Below the pieces are notes generated by a model. That model was not told the DNA's origin, ran no database searches, and saw nothing but the letters and a program-made list of their open reading frames with translations. The position numbers and the translations under genes were made by a program. From Bradyrhizobium sp. 186 (GTDB lineage: Bacteria > Pseudomonadota > Alphaproteobacteria > Rhizobiales > Xanthobacteraceae): a stretch of 64,000 bases of DNA. Each line of letters begins with the position of its first letter. Positions within the stretch are counted from its first letter, which is position 1. Below are positions 1 to 64,000 of this stretch, one piece after another. Location of the stretch: positions 1,984,001 through 2,048,000 of the forward strand of contig NZ_CP082164.1 in assembly GCF_023101685.1 (NCBI RefSeq), read 5' to 3'.

Positions 1-1
1 G

Positions 2-199
2 GCGATGGCGATCGCGGGCTCGCTGGCCGCCAAGAAATCCATCCCGCCGTCGGCTGGCACGTTTCCGACCACGGGCGGACTGTTCGTCGGCCTCGTCGTC
101 GGCGTGATCCTGATCATCGGCGGCCTGACCTTCTTCCCGGCACTCGCGCTCGGCCCGATCGTCGAGCATCTCGCGATGAACGCCGGCAACGTCTTCTGA
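2..199 (+). CDS. kdpA: KdpA, C-terminal fragment (K+-transporting ATPase subunit A)
   Basis: This is the last 65 codons of a gene that begins outside the window. It is read in the frame that ends with TGA at 197-199. The residues show a Gly/Ala-rich loop and then a hydrophobic segment of about 25 residues ([20 protein letters not shown]) before a short polar tail. This matches the last transmembrane helix of KdpA, the K+-selective pore subunit of the KdpFABC P-type ATPase in the inner membrane. The identity rests mainly on kdpB starting 19 bases downstream. Only the end can be inspected, so the selectivity-filter regions cannot be checked. Confidence 0.9.
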
Positions 200-218
200 T
201 TGTTTTGGAGCGACCTCC

Positions 219-2333
219 ATGGAAACCATGAAACTGCAAAAACGCGCTTCGGTCTCGGCGATGCTCGACCCCAGGATCGTCGTGCCCGCGATCCGCGCGT
301 CATTCACCAAGCTCGATCCGCGGCTGATGATCAAGAACCCCGTGATGTTCGTGGTCGAGATCGTGGCCGCGCTCACCACCGTGATCTTCCTGCGCGACCT
401 CGTCACCGGCGGCGAGAATCTCGGCTTCACCTTCCAGATCATCCTCTGGCTGTGGTTTACCGTGCTGTTCGCCAATCTGGCTGAAGCGGTCGCCGAAGGC
501 CGTGGCAAGGCGCAGGCGGAATCGCTGCGCAAGACCCGCACCGAGAGCCAAGCCAAGCTTTTGACCGGGACGGGGCAGAACTACAAGCTCGTGCCCGGCA
601 CGGGCCTGAAGGTCGGCGATCGCGTGCTGGTCGAGGCGGGCGACACGATTCCCTCGGACGGCGAGGTGATCGAAGGTGTCGCCTCCGTCAACGAGGCCGC
701 CATCACCGGCGAGTCCGCCCCCGTGATCCGCGAATCCGGCGGCGACCGGTCAGCGGTCACCGGCGGCACGCAGGTGCTCTCAGATTGGATCCGCGTCCGC
801 ATCACCGCAGCCCAAGGCTCGACCTTCATCGACCGCATGATCAGGCTGGTCGAAGGCGCCGAGCGGCAGAAGACGCCAAACGAGATCGCGCTCAACATCC
901 TGCTCGCCGGCCTCACCATTATCTTCGTATTCGCCACCGCGACGATCCCGAGCTACGCTGCTTATGCCGGCGGGTCGATTTCGGTGATCGTGCTGGTCGC
1001 GCTGTTCGTGACCCTGATCCCGACCACCATCGGCGCGCTGCTTTCGGCGATCGGCATCGCCGGTATGGACCGACTGGTGCGCTTCAATGTGCTGGCGATG
1101 TCGGGCCGCGCCGTTGAAGCCGCCGGCGACGTCGACACGCTACTGCTCGACAAGACCGGCACCATCACGCTCGGCAACCGCCAGGCGACGGCCTTCCGTC
1201 CGGTGCGCGGTGTCACCGAGCAGGAGCTCGCCGATGCAGCCCAGCTCGCCTCGCTCGCCGACGAGACGCCGGAAGGCCGCTCCATCGTCGTGCTGGCGAA
1301 GGAGAAATACGGCATTCGCGGCCGCGACATGGCCGAGCTTGGCGCGACCTTCATTCCGTTCACGGCGCAGACCCGCATGAGCGGTGTCGATGCCGGCGGT
1401 TCGTCGGTGCGCAAGGGCGCGGTCGATGCGATCCTCAACTATGTCAACGGCGGTGCGCCGCTGGCACTCGCATCGGGCAACGCGGCGCGTGCCGTTCAGC
1501 CATCCGCCAGTTCGGATGTGGCGCGCGAGATCGGCGCCATTTCTGATGAGATCGCCAAGTCAGGCGGAACGCCGCTCGCGGTCGCCAAGGACGGCCGCCT
1601 GCTCGGCGTGGTGCAGCTCAAGGATATCGTGAAAGGCGGGATTCGCGAGCGCTTCGCCGAGCTGCGCCGCATGGGCATCCGCACCATCATGATTACCGGT
1701 GACAACCCGATGACGGCCGCCGCGATCGCGGCGGAGGCCGGTGTCGACGACTTCCTGGCGCAGGCGACTCCTGAGGACAAGCTCAAGCTGATCCGCGACG
1801 AGCAGGCCAAGGGCAAGCTGGTGGCGATGTGCGGCGACGGCACCAACGACGCACCGGCTCTCGCCCAGGCCGACGTCGGCGTGGCCATGAACACCGGCAC
1901 CCAGGCCGCCCGCGAGGCCGGTAACATGGTCGACCTCGATTCCAACCCGACCAAGCTGATCGAGGTTGTCGAGATCGGCAAGCAGCTCCTGATGACGCGC
2001 GGTGCGCTGACGACGTTTTCGATCGCCAACGACGTCGCAAAATATTTTGCGATCATCCCGGCGATGTTTTTGGCGTTCTACCCGCAGCTCAACGTGCTCA
2101 ACGTCATGAACCTGTCGAGCCCGCAGAGCGCCATCCTGTCGGCGATCATCTTCAACGCGCTGATCATCGTCGCGCTGATCCCGCTCGCGCTGAAGGGCGT
2201 TGCCTATCGCGCGGTCGGCGCCGGTGCGCTGCTCCAGCGCAACCTGCTGATCTACGGCCTGGGGGGCATTGTCATTCCCTTCATCGGCATCAAGGCGATC
2301 GACCTCGTCGTCGTCGCCTTGCACCTTGCATAA
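219..2333 (+). CDS. kdpB: KdpB, ATP-hydrolysing subunit of the K+-transporting P-type ATPase
   Basis: The protein has 704 residues, normal for KdpB. It couples ATP hydrolysis to high-affinity K+ uptake through KdpA. The P-type signature DKTGT places the phosphorylated Asp at residue 311. TGES (actuator domain) lies upstream, and the hinge motif [14 protein letters not shown] lies downstream. Hydrophobic helices occur near residues 40-95, 220-280 and 585-700. The ATG has GGAG eight bases upstream. The gene follows kdpA closely, but a 111-base gap carrying a dispersed palindrome separates it from kdpC. Expression is expected to depend on KdpDE, encoded just downstream. Confidence 0.98.
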
Positions 2334-2337
2334 CCCC

Positions 2338-2424
2338 GTCATTGCCAGCGGAGCGAAGCAATCCCGAAATGCCTCCGCGGCTGAGAACCTGGATTGCTTC
2401 GTCGCTTCGCTCCTCGCAATGACG
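2338..2424. repeat. REP-like dispersed palindrome inside the kdp operon
   Basis: The element is imperfectly palindromic. It opens with CGTCATTGC, closes with GCAATGACG, and carries GCGAAGCAATCC paired with GGATTGCTTCG. A related copy lies at 60313-60394 and a partial one begins at 63968. It fills most of the kdpB-kdpC gap and ends just before the kdpC ribosome-binding site. Such elements fold in RNA and can alter stability of the upstream message. Any effect here is inference. Confidence 0.85.
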
Positions 2425-2444
2425 AAAGAATAAGGAGACGTAAC

Positions 2445-3050
2445 ATGCTCAGAGAAATCCGCCCCGCCATTGTCCTGCTGCTGGTGCTCACCGCCATTAC
2501 GGGCCTCGCCTATCCGCTCGCGATGACCGGCATTGCCGGCGCGATCTTCCCCGCGCAGGCGCACGGCAGCCTGATCGAGCGCGACGGCAAGGTGGTCGGC
2601 TCCGCCCTGATCGGTCAGGAGTTCAAGGCGGACAAATATTTCCACGGCCGCCCCTCGGCGACGCTTGCGCCGGACCCCAATGATTCGACCAAGACGGTGC
2701 CGGCGCCCTACAACGCGACCAATTCGGGCGGCTCCAACCTCGGCCCGACCAGCAAGGCGTTGGCCGACCGGCTGAAGGAAGATCTGGACAAGCTGAAAGC
2801 CGAGAATCCGAATGCCGCCGTACCGGTCGACCTGGTCACGACCTCGGCCAGCGGCCTCGACCCGGACATCTCGCCGGAAGCGGCGGAATTGCAGGTGCCG
2901 CGGGTGGCGAAGGCGCGGAATCTGCCGGACGATCAGGTCAGGCAACTCGTGTCCTCCAGCACCCAGAGCCGTCTGCTCGGCCTGATCGGCGAACCGCGGG
3001 TTAACGTCCTTGCGCTAAACCTCGCGCTCGATCGCGTTGCCGCGAAATAG
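2445..3050 (+). CDS. kdpC: KdpC, accessory subunit of the K+-transporting ATPase
   Basis: The protein has 201 residues, typical of KdpC, which assembles with KdpB and is thought to raise ATP affinity. One N-terminal membrane helix (about residues 7-30) precedes a periplasmic domain with the family motifs [19 protein letters not shown] and [17 protein letters not shown] chose ATG 2445 because AAGGAG lies eight bases upstream. An in-frame ATG at 2394 falls inside the palindromic repeat and would add 17 residues unlike the family. It sits between kdpB and kdpD in the usual order. Confidence 0.97.
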
Positions 3051-3090
3051 CGGTCTAGGCTCGTGGCGTGCGGATGATTATATTGGCTTG

Positions 3091-5814
3091 ATGGTCCGAG
3101 AGCGCCGCGATCCTGAACAACGTCCGTCGCCCGAGGCGCTGCTGGAAGCAGCGCGTCGGGAGGAGAGCGCGAGCGGCAAGCTCAAGATCTTCGTCGGTGC
3201 CGCTCCTGGAGTCGGCAAGACTTACGAGATGCTGCAAAGCGCCCATGCCAAACGCAAGGCCGGCATCGACGTCGTGGTCGGCTTCGTCGAGACCCATGGC
3301 CGCGCCGAGACCGAGGCGCTGGTGCGTGAGCTCGAAATGGTCCCGCGCAAGAAGCTGGACTACCGCGGCCAGGTGATCGAGGAGATGGACCTCGACGCCG
3401 TGATCGCGCGGCGGCCAAGAATCGCGCTGGTCGACGAACTCGCCCATACCAACGCGGCCGGCAGCCGCCATCCCAAACGCTATCTCGACGTCGAGGAATT
3501 GCTCTCCCGCGGCATCGACGTCTATACCGCCGTCAACATCCAGCACATCGAGAGCCTGAACGACGTCGTCGCGCAGATCACCCATGTGCGGGTGCGCGAG
3601 ACCGTGCCGGATTCCATATTCGACCGCGCCGATGCAATCGAGCTGATCGACCTCACGCCCGACGACCTGATCCAGCGGCTCAAAGAGGGCAAGGTCTACG
3701 TTCCCAAGCAGGCCGAGCGGGCGCTGGAGCACTATTTCTCGCCGGGCAATCTGACCGCGCTGCGCGAGCTCGCGCTGCGGCGCACGGCCGAGCGGGTCGA
3801 CGAGCAGCTTCTGACCCACATGCAGGCGAACGCCATCGCCGGTCCGTGGGCGGCGGGGGAACGCATCCTTGTCTGCGTCAGCGAAGATCCGCGCGCGGCG
3901 GGGCTCGTGCGTTATACCAAGCGCCTTGCCGACCGGCTGCATGCGCCGTTCACTGCGATCTCGATCGAGACACGGCGTTCGCTCCAGCTCTCCGATGAGG
4001 AGCGTGACCGGCTGGCGGATACGCTGCGGCTCGCGGAGTCGCTGGGTGGCGAGGCGCTGACCATTCCCGCCGTCGGCCGCCGCATCGCCGACGACGTCGT
4101 CAATTTCGCGCAAGGCAACAACGTCACCCAGATCGTGATCGGAAAGTCGACGCGCTCGCGCTGGTTCGAGATGACGCGCGGCTCCGTCGTGCACGATCTC
4201 GTGCGCCGGTCCGGCAATATCAGCGTTCACGTCATTCCCGGCGACGAGCTGCCCGGCGAGCCGGCGCCGAAGACCGCGGTGCAGACCGCGGCACGGTCCG
4301 AGCCGTTCGATCCGCTTCCTTATCTGAAGGCGCTCGGGATCACCGCGCTCGGCCTTGCCGCAGCGATGGGCATCAAGCCGTATTTCGGCATCGAGAACGT
4401 CGACCTGATGTTCCTGACCGCGGTGGTTGCCGTGGCTGTCCGCTATGGGTTGTGGCCGTCGCTGCTTGCGAGCATCGCGGCGTCGCTGGCGTATAACTTC
4501 TTCTTCCTGCCGCCGGTCTACACTTTCACCATCACCGATCCAACCAACGTCGCGGCATTCTTCTTCTTCATGCTGATTGCGTTCGTGGTGTCGAATGTAG
4601 CGGGGCGGGTGCGGACCCAGGCCGACACCGCGATCGGCCGCATCAGGACCACCGAGCAGCTCTATGCGTTCAGCCGCAAGCTCGCGGGCACCGGCACGCT
4701 CGACGACGTGCTGTGGACAACCGCCTACCAAACCGCGCTGATGCTGAAGGTTCGCGTGGTGCTGCTGTTGCCTGAGGATGGGTTGCTTGTGGTGAAATCC
4801 GGCTATCCACCCGAGGACCAGCTCGACCAGGCCGACCTTGCCGCTGCCAACTGGGCCTGGAGCAACGATCGGCCGGCAGGCCGCGGCTCGGACACGCTGC
4901 CGGGTGCAAAACGCCTGTTCCTGCCGATGCGCACCGGGCGTGGGCCGATCGGCGTCATCGGCATCGACAACGATCGCACCGGCCCGCTGCTGACACCGGA
5001 CCAGCGCCGGCTGCTCGACGCGCTGGTCGACCAGGGCGCGCTCGCGATCGAGCGCGTGCTGCTGGTCGAGGACATGGACCGCGTCAAGCGCACGGTCGAA
5101 TCCGAGCGGCTGCGCTCGGCGCTGTTGACCTCGATCTCGCACGACCTGAAGACGCCGCTCGCCTCCGTGCTCGGCGCAGCCTCGACCATGCGCGATCTTG
5201 CCGGCGCGCTGTCGGATACCGAGAAGCGGGACCTGCTCGCGACCGTGATCGACGAGTCGGAGCGGCTCAACCGCTTCATCGCCAATTTGCTCGACATGAC
5301 CAAGCTCGAATCCGGCGCCGTTGTGCCGAATACGGCGCTGCACGATCTCGGCGAGATCGTCGGCAGCGCACTCCGGCGTGCGAGCAAGATCCTGATCGCG
5401 CACAAGGTGGAGCTGGTGCTGGCCGCCGATCTGCCGATGCTCCAGCTCGACGCCGTGCTGTTCGAGCAAGTGCTGTTCAACCTGCTCGACAATGCCGCCA
5501 AATATTCCCTGCCTGACACCACGATCTCGATCAAGAGCCAGCGTGACCGGGATCATGTGGTGCTCCAGGTCGCCGACGAAGGCGACGGCATTCCGCCCGA
5601 CGAGCTCGAGAGCGTGTTCGACAAGTTCTATCGCGCGCAGAAGGGGGACCATGTCCGTCCCAGCACCGGGCTCGGGCTCGCCATCTCCCGCGGCTTCGTC
5701 GAGGCGATGCGGGGCACGATCGCGGCCGCCAACCGCAGCGACCGGACCGGCGCGGTTCTGACCATCCGTCTGCCCGTTCCGGCACAGACCCAGGCATTGG
5801 ATACCGCCGCATGA
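3091..5814 (+). CDS. kdpD: KdpD, osmosensitive K+ channel sensor histidine kinase
   Basis: The protein has 907 residues. The order is an N-terminal KdpD domain with Walker A GAAPGVGKT (Lys43), a universal-stress-protein-like domain (about 245-370), four membrane helices (about 400-520), a GAF-like region, then a histidine kinase. The phospho-acceptor is His684 in SHDLKTP, followed by an HATPase domain with NLLDNAAKYS and GLGLAISRG. It senses low K+ or turgor and phosphorylates KdpE. Upstream in-frame ATG 3037 overlaps kdpC, so I prefer ATG 3091, which starts MVRERRD and leads into the conserved domain. The stop overlaps the kdpE start by four bases (ATGA), indicating translational coupling. 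Confidence 0.96.
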   Translation: MVRERRDPEQRPSPEALLEAARREESASGKLKIFVGAAPGVGKTYEMLQSAHAKRKAGIDVVVGFVETHGRAETEALVRELEMVPRKKLDYRGQVIEEMDLDAVIARRPRIALVDELAHTNAAGSRHPKRYLDVEELLSRGIDVYTAVNIQHIESLNDVVAQITHVRVRETVPDSIFDRADAIELIDLTPDDLIQRLKEGKVYVPKQAERALEHYFSPGNLTALRELALRRTAERVDEQLLTHMQANAIAGPWAAGERILVCVSEDPRAAGLVRYTKRLADRLHAPFTAISIETRRSLQLSDEERDRLADTLRLAESLGGEALTIPAVGRRIADDVVNFAQGNNVTQIVIGKSTRSRWFEMTRGSVVHDLVRRSGNISVHVIPGDELPGEPAPKTAVQTAARSEPFDPLPYLKALGITALGLAAAMGIKPYFGIENVDLMFLTAVVAVAVRYGLWPSLLASIAASLAYNFFFLPPVYTFTITDPTNVAAFFFFMLIAFVVSNVAGRVRTQADTAIGRIRTTEQLYAFSRKLAGTGTLDDVLWTTAYQTALMLKVRVVLLLPEDGLLVVKSGYPPEDQLDQADLAAANWAWSNDRPAGRGSDTLPGAKRLFLPMRTGRGPIGVIGIDNDRTGPLLTPDQRRLLDALVDQGALAIERVLLVEDMDRVKRTVESERLRSALLTSISHDLKTPLASVLGAASTMRDLAGALSDTEKRDLLATVIDESERLNRFIANLLDMTKLESGAVVPNTALHDLGEIVGSALRRASKILIAHKVELVLAADLPMLQLDAVLFEQVLFNLLDNAAKYSLPDTTISIKSQRDRDHVVLQVADEGDGIPPDELESVFDKFYRAQKGDHVRPSTGLGLAISRGFVEAMRGTIAAANRSDRTGAVLTIRLPVPAQTQALDTAA

Positions 5815-6500
5815 GTGCTGCTCCGATCAAGGTTTTGGTCATCGACGACGAGCCGCCGATCCGCAAGCTGCTGCGGATGGGCCTGACGACGCAGGGTTAC
5901 GAGATCCTGGAAGCGCCGAACGGCAAGACCGCGCTGGAGAAGCTCACTGAAGAGCCCGCGCTGATCATCCTCGACCTCGGCCTGCCCGATATCCAGGGCC
6001 ACGAGCTGTTGCGCACCATCCGCGCCCGCAATGAAGCCGTGCCGATCGTGGTGCTGTCGAGCCGGGGCGATGAGGCCGGCAAGGTGCAGGCGCTCGATCT
6101 CGGCGCCGACGATTACCTGACAAAGCCGTTCGGCATGGACGAACTCCTGGCGCGCTTGCGCGCCGCGCTACGGCATCAGCTCCAGATTCAGGGCGAGCGT
6201 CCGGTGTTTCGCACCGGCGATCTCTCCGTCGATCTGGTGCGCCGGATCGTCAAGGTCGGCGAGCGCGAGATAAAACTCTCGCCGAAGGAGTATGATCTCT
6301 TGCGCGTGCTGGTGCAGCACGCCGGCAAGGTGCTCACTCATCGCTTCCTGCTCAAGGAGCTCTGGGACGAACTGACCGACGCGCAATATCTGCGCGTCTA
6401 TGTCCGCCAGCTTCGCCAGAAGATCGAAGCCGATCCGGAACGGCCGCAATATGTGCTGACCGAGACGGGGATCGGGTACCGGCTGAAGGCGGGGGATTAG
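5811..6500 (+). CDS. kdpE: KdpE, OmpR-family response regulator
   Basis: The protein has 229 residues with a receiver domain (about 5-120) and a C-terminal winged helix (about 130-226). The acidic pocket IDDE and the phospho-acceptor Asp55 in LDLGLPD are present, as is KPF with the conserved Lys. The DNA-binding domain ends in the typical VRQLRQKIE and GIGYRL motifs. As the partner of KdpD it should activate the kdpFABC promoter, which lies outside the window. It is the last gene of the run. A palindromic repeat follows before the convergent ku gene. Confidence 0.97.
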   Translation: MSAAPIKVLVIDDEPPIRKLLRMGLTTQGYEILEAPNGKTALEKLTEEPALIILDLGLPDIQGHELLRTIRARNEAVPIVVLSSRGDEAGKVQALDLGADDYLTKPFGMDELLARLRAALRHQLQIQGERPVFRTGDLSVDLVRRIVKVGEREIKLSPKEYDLLRVLVQHAGKVLTHRFLLKELWDELTDAQYLRVYVRQLRQKIEADPERPQYVLTETGIGYRLKAGD

Positions 6501-6543
6501 CTCGCGGCGTCCACGAAGCGGTGCGGTTGCTTGGGGCACACTC

Positions 6544-6640
6544 GTCATGGCCGGGCTTGACCAGGCTTGACCCGGCCATCCACGTGCGTCAGCGCGCGGG
6601 GCGAGACGCGGATGCCCAGGTCAAGCCCGGGCATGACGAC
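6544..6640. repeat. Dispersed inverted repeat, family B, copy 1
   Basis: The ends are GTCATGGCCGGGCTTG and CAAGCCCGGGCATGAC, with a further pair CCGGCCATCCACG and GCGGATGCCC inside. The same element occurs at 62663-62745. It lies between the convergent kdpE and ku genes, where its stem could end transcription from both sides, which is inference. It contains no open frame of interest. Confidence 0.85.
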
Positions 6641-6682
6641 TGAGATTGTGGCACCAGCCTTTCGCTGCAAGGACGGAGTACG

Positions 6683-7567
6683 TCAGCCCGCCTTGCGATG
6701 CCTCGCTGTCGAACGTTGCGTCTTCTTCGTACTTCGACGCCGTCCCGTCGTCCGGCGCGCGTGCGACTTCGCCTGTGTTTTCCCGCCACCGCGACCCTTC
6801 AGGCTCTGCTTCAGCGCGTCCATCAGGTTGACGACATTGCTCGGCCGCTCCTCGCGCTCGGGCAGCTCGATCTTCTTGCCGCTCGCCTTGCGCTTCACCA
6901 GCGCCTTCAGCGCGTTCTCATACTCATCCTTGAATTTGCCGGGGTCGAAATGCGCGGCCTTGGTGTGCAAGATGTGGCCAGCGAGATCGATCATGTCCTT
7001 GGTGACCTTCGGGCTCTTGATGTCGTCGAAGAACTGGTCCTCGTCGCGCAGCTCGTAGGGGTAGCGCAGCGTGGTGCCGAGCAGACCCTTGCCAAGCGGC
7101 TCGATCGCCATGACATGCTCGCGGTTGGTGAGCACGATCTTGGCAAGTGCGACCCGGTCCTGATCCTTCATGGCGTCACGGATCACGGCAAAGGCATCGA
7201 TCGCGGCCTTGCCGTCGGGCGCAATGTAGTAGGGGTGGTTGAGGTAGCGCTGGTCGATTTCCTCGCTCGGCACAAAACTCTCGATGTCGATGGTGTGGTT
7301 GCTCTCGATCTGGACCGCTTCGAGCTCCTCCGGCTCGATCTCGACATATTTGCCCTTGCGCAGTTCGTAGCCGCGTCCCTTCTGATCGCTTTCGACGACG
7401 TCGCCGGTCTCGGAATCGATCATCTGCTGCTTCAGGCGGTTGCCAGTTTCGCGGTTGATCAGGTGAAAGCGCGTCTTCTCGGCGGTGGTCGCGGCGGGAT
7501 AGAGCACGACCGGGCAGGCGACGAGCGACAGCTTCAAACTCCCTTTCCAATAGGCGCGGGGGGCCAT
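6683..7567 (-). CDS. ku: Ku, DNA end-binding protein for non-homologous end joining
   Basis: The protein has 294 residues, typical of bacterial Ku. Homodimeric Ku rings thread onto double-strand break ends and recruit LigD. The family core is visible: [16 protein letters not shown] at the N-terminus, [36 protein letters not shown], then [24 protein letters not shown]. The last 35 residues are very Lys/Arg-rich, a tail expected to bind DNA. I chose ATG 7565-7567 (MAPRAYW). An upstream in-frame ATG at 7606 would begin within the promoter palindrome. It is divergent from ligD across 119 bases, and both may be read from overlapping stress-type promoters. Confidence 0.97.
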
Positions 7568-7596
7568 TCCAATCTCCAGCGTTTTCAAGGCGTTTC

Positions 7597-7629
7597 GGAA
7601 CCCCAACCCATGTTGGGGGTTTTGGTTCC
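7597..7629. promoter_or_regulatory. Palindromic bidirectional GGAAC-type (sigma-EcfG-like) promoter for ku and ligD
   Basis: On the plus strand GGAAC (7597-7601) is followed by 16 bases and GGTT (7618-7621), aimed at ligD. On the minus strand GGAAC (7629-7625) is followed by 16 bases and GGTT (7608-7605), aimed at ku. The two are symmetric about base 7613. The alphaproteobacterial general-stress consensus is GGAAC-N16/17-CGTT, so each half has one mismatch. Predicted leaders are about 60 bases for ligD and about 30 for ku. That the element is a promoter is inferred from motif and position. Confidence 0.6.
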
Positions 7630-7686
7630 GGGTGGGACTTTGGTCATGATAGGCTTGGATACGCGTGCAACAATGCAGGATCGGCC

Positions 7687-10359
7687 GTGCTGAGAAACCT
7701 CTCCACCTATCGCAAGAAGCGGGATTTCGAGATCACACCGGAGCCGTCGGGCAAGACGGCGGTGACACCGTCGAAGCAGCGCCGTTTCGTGATCCAGAAG
7801 CACGACGCGACGCGGCTGCATTACGACCTGCGGCTGGAGTTCGACGGCGTCTTCAAGTCCTGGGCGGTAACGAAGGGGCCCTCGCTCGATCCACACGACA
7901 AGCGGCTGGCGGTCGAGGTCGAGGACCACCCGCTCGACTACGGCGATTTCGAAGGCACGATTCCCGAAGGTCAGTATGGCGGCGGCACGGTCATGCTGTG
8001 GGACCGCGGCTACTGGGAGGCGGAGGATCCTGAACGGGGCTTCAAGAAGGGCGACCTGAAGTTCACCCTGCACGGCGACAAGCTGCACGGGAGCTGGGTG
8101 CTGGTGCGCATGCGCAGCGACCGCACCGGCGGCAAGCGTACCAACTGGCTCCTGATCAAGCACCGCGACGACTATGTCCGGGAGGGCGGGGACAACGATA
8201 TTCTCGGTGAGGACAAATCGGTCGCCTCGGGACGCGCGATGGAGCAGATCGCCGAGGGCAAGGGCCGCGCGCCGAAGCCCTTCATGCTGGCGAAAGGTGC
8301 CAAGGCCAAGGCCGATGCGGTCTGGCAGTCCAATCGCGCCGAGGAACCAAAAGGGCGTACCGTCAAGCCGGCGCCACGCGCCGCGCTGAAGAGCGGCAAG
8401 AAAGCAAACAAGGCAGCGACCGCGACGACGGCCAAAAAAGTCGCGGAGATGCCGGACTTCGTGGCGCCGCAGCTCTGCACGTCGGTCGAGCGCCCGCCGG
8501 CCGGCGAAGGCTGGTGCCACGAGATCAAGTTCGACGGCTATCGCGTACAGCTCCGCGCCGAAGACGGCAAGGCGACGCTCAAGACCCGCAAGGGTCTCGA
8601 CTGGACCGACAAGTTCGCTTCGATCGTGAAGGACGCGGGCGCGCTGCCGGATGTGATGATCGACGGCGAGATCGTCGCGCTCGATCACAACGGCGCGCCG
8701 AATTTCTCCTCGCTCCAGGCCGCGCTGTCGGACGGCAAGACCGAAGATCTCATCTTCTTTGCTTTCGATCTCCTGTTCGCGGAAGGCCTCGACTGCCGCC
8801 GCCTGCCGCTCGACGAGCGCAAGCTGCGGCTCAAGGAATTGCTGGAAGCGCGCAAGCGGAAATCGAGCCAGATCCGCTATGTCGAGCATTTCGAGAGCGG
8901 CGGAGACGCCGTGCTGCAATCCGCCTGCGAGCTCGAGCTCGAGGGCGTGGTGTCGAAGAAGCTCGATGCACCCTATCGCTCCGGCCGCACCGAAAGCTGG
9001 ACCAAGGCAAAATGCCGCGCCGGCCATGAGGTCGTGATCGGCGGCTGGAAGACCACCAACGGCAAATTCCGCTCGCTGATGGCCGGTGTGCACCGCGGCG
9101 ATCACCTCGTCTTTGTCGGAATGGTCGGCACGGGCTTCGGCGCCGACAAGGTCAAGCGCATCATGCCCCTGCTGAAGGCGGCGGAGGCGAAGGAAAGCCC
9201 GTTCGCCGGCAAGAACGCGCCGAGGAAGGCGCGCGACGTACACTGGCTGAAGCCGGAGCTGGTCGCGGAGATCGAATTTGCCGGCTTCACCGCCGACGGC
9301 AATATCCGCCAGGCTGCATTCAAGGGATTGCGGCAGGACAAGCCGGCCGAGGAGGTCGAGGCGGAAATGCCCGTCGATACAAAGTTGGCCCAACCCTCCA
9401 CCAAGTCTCGGACCAGGGCCAGGCCTGCCACCCAGTCAAAGGCAAGCGACGCCGCCGAGGTGATGGGCGTCGTGCTCTCCAAACCGGACAAGGAGCTGTG
9501 GCCGGACGGCGGCGACGGCGAGGGTGTGACAAAACTCGATCTCGCGCGCTATTTCGAGGCGGTCGGTGGCTGGATGATCGAGCATCTGAAGGGACGCCCT
9601 TGCTCGATCGTGCGTGCGCCTGACGGCATCAGCGGCGAAAAGTTCTTCCAGCGCCATGCCATGCAGGGCACCTCGAACCTGCTCGAACTCGCCAAGGTCT
9701 CAGGCGATCGCAAGCCGTATTTGCAGATCGATCGCGTCGAGGGACTTGCGGCCGTTGCGCAGATCGGCGGCGTCGAGTTGCATCCCTGGAATTGTGCGCC
9801 GGGCGCCTATGACACGCCGGGCCGGCTGGTGTTCGATCTCGATCCGGCACCGGACGTCGATTTTGCCGACGTCGTCGAGGCGACCAAGGAGATGCGGCAG
9901 CGGCTTGCCGATGTCGGCATGGAGAGCTTTTGCAAGACCACCGGCGGTAAGGGCCTGCATGTGGTGGTGCCGCTGCTCTACGGCGCGCGCGACAAGGTGA
10001 GCTGGAAGGAGGCCAAGGCTTTCGCGCAAGGCGTCTGCCAGTGGATGGCCGATGACGATCCCGAGCGCTATCTGCTCAATATGTCCAAGAAGCTGCGCAA
10101 GGGAAAGATCTTCCTCGACTATTTGCGCAATGATCGGATGTCGACGGCGGTGGCACCGCTGTCACCACGTGCGCGCGATGGTGCGACGGTGTCGATGCCC
10201 GTGACCTGGGCGCAGGTGAAGAGCGATCTCGATCCGAAGCGATATACGCTGCGCACCGTGCCGGGACTGCTGGCGCGCTCGAAGGCGTGGGAGGGATATG
10301 GGGATGCGGCAGTCTCGATCAGGGCAGCGATGAAGAAGCTCGCGGGTAAGATGAAGTAG
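7687..10359 (+). CDS. ligD: LigD, multidomain ATP-dependent DNA ligase (phosphoesterase-ligase-polymerase)
   Basis: The protein has 890 residues. Three domains appear in the order 3'-phosphoesterase (about 1-150, with [13 protein letters not shown] and [16 protein letters not shown]), ligase (about 255-560, adenylated Lys281 in EIKFDGYR) and primase-like polymerase (about 600-890, with VFDLDPAP and [13 protein letters not shown]). It processes and seals double-strand breaks held by Ku. The start is GTG 7687 with AGGA six bases upstream. The linker at about 205-255 is rich in Ala, Lys and Arg. The domain order is common in rhizobia and differs from that of mycobacterial LigD. Confidence 0.97.
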
Positions 10360-10412
10360 GGTGGGTTACGCCTTGCGGCTGGCCGACCCTACGAGATCGT
10401 GCGCGTGGCTAG

Positions 10413-12350
10413 TCCGAACTTCCCCTCGGGATTTTTGTTAGAGCGTTGAGAGGATTTGAGAAGTTTGGATCGGGCTGATTTTGTAGGCATGTAAATGATG
10501 ATTTTTGGCTTGCGAATGGCAGGTTTCCGTGATTCGATTCCGGCATGTTCGTCGCCCGCATTCCCAACCGCAACTCACCGCCCGCGATCCTGTTGCGCGA
10601 GAGCTATCGCGAGGGCGACAAGATCAAGTCGCGCACGCTGGCCAACCTGTCGCATTGGCCGGATGAGAAGATCGATGCGCTGCGCCGCGTCCTGAAAGGC
10701 GAGGAGCTGGTCTCGCCGGCCGAGCAACTGCGGATCGAGCGCTCGCTGCCGCACGGCCACGTGGCCGCGGTGCTCGGCATGGCGCGCCAGCTCGGACTGC
10801 ATCGCCTTGTCCCGGACAAGCCCAGACGGTTGGCCAGGCTGGCTTTGGCCTTGATCGTGGCACGGGTGATCGAACCGGCCGCCAAGCTGGCCACGGCGCG
10901 CCAGCTCAGCGAGGCGACGGCGGCGCATTCGCTGGGCGAACTGCTCGATCTCAGCGCCGTCGACGAGGACGAGCTTTACGAAGCGCTCGACCTGCTCGGC
11001 ACGGCCCAACCGGGGATCGAGGCGACGCTCGCCAAGCGCCATCTGCATGACGGCTCGCTGGTGCTCTACGATCTCACCTCCAGCTATCTGGAGGGGCGAC
11101 ATTGCGAATTGGCGCGGCATGGTTACAGCCGCGACGGTCGTTCCGACAAGCTGCAGATCGTGTTCGGCTTGCTGTGCGCCGCCGACGGCTGCCCGGTGGC
11201 GGTGGAGGTGTTCGAAGGTAACACCGCCGACCCGAGCACGCTGGCCGCGCAAGTCGACAAACTGAAGGCCCGCTTCAAGCTGTCGCGTGTGGTACTGGTC
11301 GGCGATCGCGGCATGATCACCAGCGCCCGTATCGAAGCCGATCTGATGCCGGCCGGGCTCGATTGGATCACCGCTCTGCGGGCGCCGGCGATCCGCAAGC
11401 TCGCCGAGGACGGCGGCCCGCTGCAATTGTCGCTGTTCGACGATCGCGATATGGCCGAGATCACGTCCCCCGACTTCCCCGGCGAGCGCCTGATCGTGTG
11501 CCGCAACCCGGATCTGGCCGACGAGCGTCGGCGCAAGCGCGGCGAGTTGCTGGCGGCGACCGAGAAGGATCTCGCCCGCGTCAAGGCCGCCGTGCAGCGT
11601 CAGCGCAACCCCTTGCGCGGCGAGGATGAGATCGGTCTGAAGGTCGGCGCCGTGCTGGGCAAGCGTAAGATGGCCAAGCACTTCCACCTCGCCATCACCG
11701 ACACTTCGTTCGACTTCAGTCGGATCGAGGATGCCATCGCCAACGAAGCGTCGCTCGACGGCTTCTATGTGCTACGGACCAACGTGCCGGCCGAGAACCT
11801 CGACACCGCCGCCACGGTGCGTGCCTACAAGAGCCTGGCCCAGGTCGAACGCGCCTTCCGCACCATCAAGACCGTCGAACTGGAGGTGCGCCCGATCCAC
11901 CATCGCCTCGCTGGCCGCGTGCGCGCCCACGTCTTCCTCTGCATGCTCGCTTATTACATCGTCTGGCACATGCGCCGCGCGCTGGCCCCGATCCTGTTCG
12001 ACGATCACGACCGCGAGGCCGCCGACGCCGCGCGCGTCTCGCCCGTCGCCAAGGCCAGAGTCTCGGCCGCGGCCAGAACCAAGGCTAATCGCAAGCACAC
12101 CCACGATGGCCGGCCCGTGCACAGCTTTCGAACGCTGTTGCAGGATCTCGCCACGCTCACACGCAACATCGTTCGCATCGGTCAGGACGCCCCGGCCGCT
12201 ATGCTCACAAGTCCAACCCCACTACAACAAGACGTCTTCAATCGGCTCGGCATTCCTATCGCCCCATAATGTAGGCAGACGCGCCGTCACGCCCGCTGGA
12301 ATTACACGCCAGCTCAAATGCTTACGTCGCTACTCAAGGGGAAGTTCGGG
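10413..12350 (+). mobile_element. IS1634-family insertion sequence, about 1.94 kb, apparently intact
   Basis: A single transposase gene lies between terminal inverted repeats. The left end reads TCCGAACTTCCCCT from 10413, and the right end, read inward from 12350, reads CCCGAACTTCCCCT, so 13 consecutive bases match after the first. CTAG flanks both ends (10409-10412 and 12351-12354) and may be the target duplication. Because CTAG is its own complement it could instead belong to the inverted repeats. The element sits just after ligD, among palindromic repeats, and interrupts no recognisable gene. Confidence 0.8.
10545..12269 (+). CDS. IS1634-family transposase (DDE type)
   Basis: The protein has 574 residues, the usual size for the family. 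Recognisable blocks are the N-terminal RESYREGDKIKSRTLANLS, the central YDLTSSYLEG and LVGDRGMITSARI (an Asp-containing catalytic block), and the C-terminal LAQVERAFRTIKTVELEVRP with the Glu of the catalytic triad. The frame is unbroken from ATG to stop, so the enzyme could be active. Both ends lie within the inverted repeats at 10413 and 12350. The N-terminal region contains no obvious helix-turn-helix. Confidence 0.9.
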   Translation: MFVARIPNRNSPPAILLRESYREGDKIKSRTLANLSHWPDEKIDALRRVLKGEELVSPAEQLRIERSLPHGHVAAVLGMARQLGLHRLVPDKPRRLARLALALIVARVIEPAAKLATARQLSEATAAHSLGELLDLSAVDEDELYEALDLLGTAQPGIEATLAKRHLHDGSLVLYDLTSSYLEGRHCELARHGYSRDGRSDKLQIVFGLLCAADGCPVAVEVFEGNTADPSTLAAQVDKLKARFKLSRVVLVGDRGMITSARIEADLMPAGLDWITALRAPAIRKLAEDGGPLQLSLFDDRDMAEITSPDFPGERLIVCRNPDLADERRRKRGELLAATEKDLARVKAAVQRQRNPLRGEDEIGLKVGAVLGKRKMAKHFHLAITDTSFDFSRIEDAIANEASLDGFYVLRTNVPAENLDTAATVRAYKSLAQVERAFRTIKTVELEVRPIHHRLAGRVRAHVFLCMLAYYIVWHMRRALAPILFDDHDREAADAARVSPVAKARVSAAARTKANRKHTHDGRPVHSFRTLLQDLATLTRNIVRIGQDAPAAMLTSPTPLQQDVFNRLGIPIAP

Positions 12351-12356
12351 CTAGTT

Positions 12357-12449
12357 TGTAGGGTGGGCAAAGCGGAGCGTGCCCACCATCTTTTTTCTTG
12401 CGTTGTGGCAAAGAGGTGGCACGGCGCAACGCGCCTTTGCCCACCCTAT
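12357..12449. repeat. Dispersed inverted repeat, family C
   Basis: The arms are GTAGGGTGGGCAAAG and CTTTGCCCACCCTAT, with an inner pair built on GCGTGCCCACC and GGTGGCACG. It begins only a few bases past the right end of the insertion sequence and ends 12 bases before the DUF3309 stop codon. On the minus strand it could act as a terminator for that gene. A related shorter hairpin, GGGTGGGTTACG to ACCCTAC, lies at about 10360-10392 on the other side of the insertion sequence. Confidence 0.75.
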
Positions 12450-12460
12450 GAAGTCAGCGG

Positions 12461-12625
12461 CTAGATCCGTCCCAGCAGAAGCAATATCAGCAGGATGATG
12501 ATGACGAGCCCAAGGCCGCCGCCGCCGTAATAGCCGGTGCCATAGAATGGGCCGCCGCCGACGCCGCTGAAGCCGCCGAGCAGGGCGATGACCAGGATGA
12601 TCAGAATGATTGTACCGATAGACAT
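12461..12625 (-). CDS. DUF3309 family small membrane protein
   Basis: The product has 54 residues with two hydrophobic helices (about 3-19 and 35-52) joined by a Gly/Tyr-rich loop (GGGPFYGTGYYGGGG), the hallmark of DUF3309. The function is unknown. Members are short inner-membrane peptides. The start is ATG 12623-12625, with GGAGGAGA six bases upstream. An in-frame ATG further out (12745) would add 40 residues unlike the family. A GGAAC-type promoter candidate lies about 60 bases upstream of the start codon, pointing to general-stress control. Confidence 0.85.
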   Translation of the reverse strand: MSIGTIILIILVIALLGGFSGVGGGPFYGTGYYGGGGLGLVIIILLILLLLGRI

Positions 12626-12686
12626 GCGAATCTCCTCCAGCCCTTTGTCAAAAGGGTCGTTTGCACTTGTCCCGTTGCGCGAGAGC

Positions 12687-12711
12687 AACTTGCCGCAGGT
12701 TTGAAAGTTCC
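12687..12711 (-). promoter_or_regulatory. GGAAC-type (sigma-EcfG-like) promoter candidate for the DUF3309 gene
   Basis: Read on the minus strand, GGAAC (12711-12707) is followed by 16 bases and AGTT (12690-12687). The consensus is GGAAC-N16/17-CGTT, so there is one mismatch. The predicted start of transcription leaves a leader of about 55 bases carrying the strong GGAGGAGA ribosome-binding site. Confidence 0.5.
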
Positions 12712-12806
12712 CCTCATGAAACACGCTGGTAGGCGCGATACGCATGGAACCTTTGCCTTTGCGGCCGACATAACCAGGTAGGATTCAGCCAGCACAGGGC
12801 ACGGCC

Positions 12807-13124
12807 ATGTCAGCACCGCTCGTCGTTTCAATTCCGCATCGTCTCGGCCGCGAGGAGGCGGCACGCCGGCTCAAGACCGGGCTCGGCCGCGCCGCAGCCA
12901 GCATTCCGGTGATGCAGGTCGAGGAGGAGCGCTGGAGCGGCGACACCATGAATTTTCGTATCCGTGCGCTCGGCCAGGTCGCGACCGGTCAGGTCGACGT
13001 CGCCGAGGACAACGTGCGGGTCGAGGTGGTGCTACCGTGGCTGTTGCAGCGCTTCGCCGAAATGGCGCAGTCCACCATCCGCAAGCGAGGACAATTGCTA
13101 TTGACGAAGGATGGGGGGAAATAG
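12807..13124 (+). CDS. Polyhydroxyalkanoic acid system family protein
   Basis: The protein has 105 residues. The N-terminal stretch (VSIPHRLGREEAARRLKTGL) and the later VEVVLPWLLQRFAE block match the small family named for polyhydroxyalkanoate granule regions. It has no signal peptide or membrane helix and is probably cytosolic. The biochemical role is not known. It ends three bases before the convergent treY stop. No PHA synthase or phasin gene lies nearby, so the neighbourhood does not support the name. Confidence 0.7.
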   Translation: MSAPLVVSIPHRLGREEAARRLKTGLGRAAASIPVMQVEEERWSGDTMNFRIRALGQVATGQVDVAEDNVRVEVVLPWLLQRFAEMAQSTIRKRGQLLLTKDGGK

Positions 13125-13127
13125 ACC

Positions 13128-15911
13128 TCAGACACGCTCGCGTCGCCCGACCGGCCTCAGGGCGCTCGCCGCGCGTGCTTCGATGACGGCGGCAGGAAAG
13201 TCGCGGAAGGCCTGCGAGAGCGGCAATTCGTTAGCCATGAGGTCAGGTGTGGCATAGCCCGTGATATCGACGGTTGCGTCAAATTCCTCAAGCACTGGCC
13301 ATTCCCGCCCCGCTTGCGTGAATGGCGCAAACTGGCGCCCCACCATGACGATGGCCGCCGTCCGGCCGCGGCGGCGAGCGAAGGCGATGACGTGGTCGGC
13401 GTGGGCACCGCTCACTCGGAGCGGCTGGTAGTCGCCCTGCGTGAAGACGTCGGCGAGTTCGTTGCGCAGCTTGAGGAGATGCCGCGTCCAGGCCAGCTTG
13501 AGCTGGCCATCCGGCCAGGTCTTGATCAGGCCGCGCCAGTCCGGAGTGTCCAGTGATGCCAGCGCTGCGTGGCGGGCGGCAAAGTCCACCGGCCGGCGGT
13601 TGTCGGGGTCAACCAGCGACAGATCCCAGGATTCGGTGCCCTGGTAGACGTCCGGGACGCCCGGCAGCGTCGCCTTGAGCGTGAGCTGGCTCAGCGAATT
13701 CAAGGCGCCGAGCAGCGCGACACGGCGGGCCAGGGTTTGCAGCGACTCCAGGAATTCGCCCGCCTGCGCAGGATCGAGGATCTTTTCGACGAAGCCCTGT
13801 ATGCCGGTCTCGTAGGCCTCGTGCGGATTGAGCCAACTGGTCTCTTCCTTGCCTTCGCGCGCGGCCTTGAGCGCGTAAGCCTGGATGCGCCCGACGAAAT
13901 CGGCATCCGGCCCCTCAAGCGGCCATGCGCCGAGCAGGGTCTGGTAGAGCATGTATTCGAACGTCGCCGATGGCGCGCGCAAATTGCCGCGCAGCGCCAG
14001 GTGCGGTGCGTTCAACACCTTCCAGCGCGCCACCGCGCTGGTCCACTCGCCCGTGATCTCGCTGAGCGCGGCGATCCGCGCGCGGGCGTCCTCGCCGCGC
14101 TTGGTATCGTGCGTCGCGGTCGCGGTCATGCCGTGCGGCCACTCCCTGGCGCGGGCCTGCATGGCCTGGTGGAAGGCAGGAAGCGTAAGGCCGCTGCTGG
14201 CGGGATCGCCGCCGACCTCGTTCAGGGCGAGCAACCGGTGGAATTGATAGAAGGCGGTGTCCTCCAGCGACTTCGCCATCATCGGCCCGGTGAACTGCTG
14301 CACCTTCAGCGCGAAGCGGCGCACGCGCGGGGCGCTGTGCGGCGGACGGCCGGGCCTGAGCAGGTCCATGGTCAGCGCATCGCGCAGGAAGTCGAAGATA
14401 CCTTCGTCCGCGGCGAACCATTCTGAACGGGCGCGTTCGATTGTCTCGTCGATCAGCTTGCGGTCGTGCGCCGTTGGTGCGCTGGTTGTGAGATAGGTGC
14501 GATAGACCGGGAAATGCAGCACGTAGAGCTCGAGCGCCTGCCGCAGGCTGTCGGCCGAGAAGTCGCGGGTCGAGTAGTGGCCGGTGGCGATGCGCGCGAG
14601 CAGGCGCGTCAGCACCGTGAATTCGCTGGTGAGCAGCGTCTCCAGCACGCGCCGCTTGGCGTCCTTGACGTAAGGCGCAAGCCGTGGCGGCCGGTTGCTG
14701 ATCTGCCGCCAGGTTTCGTCCAGCGCTTCCAGTCCCTTGGGATCGACCAGCACATGGGTAATGACGTTCATCCACTCATATCCTGTGGTCCCCTGAACGC
14801 CGGCAAAGTGCGGCAGGCGCTCGTGCTCGCCCAGGATCTTCTCGATGGCCGTATAGAACGGCTTTGTCGTGCCTTGCGCGTCGCGCACCAGCCGGCGCAG
14901 CCGCTGGCAATATTGCGCGGGGTCGCGCAGGCCATCGATGTGATCGAGGCGGATGCCTTGCAGCTTGCCATCGACGACCAGTTGCTTGACCAGCCGATGT
15001 GTGGCGGCGAACGTGCCGGGATCCTCGACCCGCAAGCCTGCGAGCCCGTTGACGTCAAAGAAGCGGCGATAATTGATGTCGCTGGATGCAAGCCGCCAAT
15101 GGCCGAGCTTGTAGTGCTGTCGCTCCAGCAGATGATGCAGTGCGAGGGTCTGCGCCGGGCGGTCCTTTGCCGCGCGATAGGCACTGATGCCGCGCGCGAT
15201 GATGTCGGCACCGCCCTCGATCTCCTTGAGCTCCGTCTTGAAGGCGGGGGCTTCCTTGCGATTGGGGCGCCGCAGTCCTGTATAACGCGCAGCGAGCCCG
15301 AGCAGGCGCTTGCCGGCCTCCGTCTCGGTCGCGTCCGCCTCCTTCACGATCACCCGCAGCACCTCGCCATAGCGCTCCGGCGCGATCGGCAGTCGATGCT
15401 CGAAATACCACGCCGATAAGCTGCCTTCGCCGGGATCGTAGCGCAGCTCGATCTCGCCGCGCTCGAGCGCCTCGCCGTAGGACGAGCCGAGGATCGGCAG
15501 CAGCACGCCGCCGCGGGCGCGGTAGGGCAGCAGATCCCAGTCGATATCGAAGGAGACCGCGTGCGGGGAGGCCTGTCCCCATTCCAGTACGTCCAGCCAC
15601 CACGGATTGTCGGCAAAGTGCACGCCAACATGGTTCGGTACGAAATCGATGATGAGGCCGAGGCCGTGCTTGATCAGTGCCTCGCTCAGCCGCGCGAAGC
15701 CGGCCTCGCCGCCGAGCTCGGGATTGAACTGGCTGTGATCGACGGTGTCGTAGCCGTGCGTCGAGCCCTTGCGGGCCTTCATCACCGGCGAGGTGTAGAG
15801 ATGCGTGATCCCCAGCGCCTTCAGGTAGGGCACCACCGCGACAGCGTTGTCGAAGCCGAAATCCGCGGTGAGCTGAAGCCGATAGGTCGCGAGAGGGATG
15901 GCAGGAGGCAT
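13128..15911 (-). CDS. treY: TreY, malto-oligosyltrehalose synthase
   Basis: The protein has 927 residues, in the family range. It converts the reducing-end maltose unit of maltodextrins into a terminal trehalose unit by intramolecular transglucosylation. GH13 features are IIDFVPNHVG, the nucleophile block IRLDHIDGL, the acid/base Glu in YTAIEKILGEHE, and THDTKRGEDARAR. The opening PLATYRLQL is typical of TreY. It starts one base after the treZ stop and is the last gene of a six-gene minus-strand operon. Its product feeds TreZ. Confidence 0.96.
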   Translation of the reverse strand: MPPAIPLATYRLQLTADFGFDNAVAVVPYLKALGITHLYTSPVMKARKGSTHGYDTVDHSQFNPELGGEAGFARLSEALIKHGLGLIIDFVPNHVGVHFADNPWWLDVLEWGQASPHAVSFDIDWDLLPYRARGGVLLPILGSSYGEALERGEIELRYDPGEGSLSAWYFEHRLPIAPERYGEVLRVIVKEADATETEAGKRLLGLAARYTGLRRPNRKEAPAFKTELKEIEGGADIIARGISAYRAAKDRPAQTLALHHLLERQHYKLGHWRLASSDINYRRFFDVNGLAGLRVEDPGTFAATHRLVKQLVVDGKLQGIRLDHIDGLRDPAQYCQRLRRLVRDAQGTTKPFYTAIEKILGEHERLPHFAGVQGTTGYEWMNVITHVLVDPKGLEALDETWRQISNRPPRLAPYVKDAKRRVLETLLTSEFTVLTRLLARIATGHYSTRDFSADSLRQALELYVLHFPVYRTYLTTSAPTAHDRKLIDETIERARSEWFAADEGIFDFLRDALTMDLLRPGRPPHSAPRVRRFALKVQQFTGPMMAKSLEDTAFYQFHRLLALNEVGGDPASSGLTLPAFHQAMQARAREWPHGMTATATHDTKRGEDARARIAALSEITGEWTSAVARWKVLNAPHLALRGNLRAPSATFEYMLYQTLLGAWPLEGPDADFVGRIQAYALKAAREGKEETSWLNPHEAYETGIQGFVEKILDPAQAGEFLESLQTLARRVALLGALNSLSQLTLKATLPGVPDVYQGTESWDLSLVDPDNRRPVDFAARHAALASLDTPDWRGLIKTWPDGQLKLAWTRHLLKLRNELADVFTQGDYQPLRVSGAHADHVIAFARRRGRTAAIVMVGRQFAPFTQAGREWPVLEEFDATVDITGYATPDLMANELPLSQAFRDFPAAVIEARAASALRPVGRRERV

Positions 15912-15912
15912 G

Positions 15913-17667
15913 CTAACCTCCGAGACGCCAGACCACCGACCACGGCGGAAGCCGGTCGCCGGCCGCGCCGCCCCAGATCGGCGGGCCTGCGTTGTTGCTG
16001 GAATGCGTGACCTCCTGGTCCGACAGATTGGCGATCAGGCGCAGCGTCGCGCCATCCCCCATGCGCCAATGCGCGGTGAGCAAGCCGCTGTCGGCTGCCT
16101 CGGCGTTGCCGAAAGTCGCGCCCTTCAGCCGCGGCATGATCTGCTTGCGACGGAGCGACAGCAGGTCCCGCACCAGAGCGAGCCGCGTACCATGCTCCGG
16201 CGTGTGGTTCGCCCAATCCAGCACGGCCGATTGCAGCGTCTCGGGATCGAGCGGGTCGGGTACCTCGTCGCCATATTTCTCGTAGGCCCAGGCATATTCC
16301 TGCCGGCGGCCCCTGCGCACGGCATCCGCGAGGCCGCCCTGGAAATCGCAGAAGAACGGGAAGGGCGCCGTCGAGCCCCATTCCTCGCCCTGAAACAGCA
16401 TGGGCACCATCGGCGCGAGCAACGTCACGGCGAGCGCCGCCTCGATCTGCTTGGACGATGCAAGGCTCTCGAGCCGGTCGCCCAACGGCCGGTTGCCGAT
16501 CTGGTCGTGGTTTTGCAGGAAATTGACGAAGGTCGCCGGCGGCAACCCACCACTCGGCTCGCCGCGCGGCTTCTTGCCCCAGAATTCCGAGATCTCGCCC
16601 TGATAGACGAAGCCCGAGGCGAGTGCGCGCGCAAGATCCATGCGCGGCGTCTGGTAGTCGGCGTAGTAGCCGCCGAGTTCGCCGGTCAGCATCACGTGCC
16701 AGACGTGGTGATAGTCGTCGTTCCACTGCCCGCGATATTTGCCGTTCGGAGGATCCTGTGCGGCATCGAGCAGGCTTGCGCGGTTGTCGCCGTTCTCCAG
16801 CACGAGATGGATGTGCCGGCCCGTCGCCTTTGCAAGTTCGCCGGCGGCGACGCTGAGCTCTTGCAGCATCGACTGCTCGCCGGGGAAGGCCAAGATGTGG
16901 TTGGCGGCGTCCAGCCGCAGGCCGTCGAAGCGGTAGTCGGTGAGCCAGGACAGCGCGTTCTCGACTGCAAACGCGCGCACCTGCGGCAGTCGATAATCGA
17001 TCGCGCTGCCCCAGGGTGTGTGTGCGTCGGTGAAGAAGGCCGGCGCGTAGCGGCCGAGGTAATTTCCTTCGGGGCCGAAATGATTGTAGACCACGTCGAG
17101 AAAGACCATCAGCCCGCGCAGATGCGCCTCGTCGATCAACGTCTTGAGATCTTCCGGCCGGCCATAGACGCTGTCGGGCGCATACCACAGCACGCCGTCA
17201 TAGCCCCAGCCGCGCCGGCCCGCGAAATCGGCAAGCGGCATCAATTCCAGCGCGGTGATGCCGGTCGCAACGAGATGATCGAGCTTGTCGATCATGGCGC
17301 GGTACGTGCCCTCCGCAGTGAACGTGCCGACATGGGTCTCGATCAGCACCGTCTCTTCCCAGGGACGACCACGCCAATCGGTCGCGCGCCATGCGAAGCT
17401 TGCGTGATCGATCACCTCGCTCGAGCCGGAGACATCCTCGGGCTGGAAGGTGGAGGCCGGATCTGGCACGTCGATCTCGTCGTCGATCCTGAACTTGTAC
17501 CGGCTGCCGGCGGTCAGGCCGACAATCTCGGCCACATACCAGCCGTCGTCGCGGCGCCGCATGGTATGACGTCGCTCGAGCAGGAGATCGACGCGTTTCG
17601 CGGCCGGCGCCCACAGTCGGAAAGACACCCCATCCTTCGTCGGCCTGGCGCCGAAGGATGGCCTCAT
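15913..17667 (-). CDS. treZ: TreZ, malto-oligosyltrehalose trehalohydrolase
   Basis: The protein has 584 residues. It releases free trehalose from the malto-oligosyltrehalose made by TreY. An N-terminal carbohydrate-binding module (about 1-95, VSFRLWAPAAKRVDLLL) precedes the GH13 barrel with VFLDVVYNHFGPEG, the nucleophile in GLRLDAANHI, the acid/base Glu in LVLENGDN and NHDQIGNRPLGDR. The ATG overlaps the glgX stop by four bases, so the genes are translationally coupled. Confidence 0.96.
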   Translation of the reverse strand: MRPSFGARPTKDGVSFRLWAPAAKRVDLLLERRHTMRRRDDGWYVAEIVGLTAGSRYKFRIDDEIDVPDPASTFQPEDVSGSSEVIDHASFAWRATDWRGRPWEETVLIETHVGTFTAEGTYRAMIDKLDHLVATGITALELMPLADFAGRRGWGYDGVLWYAPDSVYGRPEDLKTLIDEAHLRGLMVFLDVVYNHFGPEGNYLGRYAPAFFTDAHTPWGSAIDYRLPQVRAFAVENALSWLTDYRFDGLRLDAANHILAFPGEQSMLQELSVAAGELAKATGRHIHLVLENGDNRASLLDAAQDPPNGKYRGQWNDDYHHVWHVMLTGELGGYYADYQTPRMDLARALASGFVYQGEISEFWGKKPRGEPSGGLPPATFVNFLQNHDQIGNRPLGDRLESLASSKQIEAALAVTLLAPMVPMLFQGEEWGSTAPFPFFCDFQGGLADAVRRGRRQEYAWAYEKYGDEVPDPLDPETLQSAVLDWANHTPEHGTRLALVRDLLSLRRKQIMPRLKGATFGNAEAADSGLLTAHWRMGDGATLRLIANLSDQEVTHSSNNAGPPIWGGAAGDRLPPWSVVWRLGG

Positions 17668-19742
17668 AGCGCGCCCGCAAAAGCGAGCACGGAGCGCGGC
17701 GGCGCCTTGCTGTCGGTCCCGGGCTGGAAGTCAATCGTGTTCAGCTTGGCTTCGGTCGTGTTCAGGATCTGCTGCCAGCTCTTGTATCCGGTCATCTTGG
17801 GCAATTTGAATGCGATCTCTTCGGGGGCGGCGTTCAGAATTATAAAGATCGCGGCCCCACCCGGTTCCATCGGCCCCATCACATAGGAGAGGAACCTTCC
17901 CTCCGGGAATTTCCAGTCGTTCTCCGTCATCTCGTCACCGGCCGGTGTCAGCCATAGCACGCCGTAGGCGACGCCATCCGCAGGACGGCCGTCGAGCCAG
18001 CGATGGCTGCGGAGCTGCGAGAAGCGCCGGCGGATGTCGGCGAGATGAGCGACGTAATCGATCATGTCGTCGCCGTCCTTGCCGAGACGGTCCCAGCCGA
18101 CCCAGCCGACCTCGTTGTCCTGGCAATAGGCGTTGTTGTTGCCGGACTGCGAGTTGCCGACCTCGTCGCCGGCGAGGATCAGGGGAACGCCCTGCGCCAG
18201 CATCAGGCAGGCCAGCACGTTCTTGCGAAGCTGCCGGCGCAGGCCGAGAATTTTCGGATCGTCGGTCGGGCCCTCGACACCGCAATTGTTGCTGTGGTTG
18301 TCGCTGGAGCCGTCGCGATTGTCCTCGCCGTTGGCCTCATTGTGCTTCTCGTTGTAGCTGAAGAGGTCGGCCAGCGTAAAACCGTCGTGCACGGTGATGT
18401 GGTTGATGCTGGCGCGCGGCCGCCGTCCGTCATGGTTGAACAGGTCGGAGGACGCGGTCATGCGGCTCGAGATGTCGCCGATCAGGCTGCCTTCGCCGCT
18501 CCAGTAGCGCCGCATGGCGCTGCGATAGCGGTCGTTCCACTCCGACCATTGCGAGGGGAATGCGCCGACCTGATATCCGCCAAGTCCGAGGTCCCAGGGC
18601 TCGGCGACGAGCTTGACGGTCGCCAGCACCGGATCCTGCCGGATCGCAGTCAGGAACGAGATGCTGCGATCATAGCCGTTCGGTCCGCGCGCAAGGGTGG
18701 TGGCAAGGTCGAAGCGGAAACCGTCGACGTGGCAGACCTCGACCCAATAGCGCAGCGAATCCATCACCATCTGAAGCACGCGCGGATGGGCGAGATTCAC
18801 CGACGAGCCGCAGCCGGTGAAGTCGTCGTAATAGCGCGGGTTCTCGCGGTTCAGCCAGTAATAAGAGGCGTTGTCGATGCCGCGGTAGCACAATGTCGGG
18901 CCGAGGTGATTACCTTCCGCGGTGTGATTGTAGACGACGTCGAGCATCACCTCGATGCCGGCATCATGCAGGCGCGCGACCGTGGTGCGGAAGGAGTCGA
19001 GCGCGTTGTCCTGGGCATAGCGCGCCTCGGGCGCGAAAAAGGAGAGCGTGTTGTAGCCCCAGTAATTGGCGAGCTTCTTCTCCACCAGGATGCGATCGTC
19101 AACGAAGCTGTGGATCGGCAGCAGCTCGACCGTCGTAACGCCGAGCTTCTTCAAATGCTCGATCATCGCGGGCGACGACAGGCCGCCATAGGTGCCGCGC
19201 AGGTTCGGCGGCACGTCGTCGCGCTTCTGCGTCAGGCCCTTGACGTGGGCCTCGTAGATGATGGTGTCCTCCCAGGCGATGTGGGGGCGGATCTCGCGGC
19301 GTCCCCAGTTGAAGGTCTCGTCGACGACGACCGCCTTGGGCATGCCGCGCGCATTGTCCCGCCGGTCGAACGACAGGTCCTCGCGCGGGCTGCCTGTGCG
19401 ATAGGCGAAATGCGCGTCGCTCCAGACCAGCCGACCGGAGAGCCGCTTGGCGTAGGGGTCGAGCAGCAGCTTGTTGGCGTTGAAGCGGTGGCCGTGCTCG
19501 GGCTCGTAGGGGCCGTGCACGCGGTAGCCGTAGAGCTGGCCCGGGGAGACGTCGTTGAGATAAGCGTGCCAGACGTCCTCGGTACGTTCGGGCAATTCGA
19601 TGCGCTCAAGCTCGCGGCGGCCCTGACTGTCGAACAGGCACAGCTCGACCCTCTCGGCATTGGCGGAGAACAATGCGAAATTGGTGCCGCGTCCGTCCCA
19701 GCTTGCGCCGAGGCGTGCGGGCGATCCAGCAGTCAGGCGCAT
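17664..19742 (-). CDS. glgX: GlgX, glycogen debranching enzyme (isoamylase type)
   Basis: The protein has 692 residues. It cleaves alpha-1,6 branches left after phosphorylase action and supplies linear maltodextrins to TreY. An N-terminal CBM48 module (GTNFALFSANAERVELCLFD) precedes a GH13 barrel with MLDVVYNHTAEGNHLGPT, the nucleophile in GFRFDLATTLARG, the acid/base Glu in LVAEPWDLGLGGYQ, and TVHDGFTLADLFSYNEKHN. It starts three bases after the glgB stop. Debranching, branching and trehalose formation are therefore made from one message. Confidence 0.96.
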   Translation of the reverse strand: MRLTAGSPARLGASWDGRGTNFALFSANAERVELCLFDSQGRRELERIELPERTEDVWHAYLNDVSPGQLYGYRVHGPYEPEHGHRFNANKLLLDPYAKRLSGRLVWSDAHFAYRTGSPREDLSFDRRDNARGMPKAVVVDETFNWGRREIRPHIAWEDTIIYEAHVKGLTQKRDDVPPNLRGTYGGLSSPAMIEHLKKLGVTTVELLPIHSFVDDRILVEKKLANYWGYNTLSFFAPEARYAQDNALDSFRTTVARLHDAGIEVMLDVVYNHTAEGNHLGPTLCYRGIDNASYYWLNRENPRYYDDFTGCGSSVNLAHPRVLQMVMDSLRYWVEVCHVDGFRFDLATTLARGPNGYDRSISFLTAIRQDPVLATVKLVAEPWDLGLGGYQVGAFPSQWSEWNDRYRSAMRRYWSGEGSLIGDISSRMTASSDLFNHDGRRPRASINHITVHDGFTLADLFSYNEKHNEANGEDNRDGSSDNHSNNCGVEGPTDDPKILGLRRQLRKNVLACLMLAQGVPLILAGDEVGNSQSGNNNAYCQDNEVGWVGWDRLGKDGDDMIDYVAHLADIRRRFSQLRSHRWLDGRPADGVAYGVLWLTPAGDEMTENDWKFPEGRFLSYVMGPMEPGGAAIFIILNAAPEEIAFKLPKMTGYKSWQQILNTTEAKLNTIDFQPGTDSKAPPRSVLAFAGAL

Positions 19743-19745
19743 GGG

Positions 19746-21884
19746 TCAGCTTTCCGGAACGAGGAAAATCGCGGCCAACGGCGGAATGGTGAGGCGGAGT
19801 TCGCCGCCGACGGCCTGAACCTCGCCGATGTTACCGACATTGCTGCCGCCATAATGTGCGGAGTCGGAGTTGAGCACTTCCTTCCACTTGCCGGCAAAGG
19901 GCACGCGAACGCGATAGTTGCGATAGACGTTGGGTGAGAAGTTGACGATCACGAAACACCGCGCGTGCTCGTCAATTCCCTTGCGCAGCCAGGCGAATAC
20001 GTTGCGGTTGGCGTCGTCCGTGATCAACCATTCGAAGCCGGCCTGGTCGCAATCCATCTGGTGCAGCGCTGGCACCGCGCGATAGAGGCGGTTGAGGTCG
20101 CGGATCAGCGCCTGGATGCCGGAATGGCTCTTGTATTCGAGCAGGTGCCAGTCGAGCGACTGGTCGTGATTCCATTCGCGGCTTTGCGCGAGTTCCGCGC
20201 CCATGAACAGCAGCTTCTTGCCGGGATGGCCGAACATGAAGCTGTAATAGGCGCGGAGATTCGCAAACCGCTGCCACTCGTCGCCGGGCATCCGGCCCAG
20301 GATCGAGCGTTTGCCATGCACGACCTCGTCATGCGATAGCGGCAGGATGAAGTTCTCCGAGAACGCATAGTGCAGGCCGAACAGGATATCGCCGTGGTGG
20401 TGCTTGCGGTGGATCGGATCCTTGCTGATGTAGTTCAGCGTGTCATGCATCCAGCCCATGTTCCACTTGTAGCCGAAGCCGAGCCCGCCATATTCGACCG
20501 GCCGCGAAACCTGCGGCCAGGCGGTGGACTCTTCTGCCGCTGTAGTCGCCTGCGGGAAGCGCGCGAATAGCTCGGTGTTGAAGCGGCGGAGGAACGCGAT
20601 CGCCTCGATGTTTTCCCGCCCGCCATACTGGTTCGGAATCCATGCGCCCGGCGGACGGCTGTAGTCGAGGTAGAGCATCGAGGCGACCGCATCGACGCGC
20701 AGACCGTCGATTGCGTAGCGCTCGAGCCAGAACAGCGCGTTCGACACCAAGAAGTTCGTCACTTCGGTGCGGCCGTAATTGTAGATCAGCGTGCCCCAGT
20801 CGAGGTGGCGGCCCTGGAGCGGGTTGGCGTGCTCATAGACCGAGGTGCCGTCGAACTGGCCGAGCCCGTGCGGATCGTCGGGGAAGTGACCGGGCACCCA
20901 ATCGAGCAGCACGCCGACGCCTTCGCGATGGCAGGCATCGACCAGCGCCGCGAAATCCTCCGGCGTGCCGAAGCGGCTGGTCGGCGCATAGAGGCCGGTC
21001 GGCTGATAACCCCACGAGCCGTCGAAGGGGTGCTCGCTCACGGGCAGGAATTCGAGATGGGTGAAGCCCATGTCGCGGGCATAGGCCGGCAACTGCTCGG
21101 CCAACTCGCGATAGGTGAGCCATTCATTGTCGCCCTTGCGCCGCCACGAACCGAGATGGATCTCGTAGATCGACATCGGCGCCGACAATGCGTTGATGCC
21201 GTCGAGCGCCGGGCGCGGCCGCGGCAGATGCGCCTCGTCGAAGACGATGGAGGCCGTCTTTGGCCGCACCTCGCTTGCAAACGCCATCGGATCGGATTTC
21301 AGCGGCAGTTGGTGGCCGTGCGGTCCAACGATGTCGAACTTGTAGTGATCGCCGGCCTTGGCGTGCGGGATGAACAACTCCCAATAGCCGGCGCCACGCA
21401 CCCGCATGGGATGGCGCCGCGCATTCCAGAAATTGAAATCGCCGACCACGGCGACGCGCCGTGCGTTCGGCGCCAGCACCACGAAGCCGATGCCGTCGAT
21501 ACCCTCGAGCGTCATCGGGTGGGCGCCGAGCTTGTCATAGAGGCGCTGATGGGTGCCTTCGCCGAGCAGATAAAGGTCGAAGTCGGTCAGGATCGGCGGA
21601 AAGCGGTAGGCGTCTTCGAACTCGACGACATCGTTGCCGAACTTCGCACGCAGCTGATAATGCTTGGAGCCGTTGGGCAGGGCGCCGATGAACAGGCCCG
21701 AATCGTGGACACGATCGAGCTTTGCCACCTCGCCATGCTCGCCGATCGCCTCGACATTGGAAGCCTCGGGAAGGAAAGCGCGCACCACGCTCTTCCCACC
21801 TTCGGGATGCAGGCCGAGATAGTGGAAGGGGTCGGAGTGGCGGCCCTCGATGATCGCGTAGGCCTCGGCAGGCAGTTTAGGCAT
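19746..21884 (-). CDS. glgB: GlgB, 1,4-alpha-glucan branching enzyme
   Basis: The protein has 712 residues, the usual length. It moves chain ends to form alpha-1,6 branches in glycogen-like polymer. Two N-terminal beta modules (about 1-210) precede the GH13 barrel: [10 protein letters not shown], the nucleophile in [17 protein letters not shown], the acid/base Glu in [15 protein letters not shown] and [12 protein letters not shown]. All catalytic residues are present. The ATG lies within the end of treS (8-base overlap). In GlgE-type systems this enzyme branches the linear glucan grown from maltose-1-phosphate. Confidence 0.97.
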
Positions 21885-24800
21885 GTGCTTCGCTCTCGTT
21901 GGACAGAATGCGAAGCAGCCCGGTCAGCGGCGCGTTGAGCCCCTCCGGCCGGTGGGACAGCTCGTATTCTACTTCGTCGAACGCCTGATCAAGCAGGAAA
22001 AACCTTAACAGGCCTTCCGCAGAATGCGGGTCTTCCGGCCACAGCCGCCGATCGGTCATGGCCTCACGGTACGCAGACAGGAACGTCGAGGCGGCGCGCT
22101 CGCGCCATTCGCCGAGCGCAGCCGCGAGCCGCTCCTGCTCGTCGGAAGCCCCCGAAAACGCACGGTTGAGAGCCGCAGCTACCGACAGATCGATCGAGCG
22201 GATCAGACCGGCGACATCGCGGGCGGCCGGCGACTTGCGCCGCTTGTCCGCCAGCGCCAGATGCGGATCGCCGTCAAAGTCGATGATGAAGATATCGTCC
22301 TTCACGATAAGAGTTTGTCCGAGGCGGAAATCGCCATGATGACGGATGTTCAACCCGCCGATGTCGGATGACAATAGCGCATTCAGCCGGTCGGACAGGC
22401 GCGCGCGCGCCGCTTCGAGCTGATCGACCAGCGGCCGGTCGGCTTCCCGCAGGCCATCGCGGCTCTCGATCAGCCGCTCGAAAACCCGCTCGGCGCGCGT
22501 CTTGAGGTCCGAAGTCCAGCGCTTGACGTGTGCCGCGCTGATTGGCTCGGGGGCGAGATCGTCGGGCTTTGCGGCGGCGAGCGCGACGTGCAACTCGGCG
22601 AGCCGCCGGCCGGTTTGCGCCAGATGGTGCAGATAGGGTGCCTGGTCCTGGTTCTCGCGGGGCGCCTCGCTCGACGCCAGGAGCCGCTGCTCGTCGATAT
22701 GACGGTCGAGATAGGCTGCGGTCACTGCCCAGCCGTCGCCCTGGTTCTCGACATAAGCGTGCAGGACGCCGACCGTACTGCGCTCGTCACCTTCGACCAA
22801 TTCGGCGCTGCCGAGCAGGGCCGGCGTGTTGGCAAAGCGGGCGACCTCGGTGAGATAGCGGCCGATCTCGATCTCGGGATTGATGCCGCTCTCGAGCTGG
22901 CGATAGATCTTGGCGACGTATTGGTTGTCGACCAGGGCCGTGCTGTTCGACTGCTCGATCGCGCGGATGCGCTCGGGCTCCTTGACGGTGTATTCCGAGA
23001 ACAGGCCGGTCGGCTTGAACTCGAGCCGCAGATTGTTCTCCTCCACGACCAGGTTCTGCGACAGGTTGCGCAGGAACAGGCCGATGAAGATCTGGTTTGT
23101 CGCGACATCGAGCAGCGTGCCTTCGCGCGCGCCCTGGCGCACGGCGGCGAGCGCTTTCGGATTGAAGCGTTCGCGATCGAAGCGCACCCACTCGATCTGC
23201 ATGGGCAGCACGTAGCGCGTCGCGACGTCCTGTTGCGTCGCCTCGAAGAACGCGATCCAGGGCCGGTTGTCGCCGATGTCGCAGAACGGGATTGCCGAGG
23301 TCAGGGTGGGCCGGATCTGCCGGGGATTATGTTCGGGATACCACCGCGTCCGCGACAAAAATCCCGGCAGCACGTCGCGTTCGAACACGCCGCGCTCGCG
23401 CGCCAGCGACACCCAGGTCGAATTGACCGGCACCACCAGCGTCTCGAATTCCGGCACCGCGCTTGGCGTCACCGGCTCGGATTTGTCGCGCTCCAGGAGC
23501 TGGAACCAGTAGAAGCCGTAAGGCCCGAGCGTGATCATGTATGGCAATTCGCCGATCGCCGGGAAGCGGGCGCGGCCGAGCATTTCCTGCGGGATGCGGT
23601 CCTTCCATGGCGACAGGTCCAGCTCGGTCGCCTGTGCTGCGCGCGAGAGATTGGTGACGCAGAGGATCACCTCGTCGCGATATTGCCGGACATAGGCGAG
23701 GACGGCGCGGTTGGTCGGGCGGATGAAAGTCATGGTGCCGCGGCCGAAGGCGAGCGTCGACTTGCGCACCGAGATCAGCCGCTTGGTGGCGCTGAGCTGC
23801 GAGGACAGGCTGCGCGACTGCGCCTCGACGTTGACCGATTCGTAGCCGTAGACCGGATCCATGATCGGCGGCGCGTAGAGGCGGGCCGGATCGGCACGGG
23901 AGAAACCGCCGTTGCGATCCGGGCTCCACTGCATCGGCGTGCGCACGCCGTTGCGGTCGCCGAGATAGATGTTGTCGCCCATGCCGATCTCGTCGCCGTA
24001 ATAGACGATCGGCGTGCCCGGGAACGACAGCAGCAGTGAGTTCATCAGCTCGATCTTGCGACGGTCATTGTCCATCAGCGGCGCGAGACGCCGGCGGATG
24101 CCGACATTGATGCGCGCGCGAGGATCGTTGGCGTAGGTGGTCCAGAGATAGTCGCGCTCGACGTCGGTGACCATCTCCAGCGTCAACTCGTCATGATTGC
24201 GCAGGAACAGCGCCCATTGGCAGTTCGCGGGAATGTCCGGCGTCTGGCGCAGGATGTCGGTGATTGGGAAGCGGTCCTCCTGCGCGATCGCCATGTAAAT
24301 GCGCGGCATCAGCGGAAAGTGATAGGCCATGTGGCACTCGTCGCCACGGCCGAAATACTCCTGCACGTCCTCCGGCCATTGATTGGCCTCGGCCAGCAGC
24401 AGCTTGCCCTTCGAATAGGCGTCCAGTTCCTGGCGCAGGCGCTTGATGATCGCGTGCGTCTCGGGGAGGTTCTCGTTCGAGGTGCCCTCGCGCTCGCAGA
24501 GATAGGGAATTGCATCGAGCCGGAAGCCGTCGACCCCGGCATCGAGCCAGCGCTTCATCACCTGGATGAGCGCGCTGACGACGCGCGGATTATCGAAATT
24601 GAGGTCGGGCTGGTGCGAGAAGAAGCGGTGCCAGTAGAAAGCGCCGGCCTCGGGGTCCCAGGTCCAGTTGGATTTCTCGGTGTCCGTAAAGATGATCCGC
24701 GTGCCCTGGTATTTCTGGTCGGTGTCGCTCCAGACGTACCAGTCGCGAGCGCTCGAGCCTGCCGGGCTGCGTCGCGCGCGCTTGAACCAATTGTGCTGGT

Positions 24801-25167
24801 CGGAGGTGTGGTTGACGACGAGCTCGGTGATCACGCGCAGCCCGCGGCGCTGCGCTTCCTGGATGAAGCGCTTGAAATCCTTCATCGTCCCGAAATCGGA
24901 ATTGATCGAGCCGTAGTCGGCGATGTCGTAACCATCGTCGCGGCCGGGCGAGGGATAGAACGGCAGCAGCCACAGCGCGGTGACGCCGAGGTCCTGGAGA
25001 TACGAAAGCTTCTCGGTCAGGCCGGCGAAATCGCCGATGCCGTCATTGTTGCTGTCGGCAAAGGCCTTGACGTGAAGCTGGTAGATGATGGCGTCCTTGT
25101 ACCAGAGCTCGTCCACGATATCGGCAGCCTCGGCCTTCTTGGTGTCGACGGAAGACAAAACATTCAT
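21877..25167 (-). CDS. treS: TreS-maltokinase fusion: trehalose synthase joined to Pep2-type maltokinase
   Basis: The protein has 1096 residues in two parts. The GH13 trehalose synthase (about 20-590) interconverts trehalose and maltose, with the nucleophile in [15 protein letters not shown], the acid/base Glu in [12 protein letters not shown] and [12 protein letters not shown]. The C-terminal part (about 630-1090) is a maltokinase with the kinase-like catalytic HHGDFRLGQ and [20 protein letters not shown]. Together they turn trehalose into maltose-1-phosphate. The start at ATG 25167 (MNVLSS) has GAGG overlapping the glgE stop. An upstream in-frame ATG (25248) lies inside glgE. The fusion channels product straight to a GlgE-type enzyme, which is encoded immediately upstream. 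Confidence 0.96.
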
Positions 25168-25178
25168 GGCGTGCGTCC

Positions 25179-27125
25179 TCACGCCAGGCAGCGGAACAAG
25201 AGCGCCGGATCGCGGTCGGGATCGATACGCAACCTGATTCCGCCCCATTCGATGCGGGACTGTTCGCCGGTGAGGAGATTTTCGAGTGCGGTGACGTGGC
25301 GGCGCTCGTTGCCGACATCGAGGGTGACGTCACCGAGTGGCAGCCAGACTTCGCGTGCATGGCCGGAAAGCGCGATGGCCGCGACGACGGTATTGGCAGG
25401 ATCGGCCGCCTCCTTGGCGAACGCGATCGTCTCACCGTCCTCGATGCCGAGGAAGCGCAGATTTGCGGTCTGCTGGAGCGCCGCGTTCTCGCTGCGGATG
25501 CGATTTAGCTGGGCGATGTAGGTTTTGATATTGCCCGGTTTGTCCCAGTCGCGCTGCCCGATCTGATATTTCTCGGATTCGCGATACTCTTCGCGGCCGG
25601 GGATGGCCTCGTGCTCGAGCAGCTCGAAGCCGCTGTAGATGCCGTAATTGCCCGACAACGCGGCTGCCAGCGCTGCGCGCGACTTGAATGCCCAGGCTTC
25701 GCCGCTCTGGAGATGATAGGGCAGCAGGTCGGGCGTGTTGGCAAACAGGTTCGGGCGATAGAAGTCTCGCTCGGGATAGCGGGTGAGCTCGCCGAGATAT
25801 TGCTCCAGCTCCCATTTCTCCGTGCGCCACGGGAAATAGCTGAAGGATTGCGCAAAACCGAGCTTGGCGAGTCCCTTCATCAATTTCGGCCGGGCGTACG
25901 TCTTGGAGAACAGGATCACCTCGGGATGCCGGCGGCGGATGTCGCGGATCAGCCATTCCCAGAACTGGAACGGCGCGGTGTCGTGGTTGTCGATGGCGAA
26001 GATGGTCACGCCATGATCGATCCAGAACAGCATGGCGTCGCGGAAGGCGTTCCACAGCCCGATCCTGTCGACGGACGCGAAATCGGGGATGACGATATCC
26101 GAATAGGGCCCGTCCGCCGACCGCACCGAGCGGTCCGGCCGCCACTTGAACCATTCCGGATGCTGCATCAGCCAGGGATGATCCGGAGAGCATTGCACGG
26201 CGAAGTCGAGCGCCAGCTCGAGGCCGTATTCGAGGCAGGTCGCAACCAGCGCGCGGAAATCCTCGATCGTGCCGAGCTCGGGATGCAGTGCATCGTGGCC
26301 ACCCTCGGCGGCGCCGATCGCATAGGGAGAGCCGGGGTCGCCTTCGGTCGCTACCGGCGAGTTGTCGCGGCCTTTGCGGTGAGTATGGCCGATGGGATGG
26401 ATCGGCGTGAGGTAGAGCACGTCAAAGCCCATCGCGGCGATGTCGGGCAGGCGCGCGATGCAATCCCTCAGCGTGCCGTGCTGGCCCGGCACCTGGCTTT
26501 GGCTGCGCGGCATCATCTGATACCAGGCGCCGAAGCGCGCCTTGGCGCGGTCGACGAACAGCGGGAAAAGGGGCGAGCGAGTCAGGTCGGGCCGCGACTG
26601 GCTCTCGGCCATGGCTTCGCCGAGCTCGGCCGCGAGCAGGGGCATCACTTCGCCGGTTTGAAGATAGTCCTCGCATTGTTTGACGATGACCGCTGCGGCG
26701 TCCTGCCGCGCGCCATGCGCCTTGGTCAGGAGGCCGGCGCCTTCGATCGCATCGAGTGTAATATCCACGCCGGAGAGCTGCTTTTGTGCGAGGCTGTGAC
26801 GCCAGGTGGCGAATTCATCGGTCCAGGCTTCGATCGCATAGACATACTGCCCGGGTTCGAGCGGGATGAACGAGCCGGACCATCGGTCGTTGCCGTGATG
26901 GATCATCGGCTCGCTCCGCCACTCCCGATCCTGCTCGCCGCGCCAGACCAGCGCGGCGCTGATCACGGCGTCGCCGTCGCGATAGATATCGGCCCAGACC
27001 TCGACGCGCTCGCCCGCGATCCGCTTCACGCCGAAGCGGCCGCCATCGATCGAGGGATAGACGTCTTCGATCAGGAAAGCGCTGCCGGCGGCGGCACTCT
27101 CGACAGTTTGAATTGTCTTGTTCAC
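25179..27125 (-). CDS. glgE: GlgE-family maltosyltransferase with altered catalytic residues
   Basis: The protein has 648 residues. It carries the GlgE N-terminal DUF3416 domain (about 15-120) and a GH13_3 barrel. GlgE normally adds maltose from maltose-1-phosphate to alpha-1,4-glucan. Conserved here are [13 protein letters not shown], the nucleophile Asp379 in FAIDN, Asp466 in FANTPD, Lys251 in THRKGRDN and SEKYQ of the phosphate pocket. The acid/base Glu, expected 29 residues after the nucleophile, is Lys408 ([11 protein letters not shown]), and the Arg two residues before the nucleophile is Ala377. GTG start. It is the first gene of the operon. It could be a pseudoenzyme, a maltose-1-phosphate binding protein or an enzyme with changed chemistry. 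An active paralogue may lie elsewhere in the genome. Confidence 0.85.
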
Positions 27126-27195
27126 GGTGATGCCATTGACAAGAAAGCAGGGGCCCGTTTCCCTTGTCGGGAACCTACGCTTGGTACCTATATAG

Positions 27196-27221
27196 AAAGC
27201 CGCTTCTGTGTCATTAGTTCC
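27196..27221 (-). promoter_or_regulatory. Weak GGAAC-type promoter candidate upstream of the glgE operon
   Basis: Read on the minus strand, GGAAC (27221-27217) is followed by 17 bases and CTTT (27199-27196). The consensus CGTT is missed by one base, at a better-conserved position than in the ku/ligD case. It lies about 70 bases ahead of the GTG start in the 205-base divergent gap shared with malQ. I rate it as only suggestive. Confidence 0.25.
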
Positions 27222-27330
27222 CCCTCGGAACGACAGGTGCGGTTCGCGAGTTCACCCTGACTAACGTCTTCCGTTGCCTCGCTAAAATCAATGCCCCCGG
27301 CCAAAGAATGGCCTGCAAACTGCGTGCCGA

Positions 27331-29292
27331 ATGGATCTTTTAGCTCAAGCCCGGATCAAGGGCGTTCAGTCCGAATTCGTTGATGCCCTCGGAAAGCTGC
27401 GGGTCACCGATCCCGCAGCCCTCAAATCCATCCTCGACGCCCTGCCGGAGAAGCGGGTCTACCGCTATGTCAGCGGGCCGGTCGTGGTTCGCGCCTTGGG
27501 GAATGCGCGCACGGAATTGGCTGCCGCCGGCGCGTCGCCGCTCAAATGGAAAATCACCGGCAACGGCGATGTGATCGCGCAAGGCGAGACGCGCGAGCCG
27601 GTGATCGCCTGGCCCGCCGGCCTGCCGCTCGGTTACCACCGGTTGACACTGACCGATGCCGGAGGGGTGTCGGAAGACGTGCCGATGATCGTGGCGCCCG
27701 AGCGGGCCTTCGGCGGCGATTTCGACCGCGGCTGGCTGCTCGCCGTCCAGCTCTACAGCATCCGCTCTGATCGCAATTGGGGCATCGGTGATTTCACCGA
27801 CCTTGCCGATCTCGTCCGGCTCGCAAGACAGCTCGGCGCCGACGGCGTCGGGCTCAACCCGCTGCATGTCCTGTTCGACAATCACCCCAGCGATTGCAGC
27901 CCCTATTCGCCGAACAGCCGGCTGTTTCTCAACCCGCTCTATATCGACGTCGAGGCGATCCCGGAATTCTCCGCTGATCTCGTCCCCGACGCCGCAGCGA
28001 CTGCCGCGCGATTGCGCGAAGGCGATCGTGTGCCCTATGCCGACATGGCGGCGTTGAAATGGCTCGGCCTGCGTGCCGCCTTTGACAGCTTCGTGACAAC
28101 GGCAAGCGACGCACGCCGTCAGGCGTTTGACGCATTCCGCGCCGCCCGCGCGCCGCTGTTGTCCCGCTTTGCCTGCTTCGAAGTGCTGCGGCATCGCTTC
28201 ACCGGGCCGTGGTGGGAATGGCCGCCCGAATGGCAACAACCGGACGAGACAAAACTCGCCGAGCTGCGCAATGGTCGTGACAAGCGCGAGGTCGAGTTCG
28301 TCGAATTCGTGCAGTGGACCGCCGATACGCAATTGCATGCCGCCAAGGAGCTTGCCGGCCAGCTCGGCATGCGGGTCGGGCTTTATCTCGACGTTGCCGT
28401 TGGCGTGCAATCGAACGGCTTCGATGCCTGGAACGAGCAGGTGGCGATTTCCCGCCACCTCGCCGTCGGTGCGCCGCCCGACGTGCTCAACACCGTCGGT
28501 CAGGACTGGGGTCTTGCCGGCTTCAATTCCGGCGGCCTGGAAGCCCAGTCCTTCGTGCCGTTTGCAGACATGCTCGCCGCCGCGATGCGCCACGCCGGCG
28601 CCATCCGGCTCGATCACGTGCTGGGGCTGAAGCGGCTCTATCTGGTGCCGCGCGGCTTCAAGCCCGATAACGGCGCGTATGTGCAGATGCCGTTCGAGGC
28701 GCTGCTTGGAGCGGTGGCGCGCGAGAGCGCGGCCCATAAATGCATCGTGATCGGCGAGGACCTCGGCACCGTGCCGGAAGGTTTTCGCGAGACCATGCAG
28801 GATTTTGGCATCTGGTCCTACCTCGTCATGATGTTCGAGCGGGACGATGCCGGCCATTTTCGCAGCAGTGATCATTACCGCCCCAACGCGCTGGTCACGC
28901 TGAACACGCACGATCTGTCGACCTACGCCGGCTGGCGCTCCTTCAGCGACCTGAGGATGAAGCTTTCGCTCGGGCTCGATCCCGGCGAGAACGATCAGGC
29001 GCGCTGGGATGCGCTCGGCATGCTCGACGAGATCCTGCGCGCCAACGGCATTAAAGCCAACGATCTCTACTCGGTGCTTGCTTTTCTGTCGCGTACGCCA
29101 TCGCGGCTCTTGGCGGTCTCGCTGGAGGATCTGCTCGGCGTGATCGACCAGCCCAACATCCCAGGGACGATCGACGAGCATCCGAATTGGCGCCAGCGCC
29201 TGCCGGTCGCGCTCGACAAGATCGCCGCCAAGATCGATCTCGCGGCTTTGAAAGCCGCGACACGGGAACGTTCCTTGACCGGCGGGAGTTAA
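27331..29292 (+). CDS. malQ: MalQ, 4-alpha-glucanotransferase (amylomaltase)
   Basis: The protein has 653 residues and belongs to GH77. It transfers glucan segments between maltodextrins, releasing glucose. Typical blocks are the aromatic NWGIGDFTDLADLVR, SPYSPNSRLFLNPLYID, the nucleophile in AIRLDHVLGLKRLYLVP, the acid/base Glu in IVIGEDLGTVPEGF and LNTHDLSTYAGW. The N-terminal 140 residues form an extension with a beta-rich module seen in longer MalQ proteins. It is divergent from the glgE operon, and the GH15 gene follows 30 bases downstream, so the two plus-strand genes probably share a transcript. Confidence 0.96.
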   Translation: MDLLAQARIKGVQSEFVDALGKLRVTDPAALKSILDALPEKRVYRYVSGPVVVRALGNARTELAAAGASPLKWKITGNGDVIAQGETREPVIAWPAGLPLGYHRLTLTDAGGVSEDVPMIVAPERAFGGDFDRGWLLAVQLYSIRSDRNWGIGDFTDLADLVRLARQLGADGVGLNPLHVLFDNHPSDCSPYSPNSRLFLNPLYIDVEAIPEFSADLVPDAAATAARLREGDRVPYADMAALKWLGLRAAFDSFVTTASDARRQAFDAFRAARAPLLSRFACFEVLRHRFTGPWWEWPPEWQQPDETKLAELRNGRDKREVEFVEFVQWTADTQLHAAKELAGQLGMRVGLYLDVAVGVQSNGFDAWNEQVAISRHLAVGAPPDVLNTVGQDWGLAGFNSGGLEAQSFVPFADMLAAAMRHAGAIRLDHVLGLKRLYLVPRGFKPDNGAYVQMPFEALLGAVARESAAHKCIVIGEDLGTVPEGFRETMQDFGIWSYLVMMFERDDAGHFRSSDHYRPNALVTLNTHDLSTYAGWRSFSDLRMKLSLGLDPGENDQARWDALGMLDEILRANGIKANDLYSVLAFLSRTPSRLLAVSLEDLLGVIDQPNIPGTIDEHPNWRQRLPVALDKIAAKIDLAALKAATRERSLTGGS

Positions 29293-29322
29293 TAGCCGGA
29301 GATTTGTCAGGCTCGCAAAACA

Positions 29323-31125
29323 TTGTCTCAGAAGATCGAGGACTATGCGCTGATCGGCGACTGCGAGACCGCGGCGCTGGTCGGGCGCAACGGCTCGATC
29401 GACTGGCTATGCTGGCCCGCGTTCGATTCCGATGCCTGCTTTGCCGCGATCCTCGGCACGCGCAGGAATGGCCGCTGGCTGATTGCGCCGACCGAAGACG
29501 TCACCGCAACGTCGCGCCGTTATCTCGGCAACACACTCATCCTCGAAACGCGTCTTGAGACGAAGAGCGGCACCGTCGCGCTGATCGACTTCATGCCGCC
29601 GCGCGGCAAGGCGTCAGACATCGTGCGGCTGGTGCGCGGCGTCAGCGGCACGGTGAAGATGCGGATGGAGCTGGTGATCCGCTTCGGCTTTGGTGTGGAC
29701 ATTCCCTGGGTGCGCCGTTGCAAGGACGGCTCGCTGTTGGCGATCGGCGGCCAGGACATGACAGTGCTGCGCACGCCGGTCGAGACCCGCGGCGAGGACC
29801 TGACGACGGTCGCCGAATTCGAGGTGAAGGCCGGCGAGACTGTGCCGTTCGTGCTGACCTACGGCCCCTCGCATATCGATCCGCCCGAGCCGATCGATCC
29901 CGAGATCGCGTTCCAGGAGACCGAAAAATTCTGGAACGAGTGGTACAGCCACTGCGCCCACGACGGCGACTATCACGATCTCATCGTGCGCTCGCTGATC
30001 ACGCTGAAGGCGCTGACCTTCGGTCCGACCGGCGGCATCGTCGCGGCGCCGACCACGTCACTGCCGGAAAAGCTCGGCGGGATGCGGAACTGGGACTACC
30101 GCTTCTGCTGGCTGCGCGATGCCACCTTTACGCTGCTGGCGCTGATGAATTCGGGCTACACCGAGGAAGCCTTGGCCTGGCACAATTGGCTGCTGCGCGC
30201 GGCTGCCGGTTCGCCGTCGAACATGCGGATCATGTACGGCATCTGGGGCCATCGGCGGCTGTTAGAATGGGAGGCGAGTTGGCTCGACGGCTATGAGGGC
30301 GCGCAGCCGGTTCGCATTGGCAATGCCGCGCACGCGCAGCTTCAGCTCGACGTCTATGGCGAACTGATCGACGCCTTCCACCAGTCGCGGATGGCCAAGC
30401 TCAAGCTCGATGACGAGACCTGGGCGCTGGAATGCGCCGTGCTCAATCATCTCGCCGAGGTCTGGGACCAGCCCGATCACGGCATCTGGGAGCGGCGCGG
30501 ACAGCCGAAGCACTACGTCTTCTCCAAGGTGATGACCTGGGTCGCCTTCGATCGCGGCATCAAAAGCGCCGAGACCTTTGGCTTCAAGGCACCACTGCTG
30601 CACTGGCGCGCCCTGCGCGAAGCTATTCATCGCGACGTCTGCAACAGGGGGTTCGACGCGAAGGAGAATGCGTTCGTCGAGTCCTATGGTTCGAAATTGC
30701 TCGATGCCAGCGTGCTGCTGCTGCCGGAGGTTGGCTTCCTGCCGGCGTCGGATCCGCGCATCTACGGCACCATCGCGGCCGTCGAAAAACACATGATGCG
30801 GGACGGCTTCGTGCTGCGGCACGATCCGCGTGAGGTGTCCGGGGAGCAGCAGCCGATCGAGGGCGCGTTCCTGGCCTGTAGCTTGTGGCTGGCCGACGCC
30901 TATGTGCTGTCGGGCGACCTCGACAAGGCGCAGGCGCTGTTCGATCGCGTCGCCGGGCTCGCGAACGATGTCGGGCTATTGGCCGAAGAATATGACTCCG
31001 TCGCGCGCCGCCAGACCGGAAATTTCCCGCAGGCGCTGACGCACATCGCGCTGATCAACACCGCGCATAATCTGTCGGCGGCGAGACGAAGCAGCGAGAA
31101 GCCAGCGATGCAGCGGTCGCAGTAG
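29323..31125 (+). CDS. GH15 family glycoside hydrolase (glucoamylase or trehalase type)
   Basis: The protein has 600 residues. Family blocks are the N-terminal IEDYALIGDCETAALVGRNG and SIDWLCWPAFDSDACFA, the central MRNWDYRFCWLRDATFTL and the C-terminal GNFPQALTHIALINTAHNL. GH15 inverting enzymes act on glucan ends or on trehalose, and the substrate cannot be read from sequence. The start is TTG 29323, which places the conserved IEDYALIGD at residue 5. The nearest GGAG is 21 bases upstream, so translation may depend on coupling to malQ. There is no signal peptide, so the protein is probably cytosolic. It is followed by a palindromic repeat before the convergent HAD gene. Confidence 0.9.
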   Translation: MSQKIEDYALIGDCETAALVGRNGSIDWLCWPAFDSDACFAAILGTRRNGRWLIAPTEDVTATSRRYLGNTLILETRLETKSGTVALIDFMPPRGKASDIVRLVRGVSGTVKMRMELVIRFGFGVDIPWVRRCKDGSLLAIGGQDMTVLRTPVETRGEDLTTVAEFEVKAGETVPFVLTYGPSHIDPPEPIDPEIAFQETEKFWNEWYSHCAHDGDYHDLIVRSLITLKALTFGPTGGIVAAPTTSLPEKLGGMRNWDYRFCWLRDATFTLLALMNSGYTEEALAWHNWLLRAAAGSPSNMRIMYGIWGHRRLLEWEASWLDGYEGAQPVRIGNAAHAQLQLDVYGELIDAFHQSRMAKLKLDDETWALECAVLNHLAEVWDQPDHGIWERRGQPKHYVFSKVMTWVAFDRGIKSAETFGFKAPLLHWRALREAIHRDVCNRGFDAKENAFVESYGSKLLDASVLLLPEVGFLPASDPRIYGTIAAVEKHMMRDGFVLRHDPREVSGEQQPIEGAFLACSLWLADAYVLSGDLDKAQALFDRVAGLANDVGLLAEEYDSVARRQTGNFPQALTHIALINTAHNLSAARRSSEKPAMQRSQ

Positions 31126-31129
31126 CGCC

Positions 31130-31230
31130 CTAAAGCGCGATGAGATGAGGATGAATCATCATCGCGCTTTAGGTTGTTGTTTGAACATGATCTTTTCGGA
31201 AAACCGCTTCGCACTTTTCCGGATCATGCC
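31130..31230. repeat. Dispersed two-hairpin repeat, family D
   Basis: The first hairpin pairs CTAAAGCGCGATGA (31130) with TCATCGCGCTTTAG (ending 31172). The second, at about 31186-31230, pairs ATGATCTTTTCGG with an imperfect CTTTTCCGGATCAT. I recognise this pattern as a repeat widespread in Bradyrhizobium genomes, though I could not search for it. It separates the convergent GH15 and HAD genes and could act as a terminator for both. Confidence 0.8.
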
Positions 31231-31239
31231 CTAGACTAG

Positions 31240-32055
31240 CTAGCTAGCCGACCCGTTCCACTTCAAGATCATCTCCATCGCCTCGGCAAAACCGTCCTGC
31301 TCATTGGTTGCGGTGACGTGGGTCGCCTGGTCCTTGACGCTGTCGGTGGCATTGCCCATGGCGATCGAGACGCCGCTGACACGGAACATCGCGAGGTCGT
31401 TCTGCATGTCGCCGATGGTGACGACCGCGTCGGTCGCAATCCCGAGGCGCTTTGCCATCGCCTCGACGAAGGTGCCCTTGTTGAAGCCGGGCGGTGTGAT
31501 GTCGAGATAATAGGTCTGCGAGCGGACCGCGGTTGCCTGCGTGCCGAGCGCCTCCTGCATCACCTTTTCGCAACGCTCCAGCCGAGCTGCATCGGCGCTC
31601 GCGCCGACGATCTTGCAGGCGCTCGCGAGGTAGGGTGTAAAGTCGGTCACGACGGTCGGCTCGGACCGAATTGTGTGCTGCTCGTGGGCGACGTATTTGC
31701 CGCTGGGGTTGTCGATCAGCCATTTGTCGTAGGTGAAAAGCCAGATGTCGGCGCCGAATTCCCGGAGAATTTGCAGGCATCGTTCCGCGGCGCTTGCAGG
31801 GATCAGATGTTGCTCGACCGGGTTCATCTCGGGATCGACGATCGAGGAGCCGTTGAACGGCCCGACCGGCAGCCAGATCGCGAGCGGCTCGACCAGGAAG
31901 CGCATGCCGATCGCGGGGCGGCTGGAGGTAATGGTGAAACCGATGCCGGCCTGGTGCAGCCGCTGTACCGCCGCCCTGGCGCTTTCGGTCAGCGTCTTGT
32001 CCTTGGTCAGCAGCGTGCCGTCGACGTCGGAGACCACGAGTGAGATTTGCGTCAT
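31240..32055 (-). CDS. HAD-superfamily Cof-type sugar phosphatase
   Basis: The protein has 271 residues. Motif I is SDVDGTLL (nucleophile Asp10, general acid Asp12), with the Cof/IIB cap inserted in the middle and motif IV in VVTIGDMQNDLAMFRVSG. NATDSVKDQA is the usual late block. It should hydrolyse a phosphorylated sugar or related metabolite. The ATG overlaps the gntK stop by four bases, making it the last gene of the zwf operon, so a sugar phosphate from the pentose phosphate or gluconate branch is the likely substrate (inference). The stop lies in a run of four closely spaced CTAG tetranucleotides. Confidence 0.88.
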   Translation of the reverse strand: MTQISLVVSDVDGTLLTKDKTLTESARAAVQRLHQAGIGFTITSSRPAIGMRFLVEPLAIWLPVGPFNGSSIVDPEMNPVEQHLIPASAAERCLQILREFGADIWLFTYDKWLIDNPSGKYVAHEQHTIRSEPTVVTDFTPYLASACKIVGASADAARLERCEKVMQEALGTQATAVRSQTYYLDITPPGFNKGTFVEAMAKRLGIATDAVVTIGDMQNDLAMFRVSGVSIAMGNATDSVKDQATHVTATNEQDGFAEAMEMILKWNGSAS

Positions 32056-32624
32056 GGCAGGACCTTGGGTTTCATGACCTTAGGTTTCATTGCCTTGGGA
32101 TTGTCGCCGCCTGATTTCAACTGCCGCACGACGCCGTCCACGATCGCCTCGACGGTTTCGTCGATCGAGACGCTGATCACGTGCTCGCTCGCCTCCGGGA
32201 GCTCCAGCGTTTTGAACTGGCTTGTCAGGAGCTCGGGCGGCATGAAATGGCCTTTGCGCTTGGCGAGCCGGTCGGCGATCAGCTCCTTGCTGCCCTTCAG
32301 GAAGACGAAGCGGACGTCGTCGCGTCCACGCAAGAGCACGTCGCGATAGGTGTGCTTCAGCGCCGAGCAGGCGATGATGATGTGCTCGCCTTTCATGCAG
32401 ACCCGGGCGATCTCGTCGGCGATGGCGTTGAGCCAGGGCCAGCGGTCCTCGTCGGTGAGCGGATGACCCGCGCGCATCTTGGCGAGATTGCTCGCGGGGT
32501 GAAAGCTGTCGCCGTCCTCGAAGCGCCAGCCGAGCCGATCGCCGAGCGCTTCCGCAATCGTGCTCTTGCCGGAGCCAGACACGCCCATCACGATCAACGC
32601 ACAAGGTGCTTCAAAGCCCGCCAC
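32052..32624 (-). CDS. gntK: Gluconokinase (GntK type)
   Basis: The protein has 190 residues. It phosphorylates gluconate to 6-phosphogluconate. The P-loop MGVSGSGKST carries Lys20, and DGDSFHP, HPLTDEDRWPWL and ACSALKHTYRDVLR-like blocks follow, with GHFMPPELLTSQF near the end. I chose GTG 32624 because GGAGG lies six bases upstream. The in-frame ATG at 32711 would add 29 residues inside pgl that look unlike the family. The last 15 residues repeat the phrase PKVMKPKV, a small internal duplication. It overlaps the pgl stop by 14 bases. Confidence 0.93.
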   Translation of the reverse strand: MAGFEAPCALIVMGVSGSGKSTIAEALGDRLGWRFEDGDSFHPASNLAKMRAGHPLTDEDRWPWLNAIADEIARVCMKGEHIIIACSALKHTYRDVLLRGRDDVRFVFLKGSKELIADRLAKRKGHFMPPELLTSQFKTLELPEASEHVISVSIDETVEAIVDGVVRQLKSGGDNPKAMKPKVMKPKVLP

Positions 32625-33363
32625 GAATTCCCTCCGGAAGCGCGGCCCGGTCGACCAGCCAGACGGTCTCACCATTCGAGCGCGCGCGTATGGCCGGCAG
32701 GTTCTCGCCATTGAGCAGGCGCGTCAAGATCGCCTGCTTGTCGTGCCCGGCAATCTCGAACAGCATCTCGCGGCAAGACGCCAGCGCGGGCAGGGTGAGC
32801 GTGACGCGCGGCACGAAGGGCGCGACATTGGCCTTGGGCACGCCGACGACCCAGCGGTCGGTCTCCTCGACCGCGGGGTAGCCGGGGAAGAGCGAGGCGG
32901 TATGGCCGTCCGGTCCCACGCCCATCAAAACCATGTCGAACAGCGGCCGCGCCGGGTCTAGCCGGTCGCCGCCGTAGAAGGATTGCAAGGCGCGCGCATA
33001 GGCTTCGGCGCTGCGATCGGGATTTTCAGCCGCGGTCGGGATCGGGTTGATATGGCCGGACGGCGCACTACGATCGAGAAAGGTCGCGCGCGCAATCGCC
33101 ATGTTGTTGAGGGGATCGCTCTCGGGCACAAATCGCTCGTCGCCAATGAACCAGTGCACGCGCTCCCAAGGGATTTTATCGCCATAGGCATCGCTGCCGA
33201 GCAGCTGATAAAGCTGCTTCGGGCTGGAGCCGCCGGTGAGGCAGATCGCAATACGTCCGGGATTGGCCGCGATCCGCGCCATCACCCGTTCGGCCGCGGT
33301 CTGCGCCAAGGCCTCGGCGTCGGCCACAACGATCAGCTTCGGCTTGTCGGCGGCTTCCATCAC
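32611..33363 (-). CDS. pgl: Pgl, 6-phosphogluconolactonase (DevB type)
   Basis: The protein has 250 residues, normal for the family. It hydrolyses 6-phosphogluconolactone made by Zwf. Landmarks are AICLTGGSSPKQLYQLLG, VHWFIGDERFVPESDPLNN and DMVLMGVGPDGHTASLFPG. The ATG overlaps the zwf stop by four bases. There is an alternative Met at the second codon. It lies between zwf and gntK, which brings two sources of 6-phosphogluconate together in one transcript. Confidence 0.96.
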   Translation of the reverse strand: MMEAADKPKLIVVADAEALAQTAAERVMARIAANPGRIAICLTGGSSPKQLYQLLGSDAYGDKIPWERVHWFIGDERFVPESDPLNNMAIARATFLDRSAPSGHINPIPTAAENPDRSAEAYARALQSFYGGDRLDPARPLFDMVLMGVGPDGHTASLFPGYPAVEETDRWVVGVPKANVAPFVPRVTLTLPALASCREMLFEIAGHDKQAILTRLLNGENLPAIRARSNGETVWLVDRAALPEGIRGGL

Positions 33364-34871
33364 GAAAATTTCCGCCAGCTTCGCCCATCGCGCCGGAGCA
33401 ACTCATCGGCGCAGGCGGGGCCGTCGCTGCCGGCGGGATAGGTCTCGATGCCGTTGACGCCCGCCTTGCTCCAGGCGTCCAGGAACGGCTGCACCGCCTG
33501 CCATCCGGCCTCGATGCCGTCGGCGCGCTGGAACAGGATGTTGTCGCCGATCATGCAGTCGTAGATCAGCGTCTCGTAGCCTGTGCTGGGGTCGGCCTTG
33601 AAGTAGTCGCCATAGCGGAACTTCATCTCGACGCCGTCGATGGTGACGCTCGGTCCCGGAATCTTGGCGTTGAACTGAAGCTCGATGGTCTCGGTCGGCG
33701 CAATGCCAATGGTGAGGAAGTTCTGCGACAGACGGTCGACCGCCGTGCCGCTGAACATCGATAGCGGCGCCTGCTTGAACTTGATCGCGACTTCCGTGCG
33801 CTTGTGGCCCAGTGCCTTGCCGGTACGCAAATAGAACGGCACGCCGGCCCAGCGCCAATTGTCGATCATCAGCTTCAGTGCGACGTAGGTCTCGGTGGAG
33901 CTGCCCGCCTTGACGTCCTCGGTCTTGCGATAGTCCGGAATCTCGTCGTCGCCGATGCGGCCGGCGAGATATTGCGCGCGGACCGAACTCTTCAGCGCTT
34001 CCTCTTCGCTCGGCCGCTGGATCGCGGTGAGAACCTCGGCCTTCTCAGAACGCACGGAATGGGCGTCGAAACGGGATGGCGGCTCCATCGCGACCAGCGA
34101 CATCAACTGGAACAGGTGGTTCGGCACCATGTCGCGCAGCGCGCCGGTGGCGTCGTAGAAGCCGCCGCGATGGCCGACGTCGAGCTTCTCCTCCACCGTG
34201 ATCTGGATGTGGTCGATATGATTGCGATTCCAGATCGGCTCGAACATGCCGTTGGCAAAGCGCAGCACCAAAATGTTCTGCACCGTCTCCTTGCCGAGGT
34301 AATGATCGATCCGGTAGATCTGGTGCTCGTCCATGATCTTCAGCAGCTCGGCATTGAGCGCACGTGCCGAGGCGAGGTCGGTGCCGAACGGCTTCTCGAT
34401 CACCAGCCGCCGCCAGGCGCCGTTCTCCTTTGTCAGGCCGGTGCGGCCGAGCTCGCGCGCGGTCGGTGCGAATGCGGCAGGCGGCGTCGCCAGATAGAAC
34501 AGCCGGTTGCCGCCGGTGCCCTGCGAGCACTCGAGCGTATCGAGATGTTCGCGCAGGCGGTCGAATGACGGCGGGTCCTTCGGGTCGGCCTCGACGAATG
34601 TCACGCATTGCAGGAGTTGTTGTGCGACGACATCGTCCACCGGCCTCGTGGCGAACTCGCGCAGGCCCTTCATCAGGCTGTCGCGCAGCTCATCATCCGA
34701 CTGACCCTTGCGGGCTACGCCGACGACGCAGAATTTGTCCGGCAGCAGGTTCTCGGCTGCCAGATTGTAGAGAGACGGCATCACCAGCCGATGGGTAAGG
34801 TCTCCGGTGACACCAAAGATAACGAAGGCGCAATTTTCCGGCTTGCGCTTTGGCTGCGGGTCTTTTGTCAC
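33360..34871 (-). CDS. zwf: Zwf, glucose-6-phosphate 1-dehydrogenase
   Basis: The protein has 503 residues. It oxidises glucose-6-phosphate with NADP+ (or NAD+), the entry step of the oxidative pentose phosphate pathway. The dinucleotide fold shows FGVTGDLTHR, and the active-site motif RIDHYLGKETVQN is complete, with its substrate-binding His and Lys. EKPFGTDL is present upstream. The start is GTG 34871, 41 bases after the gnd stop. It is followed by pgl with a four-base overlap. Confidence 0.97.
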   Translation of the reverse strand: MTKDPQPKRKPENCAFVIFGVTGDLTHRLVMPSLYNLAAENLLPDKFCVVGVARKGQSDDELRDSLMKGLREFATRPVDDVVAQQLLQCVTFVEADPKDPPSFDRLREHLDTLECSQGTGGNRLFYLATPPAAFAPTARELGRTGLTKENGAWRRLVIEKPFGTDLASARALNAELLKIMDEHQIYRIDHYLGKETVQNILVLRFANGMFEPIWNRNHIDHIQITVEEKLDVGHRGGFYDATGALRDMVPNHLFQLMSLVAMEPPSRFDAHSVRSEKAEVLTAIQRPSEEEALKSSVRAQYLAGRIGDDEIPDYRKTEDVKAGSSTETYVALKLMIDNWRWAGVPFYLRTGKALGHKRTEVAIKFKQAPLSMFSGTAVDRLSQNFLTIGIAPTETIELQFNAKIPGPSVTIDGVEMKFRYGDYFKADPSTGYETLIYDCMIGDNILFQRADGIEAGWQAVQPFLDAWSKAGVNGIETYPAGSDGPACADELLRRDGRSWRKFS

Positions 34872-34912
34872 GAACTGTCGGCCTTCGCTTTGTTGCTTGT
34901 GACTTGGTCTTC

Positions 34913-35911
34913 TTACTTGGACTTCGCCGCGTCCGGCTGCTTCGGCTCCTTGTGGCCGCCGAAGCCCGCACGCATTGCGGAGAGAATTTTTTCGGCGAAG
35001 GTGTGTTCCTGGCGGGAACGGAAACGTGCGTAGAGCGCCGCGGTCAGGACTTCGGCCGGCACCGCCTCGTCGATCGCCGCGTTCACGGTCCAGCGTCCCT
35101 CGCCGGAATCCTCCACGAAGCCGGAATATTCCGACAGCGCCGGGCTGTCGGCCAGCGCCGTCGAAGTCAGATCAAGCAGCCAGGACGGGATCACGCTGCC
35201 GCGTCGCCACACCTCTGCGATATCGGCGAGGTCGAAATCGTAGCGATGATCCGCCGGCAGAGCTTCGATGTTGGCGTTCTTGAGAATATCAAAACCTTCT
35301 GCATAGGCCTGCATCAGGCCGTATTCGATGCCGTTGTGGATCATCTTGACGAAGTGGCCGGCGCCGACCGGGCCGGCATGGATGTAACCCTGCTCGATGC
35401 GGGGATCGCGGCCGTCACGTCCCGGCGTACGTGGAATCTCGCCGGCGCCGGGCGCGAGCGCTGCGAAGATCGGATCGAGCCGGTCGACCACCACCTTCTC
35501 GCCGCCGATCATCATGCAATAGCCGCGGTCCAGCCCCCAGATTCCGCCGGAGGTGCCGACGTCGACATAATGGATGCCGCGCTCTTTCAGCGCCTTGCCG
35601 CGGCGAACGTCGTCCTGCCAGAACGTATTGCCGCCGTCGATGATGACGTCGTCGGCCTGCATCACATTCGCAAGCGTGTCGATGGTCGCTTCGGTGATGC
35701 GGCCGGCCGGCAGCATCACCCAGGCGGTACGCGGCCGCTCCAGCTTGGCGACGAACTCTTCCAGCGTCGCCGAGCCATGCGCGCCGTCTCCGGCAAGGCC
35801 GGCGACGGCCTTGGTGTCCTTGTCATAGACCACGGTCGAATGGCCGTGACGCATCAGCCGGCGAACGATGTTGCCGCCCATCCGGCCGAGGCCGATCATG
35901 CCGAGTTGCAT
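34913..35911 (-). CDS. gnd: Gnd, 6-phosphogluconate dehydrogenase (short, decarboxylating type)
   Basis: The protein has 332 residues. The short form (about 300-335 residues) is often NAD-preferring, unlike the 470-residue enterobacterial enzyme. It converts 6-phosphogluconate to ribulose-5-phosphate and CO2. Motifs are the Rossmann [35 protein letters not shown] and [23 protein letters not shown], which contain the catalytic Lys and Asn. The last 30 residues are Lys-rich. It starts 13 bases after the tal-pgi stop in the same operon. Confidence 0.95.
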
Positions 35912-35924
35912 TTGAGAGATTCCC

Positions 35925-38774
35925 TTAGTTCAGCGCGTCCGTGAGTGCGGCGTTGAGCGCCGCGAGACCTTTCTTGAGCCCGCCCTTCAGGTGGACGCGG
36001 AGCGCACGACGGCCGCGTTCGGTGAGCACGTCGAAATCGCCGCGCGCCTGTGCTGCCTTGATGATTCCGAAGCTGGCCTTCTGGCCCGGCACCGGCAGAT
36101 CCTTGGCATCATCAGCGGTGATCTGGAGGAACACGCCGCTGTCGGGTCCGCCCTTGTAGGCCTGTCCTGTGGAATGCAGGAAGCGCGGCCCGAACTCGGC
36201 ACAGGTCGCGACGCGACGCTTCTCGCGCACTTCGAGCCGCATCGCCTGGAGTGCGTCGATAGCCGCCTTGTCGCGCGCGATGTAGCCGAGCAAAGCGACA
36301 TAGTCGCCGTGGTTGGAGCGGGCGAGATGCGCCTTCAGCCACGACGTGAGGTCGCCGTTGGCACCGGCGGCGCGCAACGCCGCGGCATTGGCCTCGTCGG
36401 TGTAGAGATCGGCGTCCGCGGTGCTGACGACGGGCTGTTCGGCCGGCAACGCGCCGGTCTTCTCGAAGGCGGCAGTGAGTTCACGGGTCTTGATCTTGGC
36501 CTCCTCCACGTCCGGCTGGTCGAACGGGTTGATGCCGAGGATGCTGCCGGCCACCGCGGTCGCCATCTCGAAGCGGAAGAACTCCTGGCCGAGATGGTCG
36601 ATCGACTTCATGACGATGCGTACGACCGGATGACCGGCCGCTTCGATCGCTGCAAGCTTCGAGTCATGTGCGGCGTCCGCCTCGCCCTCGGTGCGGATGT
36701 CGATGAAGAAGCGGTCGTTGCTGTAAAGCGAGGGTTCGCCGAGCGGCTCGCCCGCAATAGGGATCAGGCCCTTGCCTTCCTTGCCGGTCGATTCCGCGAT
36801 GAGCTGTTCGGCCCAGGCGCCGAAATCGGCGATTTTCTTCGACGACAGGATCGTCACCTTGTCGCGGCCTTCGAGCCCGGCAAGCCCCATGGCGAGCCCG
36901 AGCTGCACGCCCGGGTTTTCATGCGGCGGCACGTCGGGTCCGCAGGAGCGGGCCATCGAGAGCGCATGCTTGATCAGGGTTTTGACGTCGATGCCTGCGG
37001 TTGCCGCCGGCACGAGCCCGAAGGGCGAGAGCACCGAATAGCGACCACCGATCGAGGGCTCGCCGTGGAAGATGCGGGCGTAGTCCAGCCTCTTGGCGGC
37101 CTTCTCCAGCGACGAGCCGGGATCGGTCACCGCGATGAAGCGATGGCCGGTCTTGACCGACGGCCCGACGGCTTGCGCGACGCGCTCATGAAAATAATCC
37201 TTCATCGCGTTCGGCTCGGTGGTGCCGCCGGACTTGCTGGAGACGATGAACACGGTGTTGGCGATGTCTATCCTGGCTTCCATCGCCCGCACCTGCGCCG
37301 GATCGGTGGAATCCAGCACATGCAGTTTCGGGAAGCCGGACTTCCGCGCGAACGTCTCGGCCAGCACCTCCGGCCCGAGGCTCGACCCGCCCATGCCGAG
37401 CACGACCGCGTCGGAGAATTTCTGGCCCTTCACGCGGTTGGCATAGTCCTCGTAGTCGGCAACGTCGGCTTTTGCGGCGCTGTCGAGCCAGCCGAGCCAT
37501 TTGTCCTCATCCGTACCGGTCCAGACCGATTTGTCCCGCTGCCACAGCCTGCGGATCTTTGCAGACGCCCGCCACTCGTCGGTGCTCTTCGCCACCGCCT
37601 TGCCAAGCCCGTCGCCGAGCGATAGAAGCTGGCGATCGATCGCGGACCCGAGCACGGTTGAGCGTTTGTGGGCGACCGCGCCATAGAGCTTGTCGGCGGC
37701 ATCCGCGAATTGCTTGACGCCGTCCTTGACGAGCTCTTCGGTGATGGCATCGAGCGAGATGCCCGAGCGCTCCAGCTCCTCCAGCACGCGACGGGCGTCG
37801 TCGACCTTCTCTTCGAGGCTGTCGCGCGGCTTGCCGTGGTCGCGGAACGCGTCCAGCGTTGCCGGCGGCATGGTGTTGATGGTGTCGGGCCCGATCAGCT
37901 CCTCGACATAGAGGACGTCGCTGTAGTCCTTGTTCTTGGTGCCGGTCGAGGCCCACAGCATGCGCTGCGGCTTGGCGCCCTTGGCAGCGAGCTTCTCCCA
38001 GCGCGGGCCTGAGAACAGGCGCTTGTAGTCCTGATAGGCGACTTTGGCGTTGGCGATCGCGATCTTGCCCTTCAGCGCGGCAAGCCGCTCCTTTTCGCTG
38101 GGGTCGTTGGCGCGGGCAATCTTCTCGTCGAGCTGCTTGTCGACCATCGAGTCGATGCGGCTGACGAAGAAGCTCGCCACGCTCGCGACATGCGAGGGGT
38201 CGCCGCCACCCGCGACGTATGTCTCCAGACCCGCGAGGTAAGCCTCGGCGACCTCGAGATAGACCGCCTTCGAGAATAGCAGCGTGATGTTGATGCTGAT
38301 GCCTTCGCCGATGAGCTGCTCGATCGCAGGCAGGCCCTCGGGCGTCGCCGGCACCTTCACCATCAAGTTCTTGCGGTCGACGTCCTTCCAGAGTCGCCGC
38401 GCCTCGGCGACCGTGCCCGCGGTGTCCAGCGCGAGGTAAGGCGAGACTTCCAGGCTGACATAGCCATCCCGGCCCTTGAGGCTGTCATAGACCGGACGCA
38501 GCACATCGGCGGCGTTCTGGATGTCCTCGACAGCTACGGCCTCGAACAGGTCGGCGACGGTCCGATCGCCGCGCTTCAGCGCCTTGCCGATCGAGGCGTC
38601 GTATTCGTCCGAGCTGCCGATCGCCTTTTCGAAGATCGAGGGATTGGAGGTGACGCCCTTGACACCGTCAGTCTCGATCAACCGCTTCAAATCGCCCTTG
38701 GCGATGAAGCCACGGGCCAGGAAGTCCAGCCAGACGGCTTGTCCGTGCTTTTCCAGTTCTTTGACGGGATTCAT
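35925..38774 (-). CDS. tal-pgi: Bifunctional transaldolase / glucose-6-phosphate isomerase fusion
   Basis: The protein has 949 residues. The N-terminal part (about 1-370) is transaldolase, with [12 protein letters not shown] and the Schiff-base Lys140 in [12 protein letters not shown]. The C-terminal part (about 400-945) is phosphoglucose isomerase, with [22 protein letters not shown] and the late [12 protein letters not shown] block. The fusion links the non-oxidative pentose phosphate branch to fructose/glucose-6-phosphate exchange. GGAG lies 13 bases upstream of the ATG. It opens an operon running through gnd, zwf, pgl, gntK and the HAD gene. The fusion is known in rhizobia and some other bacteria. 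Confidence 0.96.
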
Positions 38775-39089
38775 GATGTTTATTTATCTCCAAGCCTGCG
38801 GGCGAGGGGTTTCCGCGCCGGTCCTGACGCGCTATCCTCTAGCTTACATGCTCCCGGGAGGGAACCAATCAAGGGTATAAGCGTCATACTCTCAGTGTAA
38901 CTCCGTCGCGATCATGGCGATCCAGGACGGCAGTAGCGGTGTTGCGTAGAGGTCATCGGCCGGGATGGTTCGGCTGAAGTCGCGTTGCGTAACGTCAGCG
39001 CCTGTCGTTGGCACAGAGTGTCGTCTGCGGATCCGTCCGCCGGACGCGGGGTGCCGGCTCGGTCATGAACGGCCATGCTGGGGGAAAGC
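38775..39089. other. Divergent intergenic region between tal-pgi and the STM3941-like gene
   Basis: This 315-base stretch must hold the promoter of the tal-pgi operon on the minus strand and that of the small membrane protein on the plus strand. I see no convincing sigma-70 pair. CCCGGGAGGGAACC near 38853 contains GGAAC, but its spacer ends in CGTC and the site is about 200 bases from the gene. A short palindrome CTCCCGGGAG occurs at 38851-38860. No open frame or RNA gene is apparent. Confidence 0.5.
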
Positions 39090-39719
39090 ATGCACGCAGA
39101 TTCTGAGGGCCTCGCACTCGCCGTCGCTGACGGTCAGCAATCGGCAGCGGCGGCCGTGTGCATCGATGCATCCCACGATCTCGAAATCGGTCAATGCGCG
39201 ACGCGCCTGCGGCTGCTGGTCGCGGCGGGGTTTGCGATGACGCTGCTCAGTGCAGGCCTAGCCTTCGATTGGTGGGACGGCATCGGCGACTATGACACGG
39301 CGGTCGGCTACGCCGGCGTCGCGGTGTTCGGTCTGGTCACCTGCCGGCTGATCTGGACGCTGCCGTCCGAACGGGGTCCGGTGGTGATCGTCACCCCCTA
39401 CGGCATCCGCGATCTCCGCATCGGCAATGAATTTCTGCTGTGGGAGTCGATTGCGGACGTTTCGGCTGAAGAATGCCGCGGACACAAGGTGATCGTGCTG
39501 ACGCCGACGCCGGCCTTGCAGCGTCAGCTCTCCTGCATCCGCGCCATGTCGCGCACGGCGCATGCCGATCGCGTCGTCATCCGGCCCGAGGGATTGACGA
39601 CGGATTTCGACACCTTGCTGCGCGCCTGCCGCGACTGTCATGCCGCCAGCGATTCACGCACCGCATTGCGGCGGGAGCGCGATCAAGGCCCGCAAAGCTT
39701 GGCCGCACGAATGTCATAA
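39090..39719 (+). CDS. Membrane protein of unknown function, STM3941-like
   Basis: The protein has 209 residues. Two hydrophobic segments (about 43-62 and 72-90) are followed by a soluble domain with VVIVTPYGIRDLRIGNEFLLWESIADVSAEE, a pattern of PH-like domain proteins anchored to the membrane (STM3941-type). The function is unknown. ATG 39090 is preferred because GGGGGAA lies four bases upstream. ATG 39075 would add five residues. It stands alone between the divergent tal-pgi operon and prkA. Confidence 0.6.
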   Translation: MHADSEGLALAVADGQQSAAAAVCIDASHDLEIGQCATRLRLLVAAGFAMTLLSAGLAFDWWDGIGDYDTAVGYAGVAVFGLVTCRLIWTLPSERGPVVIVTPYGIRDLRIGNEFLLWESIADVSAEECRGHKVIVLTPTPALQRQLSCIRAMSRTAHADRVVIRPEGLTTDFDTLLRACRDCHAASDSRTALRRERDQGPQSLAARMS

Positions 39720-39958
39720 AGCTGCCGCCGGTCGGCGGCTATGCTGCGGTGCCGGATGACCCTATCCCCGGTAATGCCCGGATGTTGCGGTGAGGCGACA
39801 TTTGCTGGAAATTAGAGAATACAGGTGTAGATTCGCATAAATAACAGGCAGGTGCCTGTTCGTAACTCACCCGATGCCTACGTTGTGCGTTGCGTGGTGA
39901 AGGCCCTCGGGTGTCGAATATTCGTCATGTGCTCACGCTGATTCGAGACGGGCGCTAA

Positions 39959-39984
39959 GGAACAGTCCGGTCGCTGCTTTCGTT
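39959..39984 (+). promoter_or_regulatory. GGAAC-N17-CGTT promoter (sigma-EcfG type) for prkA-yeaH-spoVR
   Basis: GGAAC at 39959-39963, a 17-base spacer and CGTT at 39981-39984 match the general-stress consensus without mismatch. Transcription would start near 39990, leaving a leader of about 35 bases with GAGAGGG ahead of ATG 40025. The rest of the 305-base gap (39720-40024) shows an AT-richer patch near 39805-39850 but no gene. Confidence 0.75.
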
Positions 39985-40024
39985 TCAGTTCAGTCGTGTG
40001 GCGGAACTCACGCGGAGAGGGATC

Positions 40025-41968
40025 ATGTACAACGATTCTCTGTTCAACGCTTTCGCTCGGTCGTTCGAGGCGAGAAGCCAGCACGACATGTCGATGGCGG
40101 AATATCTGGAATCGTGTCGAAGCGATCCCATGAAATACGCGAATGCAGCCGAACGATTGCTAGCGGCCATCGGTGAGCCCCAGACGATCGACACGGCCAA
40201 GGACCCACGCCTTGGCCGTATTTTTTTGAACCGCACGATCCGCACCTATCCAGCCTTTGCCGGCTTCTACGGCATGGAAGAAACCATCGAGCGCATCGTC
40301 GGTTTCTTCCGCCATGCCGCACAAGGTCTCGAAGAGCGCAAACAGATTCTCTATCTGCTCGGCCCGGTCGGCGGCGGCAAATCCTCGCTTGCCGAGCGGC
40401 TAAAGTCGCTGATGGAAGTGAATCCGATCTATGTGCTCAAGGCCGGCGACGAATTGAGTCCGGTGTTCGAAAGCCCGCTCAGCCTGTTCGATCCCGATCA
40501 TCTCGGGCCGATGCTGGAAGAGAAGTACGGCATTCCGCGCCGGCGTCTCACCGGCCTGATGAGCCCGTGGTGCTACAAGCGGCTGGAGGCCTTCGGCGGT
40601 GACATCTCGCAATTCCGCGTCGCCAAGATTCAGCCGTCGCGGCTGCGCCAGATCGGGATCGCCAAGACCGAGCCCGGCGACGAGAACAATCAGGACATCT
40701 CCTCGCTGGTCGGCAAGGTCGACATCCGCAAGCTCGAGACTTACGCGCAGAACGACCCCGACGCCTACAGCTATTCTGGGGGCCTCAACCGCGCCAACCA
40801 GGGCGTGCTCGAGTTCGTCGAGATGTTCAAGGCGCCGATCAAGATGCTGCATCCGCTGCTGACCGCGACGCAGGAAGGCAACTATATCGGCACCGAGAAT
40901 ATCGGCGCCATTCCCTTCACCGGCATCATCCTTGCGCACTCCAACGAGGCGGAGTGGTCGAGCTTCAAGGCCAACAAGAACAACGAGGCCTTCATCGACC
41001 GCATCTGCGTGATCAAGGTGCCGTATGTCCTGCGGTTCACCGAGGAGCAGAAGATCTACGAGAAGCTGATCCAGGGCTCTGAGCTCGCCTCTGCGCCCTG
41101 CGCCCCAGCGACGCTGGAGACGCTGGCGCGGTTCTCGGTCATGTCGCGCCTGCGCAGGCACGAGAATTCCACGGTGTTCGCCAAGATGCGGGTTTACGAC
41201 GGCGAGAGCCTGAAGGAATCCGATCCGAAGGCCCGCAGCGTTCAGGAATACCGCGATGCCGCCGGCGTCGACGAAGGCATGGACGGCGTTTCCACCCGCT
41301 TCGCCTTCAAGGTCCTGGCTGCGACCTTCAACCATGATCCGCAGGAGGTTGCCGCCGACGCCGTACATCTGATGTACGCGCTGGAGCAGTCAATCAAGCG
41401 CGAGCAGCTCCCCGAGGAAGTCGAGAAGCGCTACCTCGAATTCATCAAGGCGGACCTCGCGCCGCGTTATGCCGAGTTCATCGGAAACGAGATCCAGAAG
41501 GCTTATCTCGAATCCTACTCGGATTACGGCCAGAACCTGTTCGACCGCTACGTCGATTACGCCGATGCCTGGATCGAGGACCAGGACTTCAAGGACCCCG
41601 ACACCGGACAGCTGCTCGATCGGGAACTCTTGAACCAGGAGCTGACCAAGATCGAGAAGCCGGCTGGCATCGCCAACCCGAAGGACTTCCGCAATGAGGT
41701 GGTCAAATTCTCGTTACGGTCGCGGGCGCAGAACGCCGGCAAGAATCCGACCTGGACCTCCTACGAGAAGATTCGCGATGTGATCGAAAAGCGGATATTC
41801 TCCCAGGTCGAGGACCTGCTTCCGGTCATCTCGTTCGGGTCGAAGAAGGACGGCGAGACGGAGAAGAAGCACGGCGAGTTTGTCGCACGCATGGTGGAGC
41901 GCGGCTACACCGAGCGTCAGGTTCGCCGACTCGTCGAGTGGTACATGCGCGTGAAGCAAGCCGGTTGA
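40025..41968 (+). CDS. prkA: PrkA (YeaG-type) AAA+ protein, serine protein kinase family
   Basis: The protein has 647 residues, the family length. The AAA+ core has Walker A LLGPVGGGKSSL (Lys119), and the C-terminal part (about 400-647) is the PrkA kinase-like domain. Close blocks are MAEYLESCRSDPMKYANAAERLL, LNRANQGVLEFVEMFKAP and FIDRICVIKVPYVLRFTEE. Members act in starvation and stationary-phase stress, and both protein kinase and AAA+ protease activities have been proposed. ATG 40025 has GAGAGGG upstream, whereas the in-frame ATG at 39998 has none. It is the first gene of a three-gene operon and is read from a perfect GGAAC-type promoter. Confidence 0.95.
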   Translation: MYNDSLFNAFARSFEARSQHDMSMAEYLESCRSDPMKYANAAERLLAAIGEPQTIDTAKDPRLGRIFLNRTIRTYPAFAGFYGMEETIERIVGFFRHAAQGLEERKQILYLLGPVGGGKSSLAERLKSLMEVNPIYVLKAGDELSPVFESPLSLFDPDHLGPMLEEKYGIPRRRLTGLMSPWCYKRLEAFGGDISQFRVAKIQPSRLRQIGIAKTEPGDENNQDISSLVGKVDIRKLETYAQNDPDAYSYSGGLNRANQGVLEFVEMFKAPIKMLHPLLTATQEGNYIGTENIGAIPFTGIILAHSNEAEWSSFKANKNNEAFIDRICVIKVPYVLRFTEEQKIYEKLIQGSELASAPCAPATLETLARFSVMSRLRRHENSTVFAKMRVYDGESLKESDPKARSVQEYRDAAGVDEGMDGVSTRFAFKVLAATFNHDPQEVAADAVHLMYALEQSIKREQLPEEVEKRYLEFIKADLAPRYAEFIGNEIQKAYLESYSDYGQNLFDRYVDYADAWIEDQDFKDPDTGQLLDRELLNQELTKIEKPAGIANPKDFRNEVVKFSLRSRAQNAGKNPTWTSYEKIRDVIEKRIFSQVEDLLPVISFGSKKDGETEKKHGEFVARMVERGYTERQVRRLVEWYMRVKQAG

Positions 41969-41981
41969 GGCGGATGGGAAA

Positions 41982-43262
41982 GTGGCCATTCACATTATTG
42001 ACAGGCGCCTGAATCCAGGCGGCAAGAGTCTTGAGAACCGGCAGCGGTTCTTGCGTCGGGCCAAGTCCCTGGTGCAGGGCGCCGTCAAGAAGACCTCGCA
42101 GGAACGCGACATCAAGGACGTCCTGGAGGGTGGTGAGGTCACGATCCCGCTCGACGGCATGCGCGAGCCGCGCTTTCGCCGTGAAGGCGGCACGCGCGAC
42201 ATGGTGCTGCCCGGCAACAAGAAGTTCATCGAGGGCGACTATCTCCCTCGATCCGGCCAAGGCAGCGCCAAGGATTCCGGTCCCGGTGAAGGCGACAGCG
42301 AGGACGCCTTCCGCTTCGTGCTGAGCCGCGACGAATTCGTCGATCTCTTCCTCGACGATCTCGAGCTTCCGGATCTTGCCAAGCGCAAGATCGCGCACAC
42401 CGAGAGCGAGGGTATCCAGCGCGCCGGCTATACCACGTCCGGTTCGCCCGCCAACATTTCGGTGAGTCGGACTGTTCGGCTCGCGCTTGCGCGCCGCATC
42501 GCGCTCAAGCGCCCCCGCAAGGAAGAGATCGAAGAGCTGGAAGCCGCGATCGCCGCATGCACGGATGAGGACGAGCGTACGGAGCTTGTCGCTCAGCTCG
42601 AAAAGCTGAAGGCGAAGACGAAGCGGATTCCGTTCATCGATCCCCTGGACATCCGCTATCGCCGCTTCGAGACGGTGCCCAAGCCCGTCGCCCAGGCCGT
42701 GATGTTCTGCCTCATGGACGTCTCCGGCTCGATGTCCGAGCACATGAAGGATCTCGCCAAGCGCTTCTACATGCTGCTCTACGTGTTCCTGAAGCGGCGC
42801 TACAAGTATGTCGACATCGTCTTCATCCGCCACACCGACCGCGCCGAGGAGGTGGATGAGCAGACCTTCTTCTACGGTCCGGCCTCGGGCGGCACGCTGG
42901 TCTCCAGCGCGCTCCAGGCCATGCACGAGATCGTGCGCGAGCGCTTCAATCCGTCGGACTGGAACATCTACGCCGCCCAGGCCTCCGACGGCGACAACTC
43001 CTATTCCGACGGCGAGCTCACCGGCATGCTGCTGACCGACAAGATTCTTCCGGTCTGCCAGTTCTTTGCCTATCTCGAGGTCGGCGAGTCCGGCGGCAGC
43101 GCCTTCGATCTCTCCGACTCCTCGCTCTGGACCCTTTACGAGCGCCTGCGTAGCGGCGGCGCACCACTCTCGATGCGCAAGGTCAGCGAGCGCAGCGAGA
43201 TATTTCCGGTGTTCCACGACCTGTTCCAGCGCCGCGAAACTCAGGAGAAGGCCGCTCCATGA
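41982..43262 (+). CDS. yeaH: YeaH/YhbH family protein (DUF444)
   Basis: The protein has 426 residues. The N-terminus HIIDRRLNPGGKSLENRQRFLRR is typical of the family. The C-terminal half is a von Willebrand A-like domain with the metal-site pattern FCLMDVSGSMSEHMKDLAKRF. It is found almost always next to prkA and spoVR, and the three are thought to work together under nutrient stress. The start is GTG 41982, 13 bases after the prkA stop. The stop overlaps the spoVR start by four bases. Confidence 0.94.
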   Translation: MAIHIIDRRLNPGGKSLENRQRFLRRAKSLVQGAVKKTSQERDIKDVLEGGEVTIPLDGMREPRFRREGGTRDMVLPGNKKFIEGDYLPRSGQGSAKDSGPGEGDSEDAFRFVLSRDEFVDLFLDDLELPDLAKRKIAHTESEGIQRAGYTTSGSPANISVSRTVRLALARRIALKRPRKEEIEELEAAIAACTDEDERTELVAQLEKLKAKTKRIPFIDPLDIRYRRFETVPKPVAQAVMFCLMDVSGSMSEHMKDLAKRFYMLLYVFLKRRYKYVDIVFIRHTDRAEEVDEQTFFYGPASGGTLVSSALQAMHEIVRERFNPSDWNIYAAQASDGDNSYSDGELTGMLLTDKILPVCQFFAYLEVGESGGSAFDLSDSSLWTLYERLRSGGAPLSMRKVSERSEIFPVFHDLFQRRETQEKAAP

Positions 43263-44794
43263 CGGAACGCTTGTTCGAAGGCGCGGATTGGGATTTCCAC
43301 ACCTTGCAGCGCATTACCGATGCCTGCGAGGAGGTGGCGACGAACGACCTCGGGCTCGACGTCTATCCGAACCAGATCGAGGTCATCACCGCCGAGCAGA
43401 TGCTGGATGCCTATTCGTCCGTCGGCATGCCCCTGTTCTACAAACACTGGTCGTTCGGCAAGCAATTTGCGTTTCACGAAGCTTCCTACCGCAAGGGCCT
43501 GATGGGCCTTGCCTATGAGATCGTGATCAACTCCTCGCCCTGCATCTCCTACCTGATGGAGGAGAACACCGCGACGATGCAGACGCTGGTGATCGCGCAC
43601 GCCGCCTTCGGTCACAACCACTTCTTCAAGAACAACTATTTGTTCAAGCAGTGGACCGACGCCAACGGTATTCTGGACTATCTCGACTTTGCCAAGAAAT
43701 ATGTGATGAGTTGCGAGGAGCGCTACGGCCGCGTCGAGGTCGAGCGTACCTTGGATGCTGCCCACGCGCTGATGTCGCACGGCATCGACCGCTATCCCGG
43801 CAAGAAGAAGCTCGACCTGCGCGCCGAGGAAAAGCGGGCAGGGCGCCGCCGGCAGCACGAGGAGGAGGTCTTCAACGATCTCTGGCGTACCGTGCCGGCG
43901 GGGAAGAGCAAGAGCCGTTCCGCGCTCAGCGTCGAGCGCCGCCGCAAGCTGCTCGGCCTGCCGCAGGAGAACCTGCTCTACTTCCTGGAGAAGAGTGCGC
44001 CTCGGCTGGCGCCCTGGCAGCGCGAGCTCTTGCGCATCGTCCGCCACATCGCGCAGTATTTCTATCCGCAGAGCCAGACCAAGGTGATGAACGAGGGGAC
44101 GGCGACCTACGTCCACTATCGCATCATGACGAAGCTGCACCAGCAGGGCCGCCTCACCGACGGCAATTTCCTCGAATTCCTGCAATCGCACACCAACGTG
44201 GTGTTTCAGCCCGAATTCGACGATCCGCGCTTCTCCGGCTTCAATCCCTATGCGCTCGGCTTCGCCGTGATGCAGGACATCGAGCGCATCGTCACCCGGC
44301 CGGAAGATGAAGACCGCGAATGGTTCCCAGACATCGCCGGGAAGAACGACGTGATGGGCGTGCTGCGCGACGTCTGGGCCAACTATCGCGACGAGAGCTT
44401 CATCGCCCAGTTCCTGAGCCCGAAGCTGATGCGGCACTTCCGCATGTTCCATTTGCACGACGATCCCGAGGAGCGGGCCGGCATCCGGGTCGATGCCATT
44501 CACGACGAGCGCGGCTTCCGCCGCGTGCGCCGCGAGCTGGCGCGGCAGCACGATGTCGGCTTCATCGACGCCAATATCGAGGTGGTCGATGTCGATCTGT
44601 CCGGCGACCGCCGGCTGATCGTGCACCATCACGTCATCAAGGGCTCGCAGCTCAACGAGACTGATGCCAAGCGGGTGCTCCAGCATCTCGCCGATCTCTG
44701 GACCTATGACGTCGCACTGATCGAGGTCGATGCCAACGACAAGGTCCTGCGCGAATATGTCGTGAGCCCGCGGCCGCTGCCGGTGGCGGCCTGA
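43259..44794 (+). CDS. spoVR: SpoVR family protein
   Basis: The protein has 511 residues. Family blocks include LFEGADWDFHTLQRI, YPNQIEVITAEQMLDAYSS, FKNNYLFKQWTDANGILDYL and NEGTATYVHYRIM, the last carrying an HxR motif. SpoVR/YcgB proteins were named from a Bacillus sporulation phenotype but occur widely in non-spore-formers as partners of PrkA and YeaH. The molecular role is not established. The ATG overlaps the end of yeaH (ATGA), consistent with one translationally coupled stress operon. Confidence 0.95.
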   Translation: MTERLFEGADWDFHTLQRITDACEEVATNDLGLDVYPNQIEVITAEQMLDAYSSVGMPLFYKHWSFGKQFAFHEASYRKGLMGLAYEIVINSSPCISYLMEENTATMQTLVIAHAAFGHNHFFKNNYLFKQWTDANGILDYLDFAKKYVMSCEERYGRVEVERTLDAAHALMSHGIDRYPGKKKLDLRAEEKRAGRRRQHEEEVFNDLWRTVPAGKSKSRSALSVERRRKLLGLPQENLLYFLEKSAPRLAPWQRELLRIVRHIAQYFYPQSQTKVMNEGTATYVHYRIMTKLHQQGRLTDGNFLEFLQSHTNVVFQPEFDDPRFSGFNPYALGFAVMQDIERIVTRPEDEDREWFPDIAGKNDVMGVLRDVWANYRDESFIAQFLSPKLMRHFRMFHLHDDPEERAGIRVDAIHDERGFRRVRRELARQHDVGFIDANIEVVDVDLSGDRRLIVHHHVIKGSQLNETDAKRVLQHLADLWTYDVALIEVDANDKVLREYVVSPRPLPVAA

Positions 44795-44803
44795 CGCCGC
44801 CGG

Positions 44804-45241
44804 CTACGCCGAATTTTTGGCAGGCTTCTTCTCGGCCTTGGACGTGTTCAAAGCCGCGGCCGCGCGAATGAGCGCCTTCAACGCTTTCTCGTTGATTTTC
44901 GCGCCCTCATGGAAATCGATCGCGCGCCGCACATTTCCGTCGAGGCTCGAATTGAAGAGGCCTGCGGGATCCTCCAGCGCCGCGCCCTTGGCAAAGGTCA
45001 TCTTCACGACGGCCTTGTAGGTTTCGCCGGTGCAGATGATGCCGTCGTGCTCCCACACCGGAACACCGCGCCACTTCCATTCCTCGACGACATCGGGATC
45101 GGCCTCCTTGATCAGGCCGCGAATCCGCCCAAGCATCTCGCCGCGCCAATCGCCGAGCTCCTTGATCCTGCCGTCGATCAGCTTGGAGGCTGAGGGTCCG
45201 TCCTTCGCGCTGCTCGTCTTCGCCGTCACAGCCTTCTTCAT
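44804..45241 (-). CDS. DUF1801 domain protein
   Basis: The protein has 145 residues. Its core, DPDVVEEWKWRGVPVWEHDGIICTGETYKAVVKMTFAKG, is the DUF1801 (YdhG-like) fold, and both tails are Lys/Ala-rich. The function is unknown. Relatives often sit beside SRPBCC-domain and ArsR genes, as here. ATG 45241 overlaps the stop of the upstream small membrane gene by four bases. It is the last gene of a four-gene minus-strand operon begun by arsR. Confidence 0.85.
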   Translation of the reverse strand: MKKAVTAKTSSAKDGPSASKLIDGRIKELGDWRGEMLGRIRGLIKEADPDVVEEWKWRGVPVWEHDGIICTGETYKAVVKMTFAKGAALEDPAGLFNSSLDGNVRRAIDFHEGAKINEKALKALIRAAAALNTSKAEKKPAKNSA

Positions 45242-45462
45242 GATCTCGCCTCGCTTGAAGCGCCGCCGCGTCGGCCGACATAGGGCAACGCGAACATATA
45301 CAGCCCGGTCGCGAGCAGCGGGATCAGCGGGACGAGTGCCAGCAGGCCGATCCACACGGCCTGGAGCTGCTGCGTCATCGCGACGATGTTGGCGATGACG
45401 GCGAGCGTGAAGGCGATGGACAGCCAGCGATGGATCTGTCGAATCCACATATTTGAGCTCAA
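45238..45462 (-). CDS. Small two-helix membrane protein
   Basis: The product has 74 residues if translated from TTG 45462, which has AGGAGG five bases upstream. An ATG four codons later (45450) would give 70 residues but has a poorly placed ribosome-binding site. Two hydrophobic helices are separated by a short turn: IHRWLSIAFTLAVIANIVA and WIGLLALVPLIPLLATGLYMF. I do not recognise a family with a known role. It lies 40 bases after the SRPBCC gene and is coupled to the DUF1801 gene. Confidence 0.7.
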   Translation of the reverse strand: MSSNMWIRQIHRWLSIAFTLAVIANIVAMTQQLQAVWIGLLALVPLIPLLATGLYMFALPYVGRRGGASSEARS

Positions 45463-45502
45463 TGGGACCTCCTCTGAAGATGAATGGATGTCGGCGGCCG
45501 CG

Positions 45503-45934
45503 CTAGTCCGCCCGCGCCAGCAACTGTTCCAGCTTTGCAAAAAACTGCTTCCAGCCGGCGTGTGCGCCGCCATAGGCCTGCTTTTGGCTGGGGCGGAAGC
45601 CCGCTTGCTCGACGCGCAGATGAGTGCCTGCGCCCGTCGGCGTCAGCGTGAAAGTCACCACGCTTCGGAGATCAAAGGCCGCGTCCTCATGCGAGAAATT
45701 CCAGGTATAGGCGAGCGATCGCTGCGGCTCGACGGCGAGCACCTCGCAGTCCAGCACGCCGCCCCACTCGCCGCGAAGATTGAAGTGGTGGCCGACGACG
45801 GGCTTGAAGTCGTTCTTCATCAGCCATTCCTCGATCAGATGCGGCTGCGTCAGCGCGCGCCAGATCCGTTCCGGCGGAAAGGCAAATTCGCGCTCCATGG
45901 TCACGGAACGCGTCTCGGTCGCAGCTTCGGTCAT
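45503..45934 (-). CDS. SRPBCC / AHSA1-domain protein
   Basis: The protein has 143 residues. FPPERIWRALTQPHLIEEWLM and the late GWKQFFAKLEQLL are typical of the activator-of-Hsp90-like START fold, a small hydrophobic-ligand-binding barrel. The ligand is unknown. Genes of this type are very often paired with an ArsR-like repressor, and here the ATG overlaps the arsR stop by four bases. A role in sensing or binding a small molecule is inference. Confidence 0.9.
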   Translation of the reverse strand: MTEAATETRSVTMEREFAFPPERIWRALTQPHLIEEWLMKNDFKPVVGHHFNLRGEWGGVLDCEVLAVEPQRSLAYTWNFSHEDAAFDLRSVVTFTLTPTGAGTHLRVEQAGFRPSQKQAYGGAHAGWKQFFAKLEQLLARAD

Positions 45935-46254
45935 TGGTCCATCCTCTTCAGGAGATCGTCGAGGGCGTCGAGCCGGTTCTGCCAGAACCCGGCCATCTGG
46001 CTGGTCCAGTCGACCAGCGGATTCAGCGCACCGGGCTGCGCGCTGTAGTGGGTTTGGCGCCCCTCATGACGGTCGCGCACCAGCCCGGCCTGCTTCAGCG
46101 CGCCGAGATGTTTTGAGACCGCCGGCTGGGAAACGCCGGACCGCGCCGTCAGTGCCCCGACCGTCTGCTCGCCCTCGCGGCACAACCGCTCGAAGATCGC
46201 CCGCCGGGTCGGATCGGCCAGCGTCCTGAACAGCAGATCGTGAGTGGCGGACAT
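45931..46254 (-). CDS. ArsR-family transcriptional repressor
   Basis: The protein has 107 residues, a single winged helix: LFRTLADPTRRAIFERLCREGEQTVG, then the recognition helix in SGVSQPAVSKHLGALKQAGLVRDR. It lacks the Cys metal-binding motif (ELCVCDL) of arsenic sensors, so a metal is unlikely to be the signal. It is first in an operon with SRPBCC, membrane and DUF1801 genes. Two inverted repeats just upstream suggest autorepression. Confidence 0.93.
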   Translation of the reverse strand: MSATHDLLFRTLADPTRRAIFERLCREGEQTVGALTARSGVSQPAVSKHLGALKQAGLVRDRHEGRQTHYSAQPGALNPLVDWTSQMAGFWQNRLDALDDLLKRMDQ

Positions 46255-46260
46255 GCAAAT

Positions 46261-46306
46261 TCCATAACCATTCAGTTATGGATTAATTCATAACCGTGGA
46301 GTTATG
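46261..46306 (-). promoter_or_regulatory. Twin operator palindromes upstream of arsR
   Basis: TCCATAAC-N6-GTTATGGA spans 46261-46282, and CATAAC-N6-GTTATG spans 46289-46306. The centres are 26 bases apart, so two repressor dimers could bind in register. They begin seven bases before the arsR ATG and cover the likely promoter. ArsR-like autoregulation is inferred from arrangement. The shared half-site is CATAAC. Confidence 0.65.
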
Positions 46307-46325
46307 GATAAGTCAAGTGCGACGT

Positions 46326-46800
46326 CTAAGGTCGCAGATAGAGATAGCCCTGCGATTGTCGCAAATAGAGATAGCCCTGCGATTGAAGCTCGGCCAGACG
46401 GACCACGCCGCCCTTTTCCGCGCTGACGAAGCCCGGCAACAGGTCCGTCAGCGTGACGTCCTGCGCCTTCATCGTATTGCCGCAGGCGGCGAGCTCGACG
46501 CCGTCCTTGGAGAAATCGCCGACCCGCTTGCTGACATCGGGATTGGCCTGCGCCCGATGAAACGCCTTCAGCCGGTCCGCGGATGACCAGCGCGATCGTC
46601 ACATGGTCGGGACCGCCGACGCCGTCGATGTGGTTCTGGATCTTGCCGAGCACGAAATTGACCTTCTCGGCGTCGCTGAGATGATAGACCACCTTGAGCT
46701 TGTTGCCCGCGCTGGCTTCCGTCGCGGCCTTCGCGCGGAAGGCGCCAAGCGTCGCGGCCAAAGCCGAGACTGCGCCCCACAAGATGTTCCGGCGGTTCAT
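46326..46800 (-). pseudogene. DsrE-family protein, frameshifted and with a duplicated C-terminus
   Basis: From ATG 46800 the frame encodes a twin-Arg-containing leader (MNRRNILWG, then a hydrophobic stretch and AKA) and the DsrE-like KLKVVYHLSDAEKVNFVLGKIQNHIDG. Near 46570 the frame is lost. After allowing a two-base deletion the reading continues with AFHRAQANPDVSKRVGDF, the family block ELAACGNTMKAQ, and ends at the TAG 46326-46328. If unshifted, translation would run through unrelated sequence toward 46288. The C-terminal residues QSQGYLYLR appear twice because of a 27-base tandem duplication. A sequencing error cannot be excluded. Confidence 0.8.
46331..46384. repeat. 27-base tandem duplication at the end of the DsrE pseudogene
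   Basis: Units at 46331-46357 and 46358-46384 are identical except for one base (GTCGCAGATAG versus GTCGCAAATAG). The length is a multiple of three, so the duplication repeats nine residues in the restored DsrE frame. Confidence 0.95.
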
Positions 46801-46840
46801 GGCGATCCCTCTCGACTGGCCTGATTTTGCCGGACACATA

Positions 46841-47461
46841 TCACTTGCGGCGGAGTGCCGCGAGTTCCTTGCGGTCGATCACGAGCGAAGCGCACTCGGC
46901 ATTGCCGGCCCGGTCGAGCCGGAAGATATTGTCGTCGGCGCCGGCCAACAGCGACTCCTCGGCGTCGTCATCCGGCTTGTTGTTCTGCCAGACCTTGACC
47001 CGCGCGAGCCGCACGATCGCCGAATTGTTCTCCTTCGAGAGCGCCACCCCGATGCCGCCGCCCTCGCGATCGACGCCGCAGCCGAGGCGGACGTCGTTGC
47101 CGTCTTTGGCGAATACCGCGTGGTTACAGGAGCCGCTGGAATCGAAATCGCCGGAGCGGTGGCGGTATTTGAAGCCGAGGCGGAAGGTGTTGTGAAGCTG
47201 CTTGTCCTCCTTGTCGTATTCCGCCGAGACCAGCAGCTTCATGGAGGCGACCTTCTGCTTCGGATGCCGCGCCAGATGCTCGGCATCATAGCGGCGGACG
47301 AAGCAGGCATAGGCCTTGTTGCCGGGCGGGCCTGCATACATCCGCGCGTTGAAGGTCTCGGCCTCGGCCTTGCCGGCCTCACGGATGTCGTCGGCCTCCT
47401 CGGCGTGGGCAGCGCCGACGAGTGCGGCAACGGCAAGGGCAGCAAAGAGAGAAAGCTTCAT
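46841..47461 (-). CDS. Secreted protein of unknown function
   Basis: The protein has 206 residues. The first 20 form a Sec signal peptide (MKLSLFAALAVAALVGAAHA, cleavage after AHA). The mature part has four Cys, in ACFVRRY, SGSCNHAVF, RLGCGVDRE and AECASLVID, enough for two disulfides in the periplasm. VRLGCGVDREGGGIGVALSKEN suggests a beta-rich fold. I do not recognise the family. The gene lies upstream of the DsrE pseudogene on the same strand with a 40-base gap, so the two could share a transcript. Confidence 0.75.
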   Translation of the reverse strand: MKLSLFAALAVAALVGAAHAEEADDIREAGKAEAETFNARMYAGPPGNKAYACFVRRYDAEHLARHPKQKVASMKLLVSAEYDKEDKQLHNTFRLGFKYRHRSGDFDSSGSCNHAVFAKDGNDVRLGCGVDREGGGIGVALSKENNSAIVRLARVKVWQNNKPDDDAEESLLAGADDNIFRLDRAGNAECASLVIDRKELAALRRK

Positions 47462-47766
47462 GATGGCCTCGCGCGCAACAGCTGAGCTGTAGGCTGTAGA
47501 CGCGGCCCAGGTGCAACGCGTTCAACGTTCGCAAGTCCCTGACATGATCATCGCAGGGCGGAGCGAGCTGATTAGTTCCGTGCAGGGCATTAGTCATCGG
47601 TGGCGTCAGGAAGGTTCAATCGATGTGACGCATTCGCCTTCCGGAACTCGATGCCTGCGATTCCTTCGACATTGCCCCGTTTCATCGATGTGATAGCCTT
47701 CACAGACGACCGCCCTTGGCAGTCGTAAGCTGGGGTTGCCTTTGCAAGTTTGTGGAGTGCCCCGCA
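47462..47766. other. Divergent intergenic region between the secreted protein and the cyclase gene
   Basis: The 305 bases should contain promoters for both neighbours. The phrase ATCGATGTGA occurs twice (about 47619 and 47687), possibly a binding site, though it is not palindromic enough to name. GGAAC at 47643 lacks a matching -10 element. AGCTGAGCT near 47481 is a short inverted repeat. I see no open frame or RNA gene. Confidence 0.4.
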
Positions 47767-49296
47767 ATGGGCGAAATTCGCAACTTCAGATCCGGAAATC
47801 ACGACGAGCAGCCCCCGCACGGCGCAATGCCTCGTCGTCTCGCAGCGATCATTGTCGGTGACATCGCTTCCTATAGTCGCTTGATGCAGCACGACGAGGA
47901 GGGAACGCATGTTCGCGTCAAGCGGATCGAGCGCGATCTCATCGAGCCCAGTATCGTCGAGCACCATGGCAGCCTGGTGAAGACGACGGGCGATGGTTTC
48001 ATTGCCATTTTCGATAGCCCCGTCGAGGCCGTGCGATGCAGCATCGTCATTCAACAGAACCTCATCGGCCGCAACGCCTCGCTTCCGAAGGATACCAGGA
48101 TCGAATACCGGATTGGCGTCAATCTCGGTGATGTCATCGTGGAGCCGGACGATGTCTACGGCGACGGCGTCAACATCGCCACGCGCATCGAGGGCATCGC
48201 CGAGCCTGGTCAGGTCTACATCTCGGGCGCCATCTACGAGCAGATCAAGCACAAGGTGGTGTGCGGTTACGAGTCGCTCGGCGACCGGAAGGTCAAGAAC
48301 ATCACGGATCCCGTGCGCATCTATCGCGTGCTGCCGGACGCCGATGCGGTCGGCAGGACGCGAGGCCGGCGTGAGAATACCCTTATCTTCCTGTTGGGCA
48401 TCACGCTGCTGGTCATTGCCGCCGGCGTACTCTGGTACCTGCTGGCCCAGACGCCCGGCAGGATGAGCGAGCAGGCGGTCACGCCGACCCCTTCTCCCAG
48501 CGTGTCACCGATCCCGCAGCCTCCGCCGCGCGAAGCGGCGACACAGACGCCGCAACCGTCTCCCTCGGTGGCCTCGTCACCCTCGCCGTCCGCCCCGCCG
48601 CCTGGCCAATCGGCGACGCCGGTCCGAGAACCCGAATTGATCGCCATTCGCGGCGGCAGCTTCGCGATGGGAAGCAATGATGATCCGACCGAACGACCTG
48701 TCCACCAGGTCACGATCAAGCCGTTCTCGATCGGCAAATATCCGGTGACCGTGCAGGAATGGAACGAATGCGCAGCCGCAAAGGCGTGCGGCTTCACCGC
48801 CACCGGCAAGGACGATGCGCCGGTCACCAATGTAAGCTGGACCGACGCTCAGCAATATGCCGGCTATCTCGCGAAGGCGACCAAGAAGCCTTACCGGCTT
48901 CCGAGCGAAGCCGAATGGGAATATGCGGCGCGCGGCGGAACGCAGACCAAATATTGGTGGGGAGACAAGATCCAGCCGGGCATGGCCGGGTGCAAGGACT
49001 GCGGCGACGCCGTGGCCGAGCAGCCGGCGAAAGTCGGCAGCTTCAAGCCCAATCCATTCGGGCTTTACGACATGGGCGGCGGCGTCGATCAGTGGGTCGA
49101 CGACTGTTGGCACAAGACCTATCAGGGCGCACCCGTTGACGGCTCGGCATGGAGCAGCGGGGACTGCGGCGCTCATGTCCTGCGCTCTGGCTCCTGGAAG
49201 AACGACTTGAGATATGTGCGGCCGTCCAACCGCGATGGCTACGACACCAATGTTCGTTATCCGACGCATGGATTCCGTGTCGCGCTAAGTCCTTAA
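47767..49296 (+). CDS. Class III adenylate/guanylate cyclase fused to a sulfatase-modifying-factor-like domain
   Basis: The protein has 509 residues. The cyclase domain (about 20-190) has metal-binding Asp32 (VGDIASYSRLM) and Asp76 (KTTGDGF), Lys72, and Asn136/Arg140 in VYGDGVNIATRIEG, so it looks catalytically complete. One membrane helix (204-228) and a Pro/Ser-rich linker (about 229-292) lead to an FGE/SUMF1 domain (293-509) with IRGGSFAMGSNDDPTERPVHQV, YRLPSEAEWEYAARGG and SGSWKNDL. The catalytic Cys pair of formylglycine-generating enzymes is absent, so this domain probably binds a ligand in the periplasm. ATG 47767 has GGAG nine bases upstream. Confidence 0.88.
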   Translation: MGEIRNFRSGNHDEQPPHGAMPRRLAAIIVGDIASYSRLMQHDEEGTHVRVKRIERDLIEPSIVEHHGSLVKTTGDGFIAIFDSPVEAVRCSIVIQQNLIGRNASLPKDTRIEYRIGVNLGDVIVEPDDVYGDGVNIATRIEGIAEPGQVYISGAIYEQIKHKVVCGYESLGDRKVKNITDPVRIYRVLPDADAVGRTRGRRENTLIFLLGITLLVIAAGVLWYLLAQTPGRMSEQAVTPTPSPSVSPIPQPPPREAATQTPQPSPSVASSPSPSAPPPGQSATPVREPELIAIRGGSFAMGSNDDPTERPVHQVTIKPFSIGKYPVTVQEWNECAAAKACGFTATGKDDAPVTNVSWTDAQQYAGYLAKATKKPYRLPSEAEWEYAARGGTQTKYWWGDKIQPGMAGCKDCGDAVAEQPAKVGSFKPNPFGLYDMGGGVDQWVDDCWHKTYQGAPVDGSAWSSGDCGAHVLRSGSWKNDLRYVRPSNRDGYDTNVRYPTHGFRVALSP

Positions 49297-49313
49297 GTGC
49301 TGGAGTAGATTTG

Positions 49314-49763
49314 ATGCAAATCCTTCGCTGCGCCGCCTTGTCGGTGGCGCTCGCATTGCTCCCAGGCGTCGCCCATCCGCAGGGCAAGACGGCTCCCAAG
49401 GACGCAAAGGTTTACTTCATCACCCCGTATGACGGGCAGAAGTTGCGCGGCGGATTCTGGGTCCGGTTCGGCTTGCGCAACATGGGCGTGACGCATGCCG
49501 GCGACGAGTACCACAACGCCGGTCATCATCATCTGTTGGTCGACGTCAACGACCCCATAGATCCGAAGGAGCCGATCCCGCAAGACAAGTCGCATCTGCA
49601 TTTCGGGGCAGGGCAGACCGAAACGTTTCTGGAGCTTCCGCCCGGGACCCACACCCTTCAACTGGTGCTGGGCGATGCCAAGCATTATCCGTTCGAGCCG
49701 CCTGTCGTGTCGGAGAAGATCAACTTGCGCGTCAGGCAGCCGCCACCTCAACGCGGCAAATGA
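49314..49763 (+). CDS. DUF4399 family exported protein
   Basis: The protein has 149 residues. A signal peptide (MQILRCAALSVALALLPGVAHP) precedes a compact domain with VYFITPYDGQKL, VRFGLRNMGVTHAG, NAGHHHLLVDVN, SHLHFGAGQTE and GTHTLQLVLGDAKH. The His-rich pattern (HHH, HLHFG, GTH) could bind metal, which is inference. The role is unknown. It starts 18 bases after the cyclase fusion and may be co-transcribed with it. The stop abuts the convergent korB stop. Confidence 0.85.
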   Translation: MQILRCAALSVALALLPGVAHPQGKTAPKDAKVYFITPYDGQKLRGGFWVRFGLRNMGVTHAGDEYHNAGHHHLLVDVNDPIDPKEPIPQDKSHLHFGAGQTETFLELPPGTHTLQLVLGDAKHYPFEPPVVSEKINLRVRQPPPQRGK

Positions 49764-50819
49764 TCAGCGCAGACTGGCGTTGATCTTGTCCAGCACCGCC
49801 GAGCCCGGGCACAGCGTGTCGGCTTCCAGTGTGTTCAGCGGCGTCTCGACCGTGTTGAGATGCTCGTGCAGGTCTTCGGCGTCAGGGTCGACATAGAGCA
49901 GGCCGGTGACGATCTGCCCCTTGGCGGCGTGCTTCTGCAGAAAGGTCATGGCGCCGAGACGGTCATGCGGATCGTAGTCCGCGTCGATCTTGCGCAGCGC
50001 GATCTTGCTGCCGTCGTGCTGTTCGACCATTTGCACCGTGCCCGGCGCATAATCGACGGCGATCGGATCGCGGCCGACCAGCACGTCGAGCCGGTTCACC
50101 GCGTCATTGTGCTCGCGAACATAGTCGAAGCTCTTGGTCGAGCCGGCGTGATTGTTGAAGGCGATGCAAGGGCTGATGACGTCGATGAAGGACGCACCCT
50201 TGTGACCGATCGCGGCCGCGATCAGTGGCACAAGCTGGCTCTTGTCTCCAGAGAACGAACGCGCGACGAAGGTCGCGCCTAACTGCAGCGCGATCGCGAC
50301 GAGATCGATCGCGTTGTCGGTGTTGGTGACGCCCTTTTTCGACTTCGAGCCGCGGTCGGCGGTCGCCGAGAACTGGCCCTTGGTCAGGCCGTAGACGCCG
50401 TTGTTCTCGACGATATAGGTCATGTTGACGCCGCGCCGGATCGAATGCGCGAACTGGCCGAAGCCGATCGAAGCGGAATCGCCGTCGCCGGAGACGCCGA
50501 GATAGATCAGGTCGCGGTTGGCGAGATTGGCGCCGGTGAGCACCGACGGCATGCGGCCGTGAACGGAGTTGAAGCCGTGCGAATTGCCGAGGAAATAGTC
50601 CGGCGTCTTCGACGAGCAGCCGATGCCGGAGATCTTCGCCACCCGGTGCGGTTCGATCGAGAGCTCATAGCAGGCTTCGATGATCGAGGCCGTGATCGAA
50701 TCGTGGCCGCAGCCGGCGCACAGCGTCGAGATCTTGCCCTCGTAGTCGCGATGCGTATAGCCGAGGTCGTTCTTCTTCAGTCCCGGATGATGGAATTTCG
50801 GCTTTGCAATGTAGGTCAT
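49764..50819 (-). CDS. korB: 2-oxoacid:ferredoxin oxidoreductase, beta subunit
   Basis: The protein has 351 residues. It binds thiamine diphosphate (VSGDGDSASIGFGQFAHSIRRG with ENNGVYGLTKGQ) and a 4Fe-4S cluster through Cys in STLCAGCGH, GIGCSSK and SPCIAF. With the alpha subunit it oxidatively decarboxylates a 2-oxoacid (2-oxoglutarate is the best guess) to an acyl-CoA, reducing ferredoxin. The start overlaps the alpha stop by four bases. The C-terminal 50 residues (HLNTVETPLNTLEADTLCPG) are family-typical. Confidence 0.92.
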   Translation of the reverse strand: MTYIAKPKFHHPGLKKNDLGYTHRDYEGKISTLCAGCGHDSITASIIEACYELSIEPHRVAKISGIGCSSKTPDYFLGNSHGFNSVHGRMPSVLTGANLANRDLIYLGVSGDGDSASIGFGQFAHSIRRGVNMTYIVENNGVYGLTKGQFSATADRGSKSKKGVTNTDNAIDLVAIALQLGATFVARSFSGDKSQLVPLIAAAIGHKGASFIDVISPCIAFNNHAGSTKSFDYVREHNDAVNRLDVLVGRDPIAVDYAPGTVQMVEQHDGSKIALRKIDADYDPHDRLGAMTFLQKHAAKGQIVTGLLYVDPDAEDLHEHLNTVETPLNTLEADTLCPGSAVLDKINASLR

Positions 50820-52663
50820 GATACGGCCTTGCGGAGCGGGGTCACCTTGAGGTGATCCTGGTGGTCGCCAATGGCTTTTGCGATGAAGCGGGCGGTAATC
50901 GGCGAACCGTCGTAATGCACGATCGGTACGAGGCGCACCGGGTCGATGCCGTTCTCGTTGACGATGAGTTGACGGAGCTGGCTGTCGCGGTTCTGCTCGA
51001 CCACGTAGACGAAGTCGTGCTCGGCGAGGAAGCTCGCCACGCTCGAGTGGAACGGGAAAGCGCGGATGCGCAGGCGGTCGAGCTGATGGCCCCGTGTCTC
51101 CAAAAGTCCGATCGCCTCGTCCATCGCGGGCGTGGTCGAGCCGAAATAGATCACGCCATATTTGGTCGGCCGTTCCGCATTGGCCTGGAGCGGCCGCGGC
51201 ACCAGATCCTGCGCGGTCTCGAACTTGCGCATGAGACGTTGCATGTTGTCCGCATAAACCGAGCCTTCTTCGGAATAGCGCGCATAGCGGTCGCGCGATG
51301 TGCCGCGGGTGAAGTACGAGCCCTTGGTCGGATGCACGCCGGGATAGGTGCGGTAGGGGATGCCGTCGCCGTCGACATCAAGATAGCGCCCGAAGTCGCG
51401 GCCTTCCTCCAGCATCTCCGCCGTCATCACCTTGCCGCGGTCGTACTGCTTTGCGTCGTCCCACTTCAGGGGACGGCAGAGCCGGTGATTCATGCCGATG
51501 TCGAGGTCGAGCATCAGGAAGATCGTGGTCTGGAGCCGCTCGGCGAGATCGAAGGCGGCCGCCGCGAACTCGAAGGCTTCCGCGGGATCCTCGGGAAACA
51601 GCAGCACATGCTTGGTGTCGCCATGCGATGCATAAGCGCAGGCGATGATGTCGCATTGCTGGGTGCGGGTCGGCATGCCCGTAGAGGGGCCGGCGCGCTG
51701 GATGTTCATGATCACGGCCGGAATCTCGGCAAAATACGACAGGCCGATGAACTCCGTCATCAGCGAGATGCCGGGACCGGAGGTCGCGGTGAAGGCGCGG
51801 GCGCCGTTCCAGGAGGCGCCGATCACGATGCCGATCGAGGCGAGCTCGTCCTCGCCCTGCACGATCGCGTATTTCGCCTTTCCGGTCGCGGGATCGTGTC
51901 GGTACTTGTTGCAGTGGCTGGTGAAGGCTTCCGCGACCGACGAGGACGGCGTGATCGGATACCAGGCGCACACCGTCGCACCGCCATAGACGGCGCCCAG
52001 CGCCGCCGCGCTGTTGCCCTCGATGAAGATGCGGTCGCCGACCTTGTCGGACTTCTTGACGCGCAGCCCGGTCGGGCATTTCAGGTTTTGCAGCGCCCAG
52101 TCGCGCCCGAGATGCAGCGCGTGAACATTGGAGGAGAGCAGCTTTTCCTTGCCCTTGTACTGCTCGCCGATCAACTGCTCGATCAGCTTCGGATCCATGT
52201 CGAGCAGCGCCGAGAGGCTGCCTAAATAGATGATGTTCTTGAACAGTTGGCGCTGGCGCGGATCGGTATAGGTCGAGTTGGTGATCGCGGTGAGGGGAAC
52301 GCCGATCACGGTGATGTCGTCGCGGAATTTGGTCGACGGCATTGGCTTGGTGGAATCGTAGAACAGATAGCCGCCGGGCTCGATGCCGGCGATGTCCTTG
52401 TCCCAGGTCTGCGGGTTCATCGCCACCATCATGTCGACGCCGCCGCGGGCGCCGAGATGGCCGTCTTCCGTCACCCGCACCTCGTACCAAGTCGGCAGAC
52501 CCTGGATGTTCGAGGGGAAGATGTTGCGTGGGCTAACCGGAACGCCATGACGCAGGATCGCGCGCGCGAGCATCTCGTTGGCGCTGGCCGAGCCCGAGCC
52601 GTTGACGTTGGCGAAACGGACGACGAAGTCGTTTACGCTGCTGATCGGCTTTTTGTCGGACAT
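50816..52663 (-). CDS. korA: 2-oxoacid:ferredoxin oxidoreductase, fused gamma-alpha subunit
   Basis: The protein has 615 residues. The gamma domain (about 1-195, FANVNGSGSASANEMLARAI) is joined to the alpha domain (about 215-600, EGNSAAALGAVYGGATVCAWYPITPSSS, then EDELASIGIVIGASWNGAR and TSGPGISLMTEF). It forms a heterotetramer-like enzyme with KorB. ATG 52663 (MSDKKP) lies within the last 31 bases of the FAD/Fe-S gene. A further in-frame ATG at 52756 would read deeper into that gene. The ribosome-binding site is weak, so translation is probably coupled. Confidence 0.93.
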   Translation of the reverse strand: MSDKKPISSVNDFVVRFANVNGSGSASANEMLARAILRHGVPVSPRNIFPSNIQGLPTWYEVRVTEDGHLGARGGVDMMVAMNPQTWDKDIAGIEPGGYLFYDSTKPMPSTKFRDDITVIGVPLTAITNSTYTDPRQRQLFKNIIYLGSLSALLDMDPKLIEQLIGEQYKGKEKLLSSNVHALHLGRDWALQNLKCPTGLRVKKSDKVGDRIFIEGNSAAALGAVYGGATVCAWYPITPSSSVAEAFTSHCNKYRHDPATGKAKYAIVQGEDELASIGIVIGASWNGARAFTATSGPGISLMTEFIGLSYFAEIPAVIMNIQRAGPSTGMPTRTQQCDIIACAYASHGDTKHVLLFPEDPAEAFEFAAAAFDLAERLQTTIFLMLDLDIGMNHRLCRPLKWDDAKQYDRGKVMTAEMLEEGRDFGRYLDVDGDGIPYRTYPGVHPTKGSYFTRGTSRDRYARYSEEGSVYADNMQRLMRKFETAQDLVPRPLQANAERPTKYGVIYFGSTTPAMDEAIGLLETRGHQLDRLRIRAFPFHSSVASFLAEHDFVYVVEQNRDSQLRQLIVNENGIDPVRLVPIVHYDGSPITARFIAKAIGDHQDHLKVTPLRKAVS

Positions 52664-54432
52664 GCTGAACCTGCGTGAGTCATCTCGATTAAATACTTCT
52701 GCATGTCCCAGGCTCCAGTGGGACAACGCTCGGCGCACAGCCCGCAATGCAGGCAAACGTCCTCGTCCTTCACCATCACGCGCCCGGTCTTGAGATCGCT
52801 GGAGACGTAGAGATCCTGGTCGGGATGGGGCGAGGGTGCCTTCAGGCGGTGCCGCAGGTCGCTCTCTTCGCCATTGTCAGTGAAGGTGATGCAGTCCATC
52901 GGACAGATGTCGACGCAGGCATCGCACTCGATGCAGAGCGAGGTCGAGAACACGGTCTGTACGTCGCAGTTCAGGCAGCGATGGGCTTCGCCGAGCGCGA
53001 GCTTGACGTCGTAGCCGAGCTCGACCTCGGTGCGGATGTCCTTTAGCGCGATCACCTTGTCGCGATGCGGCACCTTGAAGCGCTTGTCGGCGGAGATGTC
53101 GTTGTCATAGCTCCATTCGTGGATGCCCATCTTCTGCGAGGAGATTTGCACGTCCGGCAGCGGCCGTTCGCTGATATCCTCGCCGGAGAGCAGCCGGTGG
53201 ATGGACAGCGCGGCGTCATGGCCTTGCGCCACCGCCCAGATGATGTTCTTCGGGCCGAAGGCGGCGTCGCCGCCGAAAAACACCTTTGGATTGGTCGAGA
53301 CGAACGTCTTCGGATCGACCTTCGGCATATTCCACTTGTCGAACTCGATGCCGCAGTCCTGCTCGATCCAGGGGAAGGCGTTTTCCTGGCCGACCGCGAC
53401 CAGCACGTCGTCGCATTCGATGGTCTGGTCGGGTTCGCCCGAGGGCACCAGGTTGCGGCGGCCCTTGGCCTCGTATTCGGCTTTTACCTTCTGGAAGGTG
53501 ATGCCAGTGAGCTTGCCGTTGTCGTGGATGAAGGCGACGGGGACGAGGAAGTTGAGGATCGGAATGTCCTCGTGGATCGCGTCTTCCTTCTCCCAGGGCG
53601 ATGCCTTCATCTCCTCGAAGCCGGAACGCACGATCACCTTGACGTCTTCACCGCCGAGCCTGCGCGCCGTGCGGCAGCAATCCATCGCGGTGTTGCCGCC
53701 GCCGAGCACGATCACGCGCTTGCCGATCTTGTCGGTGTGGCCGAACGAGACGGAGGACAGCCAATCGATGCCGATGTGAACGTTGGCGGCGGCCTCCTTG
53801 CGTCCAGGAATGTCGAGCTCGCGGCCGCGCGGCGCGCCGGAGCCGACGAAGATGGCGTCATACTTCTCCGCGAGCAGCGAATTCATGCTCTCGATGCGAT
53901 GGCCGCCCTTGAAGTCGACGCCGAGGTTGAGGATGTAGCCGGTCTCCTCGTCGATCACCGAATTCGGCAGGCGGAATTTCGGGATTTGCGTCCGCATCAT
54001 GCCGCCGGCTTCTGGATCGGCGTCGAACACGGTACAGTGATAGCCGAGCGGCACCAGATCGCGCGCCACCGTCAACGAGGCGGGGCCGCCGCCGACCAGC
54101 GCAACGCGCTTGCCGTTCTTCGGCGAGGGCCGCGGCAGGCGCTGCTTGATGTCGTCCTTGAAGTCGGCCGCGACGCGCTTCAGGCGGCAGATCGCAACCG
54201 GAGTTTCTTCCACTCGTCCGCGCCGGCACGCCGGCTCGCATGGACGATCGCACGTGCGCCCCAGGATTCCGGGAAACACGTTCGATTTCCAATTGATCAT
54301 GTAGGCGTCGCTGTAGCGGCCTTGGGCGATCAGTCGGATGTATTCGGGAACCGGGGTGTGCGCAGGACAGGCCCATTGGCAATCGACCACTTTGTGAAAG
54401 TAGTCGGGGGCCGCGATATCGGTCGGTTTCAT
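52633..54432 (-). CDS. GltD-like FAD/NAD(P) oxidoreductase with C-terminal 4Fe-4S clusters
   Basis: The protein has 599 residues. The N-terminal Cys-rich helical domain (VDCQWACPAHTPVPEYI, RTCDRPCEPACRRG) and two dinucleotide folds (VALVGGGPASLTVARDL for FAD, VIVLGGGNTAMDCCR for NAD(P)) resemble the glutamate synthase small subunit. The end carries two ferredoxin-type clusters: CIECDACVDICPMDC and CLHCGLCAERCPTG. It lies directly upstream of, and overlaps, the korAB genes. The likely job is to pass electrons between ferredoxin-level carriers and NAD(P)(H) for KorAB (inference). No glutamate synthase large subunit lies nearby. Confidence 0.88.
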   Translation of the reverse strand: MKPTDIAAPDYFHKVVDCQWACPAHTPVPEYIRLIAQGRYSDAYMINWKSNVFPGILGRTCDRPCEPACRRGRVEETPVAICRLKRVAADFKDDIKQRLPRPSPKNGKRVALVGGGPASLTVARDLVPLGYHCTVFDADPEAGGMMRTQIPKFRLPNSVIDEETGYILNLGVDFKGGHRIESMNSLLAEKYDAIFVGSGAPRGRELDIPGRKEAAANVHIGIDWLSSVSFGHTDKIGKRVIVLGGGNTAMDCCRTARRLGGEDVKVIVRSGFEEMKASPWEKEDAIHEDIPILNFLVPVAFIHDNGKLTGITFQKVKAEYEAKGRRNLVPSGEPDQTIECDDVLVAVGQENAFPWIEQDCGIEFDKWNMPKVDPKTFVSTNPKVFFGGDAAFGPKNIIWAVAQGHDAALSIHRLLSGEDISERPLPDVQISSQKMGIHEWSYDNDISADKRFKVPHRDKVIALKDIRTEVELGYDVKLALGEAHRCLNCDVQTVFSTSLCIECDACVDICPMDCITFTDNGEESDLRHRLKAPSPHPDQDLYVSSDLKTGRVMVKDEDVCLHCGLCAERCPTGAWDMQKYLIEMTHAGSACPTKSRSAA

Positions 54433-54517
54433 TCCTACCCTGTCCGCGCAGGCCCAAAGACCCGGCGGCCTTTTCTTGAGCTTGGCGAACGCTTAACGCG
54501 CGTCGATCTGGTTTCTG

Positions 54518-54529
54518 AATGACGTCATT
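54518..54529. promoter_or_regulatory. 12-base perfect palindrome upstream of the korAB operon
   Basis: AATGACGTCATT is a perfect dyad centred about 90 bases before the ATG of the FAD/Fe-S gene, in the only sizeable gap (238 bases) ahead of the operon. It sits next to an AT-rich stretch (TTAGGTTAGCTTATTAG). It may be an operator. The protein that binds is unknown. Confidence 0.35.
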
Positions 54530-54670
54530 AGGTTAGCTTATTAGAACCGTTCCGAAGTACAACGGCAAATTTTCGCAATCAAAGGCTTTCATGGGAGCTG
54601 CGCGCGCACAGCATTAATCCCCGCGCGCGGTATGCGGCGGTGCAGCATGTTGCGATGCGTCTGACTGCAT

Positions 54671-55348
54671 TTAGCTGCGCGCGACATCGCTCTTCGCGAG
54701 ATCCCACATCAGCGAATAGGTGCCGACCGAGACCGGAAGCGGGAAGGGCGACGCCGCAGGGCCGGTGAAGCGCTCGGCGATGACAGCCGAGACCTTGCCG
54801 ACATGGGTGCCGTCGATCAGCACGAACCAGTCGCGGGCGCCTTCGTTGCGCACCGCCGGAATGTCCGCCGTTGCGCCCGAGAGCTCCGGTTCGCTCTCCA
54901 GGAGATGCATGGAGATGATGCCGTCAAGCTTCTCCGGCGCCAGCTTTTCTTGCAGTGCATCACGCCATGCTCCCGCATTGTCGGGTGTCGGGCGCAGCCG
55001 CACCACGCCGAGCGCAGCCCCTCGTCCGGCGCCGTTGCTGATGGTGATGCGCGCGACCACGCGGAGCATGTTCTTGAAATGCGCCATGGTCTGCCGCGAC
55101 CAGTCGGTTGGGCTCGCGAGCCGCGCCCGGTAGGCGAGGCTGTCGAGCACGTCGAGCGTCGCGGTCGAATAGAGGCTGAGATATTTGGGATTGGCGGCGT
55201 GCGCGACATAGCGCCGCGCCTCCAGAAACCCCTCGATCGCGACGCGCTCTTCCAGATGCTCGCGATCGTACCAGCGGTTGAAATCGGCTTCATCGGCTGC
55301 GTCGATATTCATCGACGTCAGCAACATGCCTTTCCCGGCGAGCGGCAT
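54671..55348 (-). CDS. Unknown protein, EthD/dimeric alpha-beta-barrel-like
   Basis: The protein has 225 residues with no signal peptide or membrane helix. The N-terminal block FNRWYDREHLEERVAIEGFLEARRY, and a second similar half starting near RDALQEKLAPEKLDG, suggest two ferredoxin-like repeats of the dimeric alpha-beta-barrel type. I cannot assign a substrate. It starts 13 bases after the proline iminopeptidase stop and is the last gene of the pqq run. Confidence 0.6.
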   Translation of the reverse strand: MPLAGKGMLLTSMNIDAADEADFNRWYDREHLEERVAIEGFLEARRYVAHAANPKYLSLYSTATLDVLDSLAYRARLASPTDWSRQTMAHFKNMLRVVARITISNGAGRGAALGVVRLRPTPDNAGAWRDALQEKLAPEKLDGIISMHLLESEPELSGATADIPAVRNEGARDWFVLIDGTHVGKVSAVIAERFTGPAASPFPLPVSVGTYSLMWDLAKSDVARS

Positions 55349-55361
55349 TTTTCTTGTCCTC

Positions 55362-56348
55362 TTATCGCGCCGTCTTCGAAGCGAGGTCCGCGATCGACTT
55401 CATGACTGCGTCCCTCACGCCGGCATCATAGAGCGAATGTCCGGCTTCTTCCACGATGCGAATCTCGGAACCCGGCCAGACTTTCGCGAGCGCCTGAGAT
55501 GTCTCAGGCGGGCACAACAGATCATAGCGGCCCTGGATGATGATGCCGGGAATGCCGGCAAGCCGACCGGCGTTCCGCAACAACTGGCTTTCGGTCATGA
55601 AGCTGTCGTTGACGAAATAATGCGCTTCCATGAACGGGGTCGCGGGCAATGTGCGCCACACGTTCAGCGAGGCCAGGTCCAGCCGTGTCCGCGCCGGCTT
55701 GTGCTCGGAGAGCGCACGCTCGGTGTCGTGCCACGCCCGCGACGCCGGTCCATGCACGGCGGGATCGGTATCGAGGATGCGGCGCCAATAGGATTCAATC
55801 GGCCGGTCTCGCTCCTCAGGCGGCAGCACGCTCAGAAAATCAGCGTGAAGCGCCGGATAGAACTGCGCCAGGCGCGAGGTGAACGCTGTTTCGACCTCGG
55901 CCCGCGTGCCCAAGAAGGTCGCGCGCAGCGCGATGCCGGAGACCCGCTCGGGATGCGCCTCGGCATAAGCCAGCGCCAGCGTCGCGCCCCAGGAGCCGCC
56001 GACCACGATCCAGCGTTCGAAGCCGAATTTTTCGCGGATCTTCTCCATGTCCGCGATCAGATGCGCTGTCGTATTGTGCTCGCGCGATCCCTTGGGCCGG
56101 CTGCGGCCGCAACCGCGCTGGTCGAACAGCACGGCATGGAAACGGTCAGGATCAAAAAGCCGGCGATGGTCGGGCTGGCAGCCGCTGCCGGGCCCGCCAT
56201 GCAGATAGGCGGCGGGGATGCCATCGGCACGGCCGACGCTTTCGACATAGAGCTCGTGGCCGTCGCCGACGTCGAGCATCTCGGAGGTCAGCGGCGCGAA
56301 GGGATCGGCGCGCTTGACTGAATTGGCCGCGTCGGCGTCAGGCATCAT
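55362..56348 (-). CDS. pip: Proline iminopeptidase (S33 alpha/beta hydrolase)
   Basis: The protein has 328 residues. It should remove N-terminal proline from peptides. Family motifs are YLHGGPGSGCQPDHRRLFDP (oxyanion loop), FDQRGCGRSRP, the nucleophile Ser in VGGSWGATLALAYA, GRYDLLCPPETS with the acidic residue, and EEAGHSLYD with the His. The ATG (56348, or 56345 one codon later) lies within the end of pqqE, an overlap of 8-11 bases. The tight coupling to PQQ genes suggests a part in handling the PqqA peptide, which is inference. Confidence 0.92.
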   Translation of the reverse strand: MMPDADAANSVKRADPFAPLTSEMLDVGDGHELYVESVGRADGIPAAYLHGGPGSGCQPDHRRLFDPDRFHAVLFDQRGCGRSRPKGSREHNTTAHLIADMEKIREKFGFERWIVVGGSWGATLALAYAEAHPERVSGIALRATFLGTRAEVETAFTSRLAQFYPALHADFLSVLPPEERDRPIESYWRRILDTDPAVHGPASRAWHDTERALSEHKPARTRLDLASLNVWRTLPATPFMEAHYFVNDSFMTESQLLRNAGRLAGIPGIIIQGRYDLLCPPETSQALAKVWPGSEIRIVEEAGHSLYDAGVRDAVMKSIADLASKTAR

Positions 56349-57537
56349 TCTCGGATTCCAACGTGCCTCCGGCGAAGTTGCGGTAGAGGAAGCGGTTGGT
56401 CTCGCCCTCGGCCTCGCGCTCGGCCTGCTTGAAGATGGTCTCATGCAGCGGTGACAGCGCACAGGCCGGATCGGTGTTGGCGGCATCGCCGGTCAGCGCA
56501 AAGGCCTGACAGCGGCAGCCGCCGAAATCGATCTCGCGGAATTCGCAGCTCTTGCACGGCTCCTTCATCCAGCCGGTGCCGCGATAGCGGTTGAAGGCGT
56601 CCGAGTTCTGCCAGATCCAGGCGATCGAGTGATTGGAGCGCACCGATTCGAAATCGAGCCCGGTGATGCTCTCCGCGGCATGGCAGGGCAGCACCTTGCC
56701 GGCCGGCGAGATGTTGAAGAACTGCCGGCCCCAGCCGCCCATGCATTTCTTCGGCCGTAGCGCATAGTAATCCGGGACGACATAGTCGATCGCGAGCGTA
56801 CCCTTGAGCTGCTCGCGGGCCTCTTCGACGATCCGCGTGGTCTCGTCGAGCTGCGCCACGGTCGGTATCAGCGCGGCGCGGTTCTTCAGCGCCCAGCCGT
56901 AATATTGCACATTGGCGACCTCGAGCCGGTCGGCGTCGAGATCGATCGACATCTGGATGATGTCGGGGAGCTGGTGCAGGTTCTGGCGATGCATGACCGC
57001 GTTGACGGTGAGCGGTAGGTCGAGCTCGCGCGTCCACTTCGCGACTTCGAGCTTCTTGTGATGCGCGCCCTTGTAGCCGGCGACGCGGTCGGAGAGACCT
57101 TCTTCGGTACCCTGAAAACTGATCTGCACGTGGCAGAGCCCGGCATCCGCGAGCGCTCCGAGCTTGTCGCGTGTCAGCAGCACGGCCGAGGTGATCAAAT
57201 TGGTGTAGAGGCCGACGTCGCTGGCATGCTTGACCAGCTCGACGAGATCCTTGCGCGCGGTCGGCTCGCCGCCGGAGAAGTGGACCTGGAGCACGCCGAT
57301 CTCGGCGAGCTCGCTCAAGACCTTCTTCCATTCCTCGGTCGTCAGCTCCTTGCCGGAGCGGTCGAGCTCGACCGGGTTGGAGCAGTAGGGGCATTGCAGC
57401 GGGCAGCGATGGGTGATCTCGAGCAGCACGGCGAGCGGAATGCCAAAGGTCTCCGCCGTCGAGCGCTGCTTCTCCAGCACCGCAAGGCTGTCACTGGCAT
57501 CAGGCGGGATGGTCGGATTGCCGAGCAAATCGCTCAT
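56338..57537 (-). CDS. pqqE: PqqE, radical SAM enzyme that cross-links PqqA Glu and Tyr
   Basis: The protein has 399 residues, slightly longer than usual. The radical SAM cluster motif CxxxCxxC is at Cys45, Cys49 and Cys52 (THRCPLQCPYCSN). The C-terminal SPASM domain has Cys in PCHAAESITGL, CKSCEFREIDFGGCRCQ and DPACALSP for two auxiliary Fe-S clusters. It forms the carbon-carbon bond in PqqA, the first chemical step of PQQ synthesis, using PqqD as chaperone. It overlaps pqqD by four bases. Confidence 0.97.
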   Translation of the reverse strand: MSDLLGNPTIPPDASDSLAVLEKQRSTAETFGIPLAVLLEITHRCPLQCPYCSNPVELDRSGKELTTEEWKKVLSELAEIGVLQVHFSGGEPTARKDLVELVKHASDVGLYTNLITSAVLLTRDKLGALADAGLCHVQISFQGTEEGLSDRVAGYKGAHHKKLEVAKWTRELDLPLTVNAVMHRQNLHQLPDIIQMSIDLDADRLEVANVQYYGWALKNRAALIPTVAQLDETTRIVEEAREQLKGTLAIDYVVPDYYALRPKKCMGGWGRQFFNISPAGKVLPCHAAESITGLDFESVRSNHSIAWIWQNSDAFNRYRGTGWMKEPCKSCEFREIDFGGCRCQAFALTGDAANTDPACALSPLHETIFKQAEREAEGETNRFLYRNFAGGTLESENDA

Positions 57538-57845
57538 GGTGTCTTCTCCCGGGCTTCCGTGAGAAACCCCTTGTCGGCGAGATCCTGAAGCATGACGATG
57601 ACGTCGGCCAGGATCGCCTCGCGCGGGGCGGCGTATTTCGCGGCCAGTTGTTCGGCGATGGCACCGACGCTGCGCTCGCTGTTGCAGAGCTGCAAGACCT
57701 CGACCGCGATCTCGTCCGGCGCCAGCACCCGCTCTGGCGCCAGGATCACCCAGACCTTTCGCGTCTCGTCGTATTTCAGCTTGGCATGCCGCGGCAGCAC
57801 CGGCCGGCTTGTCTCGCTGACGCTGATATGACGCGACCCGGCCAT
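57534..57845 (-). CDS. pqqD: PqqD, PqqA-binding chaperone
   Basis: The protein has 103 residues. It presents the PqqA peptide to PqqE. The core RHAKLKYDETRKVWVILAPERVL, IAVEVLQLCNSERSV and LQDLADKGFL follow the family pattern of a winged-helix-like RiPP recognition domain. I chose ATG 57845 (MAGSRH). The next upstream in-frame ATG (57905) lies inside pqqC. It starts ten bases after the pqqC stop and overlaps pqqE. Confidence 0.95.
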   Translation of the reverse strand: MAGSRHISVSETSRPVLPRHAKLKYDETRKVWVILAPERVLAPDEIAVEVLQLCNSERSVGAIAEQLAAKYAAPREAILADVIVMLQDLADKGFLTEAREKTP

Positions 57846-57855
57846 CGGTCTGCTC

Positions 57856-58635
57856 CTAGCTGGCCTTGGGCACGAAAGCGCCCGGCGGAATGTGGCCCTC
57901 GACATAGGCGTGATAGAGCGCGTCGAGCTGCACCCAGAGCACGTTGGTCTTGAAGATCAGCGCATTGCAGACGGCCGCGCGCTCCTCCGGCGTCCTGGCA
58001 TGCGACTTGACGTAGTCGAGTGCAAAACCGGCATCGCGCGGTGCTTGCGCCAGGCGCCGCTTGAAGTAGCTCATGATGTCAGGGTTGACGAAGTCGTAGT
58101 GCTCCAGCATGCCGGAGATGCGCTCCTCGTGCAGGTTCGGCGCGAACAATTCGGTGAGCGAGGAGGCGATCGCCTCCAGCGGGCTTTTTTCGCGGCAGTA
58201 ATGCACATAGGCCTCCACCGCGAAGCGCGTCGCTGGCAAAATGCCTTCGGTCGATTCCACATAGGCGGTGTCGAGGCCGAGGCCCTCGGTCAGCTTGAGC
58301 CAGCGCTCGATGCCGCCTTCGCTGCCGACATCGCCGTCATGGTCCTCGATGCGGTGGCGCCATTCCAGCCGCGTGGCGCGGTCGCGGAACCGCGAGATCA
58401 CCACCGCGTCCTTGATCGGGATTGTGCTCTGGTAATAGTAGCGGTTCAGCGCCCAGGCCTGCACCTGGCCCTTGTTCAGTTTGCCGCCGTGCAGCAGCTT
58501 ATGGAACGGATGCAGGCTGTGGTAGCGCGTCGCACCGATGTGGCGCAGCGTCGCCTCGAGCTCATCGGCCGAGTTGAGCCGGATGTCCTTGCCGACCGAG
58601 AGCGCGGTCATTCCTGTCAGTGACGCGGCATTCAC
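57856..58635 (-). CDS. pqqC: PqqC, pyrroloquinoline-quinone synthase
   Basis: The protein has 259 residues from GTG 58635, whose codon overlaps the pqqB stop (GTGA). An ATG eight codons later is possible. PqqC performs the final ring closure and eight-electron oxidation without a cofactor. The helical-bundle motifs RYHSLHPFHKLLHGGKLNKGQ, WALNRYYYQSTIPIKDA and RIEDHDGD, with active-site His and Arg, are present. The order pqqA-B-C-D-E is the standard one. Confidence 0.97.
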   Translation of the reverse strand: MNAASLTGMTALSVGKDIRLNSADELEATLRHIGATRYHSLHPFHKLLHGGKLNKGQVQAWALNRYYYQSTIPIKDAVVISRFRDRATRLEWRHRIEDHDGDVGSEGGIERWLKLTEGLGLDTAYVESTEGILPATRFAVEAYVHYCREKSPLEAIASSLTELFAPNLHEERISGMLEHYDFVNPDIMSYFKRRLAQAPRDAGFALDYVKSHARTPEERAAVCNALIFKTNVLWVQLDALYHAYVEGHIPPGAFVPKAS

Positions 58636-59561
58636 AGCACGATCTCCGTTCCGTCGGCGGGTATCTGCCAGCCCGCCTGCTCAGTGGCCTTGCGTTCGGG
58701 CGAGCCAGGCAGCAACGCCGGGTTCGAGTTATTGATATGCAGAAATATCTTCCTGTCGATACTGAGATCGGCGAGCCGCGCGATCGCGCCGTGGTCGCCG
58801 GACATCGCGACATGTCCCATGCTCGTGCCGGTCTTGTGGCCGAGCCCGGCCTTGATCATCTCGTCGTCGCGCCACACCGTGCCGTCGAAGAACACCAGCG
58901 CAGCGCCGTCGATCTCGGCCTTGAGCGCATCGGTCACCTCGGCGCAGGCGGCGATGAAATAGAAGCACTTGCCGGTCGACTTGTCGGTGATCTTCAGGCC
59001 CAGCGTATCGCCATCGCCGGTGTCTCCGCCGGGATGCGCCTTGCCTTCCAGATACCACGCCGACTTGCCGGGAACCGCAAAGGGCAGCACCTCGATCTCC
59101 GAGCGTGCACCATCGGGCAGTCGCGGCTCGAACGGCTCGCTGATATCGATCGGCTGCCGCCGCACGTTCTTCTCGTTCAGCACGTTGAAGATGCTGTTGG
59201 CCTTCAGGATCGCCAGCACCTTCTCATGCGCGTAGATCGTGAACGGCGAGCCTTCGCGCATCGAGAGCAGCCCCGCCACCGCATCCACTTCGCTATTGGT
59301 CAGGATCACGCCGGCGATTGGCGTGTGGCGCAACGCGCCTTCCTTGGGATGCAGCTGCGGCGCGGCATTCAATTGCTGCCGGAGATCGGGCGAGGCGTTG
59401 ATCAGGAACCAAGACTCGCCGTCGCCGCTGAAGGCGACCGAGGCCTGGGTCCGTTGAAGCTCACGGCCGTTTGCACGGGCCGCCCGGCAGCCCTCGCAGC
59501 CGCAATTCCATTGCGGCACTCCGCCGCCGGCTGCGGCGCCCAGGACGACGACGCGAAGCAT
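58632..59561 (-). CDS. pqqB: PqqB, metallo-hydrolase-fold protein of PQQ biosynthesis
   Basis: The protein has 309 residues. VVLGAAAGGGVPQWNC at the start and NCGCEGCRAAR are typical of PqqB, which has a beta-lactamase fold and is thought to oxidise the cross-linked Glu-Tyr intermediate. TNSEVDAVAGLLSMREG and GHVAMSGDHGAIARL contain further family residues. It lies 146 bases after pqqA, and the gap carries three 14-base direct repeats. Confidence 0.96.
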   Translation of the reverse strand: MLRVVVLGAAAGGGVPQWNCGCEGCRAARANGRELQRTQASVAFSGDGESWFLINASPDLRQQLNAAPQLHPKEGALRHTPIAGVILTNSEVDAVAGLLSMREGSPFTIYAHEKVLAILKANSIFNVLNEKNVRRQPIDISEPFEPRLPDGARSEIEVLPFAVPGKSAWYLEGKAHPGGDTGDGDTLGLKITDKSTGKCFYFIAACAEVTDALKAEIDGAALVFFDGTVWRDDEMIKAGLGHKTGTSMGHVAMSGDHGAIARLADLSIDRKIFLHINNSNPALLPGSPERKATEQAGWQIPADGTEIVL

Positions 59562-59636
59562 GATCCGTCTCCTGGAGGGTAGGTCGCGTGGTGGATCTCA
59601 GGCCGACACAAATTCTGTCTTCCGGAAACGCATTGT

Positions 59637-59678
59637 GACCGAAAGAACTCGACCCAAAGAATTCGACCGAAAGATCCA
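59637..59678. repeat. Three 14-base direct repeats between pqqA and pqqB
   Basis: Units begin at 59637, 59651 and 59665, each close to GACCGAAAGAACTC (the second reads GACCCAAAGAATTC, the third GACCGAAAGATCCA). They fall in the transcribed leader between pqqA and pqqB. They might set the pqqA-to-pqqB expression ratio, but no function is known. Confidence 0.8.
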
Positions 59679-59707
59679 CCCGCACTGAACGCAAATTCGC
59701 AAGCCGC

Positions 59708-59788
59708 TTACTTGCGGGTGGCGCTCACATACATGTTGATTTCCATGCCGCACGGCACTTCGACGATCTTCGGGGCTTTCCAGGCCAT
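59708..59788 (-). CDS. pqqA: PqqA, precursor peptide of pyrroloquinoline quinone
   Basis: The gene encodes a 26-residue peptide. It starts MAWKAPKIVEVPCG and carries the conserved Glu16 and Tyr20 (EINMY), the two residues that become PQQ, and ends SATRK. GGAGAG lies upstream of ATG 59788. It is the first gene of the pqq operon. The gap before pqqB is common, since pqqA is usually expressed at higher level than the enzymes. Divergent to it lies a DUF6894 gene. Confidence 0.97.
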   Translation of the reverse strand: MAWKAPKIVEVPCGMEINMYVSATRK

Positions 59789-60037
59789 TTTGGCTCTCCA
59801 TTTTCCAGAATTCGGACGTATCCGCCCATAAGGTAAACTACCGCCAGCGGAAAAGTTCGCCAGTTAAATCTTGGCGAGAATGCCATGTTGCGCCGCGAAA
59901 AATAGTGGTTGGAACACGGCTTTTAGCGAGGCAGTCTTGCGCTGAGCGCATTCGGTCGCGAACTCTGTCCTGATAAAGCAGTTGTGAGTGCAGTGCAGCT
60001 TTCTATCCGGTACAGGCGACCCAATTGGATCTCGGTA

Positions 60038-60295
60038 ATGCCCAAATACTTCTTCAACACCCGTATCGGCAACGAATTGATCGTGGATCCCGACGGCGAG
60101 GACCTGCGGAACCCCGATCGTGCCTGGGAGGTCGCCCGCCAGATGATCCTGGAGGTGCTGAAATCCGAGGGGACGCAGCCGGCACTGCTCGAGGCGGTGA
60201 TCGAGGTCACCGACGTCGATGGCGAGATCGTGCTGGAATTTCCCTTTACCGAGGCGCTCCTGGATATCCCGGATCAATCGGCGACCCGGCATTAG
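60038..60295 (+). CDS. DUF6894 family protein
   Basis: The protein has 85 residues. MPKYFFNTRIGNELIVDPDGEDLRNPDRAWEVARQM is the typical DUF6894 opening, a small family abundant in Bradyrhizobium with no known function. ATG 60038 is chosen because it gives the conserved MPKYFF start. An in-frame ATG at 59984 would add 18 residues unlike the family. It is divergent from pqqA across 249 bases in which I see no clear promoter. Confidence 0.8.
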   Translation: MPKYFFNTRIGNELIVDPDGEDLRNPDRAWEVARQMILEVLKSEGTQPALLEAVIEVTDVDGEIVLEFPFTEALLDIPDQSATRH

Positions 60296-60312
60296 GGCTT
60301 ACTCTCTCCACT

Positions 60313-60394
60313 GTCATTGCGAGGAGCCCTTGCGACGATGCAATCCAGACTGCCTTCGCGGAGGGATTCTGGATTGCTTCGCTTCGCAATGACG
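60313..60394. repeat. REP-like dispersed palindrome, copy 2
   Basis: GTCATTGCGAGGAG at the start and CGCAATGACG at the end pair with each other, with CAATCCAGA opposite TCTGGATTG inside. It is related to the element at 2338-2424 and lies between the DUF6894 gene and the amidase gene. Confidence 0.85.
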
Positions 60395-60497
60395 AAGATC
60401 GTGGCAATCCGGGTCCCCCGTCGCCTTCGCCCCTGCGAAATCCGCATGGCTTTGCCCCGTTCCCGGCGCTAAAAGACCCGGTCACACGGAGCAAGCC

Positions 60498-61898
60498 ATG
60501 CAAGACCTCTGGCGCCTGTCGGCTGCCGACCTCGCCATCCTCGTCAAAGCCAAGAAGGTGTCCGCCAGGGAGGCCGCCAAGGCTGGCCTCGCCCGGCTCG
60601 ACGCCGTCAATCCCAAGCTCAATGCCGTGATCGATCACCGGCCCGAGGACGTGCTCAATCAGGCTGATGCCGTCGATGTCGCCATTGCCCGTGGGGAGGA
60701 CCCCGGCGTACTGGCCGGTGTCCCCGTCACCATCAAGGCCAATGTCGATCAGCAAGGCTTTGCCACCACCAACGGTCTCAAGCTCCAGCGCGACCTGATT
60801 GCGCGCGAGGACAATCCGGTGGTCGCCAATTTCCGCAAATCGGGCGCCATCCTGCTCGGCCGCACCAATTGCCCGGCCTTCTCCTATCGCTGGTTCACCA
60901 CCAACCTGGTCCATGGCGACACCAAGAACCCCCGCGATGCCTCGCTGACGCCGGGCGGCTCGTCGGGCGGGGCCGGCTCGGCGGTGGCGGCCGGCATCGG
61001 CCACATTGCGCATGGCACCGACATCGCGGGCTCGATTCGCTACCCCGCCTACGCCTGCGGCGTGCACGGCCTGCGCCCGACCCTGGGCCGGATTCCCGCC
61101 TTCAACCCGGCGCTGCCGGAGCGCCCGATCGGGCCGCAGATCATGGCGGTGTCGGGACCGCTGGCGCGTACCGTCAATGATTTGCGGATTTCGCTCGCGG
61201 CGATGTCGGCGCACGACGCGCGCGATCCCTGGTGGGTGCCGGTGCCACTGGAAGGTCCGGCCCGGCCGAAGCGCGCCGCGCTCTGCCTCAATCCGGATGG
61301 GCTCGCGACCACACCGGAGGTGAAGGCGGCGGTCAGCGATGCCGGCAAGCGGCTGGAGCGCGCCGGCTGGACCGTCGAGATCATCGAAAACACGCCGCCG
61401 ATGCGCGAAGCGGTTGAGTGGCAGACAAAGCTCTGGCTCGGCGACGGCTACGAGGCGCAGCTAGAGGCGGCCGAGCGCGAGGGCGATCCCGGCGCGCTGG
61501 CGTGCTTGCGCGGCAAGCGCGCCAAGGTCACGCCGTTCGACCAGGCGAACTATGCCAAGGCGCTGACCCGCCGTGCCACGCTGACCCGCGAATGGATGCT
61601 GTTCTTCGAGCAATACGCGGTGGTGCTGACGCCGGTGTCCGGCGAATTGCCGTTCCCGGATCATCTCGACTGCAAGGACGACGAGTCCTTCAAGCGGGTC
61701 TGGGAGGCGCAGCTGCCGCAGATCGCGATTCCCTTCATGGGTCTTCCGGGCCTCGTGGTCTCGACTGGCCTCATCGGCAAGGCCCCAGTCGGCGTGCACA
61801 TCGTCTCCGGACGTTATCGCGAGGACCTCTGCCTGCTCGCAGGCGAGGCGATCGAGGCGGGCGGCGTGCCGCCGTCGCCGATCGACCCCGTGGGTTAG
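60498..61898 (+). CDS. Amidase-signature family hydrolase
   Basis: The protein has 466 residues. The Ser-cisSer-Lys triad is Lys80 (VTIKAN), Ser155 (TPGGSSGGAG) and Ser179 (GTDIAGSIRYPA). The family hydrolyses amide bonds of varied substrates, and the specific one cannot be told. The opening DLWRLSAADLAILVKAKKVSARE is common to the group. There is no signal peptide, so it is cytosolic. The stop is two bases before the glutathione peroxidase ATG, so the three following genes probably form one operon. Confidence 0.92.
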   Translation: MQDLWRLSAADLAILVKAKKVSAREAAKAGLARLDAVNPKLNAVIDHRPEDVLNQADAVDVAIARGEDPGVLAGVPVTIKANVDQQGFATTNGLKLQRDLIAREDNPVVANFRKSGAILLGRTNCPAFSYRWFTTNLVHGDTKNPRDASLTPGGSSGGAGSAVAAGIGHIAHGTDIAGSIRYPAYACGVHGLRPTLGRIPAFNPALPERPIGPQIMAVSGPLARTVNDLRISLAAMSAHDARDPWWVPVPLEGPARPKRAALCLNPDGLATTPEVKAAVSDAGKRLERAGWTVEIIENTPPMREAVEWQTKLWLGDGYEAQLEAAEREGDPGALACLRGKRAKVTPFDQANYAKALTRRATLTREWMLFFEQYAVVLTPVSGELPFPDHLDCKDDESFKRVWEAQLPQIAIPFMGLPGLVVSTGLIGKAPVGVHIVSGRYREDLCLLAGEAIEAGGVPPSPIDPVG

Positions 61899-61900
61899 AG

Positions 61901-62377
61901 ATGTCGGCCATCTACGAATTCAAGGCCAACTCGCTCGCCGGCGATGAGGTGCCGATGCGGCGCTTCGAGGGCCAGGTGATGCTGATCGTCAACACCGCGA
62001 GCAAATGCGGCTTCACGCCGCAATATCGCGGGCTCGAGGATCTGCATCGCGACCTGTCCCCGCGGGGCTTCTCGGTGCTCGGCTTTCCCTGCAACCAGTT
62101 CGGCGCGCAGGAGCCGGGGCAGGCGAGCGAGATCCAGGCGTTCTGCTCGACCAATTACGATGTCACCTTTCCGCTGTTCGAGAAGGTCGACGTCAACGGC
62201 AGCAATGCGCATCCTTTGTACGAGTACCTGAAACGCCAGCAACCCGGCTTGCTCGGCGCCTCCATCAAATGGAATTTCACGAAGTTCCTGGTGGATCGCA
62301 CTGGCAAGGTGATCGCGCGCTACGCGCCGACCGCGCGGCCCGAAGGATTGCGGCAGCAAATCGAGACCCTGTTATGA
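61901..62377 (+). CDS. Glutathione peroxidase family protein (Cys type)
   Basis: The protein has 158 residues. It reduces hydroperoxides. The peroxidatic Cys36 is in NTASKCGFTPQY, followed by GFPCNQFGAQEPG and KWNFTKFLVDRTGKV, which provide the Gln and Trp of the active site. A second Cys at 82 (AFCSTNYDVTFP) is placed like the resolving Cys of thioredoxin-dependent members, so thioredoxin may be the true reductant. It lies between the amidase gene and a DUF3297 gene, which it overlaps by four bases. Confidence 0.94.
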   Translation: MSAIYEFKANSLAGDEVPMRRFEGQVMLIVNTASKCGFTPQYRGLEDLHRDLSPRGFSVLGFPCNQFGAQEPGQASEIQAFCSTNYDVTFPLFEKVDVNGSNAHPLYEYLKRQQPGLLGASIKWNFTKFLVDRTGKVIARYAPTARPEGLRQQIETLL

Positions 62378-62637
62378 GCGAGACAATCATGAGCGACGAA
62401 TTTCCGGACCGTCTGTCGGTCGATCCGAACAGCCCCTACTACAACGCGGACATCCTGGCGCGCGACGTCGGCATCCGCTTCAAGGGCGTCGAGAAAACCA
62501 ATGTCGAAGAATACTGCATCAGTGAAGGCTGGGTCCGCGTCACCGCAGGCAACGCCAAGGATCGTCACGGCAATCCGCTGACCATCAAGGTGCACGGGCC
62601 GGTCGAGCCGTATTTCAGGGACAAGAAGGAGTCGTAG
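62374..62637 (+). CDS. DUF3297 family protein
   Basis: The product has 87 residues from ATG 62374, which overlaps the peroxidase stop (ATGA). The internal ATG 62389 (MSDEFPD) would give 82 residues and resembles the usual family start. DRLSVDPNSPYYNADIL, IRFKGVEKTNVEEYCISEGWVRV and GPVEPYF are the DUF3297 blocks. The function is unknown. It is a small soluble protein common in Proteobacteria. Confidence 0.88.
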   Translation: MSETIMSDEFPDRLSVDPNSPYYNADILARDVGIRFKGVEKTNVEEYCISEGWVRVTAGNAKDRHGNPLTIKVHGPVEPYFRDKKES

Positions 62638-62662
62638 AGCCCGAGCGTGCCGTAAGGTGCGC

Positions 62663-62745
62663 CGTCATGCCCGGGCTTGTCCCGGGCATCCACGTTCTTC
62701 GAGGCGGCCAAGACGTGGATGGCCGGGTCAAGCCCGGCCATGACG
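62663..62745. repeat. Dispersed inverted repeat, family B, copy 2
   Basis: CGTCATGCCCGGGCTTG and CAAGCCCGGCCATGACG form the outer arms, with GGGCATCCACG opposite CGTGGATGGCC. It matches the element at 6544-6640 and lies between the DUF3297 gene and tarD. Confidence 0.88.
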
Positions 62746-62776
62746 AAAGGAGAGAGCCCGCGAGAAAGCCACACCC

Positions 62777-63946
62777 ATGTCCGTCCGCATCGTCGACGTT
62801 CGCGAAATCACAAAACCGATCTCCTCGCCGATCCGCAACGCCTATATCGACTTCACCAAGATGACGACGAGCCTTGTCGCCGTCGTCACGGATGTCGTGC
62901 GCGACGGCAAGCGCGTCGTCGGCTACGGCTTCAACTCCAACGGCCGCTACGGGCAGGGCGGCCTGATCCGCGAGCGTTTTGCGTCGCGCATTCTCGAAGC
63001 CGATCCGAAGTCGCTGCTGAACGCGGCCGCCGACAACCTCGAGCCCGACAAGGTCTGGGCCGCGATGATGACCAATGAGAAGCCGGGCGGCCATGGCGAG
63101 CGCTCGGTCGCGGTCGGCACCATCGACATGGCGGTGTGGGATGCGGTGGCAAAGATTGCGGGCAAGCCGCTGTTTCGCCTGCTCGCCGAGCGGCACGGCC
63201 TCACGGCAAATCCGCGTGTCTTCGTCTACGCCGCCGGCGGCTACTACTATCCCGGCAAGGATCTCTCGATGCTGCGCGGCGAGATGCGCGGCTATCTCGA
63301 TCGCGGCTACAACGTCGTAAAGATGAAGATCGGCGGCGCATCGCTCGAGGACGACCGTACCCGCATCGAGGCGGTGCTGAAGGAGATCGGCAAGGACGCG
63401 CAACTCGCCGTCGACGCCAACGGCCGCTTCGATCTCGAGACCGGGATCGCATACGCAAAAATGCTGCGGGACTATCCCTTGTTCTGGTACGAGGAGGTCG
63501 GCGATCCCCTCGACTACGCGCTCCAGGCCGCACTCGCCGAATTCTATCCGGGCCCGATGGCGACCGGCGAAAATCTGTTCAGCCACCAGGACGCCCGCAA
63601 TTTGATCCGCTATGGCGGCATGCGATCGGATCGCGACTGGCTGCAATTCGACTGCGCGCTGTCCTACGGCCTGTGCGAATATCAGCGCACGCTGGAAGTG
63701 CTGAAGACCTGCGGCTGGTCGCCGAGCCGCTGCATCCCGCATGGCGGCCACCAGATGTCGCTCAACATCGCGGCCGGCCTCGGCCTCGGCGGCAATGAGA
63801 GCTATCCCGACCTGTTCCAGCCCTATGGCGGCTTCCCCGACGGCGTCCGCGTCGAGAACGGCCACATCACTATGCCGGACCTGCCGGGCATCGGCTTTGA
63901 GGGCAAGTCGGATCTCTATACAGAGATGAAGGCGCTGGCGGAGTAG
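62777..63946 (+). CDS. tarD: D-tartrate dehydratase (TarD), enolase superfamily
   Basis: The protein has 389 residues and matches in length and sequence pattern the D-tartrate dehydratase characterised from Bradyrhizobium japonicum. It removes water from D-tartrate to give oxaloacetate with Mg2+. The base Lys184 is in VVKMKIGG (with Lys182), His322 is in RCIPHGGHQ, and the metal ligands lie in AVDANGRF, WYEEVGD and TGENLFS. It has its own start after a dispersed repeat and no transporter or regulator within the window. Confidence 0.9.
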   Translation: MSVRIVDVREITKPISSPIRNAYIDFTKMTTSLVAVVTDVVRDGKRVVGYGFNSNGRYGQGGLIRERFASRILEADPKSLLNAAADNLEPDKVWAAMMTNEKPGGHGERSVAVGTIDMAVWDAVAKIAGKPLFRLLAERHGLTANPRVFVYAAGGYYYPGKDLSMLRGEMRGYLDRGYNVVKMKIGGASLEDDRTRIEAVLKEIGKDAQLAVDANGRFDLETGIAYAKMLRDYPLFWYEEVGDPLDYALQAALAEFYPGPMATGENLFSHQDARNLIRYGGMRSDRDWLQFDCALSYGLCEYQRTLEVLKTCGWSPSRCIPHGGHQMSLNIAAGLGLGGNESYPDLFQPYGGFPDGVRVENGHITMPDLPGIGFEGKSDLYTEMKALAE

Positions 63947-63967
63947 CCCGGCTGCGGCAACATTCTC

Positions 63968-64000
63968 CGTCATTGCGAGCGCAGCGAAGATTCCATGGGG
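63968..64000. repeat. REP-like dispersed palindrome, copy 3 (cut by the window end)
   Basis: CGTCATTGCGAGCGCAGCGAAG begins an element of the same family as 2338-2424 and 60313-60394. Only the left arm is in view, just after tarD. Confidence 0.7.

What the first reader, a model, noticed from the sequence alone, without database searches (positions are those of the whole stretch)
25179..27125. GlgE-family protein with the acid/base Glu replaced by Lys and the invariant Arg by Ala
Seen: the nucleophile block reads FAIDN (Asp379) and, exactly 29 residues later, [11 protein letters not shown] puts Lys408 where Streptomyces GlgE has Glu423 in a LAEAFTRP block (nucleophile Asp394, same spacing). I confirmed the Lys codon on the reverse complement (CTT at 25902-25904). 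Ala377 replaces the Arg two residues before the nucleophile. Asp466, Lys251 and SEKY of the phosphate pocket remain. Known: GH13 retaining enzymes need the Glu to protonate and then activate an acceptor. Inference: this could be a maltose-1-phosphate-binding regulator, or an enzyme with different chemistry, although it is first in an otherwise intact treS-maltokinase/glgB operon.
Basis: partly seen in the sequence, partly recalled or inferred. Interest (0 to 1): 0.75.

Follow-up and report, generated by a model that had tools for sequence, protein, structure and literature searches.

The report
Disabled GlgE kept after pathway loss
About half of Bradyrhizobium species carry a sugar-polymer enzyme, GlgE, that has lost residues needed for its chemistry, and the partner kinase that should make its fuel looks damaged too, yet the gene is kept, which suggests that a disabled enzyme was given another job.

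Summary
In detail: the window's only GlgE homologue (25179-27125, minus) has Lys408 for acid/base Glu423 and Ala377 for Arg392. It is a clade trait: 118 of 121 nearest proteins have Lys, one Bradyrhizobium clade, in the orthologous locus, under purifying selection. Two things were missed. The M1P-phosphate clamp (N352, K355) is also lost, while sugar-subsite residues, nucleophile and acceptor Trp are kept. And the operon is not "otherwise intact": the maltokinase half of TreS-Mak has lost residues equivalent to His307, Glu324, Lys413 and Tyr416, with TreS almost unchanged. A second clade altered clamp and Mak independently. Twelve key Mak residues are intact in 60 of 60 canonical loci and in 0 of 67 loci with K-type, second-clade or no GlgE. 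GlgC is strong in 38 of 38 K genomes, 16 of 16 second-clade, 1 of 15 canonical. Best reading: the maltose-1-phosphate route was dismantled and GlgE retained as a catalytically disabled, probably glucan-binding, pseudoenzyme. That role is inferred; nothing was assayed.

The parts
25179..27125 (-). K-type GlgE homologue, 648 aa (GTG start; stop codon included)
25902..25904 (-). Lys408 codon in place of acid/base Glu423 (Sco numbering)
25995..25997 (-). Ala377 codon in place of Arg392
25989..25991 (-). Asp379, retained nucleophile position (Asp394)
25980..25985 (-). His381-Asp382, new residues invariant in the 50 K-type genes (canonical Pro-His)
26103..26117 (-). Residues 337-341 (ADGPY): remnant of the phosphate-clamp loop, canonical AENPPKKY; N352 and K355 equivalents lost, Tyr357 kept
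25728..25730 (-). Asp466, retained Asp480 position (touches O3' in Streptomyces)
25824..25829 (-). Trp433-Arg434, retained acceptor-site residues (Trp448, Arg449)
25566..25571 (-). Lys519-Tyr520, retained -2 subsite (Lys534, Tyr535)
21877..25248 (-). TreS-Mak fusion, 1123 aa from the first ATG; TreS half conserved, Mak half altered. Pfam names only the amylase and Malt_amylase_C parts; the Mak half is named from its match to solved maltokinases
21880..23478 (-). Mak half (about residue 591 to 1123), predicted to lack normal maltokinase activity
22324..22326 (-). Arg975 for His307 of the Mak catalytic loop (HGDxHLGQ to HGDxRLGQ)
22267..22275 (-). Asp992-Gly-Asp994: DFEGE to DFDGD (Glu324, Glu326)
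21976..21987 (-). Residues 1088-1091, with Gln1088 and Asp1091 at the Lys413 and Tyr416 positions of the maltose pocket
19746..21884 (-). glgB, branching enzyme; control with almost no canonical-invariant change
17664..19742 (-). glgX-like gene of the same operon (named by me from sequence and position; no family search run)
15913..17667 (-). treZ-like gene (same basis)
13128..15911 (-). treY-like gene (same basis)
27331..29292 (+). malQ-like gene, divergent neighbour and flank of the locus (same basis)

Best explanation
The protein is a GlgE orthologue that has stopped being a maltose-1-phosphate (M1P) maltosyltransferase and is retained as a catalytically disabled, sugar-binding pseudoenzyme. 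Shown by sequence: loss of the acid/base Glu, of Arg392 and of two of the four phosphate-binding residues; retention of the -2 subsite, nucleophile position, Asp480 position and acceptor Trp/Arg; replacement residues fixed in the clade; purifying selection; joint change of key residues in the fused maltokinase; recurrence of the GlgE/Mak coupling in other Bradyrhizobium lineages; a strong GlgC match in each of the 38 K genomes checked. Inferred: ancestors that made glycogen by GlgC-GlgA could drop the M1P route; Mak had to fail before or together with GlgE because M1P accumulation is harmful; the leftover GlgE still binds malto-oligosaccharide chains and now acts as a non-catalytic glucan-binding subunit or regulator of the neighbouring TreS, GlgB or GlgX activities.
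For: Lys408 and Ala377 fixed in 50 of 50 distinct K-type genes with synonymous codon variation. Of the ligands named for Streptomyces, R392, E423, N352 and K355 are lost; K264, N268, A282, Y357, D359, D394, N395, W448, D480, K534 and Y535 are kept in 50 of 50, S279 in 43, R449 in 46, Q324 in 49. 35 of 284 canonical-invariant GlgE columns changed and 17 of 162 in Mak, against 1 of 396 in TreS, 1 of 387 in GlgB, 2 of 199 in MalQ and 2 of 278 in GH15. Twelve key Mak residues all intact in 60 of 60 canonical loci and never all intact in 31 K, 16 lineage-II and 20 glgE-less loci. The residue mapping is borne out by alignment of the window's Mak half with solved maltokinases (5jy7 E 4e-27, 4u94 E 4.8e-27). 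Lys413, Tyr416 and Tyr420 mutants practically abolish maltokinase (PMC4306142 passages). dN/dS 0.154 for K glgE against 0.147 for treS-mak of the same clade. Streptomyces Glu423 mutation loses activity, and the E423A variant bound malto-octaose across -2 to +6 (PMC5076824 passages). S. venezuelae glgE null accumulates M1P; the pep2 mutant on maltose shows neither M1P accumulation nor delay (PMC5042117 abstract). GlgC at E 1e-100 or better in 38 of 38 K and 16 of 16 lineage-II genomes, 1 of 15 canonical. Two natural K-type proteins lack even the nucleophile (P0032 Ala, P0117 Gly).
Against: Nucleophile and Asp480 position are kept in all 50 K genes, which would suit a working enzyme, though in Streptomyces both also touch sugar hydroxyls. 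Lineage II keeps Arg and, in 15 of 16 loci, Glu despite the altered clamp, so clamp loss need not mean loss of catalysis. dN/dS is above canonical GlgE (0.154 against 0.119; 0.185 against 0.119 in a smaller set), and the Mak half of the K clade is looser still (0.255 against 0.169), which a slow relic would also give. No activity, binding, expression or partner data exist here. The GlgE-Mak coupling rests on 7 inferred changes on the best tree but only 2 independent pairs on strongly supported branches. GlgC presence is confounded by relatedness and by incomplete canonical assemblies, and 13 of 22 genomes without GlgE lack strong GlgC. B. [quoted passage not shown] Nothing here points to a particular partner.
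Confidence: 0.6

Rival explanations
1. Still an enzyme with rebuilt chemistry: the retained nucleophile forms a glycosyl-enzyme from a donor other than M1P (another activated sugar, or malto-oligosaccharide in a disproportionation), with the invariant Lys408, His381 and Asp382 as a new catalytic or leaving-group site.
For: Asp379, Asp466 and the -2 subsite kept; Ala377, His381, Asp382, Ala384 and Lys408 each invariant in 50 genes. Asp382 is the new acid nearest in sequence to the nucleophile among changed canonical-invariant columns. Ordinary GlgE can disproportionate malto-oligosaccharides without M1P (PMC11046441 passage).
Against: P0032 and P0117 lack the nucleophile and P0118 reads DSQQ in place of DNHD; no candidate donor; the fused kinase has lost maltose-pocket residues. 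The AlphaFold model was too poor to place side chains.
Confidence: 0.15
2. Relic: the M1P route is dead and glgE is decaying slowly, not yet lost.
For: 20 of 20 fetched glgE-less loci show that the gene can be lost outright with TreS-Mak left; dN/dS raised in GlgE and Mak but not in TreS or GlgB.
Against: dN/dS still about 0.15; no stop inside any of 51 rows read (37 of them fetched K-type loci, plus the window's own) and no K-type gene under 1700 bases; new residues fixed with synonymous variation; homologue of 77% identity or more in about 130 of 265 genomes (hand count of the rows).
Confidence: 0.13
3. Maltose-1-phosphate-binding regulator.
For: -2 subsite, Asn395 and Tyr357 kept.
Against: Two of four phosphate ligands lost; Mak predicted inactive, so little M1P expected; no second Mak found in the genome.
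Confidence: 0.07
4. Ordinary GlgE function, or a sequence artefact.
For: Overall GlgE architecture and synteny intact.
Against: Clade-wide fixation in many separate assemblies; mutating Glu423 loses activity in Streptomyces (PMC5076824 passage).
Confidence: 0.05

Closest known systems
[quoted passage not shown]
   Same: Orthologous locus, PF11896 N/S domain, nucleophile, Asp480 position, -2 and acceptor subsites
   Different: Acid/base Glu to Lys, Arg392 to Ala, phosphate ligands N352 and K355 lost
Streptomyces coelicolor GlgE E423A variant (laboratory mutant)
   Same: Lacks the acid/base carboxylate; binds malto-octaose across -2 to +6 (PMC5076824 passages)
   Different: Natural and clade-wide here, with clamp and Arg392 also gone; binding untested
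Plant isoamylase ISA2, noncatalytic paralogue in starch synthesis
   Different: ISA2 binds an active paralogue, ISA1; here no second GlgE exists in the genome
Mycobacterial maltokinase (Mak/Pep2) and the TreS:Pep2 complex (PMC4306142 passages; PMC6509496 abstract)
   Same: The fused Mak half is homologous and keeps the HGD Asp, Mg-binding Asp and Gln, and P-loop lysine
   Different: Maltose-pocket and DFE residues lost in the K clade

Membership tests
GlgE (GH13_3) | PF11896 N/S domain and full-length similarity to solved GlgE | tested here: met
   PF11896 176.7 bits; 5vsj E 4.8e-143 over residues 18-643. NCBIfam gave no GlgE-named match
GlgE (GH13_3) | Catalytic nucleophile Asp394 | tested here: met
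   Asp379; 50 of 50 K-type sequences; 119 of 121
GlgE (GH13_3) | Acid/base Glu423 | tested here: not met
   Lys408
GlgE (GH13_3) | Arg392 two residues before the nucleophile | tested here: not met
   Ala377
GlgE (GH13_3) | M1P phosphate ligands N352, K355, Y357, N395 | tested here: not met
   N352 and K355 lost, Y357 and N395 kept
GlgE (GH13_3) | -2 maltosyl subsite residues | tested here: met
   K264, N268, A282, D359, K534, Y535 in 50 of 50; S279 in 43 of 50, Cys in 7
GlgE (GH13_3) | Maltosyl transfer from M1P | not testable with these tools
   No assay
Maltokinase (Mak) half of the neighbour | Twelve ATP-, Mg- and maltose-site residues named in PMC4306142 | tested here: not met
   5 or 6 of 12 altered in 31 of 31 K loci; 0 of 12 altered in 60 of 60 canonical loci; window mapping
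Pseudoenzyme | Orthologue with lost catalytic residues, kept under purifying selection | tested here: met
Pseudoenzyme | Demonstrated non-catalytic function | not testable with these tools
   No experiment

The most novel reading that the evidence does not exclude
Evolution has rebuilt a GH13 fold into a different enzyme: the nucleophile stays, a charge-swapped Lys408 with Asp382/His381 replaces the Glu/Arg pair, and the fused kinase was retuned in step to make a new, non-M1P activated disaccharide. The pair would be a new glucan-building or glucan-capping route in Bradyrhizobium.
Probability: 0.1. Interest if true: 0.85.

Novelty: new variant of a known kind. Interest (0 to 1): 0.62.

Why it matters
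Many of these genes are named maltosyltransferases in the sources, and B. japonicum and B. diazoefficiens proteins (P0054, P0091) fall in the K-type set, so metabolic models that give such strains a GlgE route are probably wrong. The genus offers a natural series: intact pathway; clamp altered with Glu kept; clamp and Glu lost; gene deleted; the last three each with altered maltokinase. That makes testable in what order a pathway with a harmful intermediate is dismantled, and why a disabled sugar enzyme is kept in one lineage and deleted in another.

Tried and rejected
Second intact GlgE in the genome: none. Second maltokinase: none found. AlphaFold2 model from 59 close sequences: mean pLDDT 65.7, several active-site stretches (338-340, 409-429, 450-474) below 50, so no side-chain or relocated-acid inference was drawn and no fold search was run. 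Sequence artefact or pseudogene: rejected. One shared origin of the K clade and lineage II: not supported; each is monophyletic, and the K clade's sister L090 is canonical. K motif outside the genus: 56 of 391 family genomes matched, 54 in the genus and 2 outside; the 2 were not followed and may be chance (the reversed control pattern also hit 2 genomes). A lone Glu-to-Lys change also turns up in one protein with canonical clamp and Arg (P0308); singletons were not followed. NCBIfam gave no GlgE model match.

Limits. Rows identical in sequence were counted once. One search left out genes with internal stops, so its dN/dS cannot speak to stops; searches do. Pairs with dS outside 0.1-1.0 were left out. 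Loci without near-complete TreS-Mak were left out; 5 canonical rows with under 400 TreS residues were left out. P-loop labels such as S136E are shifted by alignment gaps in some glgE-less loci; the loss itself is seen. In one search neighbouring columns of one loop are counted as separate, so its P values are too small, and the GlgB control also shows one shared change (0.02 expected, P 0.02). The Mak reference residues come from mycobacterial work. GlgC counts and the figure of about 130 were read by hand from the rows. Of the 56 genomes without a PF11896 match I tested 20, plus 2 with weak matches.

Literature: the listings showed no title or abstract start that describes a non-canonical GlgE in Bradyrhizobium; most listed papers were not opened, and the library lacks most subscription journals.

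Full report
WHAT IS THERE. The minus-strand ORF 25179-27125 encodes 648 residues, with the GlgE N/S domain PF11896 and a weak match to the alpha-amylase domain. It aligns with solved Streptomyces GlgE over residues 18-643. That alignment gives Asp379 = Asp394 (nucleophile), Lys408 = Glu423 (acid/base), Ala377 = Arg392, Asp466 = Asp480. The nearest proteins that carry an organism name are Bradyrhizobium. The genome has one PF11896 protein, two GlgA and one GlgC over their cut-offs, and no second maltokinase was found.

NOT A SINGLE MUTATION. Of 121 proteins (window plus the 120 best hits) 118 have Lys at 408 and 3 have Glu. Over 316 proteins from three searches, 193 read Arg-Asp-Glu and 114 Ala-Asp-Lys at the three positions. 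The other 9 are: 3 Arg-Asp-Gly; K-type with Val or Thr for Ala (1 each); K-type with Ala or Gly at the nucleophile (1 each); one Arg-Glu-Glu; and one Arg-Asp-Lys with a canonical clamp, P0308. In the genus 226 of 265 genomes matched the protein, some only weakly, and 209 of 265 have PF11896. By my hand count of the rows, about 130 genomes hold a homologue of 77% identity or more; all 38 such genomes whose sequence I read, the window's included, are K-type. In the listing four genomes have two PF11896 matches (G053, G127, G229, G236); none is in that K range.

SAME LOCUS, STILL UNDER SELECTION. In K-type and canonical loci alike the order is malQ (divergent), glgE, treS-mak, glgB, glgX, treZ, treY, as far as the stretches reach. 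The distant canonical type of L161-L163 and L167 lacks this arrangement. So the K-type is an orthologue changed in place. Median dN/dS among K-type glgE is 0.154 (50 genes), against 0.119 for canonical Bradyrhizobium glgE (27 genes) and 0.147 for treS-mak of the K clade (28 genes). A smaller, wider-spread set gives 0.185, 0.175 and 0.119 for K, lineage-II and canonical glgE; 0.255, 0.128 and 0.169 for Mak; 0.057, 0.062 and 0.084 for TreS. GlgE and Mak of the K clade are thus looser than canonical ones, but far from neutral. In 50 distinct K genes Ala377, His381, Asp382, Ala384 and Lys408 are invariant with synonymous codon variation, for example AAG 46 and AAA 4 at Lys408. In a tree without the trait columns the K clade is one group (SH-aLRT 100), on a long stem, with canonical L090 as sister.

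WHICH RESIDUES WENT. Of 284 columns invariant (97% or more) in 59 canonical sequences, the K consensus differs in 35, and 18 of these fall in 332-346, 377-384 and 405-411. The paper on Streptomyces and M. tuberculosis GlgE assigns the phosphate to N395, K355, N352 and Y357, and the -2 sugar to K264, N268, Y535, D359, S279, K534 and A282 (PMC4526890, section 7 read). The K clade loses N352 and K355 (the loop is shortened in 94% of sequences at the three columns concerned, and rebuilt without N and K in the rest), R392 and E423. It keeps the -2 subsite, Q324, D394, N395, Y357, D480 and the acceptor Trp448/Arg449. Departures: S279 is Cys in 7 of 50, R449 is Cys in 4, Q324 is His in 1. The machinery for phosphate and proton transfer is gone; the sugar grip is not.

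THE PARTNER KINASE IS ALTERED TOO. The same comparison on the neighbours gives 1 of 396 columns changed in TreS and 17 of 162 in Mak, 1 of 387 in GlgB, 2 of 199 in MalQ and 2 of 278 in GH15. Pfam does not name the Mak half, but it matches solved maltokinases (5jy7 E 4e-27; 4u94 E 4.8e-27), and that alignment puts the window's HGDFRLGQ on HGDLHLGQ, DFDGDP on DFEGEP and [11 protein letters not shown] on LDKAVYEAAYE. So His307, Glu324, Glu326, Lys413 and Tyr416 are replaced. In mycobacterial Mak, mutation of Lys413, Tyr416 or Tyr420 practically abolishes activity, and Ser136 to Ala costs 97% (PMC4306142 passages).

IT HAPPENED MORE THAN ONCE. A second clade (lineage II; 16 loci, B. macuxiense L121 among them; B. 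pachyrhizi and B. jicamae proteins P0248 and P0249 share its loop type) has the clamp changed from NPPKKY to HPPQRW or the like. Arg and Glu are kept in 15 of 16 loci; Glu is Gly in L121 and in the proteins P0239, P0240 and P0253. Its Mak is altered by another route (S136P, N137H, DFDGGP in 16 of 16). Trees of GlgE and of TreS-Mak without the trait columns show K and II as separate monophyletic groups. Columns changed in both lineages exceed chance: 9 in GlgE (2.8 expected, P 5e-4) and 5 in Mak (1.1 expected, P 0.0016); GlgB has 1 (0.02 expected, P 0.02); neighbouring columns are not independent, so these P values are too small. Of genomes without GlgE I tested 22 (20 with no PF11896 match; G086 and G231 with weak ones only): all 22 keep TreS-Mak, in G101 cut by a contig end. 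In the 20 loci that I fetched no glgE match lies between malQ and treS-mak, and Mak has lost 3 to 7 of 12 key residues.

THE COUPLING. Twelve Mak residues named in the structural paper are all intact in 60 of 60 loci with canonical GlgE, and never all intact in 31 K, 16 lineage-II and 20 glgE-less loci. On a TreS tree of 122 rows the best topology needs 7 changes of GlgE state and 7 of Mak state; the two traits coincide in every row, but only 2 independent pairs rest on strongly supported branches (7 on all branches), so this is strong as a pattern and weak as a formal test. GlgC at E 1e-100 or better (rows): 38 of 38 K genomes and 16 of 16 lineage-II genomes whose GlgE I had read; 1 of 15 canonical genomes (G140; G136, an incomplete assembly, has 1.8e-72); 9 of 22 genomes without GlgE. 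Relatedness and incomplete assemblies confound this, and the 13 genomes with neither GlgE nor strong GlgC do not fit a simple replacement story.

HOW IT MOST LIKELY WORKS. In S. venezuelae a glgE null accumulates M1P and is delayed, while a pep2 null on maltose is not (PMC5042117 abstract), and M. tuberculosis dies without GlgE through M1P build-up (PMC4526890 abstract). So GlgE can be given up safely only when Mak is also off. Where GlgC-GlgA makes glycogen the M1P route is spare. What remains in the K clade is a GlgE that should still hold malto-oligosaccharides: the Streptomyces E423A variant binds malto-octaose from -2 to +6 (PMC5076824 passages). I infer a non-catalytic glucan-binding or regulatory role beside TreS, GlgB and GlgX. 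Precedent: plant ISA2, a noncatalytic isoamylase paralogue conserved despite lacking a functional catalytic site (PMC12510319 abstract). In B. diazoefficiens treS is controlled by the EcfG stress sigma factor, and an earlier study is cited for more trehalose and less maltose in a treS mutant (PMC8092242 passages), which fits a working TreS; the same paper reports a wild-type-like symbiosis for mutants lacking treS and treZY. The role, the partner and glucan binding are not shown.

WHAT SPEAKS AGAINST. The nucleophile is nearly always kept; lineage II keeps Arg and Glu; new residues are fixed. Ordinary GlgE can also disproportionate malto-oligosaccharides without M1P (PMC11046441 passage), so lineage II in particular may still be an enzyme. 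A switch to another donor with the kinase retuned is not excluded. The relic rival is weakened by selection but not removed.

NOVELTY. A new variant of a known kind: a natural, clade-wide disabled GlgE with a co-altered maltokinase. The listings showed no title or abstract start describing it; most of those papers were not opened.

Noticed in passing
L148, L150-L160, L164-L166, L121: Second Bradyrhizobium lineage with an altered GlgE phosphate clamp but intact Arg and, in 15 of 16 loci, Glu, and with Mak S136P, N137H, DFDGGP: a natural intermediate state.
   Followed up: partly
L171-L190 (unnamed Bradyrhizobium genomes): No glgE between malQ and treS-mak, with an altered Mak half still fused to TreS; 13 of the 22 tested genomes without GlgE also lack a strong GlgC match, so how they make glycogen is open.
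   Followed up: partly
window 26517-26519 (residue 203): Gln203 replaces a Glu that is invariant in canonical GlgE, and the same Glu-to-Gln change arose in lineage II; unexplained.
   Followed up: no
L161, L162 (genome G053), L163, L167: A more distant canonical GlgE type (61-62% identity) near a Mak-like match that lacks the TreS half; G053 carries two such loci.
   Followed up: no
own genome C1:7443853-7445253: Second GlgA over cut-off, apart from the glgA-glgC pair at 2301138-2303791.
   Followed up: no
proteins P0032 and P0117: K-type GlgE with the nucleophile Asp also lost (Ala, Gly).
   Followed up: no
protein P0308: A protein with canonical clamp and Arg but a lone Glu-to-Lys at the acid/base position; a single sequence, possibly an error or a fresh mutation.
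   Followed up: no
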